Assembly: GCA_036939755.1 (NCBI GenBank)
Contig: JALLAZ010000786.1
Location: 1-12,072, forward strand
Origin: Stephanodiscus triporus
Lineage: Eukaryota; Bacillariophyta; Thalassiosirophyceae; Thalassiosirales; Thalassiosiraceae
DNA: 12,072 nt
Direction: 5' to 3'
The notes under the pieces are model-generated. The model was given only the letters and a program-made list of their open reading frames with translations, ran no database searches and was not told the DNA's origin. Made by a program: the position numbers and the translations under genes. Shown piece after piece: positions 1-12,072 of this stretch (its first letter is position 1; every line of letters starts with the position of its first letter).

Positions 1-11
1 CAAATCGGGGA

Positions 12-115
12 CCCCATAGCGCTATGGGGATCCCCATAGTGGTTTGGGGAGGGATAGGTAAAAAATGCAGTTCGGGGATCCCCATAGCGCTACGGGAGTC
101 ATAGCGCTTTGGGGA
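12..115. repeat. Cluster of short palindromic repeats
   Basis: A CATAGCGCT-type core recurs several times, flanked by GGGG or CCCC. Positions 12-29 form a perfect 18-bp palindrome (ccccatagcgctatgggg). Overlapping it, 22-39 form a second perfect palindrome (ctatggggatccccatag). The unit recurs at 74-92 and, degenerate, at 98-115. The overlapping palindromes could fold into alternative hairpins. No ORF of any quality covers this stretch. It resembles a dispersed intergenic repeat, but one locus cannot prove dispersal. Confidence 0.7.
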
Positions 116-377
116 TCAACATATGTACCTTCCTACCTTTGTGGAAGTTACAACAGTAGCTCCGTCACAGTGTTCGAATTTGAGTGGGACCCGATGGTAA
201 ATCCATGCCAAACGCACCGGGTTCAAAAGTAGGTATGTACGATACGTATGGTATTACTCTCTAGAGTACGAAGCAAGCAGCTTTTGTCTGGCCTTCGATT
301 CGACTTCGATCGAGTCTGTTGTCTTTCCTCCACCTCCCCACTCCCCATCATCGCAACTGGCACCAAAAACCACAACC
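116..377. promoter_or_regulatory. Upstream region and 5' leader of the GrpE gene
   Basis: Non-coding stretch between the palindromic repeats and the GrpE start. The start codon context (caaccATGA) is favourable for eukaryotic initiation. The final ~70 bases are pyrimidine- and C-rich, as expected of a leader. I see no convincing TATA box and no RNA gene. A T-arm-like gttcgaat near 174 has no matching stems. Confidence 0.35.
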
Positions 378-1287
378 ATGATCCGACTGTTCATTCTCTC
401 ATCAGTACTATCCTCTCTCGATGCCTTCCGCCTCGCACCGCCATCTTCTCTCCTCCTTCACGGTGGAGCGTCGCGAGATTCCGCCATGATGGCAACGACA
501 TCGTCGCCGCCGCTGCCGCGACGTACGGCATCGTCACCGCTCCACGCCGCCGCCGCCGCCGGCGAAGACGATGCCGCCGCCGAGGGAGGGATTCCGGACG
601 AGACCAAGGCATCTTCGGAGGGTTCCGGCGACGTTTCGGACATCCTTAACTCTCCCGCATTCCTCAAACGAAAGGTGGAGGTCCTGCAATCAGACATCGC
701 TGCCTTGGAAAAGGAATTGGAGGAGGCGACCGCCGTAGCCTCGGCGGCGAAGGAGGAGTGGGGTGCCAAGTTCGACATGCTGAATAAGGAGGTGAGTGGT
801 GCAAGTGTTTGACCGTGGCTGTGTGAATAACATCAAATTCGTAACCGACAACAACATTCATCTTCTCGTTATGTTCTTATGCCTATTCTTCATCCGCATG
901 GATTAGTCGAAAGGGATGCAGGACCGACTGGCCAAACAGGGAGCGCTAGGCACCGAAACCGCAACCATCGACGTCGCCACGCGCATCCTCAATGTCTTGG
1001 ATAATTATGACCGCGCCTTTCAATCCGTCGAGGCGGCCACCAACGAGGAGGTGGAGATCGTGGACGCGTACAAAAAGACGTACGACATGATACTCGACGC
1101 CTTCGTGGAATTGAACGTGACGAAAGTGGAAACCGTCGGGTACGAATTCAATTACGAGATGCATCAGGCCATGATGCAGATGCCGAGCGACGAGTACGAG
1201 GAGGGGATTGTCTGTCAGGAGTTCGCTATGGGATGGAAGTTCGGGGAGAAGTTGATCCGTCCGGCGATGGTGGTGGTTACGGCTTGA
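378..1287 (+). CDS. grpE: Plastid-targeted GrpE nucleotide exchange factor (two exons)
   Basis: Co-chaperone that releases ADP from Hsp70/DnaK. Exons are 378-791 and 907-1287, with a 115-nt phase-0 intron (GTGAGT..TTAG), giving 264 residues. Residues 1-16 are a hydrophobic signal peptide ending in the DAF-RLAP junction at residues 15-20. This, with the Ser/Ala-rich and basic segment that follows, indicates bipartite import into a complex plastid. Residues ~60-90 are an Ala/acidic low-complexity linker containing a GCC-rich tract. Residues ~97-150 form the long coiled-coil helix typical of GrpE. Residues ~155-264 carry the four-helix and beta-wing region, with LDNYDRAF, VGYEFNYEMHQAM and a C-terminal LIRPAMVVV matching the family ending. 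Its likely partner is the plastid DnaK/Hsp70. A mitochondrial GrpE would not need the signal peptide. Family call is firm; plastid location is an inference from the presequence. Confidence 0.92.
541..588 (+). repeat. GCC/GCG-rich low-complexity tract in the GrpE linker
   Basis: Imperfect GCC/GAC triplets encode an Ala-rich then acidic linker between the targeting peptide and the coiled coil. The same tract creates Arg-rich spurious frames on both strands. It is probably a neutral trinucleotide expansion. Confidence 0.5.
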
Positions 1288-1564
1288 TGAATGAAATATT
1301 ATGTGGGTTTTGTCTGTGGGCATCATATGGGAAATGATATTATTTAACCTACACATGACGTTAGACGGATTTACTTGAGTAGGCTCCAGACGCTCGTCGT
1401 TTCGTTGTTTATCTCTGTAACTTATCCAGTAAAAAACACCTGAACTTTGGTCAAAGGAGAAGTATTGCTTTATCACGAGCGTACCTATGCTTTACCACAA
1501 ACAACAAAGGAGCTGATATAACTTGGCGAATAACATTTTTTGACTAAACACGCACAGCACAAAT

Positions 1565-2819
1565 TCAGTAATCACCGTCATCGGCGCAAACTTCACCGAA
1601 CACATCGCAGGGACATTCCTCGTCCTCCTGTGACGATGCATCCTTCTTTTCTTCATCGGAAGCATCCTCCTCCTCCTCCCCTCCCCGGCCCTCATCGTGG
1701 TCCCCACGTCCGACCCTATGTCGCACGTACCACGACAATTGTTCGTCGCCTACGTCGTGTTCGCACGCGTCGTATATTTCTCGTGCCATATTTATGACTT
1801 TGTCCGCCCCCTCCATGGTGAAGGTCTTGACGACCGCATCCCTCAGGGAGGTGTGCCTCTGCATGTCGGCGTGGAGGAATCTGTGCAAATGCGCCCGGAT
1901 GCACTTGAGTCCGCTTCCCTGCCCTCCGTCGTTGGGAGGGTGCACCTTGCAAAGGTCCAGGTAATCCACGGCCATTCGCAATCGTCCCGGTCCAGTCCGT
2001 CTGTAATTCGTCGATTCGACGTTCGTCTCGGTGAAAAGCGGAGGATATTCCAATATCGCCTCCGACGACATGACGCCGTCAGCGCCCGTCGCCTCCAGAC
2101 ACCGTCGGACGTCGTCCATGTTGGATATCCCCCCGTTGGCGAGGACGGGCACCCGACGTCCAACTAGCTCGACCACCCTCCGTATCGCGTCCCAGTCGGC
2201 GTCCCCCGTCGCCATCTGCTTCTGGTGCCTATTGCGGCCGTGTATCGTGAGCATCGACGCGCCCGCGTCGACCAGCCTCTCGTACAGCGCGAGGGAGTCC
2301 TCTATGCCCGTGGGGAGTATCCGAAGCTTGACGCTCACGGGCACGGACAGGTTCGACGACAGGTGACGCACGATGTCGACGATACGATCTCCCCCCTCCT
2401 CCTCCATGAGAAAAGCGCCGTACCGTCCCCTCTTCGCGATGCCCTGGGGACAGCCGCAGTTGACGTCGACTCCGTCGACCCCTCCCTCCACGATCCTCAT
2501 CGCCGCGAGGAGCACGTCCTTGTCGTGCCCGCAGAACTGCGCGATGAGCGGCCGGTCCTCCGCGGGAGTGCCCTGCTTCCAGAACTTTCGTCGGTATCCC
2601 GGCTTCTCCACGAACATCTTCGCGTGTATCATAGGCGTGAAGCAAAGGTTGGCGTTGTACCTGCGCGCGAGGAGGCGGTAGGGCAGGTCCGAGGCGTCGA
2701 CCATGGGCGACCCACCACGAGGGCCGTATCGCGCAGGTCGGGGGGCATGGAGGGGTGCCGATGTGCGTGTCGCAGGAGGAGCTGGCGGAGCCAATCGCGC
2801 TGGATCTTTCAACCTTCAT
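1565..2819 (-). CDS. DUS1: Dus1-type tRNA-dihydrouridine synthase, with apparent frameshift near its 5' end
   Basis: FMN/NADPH-dependent enzyme that reduces uridine to dihydrouridine in the tRNA D-loop (yeast Dus1 acts on U16/U17). The main frame runs from an ATG at 2704 to the TGA at 1565 (379 residues). It carries MVDASDLPYRLLARRY, CFTPMIHAKMF, RPLIAQFCGHD, the catalytic-Cys motif NCGCPQGIAKRGRYGAF (Cys about residue 85), VSVKLR, TIHGR, VLANGGI and GVMSSEAI. All are standard TIM-barrel FMN-binding and active-site positions. The C-terminus is a very acidic tail. The first ATG in this frame (2704) would remove the first barrel strand. An ATG at 2819 opens a second frame that ends in SWWVA exactly where the family has VAPMVD, and joining the two needs 2 extra nucleotides at about 2705. 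No AG acceptor lies where an intron could make the join. Either the sequence has an indel, the gene is damaged, or translation starts at 2704. Convergent with grpE and divergent from the nuclease gene. Confidence 0.88.
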
Positions 2820-3040
2820 CGGCGGTCGATGATTGGTTGTGGCCTGAGCGGAGTCAGGTGTCGGAGGTTGGGCGGTCGGTCAGTTGGGCGGGAGTCTGTG
2901 GTTTTGCGCTTGCTCTCCCGCGCATTTTGCATTCTGTGGTCGGATAGGAATCCGTAATATGGCCGCCCTCCGAGCATGCTTGCGGCTCGCCTCGGTGAAA
3001 AGGTGCCTCGTTCAAGGAACACATCAAAGCCGAGTCGAGG
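2820..3040. promoter_or_regulatory. Divergent intergenic region between DUS and the nuclease gene
   Basis: 221 bases separate the two divergent starts, so both promoters must lie here or overlap the first codons. No TATA-like element is evident. It contains an ATG at 2959 followed by a short frame rich in Ala, Arg and Leu. This could be a leader exon of the nuclease gene, described under that gene and in the findings. Confidence 0.4.
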
Positions 3041-3347
3041 ATGCCGTCGTGGGTAGATCGAATGCGGATGGTGCCCCTAACCGGCACACCATCGAGGACG
3101 GCGACAACTCCTAAAAAGGCGACGTCTTCCGGGAAAGACATCAGCCGACACGACGACGACGACGAAGTCCTGGAATTCAATATCGCCACGCTCAACTTGC
3201 TCGCGGAATCGTACCTGACGCCCCGCTCCCATCCAGGATTGCCCAGGAGGTACGCCGACGTGGCATTCGACCCGTCGAGACGACGAAGGTTGCTTTTGGA
3301 GACCCTCGAGAGATTTTGCGGTTCGTCCCCCCCCTCGGCCGAATCGC

Positions 3348-3378
<31 letters not shown>

Positions 3379-5985
3379 CAAGTTGGACGTACTCGCCCTC
3401 CAGGAACTCGACCTGGTCGAGGCAGGCGATCCTATTCTTCCCGCGTTCGAGGCTTGGGGGTATCGGGTGGTCAGGACCCCGAGCGATCAGCGTAAGGATT
3501 GCTGCGCGATCGCATTCGACGAGAGCAAATTCACATTGATCAATTCCGAGGTGGTTAGGTTCGATGACCTGGCGACCTTGCCGAAAAAGCGCGACTGCGA
3601 TGGCGGCGACGTTGAAGACGCCGCCGCTGGCAAGGAGGCGAACGGCACCTCCGTGACCTACCACAACATCAAGCCCCGGAGGTCCAACTCGCCGCCGGAG
3701 TTGACCGGGATGGTACGGTCGTTCCTGCGGAGGAATTGCGCCGTCGTGGCGCATCTCGAGTCCGTCCGCACGAGGCAGTCGATCATAGTCGCGTCGGTCC
3801 ATTTGTATTGGCATCCCGGATACGAGTATGTGAAACTCTGTCAGGCGAAGTACTTGTTGGATTTCGTCGCCGCGTTTGCCATCACGGAACAGAGGAGGGC
3901 GGCGGGAACGACAACGGCGACGACTCGACAGGCGCCATCCGTCATCATTTGCGGGGACATCAATTCGAAGCCGGGGAGTACCGTTCACAAGCTATTCGTG
4001 GAACCTCATGTAGATGCCAGGACTGTGGCACCGTGGCGGTACTTCTGGGACCAAGACAACGAGGTGATGTATAAGGAGGACGATGACAACGGAAGTGCAG
4101 CCAACAAGGAGGAAGAGGAGGGACACCGCGACAGGGTAACCATGGAATCTCATTCCAACAAAAACAACAGCAATGAGCATTACAATAATGCCGCTTCACA
4201 GCACGGGAAGGATCCAACAGTCGCGACAAACTCTGACTTGCCAACCGTAATTAATGACCCAGAGAAGGAAAGGGAACACGGGCACGTGGCGAGCGGGTTT
4301 CCTGCTGGTGGAAACATTATGAGTGGACTTCCAACTCAATTTACCACTTACTGCGGGTTCATTGACTCGAATATCGATGACAAGAAGGACACGTCAGATG
4401 CCACAGTTGATACGAATTACGACGACTTCAAATTGAATCAATGCGAAGGCCGGCCCTTAGAAACCACCAAAATTGGAATGAACACATCGGAAACGAGTAT
4501 TCCAGAAAATGGTCATGCAGAATCATATGATCACGTCAACGGTGCCTACAATGACTCGAAAGAATCACTTGCGATGCGCAAACTTCTGAAGCACAACACT
4601 CCACAAGATTATCAGCACTCAACACCACCATTGTCAGTAAAATACATGCTGGATTACACATTGAATCGGTTCACAAGGTGAGATATGTGTTCATTCATGC
4701 GTCTTGCCCTCACTCGAACAGTGCGCTCACGGGTTTTATTATTCTCAAAGATGGCTTCGACTTTTGGGCATTGACGCCAGGTTGGAAAGATTGGAGGAGG
4801 AAAAAGAACGTACTAGCGGTGGCAAAATGTGAGTGCTTTACGATAAACTTTCCGCCGATATTCACTGGAGCTCTCAAGCTCACCACACGGAATGCCATAC
4901 ATTACCCTAGAGCCCTATTCGAACACTGTAAAAACGAACGACGGACACTCCTCACGACATCCTATAAGCTCCTGCTCAGAAAGGACTGCCCTCCTGGAGC
5001 CTACCTTCTTGACCCGAAATCTACCTCCTATCTAGAACTTACGCTACCCCGTCTCCTCCGAACCCACGGTATTGAGCTATCGCCGCGCACTTTTCTCACC
5101 CGTTGTGTTTTGTGCAATGGTGACATAAATCGGGTATCGACTGAAGAGGAGAAGAGAGCTGTATTTATACAGCACGATGCGCCTGGTATGGCAGATGGCA
5201 ACTTGGAGGACGTGGAGGTATTTAGATGTACCCGCTGTTTGCAAGGTTATTGGTGGGATGAAAGGCCAGCTAGCTCAGCTTCTCGCTCATTTAATCAAGC
5301 GGCAAAGCTGCTACGGTTATGCTTGCGCGGGGGGGTTGCTTTGAAGGATGAAAATCCAACTGACAAAAAGAATTGGCTCAGACAAGACATTATGGGGGCA
5401 TTTGAATTTGTCGACGTTGCAAAAGAGCGCGAGGCTCCGGACCGGTCAACGAATGAAAATGAAGAACTTGCTGTGATCGAATGGCTGAATAAAGAGAAAC
5501 TGAGTAGTCCCTTCACACTGAAAAGTGCAATGGCTCTAGGTGACACAACCTTAGAATCATTACCTTTTACGAACGTGACGAAAGAATTCGTTGGAACTTT
5601 GGACTATCTTTTTTTCTCTGCGCAACAATTCGAGCAATTGTGCAAGCTGACCCTTCCTAAATCGTTCAAAGAGATGAATCCTACAGGGATTCGTCAAGGA
5701 CATTTGATTCCCAGTGATATCTGGCCGAGTGATCACATTGCAGTTGGAGCTCGCTTAAGACTGAAACAAAAAGATACTCCTGCCGCTGATCGCTCTCACA
5801 CCGCTCCCCGTAATAGAGCAAATGATGCCATCAATGACAAGAGCCCAACGAATAACAATGCGAAACCGCATGCTCGTACGTGTGCTTGCGGCTGTGTCCC
5901 CGAAATACTGTCCTTATTTGAAATGGCTGAGCTCAGGAAGAAAGCTAGGGATGCAAAAATAACTGCGGCCAAGGCAGCAAAGTAA
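3041..5985 (+). CDS. Composite nuclease: EEP (CCR4/nocturnin-like) domain interrupted by a Mut7-C RNase domain
   Basis: Exons 3041-4677, 4751-4828 and 4911-5985; introns of 73 nt (phase 2) and 82 nt (phase 2), both GTGAG..AG. The sum is 2790 nt, giving 929 residues in one frame. Residues ~45-320 are the first half of an EEP Mg2+-dependent phosphodiesterase: TLNLLAES (Asn52), LALQELDL (Glu122), SVHLYWHPG (His254) and CGDINSKPGS (Asp306, Asn308). Residues ~345-525 are a hydrophilic low-complexity linker. Residues ~533-690 are a Mut7-C (PF01927) PIN-like RNase module: KYMLDYTLNRFTR joined by splicing to WLRLLGID, then ERRTLLTTSYKLL, then a zinc ribbon with RCVLCNGD (Cys637, Cys640) and RCTRC (Cys678, Cys681). 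Residues ~772-860 complete the EEP fold: LKSAM, PFTNVTKEFVGTLDYLFFS (Asp803) and WPSDHI (Asp846, His847). The tail has a CACGC cluster and a basic helix. A role in RNA or poly(A) turnover is likely; the substrate is unknown. The start could instead be ATG 2959 through a 70-nt intron (3049-3118, phase 0), which gives a presequence-like N-terminus. Confidence 0.82.
3346..3375 (+). repeat. (GAC)n trinucleotide run
   Basis: A near-perfect GAC run encodes an eight-residue poly-Asp tract (residues ~104-111) in a loop of the EEP domain. A shorter GAC run lies at ~3151-3166. Such microsatellites are prone to length change. Confidence 0.75.
4678..4750 (+). other. Intron 1 of the composite nuclease gene
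   Basis: Donor aag|GTGAGATATG, acceptor CTCAAAG|atgg, 73 nt, phase 2. Removing it turns the exon ending NRFTR into NRFTRWLRLLGIDAR, the conserved first helix of Mut7-C. The homology therefore fixes the splice sites. Confidence 0.85.
4829..4910 (+). other. Intron 2 of the composite nuclease gene
   Basis: Donor aaaat|GTGAGTG, acceptor ATTACCCTAG|agcc, 82 nt, phase 2. It is the only AG in range that restores the frame. The join reads TSGGK-I-ALFEHCKNERRTLLT, as expected for the middle of Mut7-C. The intervening 78-nt exon (4751-4828) is unusually small. Confidence 0.8.
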
Positions 5986-6075
5986 AAAGTAGTGTACGCT
6001 CGTGGAGAAAGACTACTTACAAAGATCAGAGTATCAAAAATGTGTACACAGTGATGACTAAAATGTAAACTATCC

Positions 6076-7824
6076 CTAATAAACTTCCACGTGCCATTGA
6101 TTGTTCTTTTTCAGCTCGCTCAATTTATCACTCCAAACAATACCCTGGCTCTGAGCGACGGCTTCCAATGTCTCCAGAATGGGTGGCATCATTCCCTTCA
6201 ATCCGCAGAAGTAGACATGTGCACCGGCATCAAGTCGATCGAATAATTCTTTCCCGTTTTGAGCGATGACATGCTGAACGTAGAGTTTGCCACCGTCAAT
6301 AGAGTTGGTCATTTCGCGGGATATGGCGTAGTCAATCCTTAAGTGGCCAGGCGAAGCTATGGATAGATTTAGGAGTGAAAAGGTCACGCGAGACACATAT
6401 GAGATCAACTTTGCAAGTGATCAATATCCAAAGTATTGTGTGTACATAGGACTTACCATTTCTCATCATGCAGTCGAACTCTTCCTTGTACAACAACCCT
6501 CCACTAACGGGCACGCCCAACACCAACCAGGCGCTGCCACCGAACATATGCCTCGCTGAACAGCACGAACAAGAAGAAAAACGGTTATCGGGGGTGATAC
6601 GTCGTGTTCTCGAAAACAATCGGAGTACCGTACGCACCTAAAGTATTTTCCATAAACAATCGATGCATAAATCCACGGAACGGCGCAATTCCAGTTCCGG
6701 TCGCAATCATGATAATATCCTTCGTGGGATCCTTGGGGAGCAACATCGTCTTCCCTACCGGTCCCGCGACTGAGACTTCATCACCCGGCTGAAGGTCACA
6801 CAGAAAGTTGGAGCACACTCCCTGCTTTGCGGGATCCTTCTGGCCGGTGATTGGGTCGATGTATTCGGCGCGTCTGACGCAAAGGCTAATGGTATTGCCG
6901 TCCAGTAGATCGCCATAGCGGGTGGAGGCAATGGAGTAAAGTCGGGGTTTGTGATTGCGACCGCTCGTTGCGTCCGTGCCGGGAGGTATGACGCTGAGAG
7001 ATTGCCCTGAAGACCCAAGCAACGCAAGGAACAAAGTCGGATGTGAGCATTAGTAGGTTGGATATTGCTCCAACATGACACATCAACCACTTCAAAACAG
7101 AGTAACTACGCCCTCCGTGATAAAAATGTGGGGAGATTTCATGCGTCGAACAAAAGGAATCATTCAACTATTACAATACGTGGTCTCTCCCAAGCCCTAC
7201 CAAAGAGCTCATTTCATCGACACTTTTCAGTGCCGACACCTTTCTTATCGCATTCAAACAGGGGCCAACTGTGAGCATGGAATAAATTTTTATTGGCTCA
7301 GCCGGCCTGTGATAGGGAATGCATTTTTTACACTTGTGCACGCCCAGAATGGAGATTGGATAAAAAATCTCACCCTCAACATAGTGAAAACCGACAGGGA
7401 GCTTCATGATGATATGTTCGATGTCGCCCGGCGCATCGTCGCTGATGAGCTTGGCGCGCCCGAGTATTGTGGCGGTAACGGGCGCCTGAGGCTTGGCAAA
7501 GTTTAGCGGCAATTCTCCGTTGGAATCGAGATGCTCGAGGAAGTGTTGCGCATCCCTGATCTGCACCCCGACCGGGGGGGTGTCGACGATGTTCTGGGGC
7601 GGGACAATCGTGAAGGCCGCGCCGTTGGAGATGCGACCGATGAGATCGTTCGTGCCTTGCAATTTCCCAGACTCGTTGGGATCGAAGAGGGAAAGATCGC
7701 CGGGCAATTTGATGCTCACTCCCGAGCCGGCCTTTTTGATGAGGTCCGGCGGTGACGGGGTGAACGCAAGTGCCGCATTGGTGAGCGACGCTGCGGCGCT
7801 GATGTAGAACAATCTTGTTATCAT
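6076..7824 (-). CDS. petH: Plastid ferredoxin-NADP+ reductase precursor (four exons)
   Basis: Transfers electrons from photosystem I-reduced ferredoxin to NADP+ on the stromal side of the thylakoid. Exons, in transcript order, are 7824-7374, 7006-6639+1 (ending 6638), 6555-6457 and 6356-6076. Introns are 367, 82, 100 and GT..AG bordered, all phase 1. The sum is 1200 nt, giving 399 residues. The start at 7824 (aaccATGA) is the first ATG and opens directly into a hydrophobic signal peptide ending AALAFTP (A20-F21), a bipartite plastid presequence. Residues ~22-112 are a spacer without recognised domain. The FAD domain follows, with [11 protein letters not shown] and RLYSIAS (~172-178), [20 protein letters not shown] and GPVGK. 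The NADP+ domain has [14 protein letters not shown] (~250-263), [26 protein letters not shown] and VYFCGLKGM, and the protein ends WHVEVY with the C-terminal aromatic residue that stacks on FAD. All key FNR motifs are intact. Convergent with the nuclease gene (90-nt gap) and divergent from the RdRP-like gene. Confidence 0.94.
7007..7373 (-). other. Long first intron of petH
   Basis: 367 nt, GTGAGATTTTTT..CTTCAG, phase 1, splitting the Gly codon of YVEG|QSLS. It is three to five times longer than the other introns here. On the opposite strand it carries part of a 143-codon open frame that continues antisense over exon 1, most likely by chance. I see no RNA gene in it. Confidence 0.85.
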
Positions 7825-8236
7825 GGTTGATATGTGTGTGGTTTGTGGTGGTGAGCGCACAGCCGGTGGATTTTGTTTGTACTTGTCGTTGAACGTAGGA
7901 ATAAGTAGTACCTTTTGGAGCAGCTGTCCTACCTACAATACTTCTTTTTTCTCTCACCCAGCCCCCCCATCATCCACGGAAGCCCTTGTGCTCGCCCCCA
8001 GCAAGAAACAAGAAAATTTGGTGTGCTCCAAAACAACAAAAGACAAAAGGGACCTCTGAGGCTGATTGTTATCCTCCTCTATCTTCATCTCTACTACTTC
8101 CTCCGAGATAGTGCGTGCAGGAATGATTATTTCGCATGAGAGGGAAAGTGCCTAATGATGAACACGATGCGAATTCTGAGACGTCAAACAGCTGGTCTAA
8201 AAGATATGATCCTAACTCTACATCACAATCAACAGG
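7825..8236. promoter_or_regulatory. Divergent intergenic region between petH and the RdRP-like gene
   Basis: 412 bases with no credible coding content. It must contain both promoters. It has a pyrimidine-rich stretch around 7938-7970, including a run of seven C. Just before the 8237 ATG, CCTAACTCTACATCACAATCAACAG resembles a branch point plus 3' splice acceptor ending at 8235, so a 5'-leader intron is possible. No matching donor can be assigned with confidence. Confidence 0.4.
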
Positions 8237-11200
8237 ATGCAGGGACATCACATCCTGCACAATCTCGGCAGTCAGGCACGAAACCACACTGCCGTGATGG
8301 AGAAGGCCCCCGAAATTGCCACGGCGCCGGGCTGCGTCCTAAACTCCAACGAAGATGTGGCGGAGGCGGAGTCTTCCCTCGCAGACGAAGCCACATCCGA
8401 CCTTGAACCAGCATGTCGTGGCAATAAGGAGGTATGTGATCGAGATCTTTTAGTGACACATCCGGCTCATCGATCATTCAACGTTATTGCACTGTCCCTC
8501 CTAACAATGTGTTGCTTTCACATGCAGATTGAGCAAGACATCACTTTAGAAGATGCATACGTCCACTCTAACCTTCGGGGCGCAACGGCGAACGCCGAAT
8601 CGATGTTCGATGGATCCACGCAGCGAGAGGAGACGACCCCAAACATCATGAACCTCGAAGCCAAAGCATCGGGAGGAGATACTTCAATCACCGAACATGG
8701 AGTTCAGGATGACCTTTCAATGAACCACGGAGGTCAAGATCCCGAAGTAGTGGCGCGGGGGAAATCACATACCGAAGATACGGATTCGGTTGGGATGGCT
8801 GGAGAAGAGGTCGCGCGCCCAAAGCAAGCGAGACTGGCACCTGAAGCGGAGCCGGCGAGTGTGGAGGTCGATGGACTTCTATTTGAGGCTGAGCACCCAG
8901 AGGAAAAAGAAGAGCAGGCTGATCTAGATAGACTCGAAAAGGAGCGATTAGATAGAGATAGAATTATGGATGAGGTGGCCGATGTGCAACGAAGAATGTC
9001 CCCCAAGAACCCTCCTCCAGGGCCAGGGTGGACACCAAAAAAAGTGGCAGAGGGTGCGGGGCATAGTCGCTTCCATTGGATCTCTCCAATCAGGCATATT
9101 CAGTTTAAAAGGTATCAATCAGCATGCCAATTCGAAGTGCTGAGGAAAGAGAATGACAATGACGAAGTGCAAGCTTGGGATGTGTACAGAAGGAATGTAC
9201 GTGGTCTAACATGTGTAGTTTCTCCTGACCAGTATGACCAGGATGACTCATTGCCAAAGGAGACCCCCTCTCCAAGGCCAGGACGAGCAAAAAAGCCAAA
9301 TTGCGACAGAGCGATTGAGAAAGCTGGAAATATCAAGAGAGGGCAAAAGAGTAGATTAAATGAAGTGAGCTCATCCAAGCCAGTGCAGAAGACGCCACGA
9401 GTGACCAAGGCAACTGGACAGAGAGGCATTAAGAAAATTGGTGCAAAAAGAACGGGGATGCAATCGAGTATCTCAATCGAAGCCAGCCCATCAAAGAGCT
9501 TGCGCCCTCCTCCAGGGCCAGGGTGGAAATTCGATAAAGCTAGAGAAGCTGGGCGTAAATATAATGTTTGCCACTGGTTTTCGCCAATCAGAAAAATTGA
9601 GTTTCTAAGGTGGAAAGAGGCTTGTGAATTTGAAGATCTCAGGAAACAATTTGGGGCTGGCGAGATTAAAGCTTGGGCTGAGTATAGGAAAATTAAACGT
9701 GGGGAACGTATCCGCGTCGTGACTCCGTATCTCTACGATTCTAAGCCATGGATAAACGGAGCCACGAAAAAAATTGCTGGAAATATGAGTGGGACGCAAG
9801 AGAATCATCTCACTGGAGCAAGTGCAAGGAAGTCCCCCAAGAGCCCTCCTCCAGGGCCAGGATGGGAATCAAAGCTTGTGAAGTATCTAAGGCAGAATCG
9901 CTTCCATTGGTTCTCTCCGGGCAGGCGTATCGAGTTTATGATGTATAAACCAGCATGCCTATTCGAAAAGCTGAGGGAAGACAATGACAATGACGAAGTG
10001 CGAGCTTGGCATAAGTACAGAAGGAATGTACGTGGTGCGACATTCGTAGTTTCTCCTCACCAGTATGACCGGCATGACTCATTGCCAAGGGAGACCCCCC
10101 CTCCAAGGCAGGCGTGGGGGACAGAACGTGTGACCAGGCCAAACGGCACGATTTCCATTGGGAAAACTGCACACGCAAAGTTGAGACAGAAGAGCACCCT
10201 GATTGAAGCGCGCTCATCGAAAGAAGATGGACAGCGAGGCATTAAAAAGATTAGGGGAAAATCAGTGAAGAGTACAGAGAGTACCTCAACAGGAGCCAGC
10301 TCGACAAAGTCTAGCAGGAGTCCACTCACAAGACCTGTGCACACAACAGAGCGAGTGACCAAGCCAAGCAAAGCGACTGTTCGTCGCAAACCCATGGTCA
10401 TCGATCAGGAATGGGCTTTGTCACTTGTTGGACTTCGTCTAAAAGTCCCTGAGAAGTGGTGGAATGGATATACTGGAAATACTCTCTACGCTGGTCAAAT
10501 TGCTGCCGTCAATTTTTCAGACAATGCCAAGCCTTTCATGTTCGAATTGGACAACGAAGAGAATGACGAGTCCTACCGAATGCGTTATGATGCCGTCCTC
10601 TGTTACGCAGACAAAGGGCATCCTACCCACTCAAGCTTTAACCTTCCAGCGGAGCCTCCTGCCGATCCCAATGTGACAAGATCCGGCAAGAGAAAGGGTA
10701 GAGAGGAGCTTAGTCAAGACGTTTTGAGGGCACAGAAGTTGCAGAAGACTAGCTATTTAGCAGCAAAGAAGTTGCCAAATGCCAGCATTAACTCAAAAAG
10801 CAAAAATAGTCTTGTTATCAAGTCAACTAAAAAATGCCGCAGTACCCCGGCTCCTAAGTTGCTGCATTACAAGGAATATTTTATGGACTGCCCGTTTCAA
10901 TCTTCCTCTCAGCCTGCTTTTCTCCATGATGGCCTCAACAGTAGCGCTGTCATGACAATCTGTCTCAAGCCAACTAAGAATAAGACTTTCTTTAGTGAGC
11001 AATTCAAAGGTCGAGTCCAACGTGTTCAGAAGAGTATCAATGATGTGCCCCCGGAGAAGAGTGTGACGTATGTAAGTGAAAATATATTTTATGACAATGA
11101 GAATGCCCATTATATTATCATCGACCATTTCCTCTTTCTAATTCTTGTGATACCTTGTAGGATGGCAAGAAATACTTCTTGGCTTCGGCCAAATTGATGA

Positions 11201-12072
11201 GAAACAACAATGGTGGGGGTATGCCATTTTGCCAAGAGAGAAAAATTGAACTGATGTACATTCGTGAAAAAGGCCTTCAGCAGGAGCTTGAGAAACTCTG
11301 TTGTTTTGGCTCGTTGAAACCAGAGAAAGCTGTTGCCAGGCTTGGTAAGAATGTTAGTCTTCCCTTGTAGCCTCCCTGTCAATCGTTCACTCAAATCATC
11401 TCTCAATGCACGCAGAACTTCTTCAAGCGGAGGCTCCAAAAATAGAATACACCGAGGCTTCTAAAATTGAGTTAATAGAAGAAGAGGGCCACGAGGGTGA
11501 GGAATATAATTCTGCATCCAGCGTTTGTCACATAGTTCCCGCCGCCTCCAACATGATTTTTGTGTGCCCAATTTAACATCACTCAAGGCTGTGGTTTCTA
11601 TCCAGAGGGATTTTTTGGTTCCGCGACGAAAAACAGTTGCGACGCAATTCAAGTTCGCATCCTTTCGCCGACGATAGGTTTAGCAAAGGGTATGCTACTG
11701 AAAAAGCGAGGGATCAATTGCATTCAACTACCAAGCAGCATGATCAAGGTCCCACCCAGCGAGACGTGCACTGATAGCTGGGCGGCAGTTGTCATCAGAA
11801 ATGAGTTTCCAAGTAAAGAGAATAGGCAGCTGGGCCGGTTTTTGGATCCTGACGCGGTGAAGGCAAACAAGAGCTGGATGAAGAATGATCGTAGAAAACA
11901 ACTCAGTAAAATGTATCAACGGATGTTGATTGGGTATGGCGTGAAAGTGTCAAAAGTCAAAGCATACACACGGGCAGCAAAAACTCCGAAGTATTTGAAA
12001 CACGGTGAGACATTGATGCGGACGACTTGTCATGACATTTCCGTGCTCTTGATTCTTACGGTTTGGGATTTT
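8237..12072 (+). CDS. MBD-like repeats and Tudor/agenet-like segment fused to an RNA-dependent RNA polymerase N-terminal half (partial, runs off right edge)
   Basis: Exons by homology and phase: 8237-8431, 8528-11071, 11161-11344, 11416-11496 and 11588-12004, with a probable donor (cacg|GTGAGAC) opening an intron at 12005. At least 1140 residues. Residues ~66-225 are acidic with a charged coiled-coil (EKERLDRDRIMDEV). Three repeats of PPPGPGW..HW(F/I)SP.R.I(E/Q)F..AC.FE.LR..AW..Y..RG..VVSP.QYD lie at ~227-306, 392-473 and 505-585, resembling methyl-CpG-binding domains. Residues ~688-760 (LVGLRLKVPEKWW..YAGQI..MFELDNEE..RMRYDAV) resemble a Tudor/agenet barrel. After a basic linker, residues ~840 onward follow the cellular RdRP (PF05183) order: YDGKKYFLASAKLMR, KPEKAVARLELL, KIELI, EGCGFYPEGF (family DGCG), DAIQVRI..GLAKGMLL and IQLPSSMIKV. 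The catalytic DxDGD lies outside the window. Alternative start: ATG 8297. Reading frame firm, domain names tentative. Confidence 0.62.
8432..8527 (+). other. Probable in-frame (3n, stop-free) intron
   Basis: Donor gag|GTATGTG, branch-like CCTAAC and pyrimidine-rich CTTTCACATGCAG acceptor, 96 nt, phase 0. Length is a multiple of three without a stop, so translation is open whether or not it is spliced. The extra 32 residues would be hydrophobic and Cys-containing, unlike the acidic flanks, which favours removal. Confidence 0.75.
9011..9250 (+). repeat. MBD-like coding repeat 1
   Basis: Starts PPPGPGW and contains FHWISPIRHIQF, ACQFEVLRKENDNDEVQAW, YRRNVRG and VVSPDQYD. Very close to repeat 3 at both nucleotide and protein level. 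Confidence 0.8.
9506..9750 (+). repeat. MBD-like coding repeat 2 (divergent)
   Basis: Same architecture (PPPGPGW, CHWFSPIRKIEF, ACEFEDLRK, IKAW, YRKIKRG, VVTPYLYD) but clearly diverged from repeats 1 and 3. It lacks the ENDNDEV sequence. Confidence 0.8.
9845..10090 (+). repeat. MBD-like coding repeat 3
   Basis: PPPGPGW, FHWFSPGRRIEF, ACLFEKLREDNDNDEVRAW, YRRNVRG and VVSPHQYD. Shares long near-identical nucleotide blocks with repeat 1, including the linker DSLP(R/K)ET.P after it. Confidence 0.8.
11072..11160 (+). other. Intron in the RdRP-like gene
   Basis: Donor tat|GTAAGTG, acceptor TACCTTGTAG|gatgg, 89 nt, phase 0. Splicing gives VTY-DGKKYFLASAKLMR, matching the RdRP GR.Y.FL..S segment. 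Unspliced, the frame stops at 11197. Confidence 0.8.
11345..11415 (+). other. Intron in the RdRP-like gene
   Basis: Donor cttg|GTAAGA, acceptor GCACGCAG|aac, 71 nt, phase 1. The join reads AVARL-E-LLQAEAP. Confidence 0.75.
11497..11587 (+). other. Intron in the RdRP-like gene
   Basis: Donor gagg|GTGAGG, acceptor CATCACTCAAG|gctgtgg, 91 nt, phase 1. It removes a stop at 11574 in the upstream frame and one at 11554 in the downstream frame, and creates HEGCGFYPEGF, the expected DGCG-like RdRP motif. Confidence 0.7.
12005..12072 (+). other. Probable 5' part of a further intron, cut by the window edge
   Basis: GTGAGAC follows KTPKYLKH. Although the frame stays open to the edge, the translated tail (a short hydrophobic run) loses RdRP character, so a donor at 12005 is likely. 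The acceptor would be outside the window. Confidence 0.5.

Follow-up and report, generated by a model that had tools for sequence, protein, structure and literature searches.

Predicted RNA-dependent RNA polymerases fused to N-terminal reader-type modules in a diatom clade

The last gene of the stretch of DNA analysed here (the window, which is the whole 12,072-base contig G000:C778 of a genome assembled as 21.65 Mb in 1,324 contigs) is predicted to encode the core of a cellular RNA-dependent RNA polymerase (RdRP) fused, in one frame, to N-terminal reader-type modules, a design that recurs in a clade of diatom RdRPs. We are nearly certain of the architecture of this gene, that is, GPGW repeats followed by a putatively Tudor-like module and the RdRP core. 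As to function, our main reading, to which we assign a probability of roughly 0.6, is that the product would be a nuclear RdRP that its own modules tether to chromatin in cis and that feeds Dicer-dependent silencing.

The gene spans positions 8297-12004 (+) and runs past the right end of the contig. Its spliced reading is uninterrupted from 8297 to 12004, for 1,120 residues, and encodes, in this order, three GPGW repeats of ~80 residues each, a Tudor-like domain of ~90 residues and ~290 residues from the start of a eukaryotic RdRP core:

8297..8431 (+), probable first coding exon; ATG at 8297, in-frame alternative ATG at 8237
8432..8527 (+), possible intron 1, GTATGT...GCAG, 96 nt, open in frame, may be coding
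8528..11071 (+), large coding exon with the GPGW repeats, the Tudor-like domain and the start of the RdRP core; 848 open codons
9005..9262 (+), GPGW repeat 1, putative MBD-like fold
9500..9760 (+), GPGW repeat 2, putatively MBD-like
9839..10096 (+), GPGW repeat 3, putatively MBD-like
10388..10663 (+), putative Tudor-like domain; homologues on contigs C719, C1265 and C258; model pLDDT 66
10875..11071 (+), beginning of the RdRP-homologous region
11072..11160 (+), intron 2, GTAAGT...GTAG; continuous in 7/8 aligned relatives; joint also in C719
11161..11344 (+), RdRP exon, GKKYFLASAKLMR ... VARLE
11345..11415 (+), intron 3
11416..11496 (+), RdRP exon, LLQAEAPKI ... GHE
11497..11587 (+), intron 4
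11588..12004 (+), RdRP exon with motifs GCGF, IQVRI, KGML and LPSSMIKV; stops short of the DxDGD exon
12005..12072 (+), start of intron 5, which leaves the contig; aligns with the near copy C502

The repeats, the Tudor-like domain and the RdRP start all lie within the single uninterrupted exon 8528-11071, whose 848 codons without a stop compare with a longest open run of 189 in the same frame among 300 base shuffles. Introns 11072-11160, 11345-11415 and 11497-11587 have the form GT...AG and keep one frame throughout, and in protein alignments the three joints are crossed without a break by eight database relatives, P0007 excepted at the first joint, which is common to a paralogue on C719 whose intron sequence differs. 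The sequence-only reading of this DNA had described an exon with three PPPGPGW repeats and a Tudor-like segment, followed by three phase-consistent introns and six RdRP-type motifs in order, and all of these elements were found in place with the frame kept. Its length of 96 nt and its open frame make intron 1 uncertain. The earlier gene model is amended by this possible extra intron, by a start at either 8237 or 8297, and by a further intron from 12005.

The polymerase part of the window gene scored 157.3 bits against a profile built from 7 RdRPs that fall outside the clade described below, compared with 8.1 bits for the best of 500 shuffles. Its exon stretch at 11581-12006 is 41% identical (E 2.1e-13) to an RdRP of the same genome on C1063, one of three other loci of the genome matched by the Pfam profile PF05183, which we take to represent RdRPs of the QDE-1/RDR kind. 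By core homology, then, the window gene is a predicted cellular RdRP, as had been proposed, and its catalytic loop (DxDGD) lies past the contig end and so outside the window. A protein search with residues 830-1120 as the query matched 8 proteins among 3159 candidates, seven of them with 45-56% identity across 87-100% of the query and the eighth with 36% across 69%, and two wider protein searches gave at least 19 matches among 7,990 scored and at least 8 among 7,993 scored, where absences mean little; the match counts of all three protein searches include the query or earlier matches.

The PF05183 profile, named earlier as a check on the polymerase assignment, did not match the window's own sequence in the Pfam search. 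The predicted protein P0004, which ends where the window ends, likewise has no match, and in 9 of the 11 matched clade members the best PF05183 stretch starts at model position 346-347, approximately where the window stops. Because PF05183 and the MBD profile PF01429 both miss the window sequence, the RdRP and MBD labels lean on relatives and folds. Of the clade's 13 database members, nine have DLDGD, three of the other four end earlier, and P0012 has DLVGD. Contig C502 overlaps the window end, with 87% identity over 179 bases, and then encodes a DGDLDGD exon; because of this level of identity, we regard it as a near copy, another sequence than the window, and rejected it as the window's direct continuation. 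Within the overlap, a difference in the length of an A-run relative to the window shifts the C502 frame. C719 and C502 are possibly the two ends of one gene.

The N-terminal modules were assigned by fold and through relatives. In structure comparison, AtMBD6 and AtMBD5 ranked first, weakly, for the GPGW repeat, the closest structural neighbours of which are MBD domains (AtMBD5/6, MBD2/3), and an MBD-like domain on C103, itself matching PF01429 under the cut-off (E 0.0056), connects the repeats with MBD domains. In 26 proteins searched with an iterative profile, 37 copies of the repeat were detected. PF01429 matched none of 28 GPGW repeats and, in the MBD check proposed with the earlier reading, did not match the window's own sequence, and the repeat profile, run against PDB sequences, returned two rows, both at chance level. 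Tudor proteins likewise ranked first, weakly, for the second module, which has homologues in the same genome on the three contigs listed above. These comparisons weakly suggest that the repeats are MBD-like and that the second module is Tudor-like. Minor Pfam rows, including CdiI_N (0.006), SPATA25, Chitin_synth_1N, DUF7893, DUF7028 and others, were sub-cut-off or at chance level and were discarded.

The likeness to MBD domains does not extend to the residues expected to read methylation. Methyl-CpG contacts were tested at three positions (Asp, Tyr and the second Arg, which contact methyl-CpG and are seen in the MBD2/AtMBD6 rows; the first Arg lies outside the test), and, in distinction from MBD domains, the window repeats do not keep them (R/V/R, H/H/H, K/L/M). 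Across 28 repeats Asp was kept in 0, Tyr in 5 and Arg in 14. Because the tested contact positions are lost, the proposal that the window protein binds methylated DNA, or that GPGW repeats read methyl-CpG, is unsupported.

The fusion recurs in this genome and beyond it. The C719 paralogue carries two GPGW repeats, a Tudor-like module and an RdRP start in the same order as the window, as do the environmental proteins P0025 and P0027. Six predicted proteins, P0001-P0005 and P0007, have repeats ahead of an RdRP core. Further members carry PHD, CXXC, chromo- or bromodomains, called as Pfam matches above curated cut-offs. PHD and CXXC domains are found in the RdRPs of T. profunda and Thalassiosira sp. 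AJA248-18, together with one GPGW repeat in that of Conticribra weissflogii and with five in a T. exigua protein, and the Discostella RdRP has two PHD domains, two CXXC domains and five GPGW repeats. CCRYP_011281 (P0013), whose prefix we take to denote Cyclotella cryptica, combines a PHD domain, a chromodomain, a bromodomain and six divergent GPGW-type repeats with the RdRP; the MAKER quality string on its label presumably indicates that expressed sequence backs every splice site. P0009 (PHD, CXXC, RdRP) is labelled as an MMETSP transcript.

Other diatom RdRPs had been suggested as the place to look for a comparable N-terminus, and in a 25-row RdRP tree 14 rows form one clade (support 100/100) with reader-type modules in all 14 (GPGW repeats in 10 rows, Pfam reader domains in 9), a proportion that is no unbiased census because the tree rows came from family-seeded searches. 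PHD and CXXC occur together in eight of the nine rows with Pfam readers, the ninth being P0013 with its PHD, chromo- and bromodomains, and five clade rows, the window included, have GPGW repeats without a Pfam reader domain. The window, whose row fills 49% of columns, sits in a seven-row subset (100/98) alongside six other repeat-bearing rows. RdRPs placed outside the clade, namely nine from databases (P0008, P0014-P0021) and those on C1063 and C730 of the same genome, share the homologous core, but PHD, CXXC and GPGW repeats were found in none of the nine database proteins; three of these (P0008, P0018, P0020) have KOW above cut-off. Four clade species were looked up, all of them Thalassiosirales. 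The tree leaves out P0023-P0028 and the same genome's C40 RdRP, in which a catalytic region is recognisable.

Under the tethering mechanism, which we moderately favour, a diatom clade of PF05183-kind RdRPs would have gained N-terminal reader-type modules, and the module array would keep the polymerase on particular chromatin inside the nucleus, where it would turn transcripts made at the bound locus into dsRNA. From this dsRNA, the products of other genes, Dicer-, Argonaute- and DNA-methyltransferase-like, would then generate small RNAs and silencing marks at the locus. For the window copy, we infer nuclear location, chromatin binding, catalytic activity and the silencing output. The same genome has one ORF with two RNase III matches above cut-off, a PIWI match narrowly under its cut-off, and candidate PF00145 matches on 4 contigs. 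The sequence-only reading is thus borne out in part. Its RdRP core fused to reader-type modules stands and is recurrent; a self-contained silencing enzyme, like methylated-DNA binding, is unsupported, the Dicer-, PIWI- and DNA-methyltransferase-like matches being located on other contigs of the genome. Since the fusion is found in related diatoms with clearer reader modules, these algae may plug an RdRP directly into chromosomes.

PHD, CXXC, chromo- and bromodomains have histone tails and CpG DNA as ligands, the ligand of CXXC fingers being unmethylated CpG. We tentatively suggest, as a broader idea that we hold to be less probable than the tethering itself, that this Thalassiosirales RdRP lineage has a swappable N-terminal cassette (PHD, CXXC, chromo, bromo, MBD-like arrays, Tudor-like), such that one polypeptide might sense chromatin or CpG state and write dsRNA there, and that some CXXC members might detect newly inserted or unmethylated elements and start silencing there without adaptor complexes of the plant and fission yeast type.

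Counting against the tethering mechanism are the lost methyl-CpG residues, the catalytic exon off the contig, and moderate constraint on the window copy (dN/dS 0.61). The strongest competing explanation accepts the RdRP and denies that the N-terminal arrays are chromatin readers in the window copy: the GPGW repeats would bind protein partners, or nucleic acid with no preference for a mark, and the enzyme would act wherever aberrant RNA is. We consider this unlikely, though a serious contender, given that in 9 of the 14 clade rows the RdRP is accompanied by PHD, CXXC, chromo- or bromodomains above curated cut-offs.

Rather improbable, in our view, is that, within a genuine family, the window copy is a duplicate that is decaying or evolving fast. 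The near copies on C719 and C502, the shifted frame of the latter, and a dN/dS of 0.94 against C719, computed from 73 codons where the RdRP begins, all fit such decay, whereas the 848 codons without a stop, the frame kept at all joints, and a dN/dS of 0.61 (95% 0.42-0.90; 1 reached or exceeded in 0.8% of bootstraps) over the 227 codons from the Tudor-like domain to the RdRP speak against it. Only the 227-codon value is used, because the repeats are at or close to saturation and their pairing may be non-orthologous. The contig does end inside the gene, but an artefact, whether an assembly chimera or a pair of adjacent genes under a wrong gene model, is very improbable with repeats, Tudor-like domain and RdRP start sharing one uninterrupted exon and with repeats ahead of the RdRP core in P0001-P0005 and P0007, and the chimera in particular was rejected because the window's module order recurs in C719, P0025 and P0027.

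A chromatin-tethered RdRP would depart from the known nuclear systems. Fission yeast Rdp1 and plant RDR2 are, like the predicted window gene product, RdRPs, and work in nuclear silencing; they are recruited by partner proteins (RITS/RDRC and Pol IV, respectively) and are not known to be recruited by readers in the same chain, and plant and fission yeast silencing loops couple chromatin reading and dsRNA synthesis via separate adaptor proteins. With the readers in the polymerase's own chain, how an RdRP finds its target locus becomes testable with one tagged protein. The nearest relatives in design are the PHD-CXXC-RdRPs of T. profunda (ACHAXT_003678), Conticribra weissflogii (ACHAXS_009526) and Discostella (ACHAWU_005402), which belong to the RdRP clade of the window and have their readers N-terminal to the core; the window copy differs from them in lacking PHD and CXXC and in having a Tudor-like domain, and the T. 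profunda protein differs further in that the iterative profile detects no GPGW repeat in it. CCRYP_011281, in the same clade and also combining GPGW-type repeats with an RdRP, differs by its added PHD, chromodomain and bromodomain.

The helicase-RDR fusions of oomycetes and Dictyostelium, described in the excerpts of PMC4791657 and PMC4030286, also add an N-terminal module to an RdRP, but that module is a DEAD-box helicase. The P. infestans table excerpted from PMC4030286 lists an RdRP with helicase domains, and its chromo-, bromo-, PHD- and CXXC-bearing proteins are other genes; diatom, RdRP, CXXC, bromodomain and chromodomain are all terms that occur in the same paper. On diatom RNAi, the excerpts of PMC3155517, PMC3145265 and PMC4247016 report RdRP homologues, and in these excerpts reader domains go unmentioned. 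The excerpt of PMC4247016 also reports that small RNAs in Phaeodactylum follow methylated transposons, with small-RNA coverage above a stated level in 74% of methylated Copia-type transposons, and the clade may offer a concrete candidate link between diatom small RNAs and methylated transposons. Diatom RdRPs with chromatin-reader modules were not described among the literature matches listed, judged by titles and abstract openings, in keeping with the earlier suggestion that an RdRP with such an N-terminal architecture is undescribed. The database relatives are already public: five, including ACHAXT_003678, ACHAXS_009526 and ACHAWU_005402, are named 'hypothetical protein', and one of those five is also named as an RNA-directed RNA polymerase in UniRef.

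Divergence between the window's RdRP gene (compared over 8528-11071) and its paralogue on C719 (L022), another contig of the same genome, is uneven along the gene: for the repeat half, dS is about 1.4 or saturated, whereas the Tudor-to-RdRP half is much less diverged, with a dS of about 0.2-0.3. Judged from these sequences, it looks as if the N-terminal cassette had been swapped or had evolved separately.

On contig C1265, an ORF identified as a transposase by its DDE_Tnp_1_7 match (L045 1641-4109, -; E 7.6e-24) begins with the same Tudor-like domain as the window's RdRP gene, such that, by sequence, one transposon and one RdRP of this genome have this domain in common. On C502 (L021), which carries a near copy of the window's gene, a 33-base stretch just 3' of the RdRP stop resembles a linker separating the window's GPGW repeats (88%, E 0.003). 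The repeats themselves occur on a further contig:

C1081 (L023) 2808-6338, -: ORF of 1,177 residues with two GPGW repeats

PF05183 did not match this ORF, in which further segments appear Tudor/agenet-like by eye.

A module of ~87 residues, KOW/Tudor-like in appearance (by eye only), is present in repeated copies ahead of the C1063 RdRP (L001, L013) and also on C283 (L015). In P0012, a Conticribra weissflogii RdRP, DLVGD replaces DLDGD at the predicted catalytic loop, possibly reflecting an inactive member or else a sequence error.

Other genes of the window

916-1284, +: GrpE, ordinary neighbour
1568-2812, -: dihydrouridine synthase, ordinary neighbour
3041-5985, +: Exo_endo_phos-like ORF (Pfam match below cut-off) overlapping a Mut7-C RNase ORF, possibly a single gene with an intron
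6079-7034, -: FAD/NAD-binding oxidoreductase, ordinary neighbour
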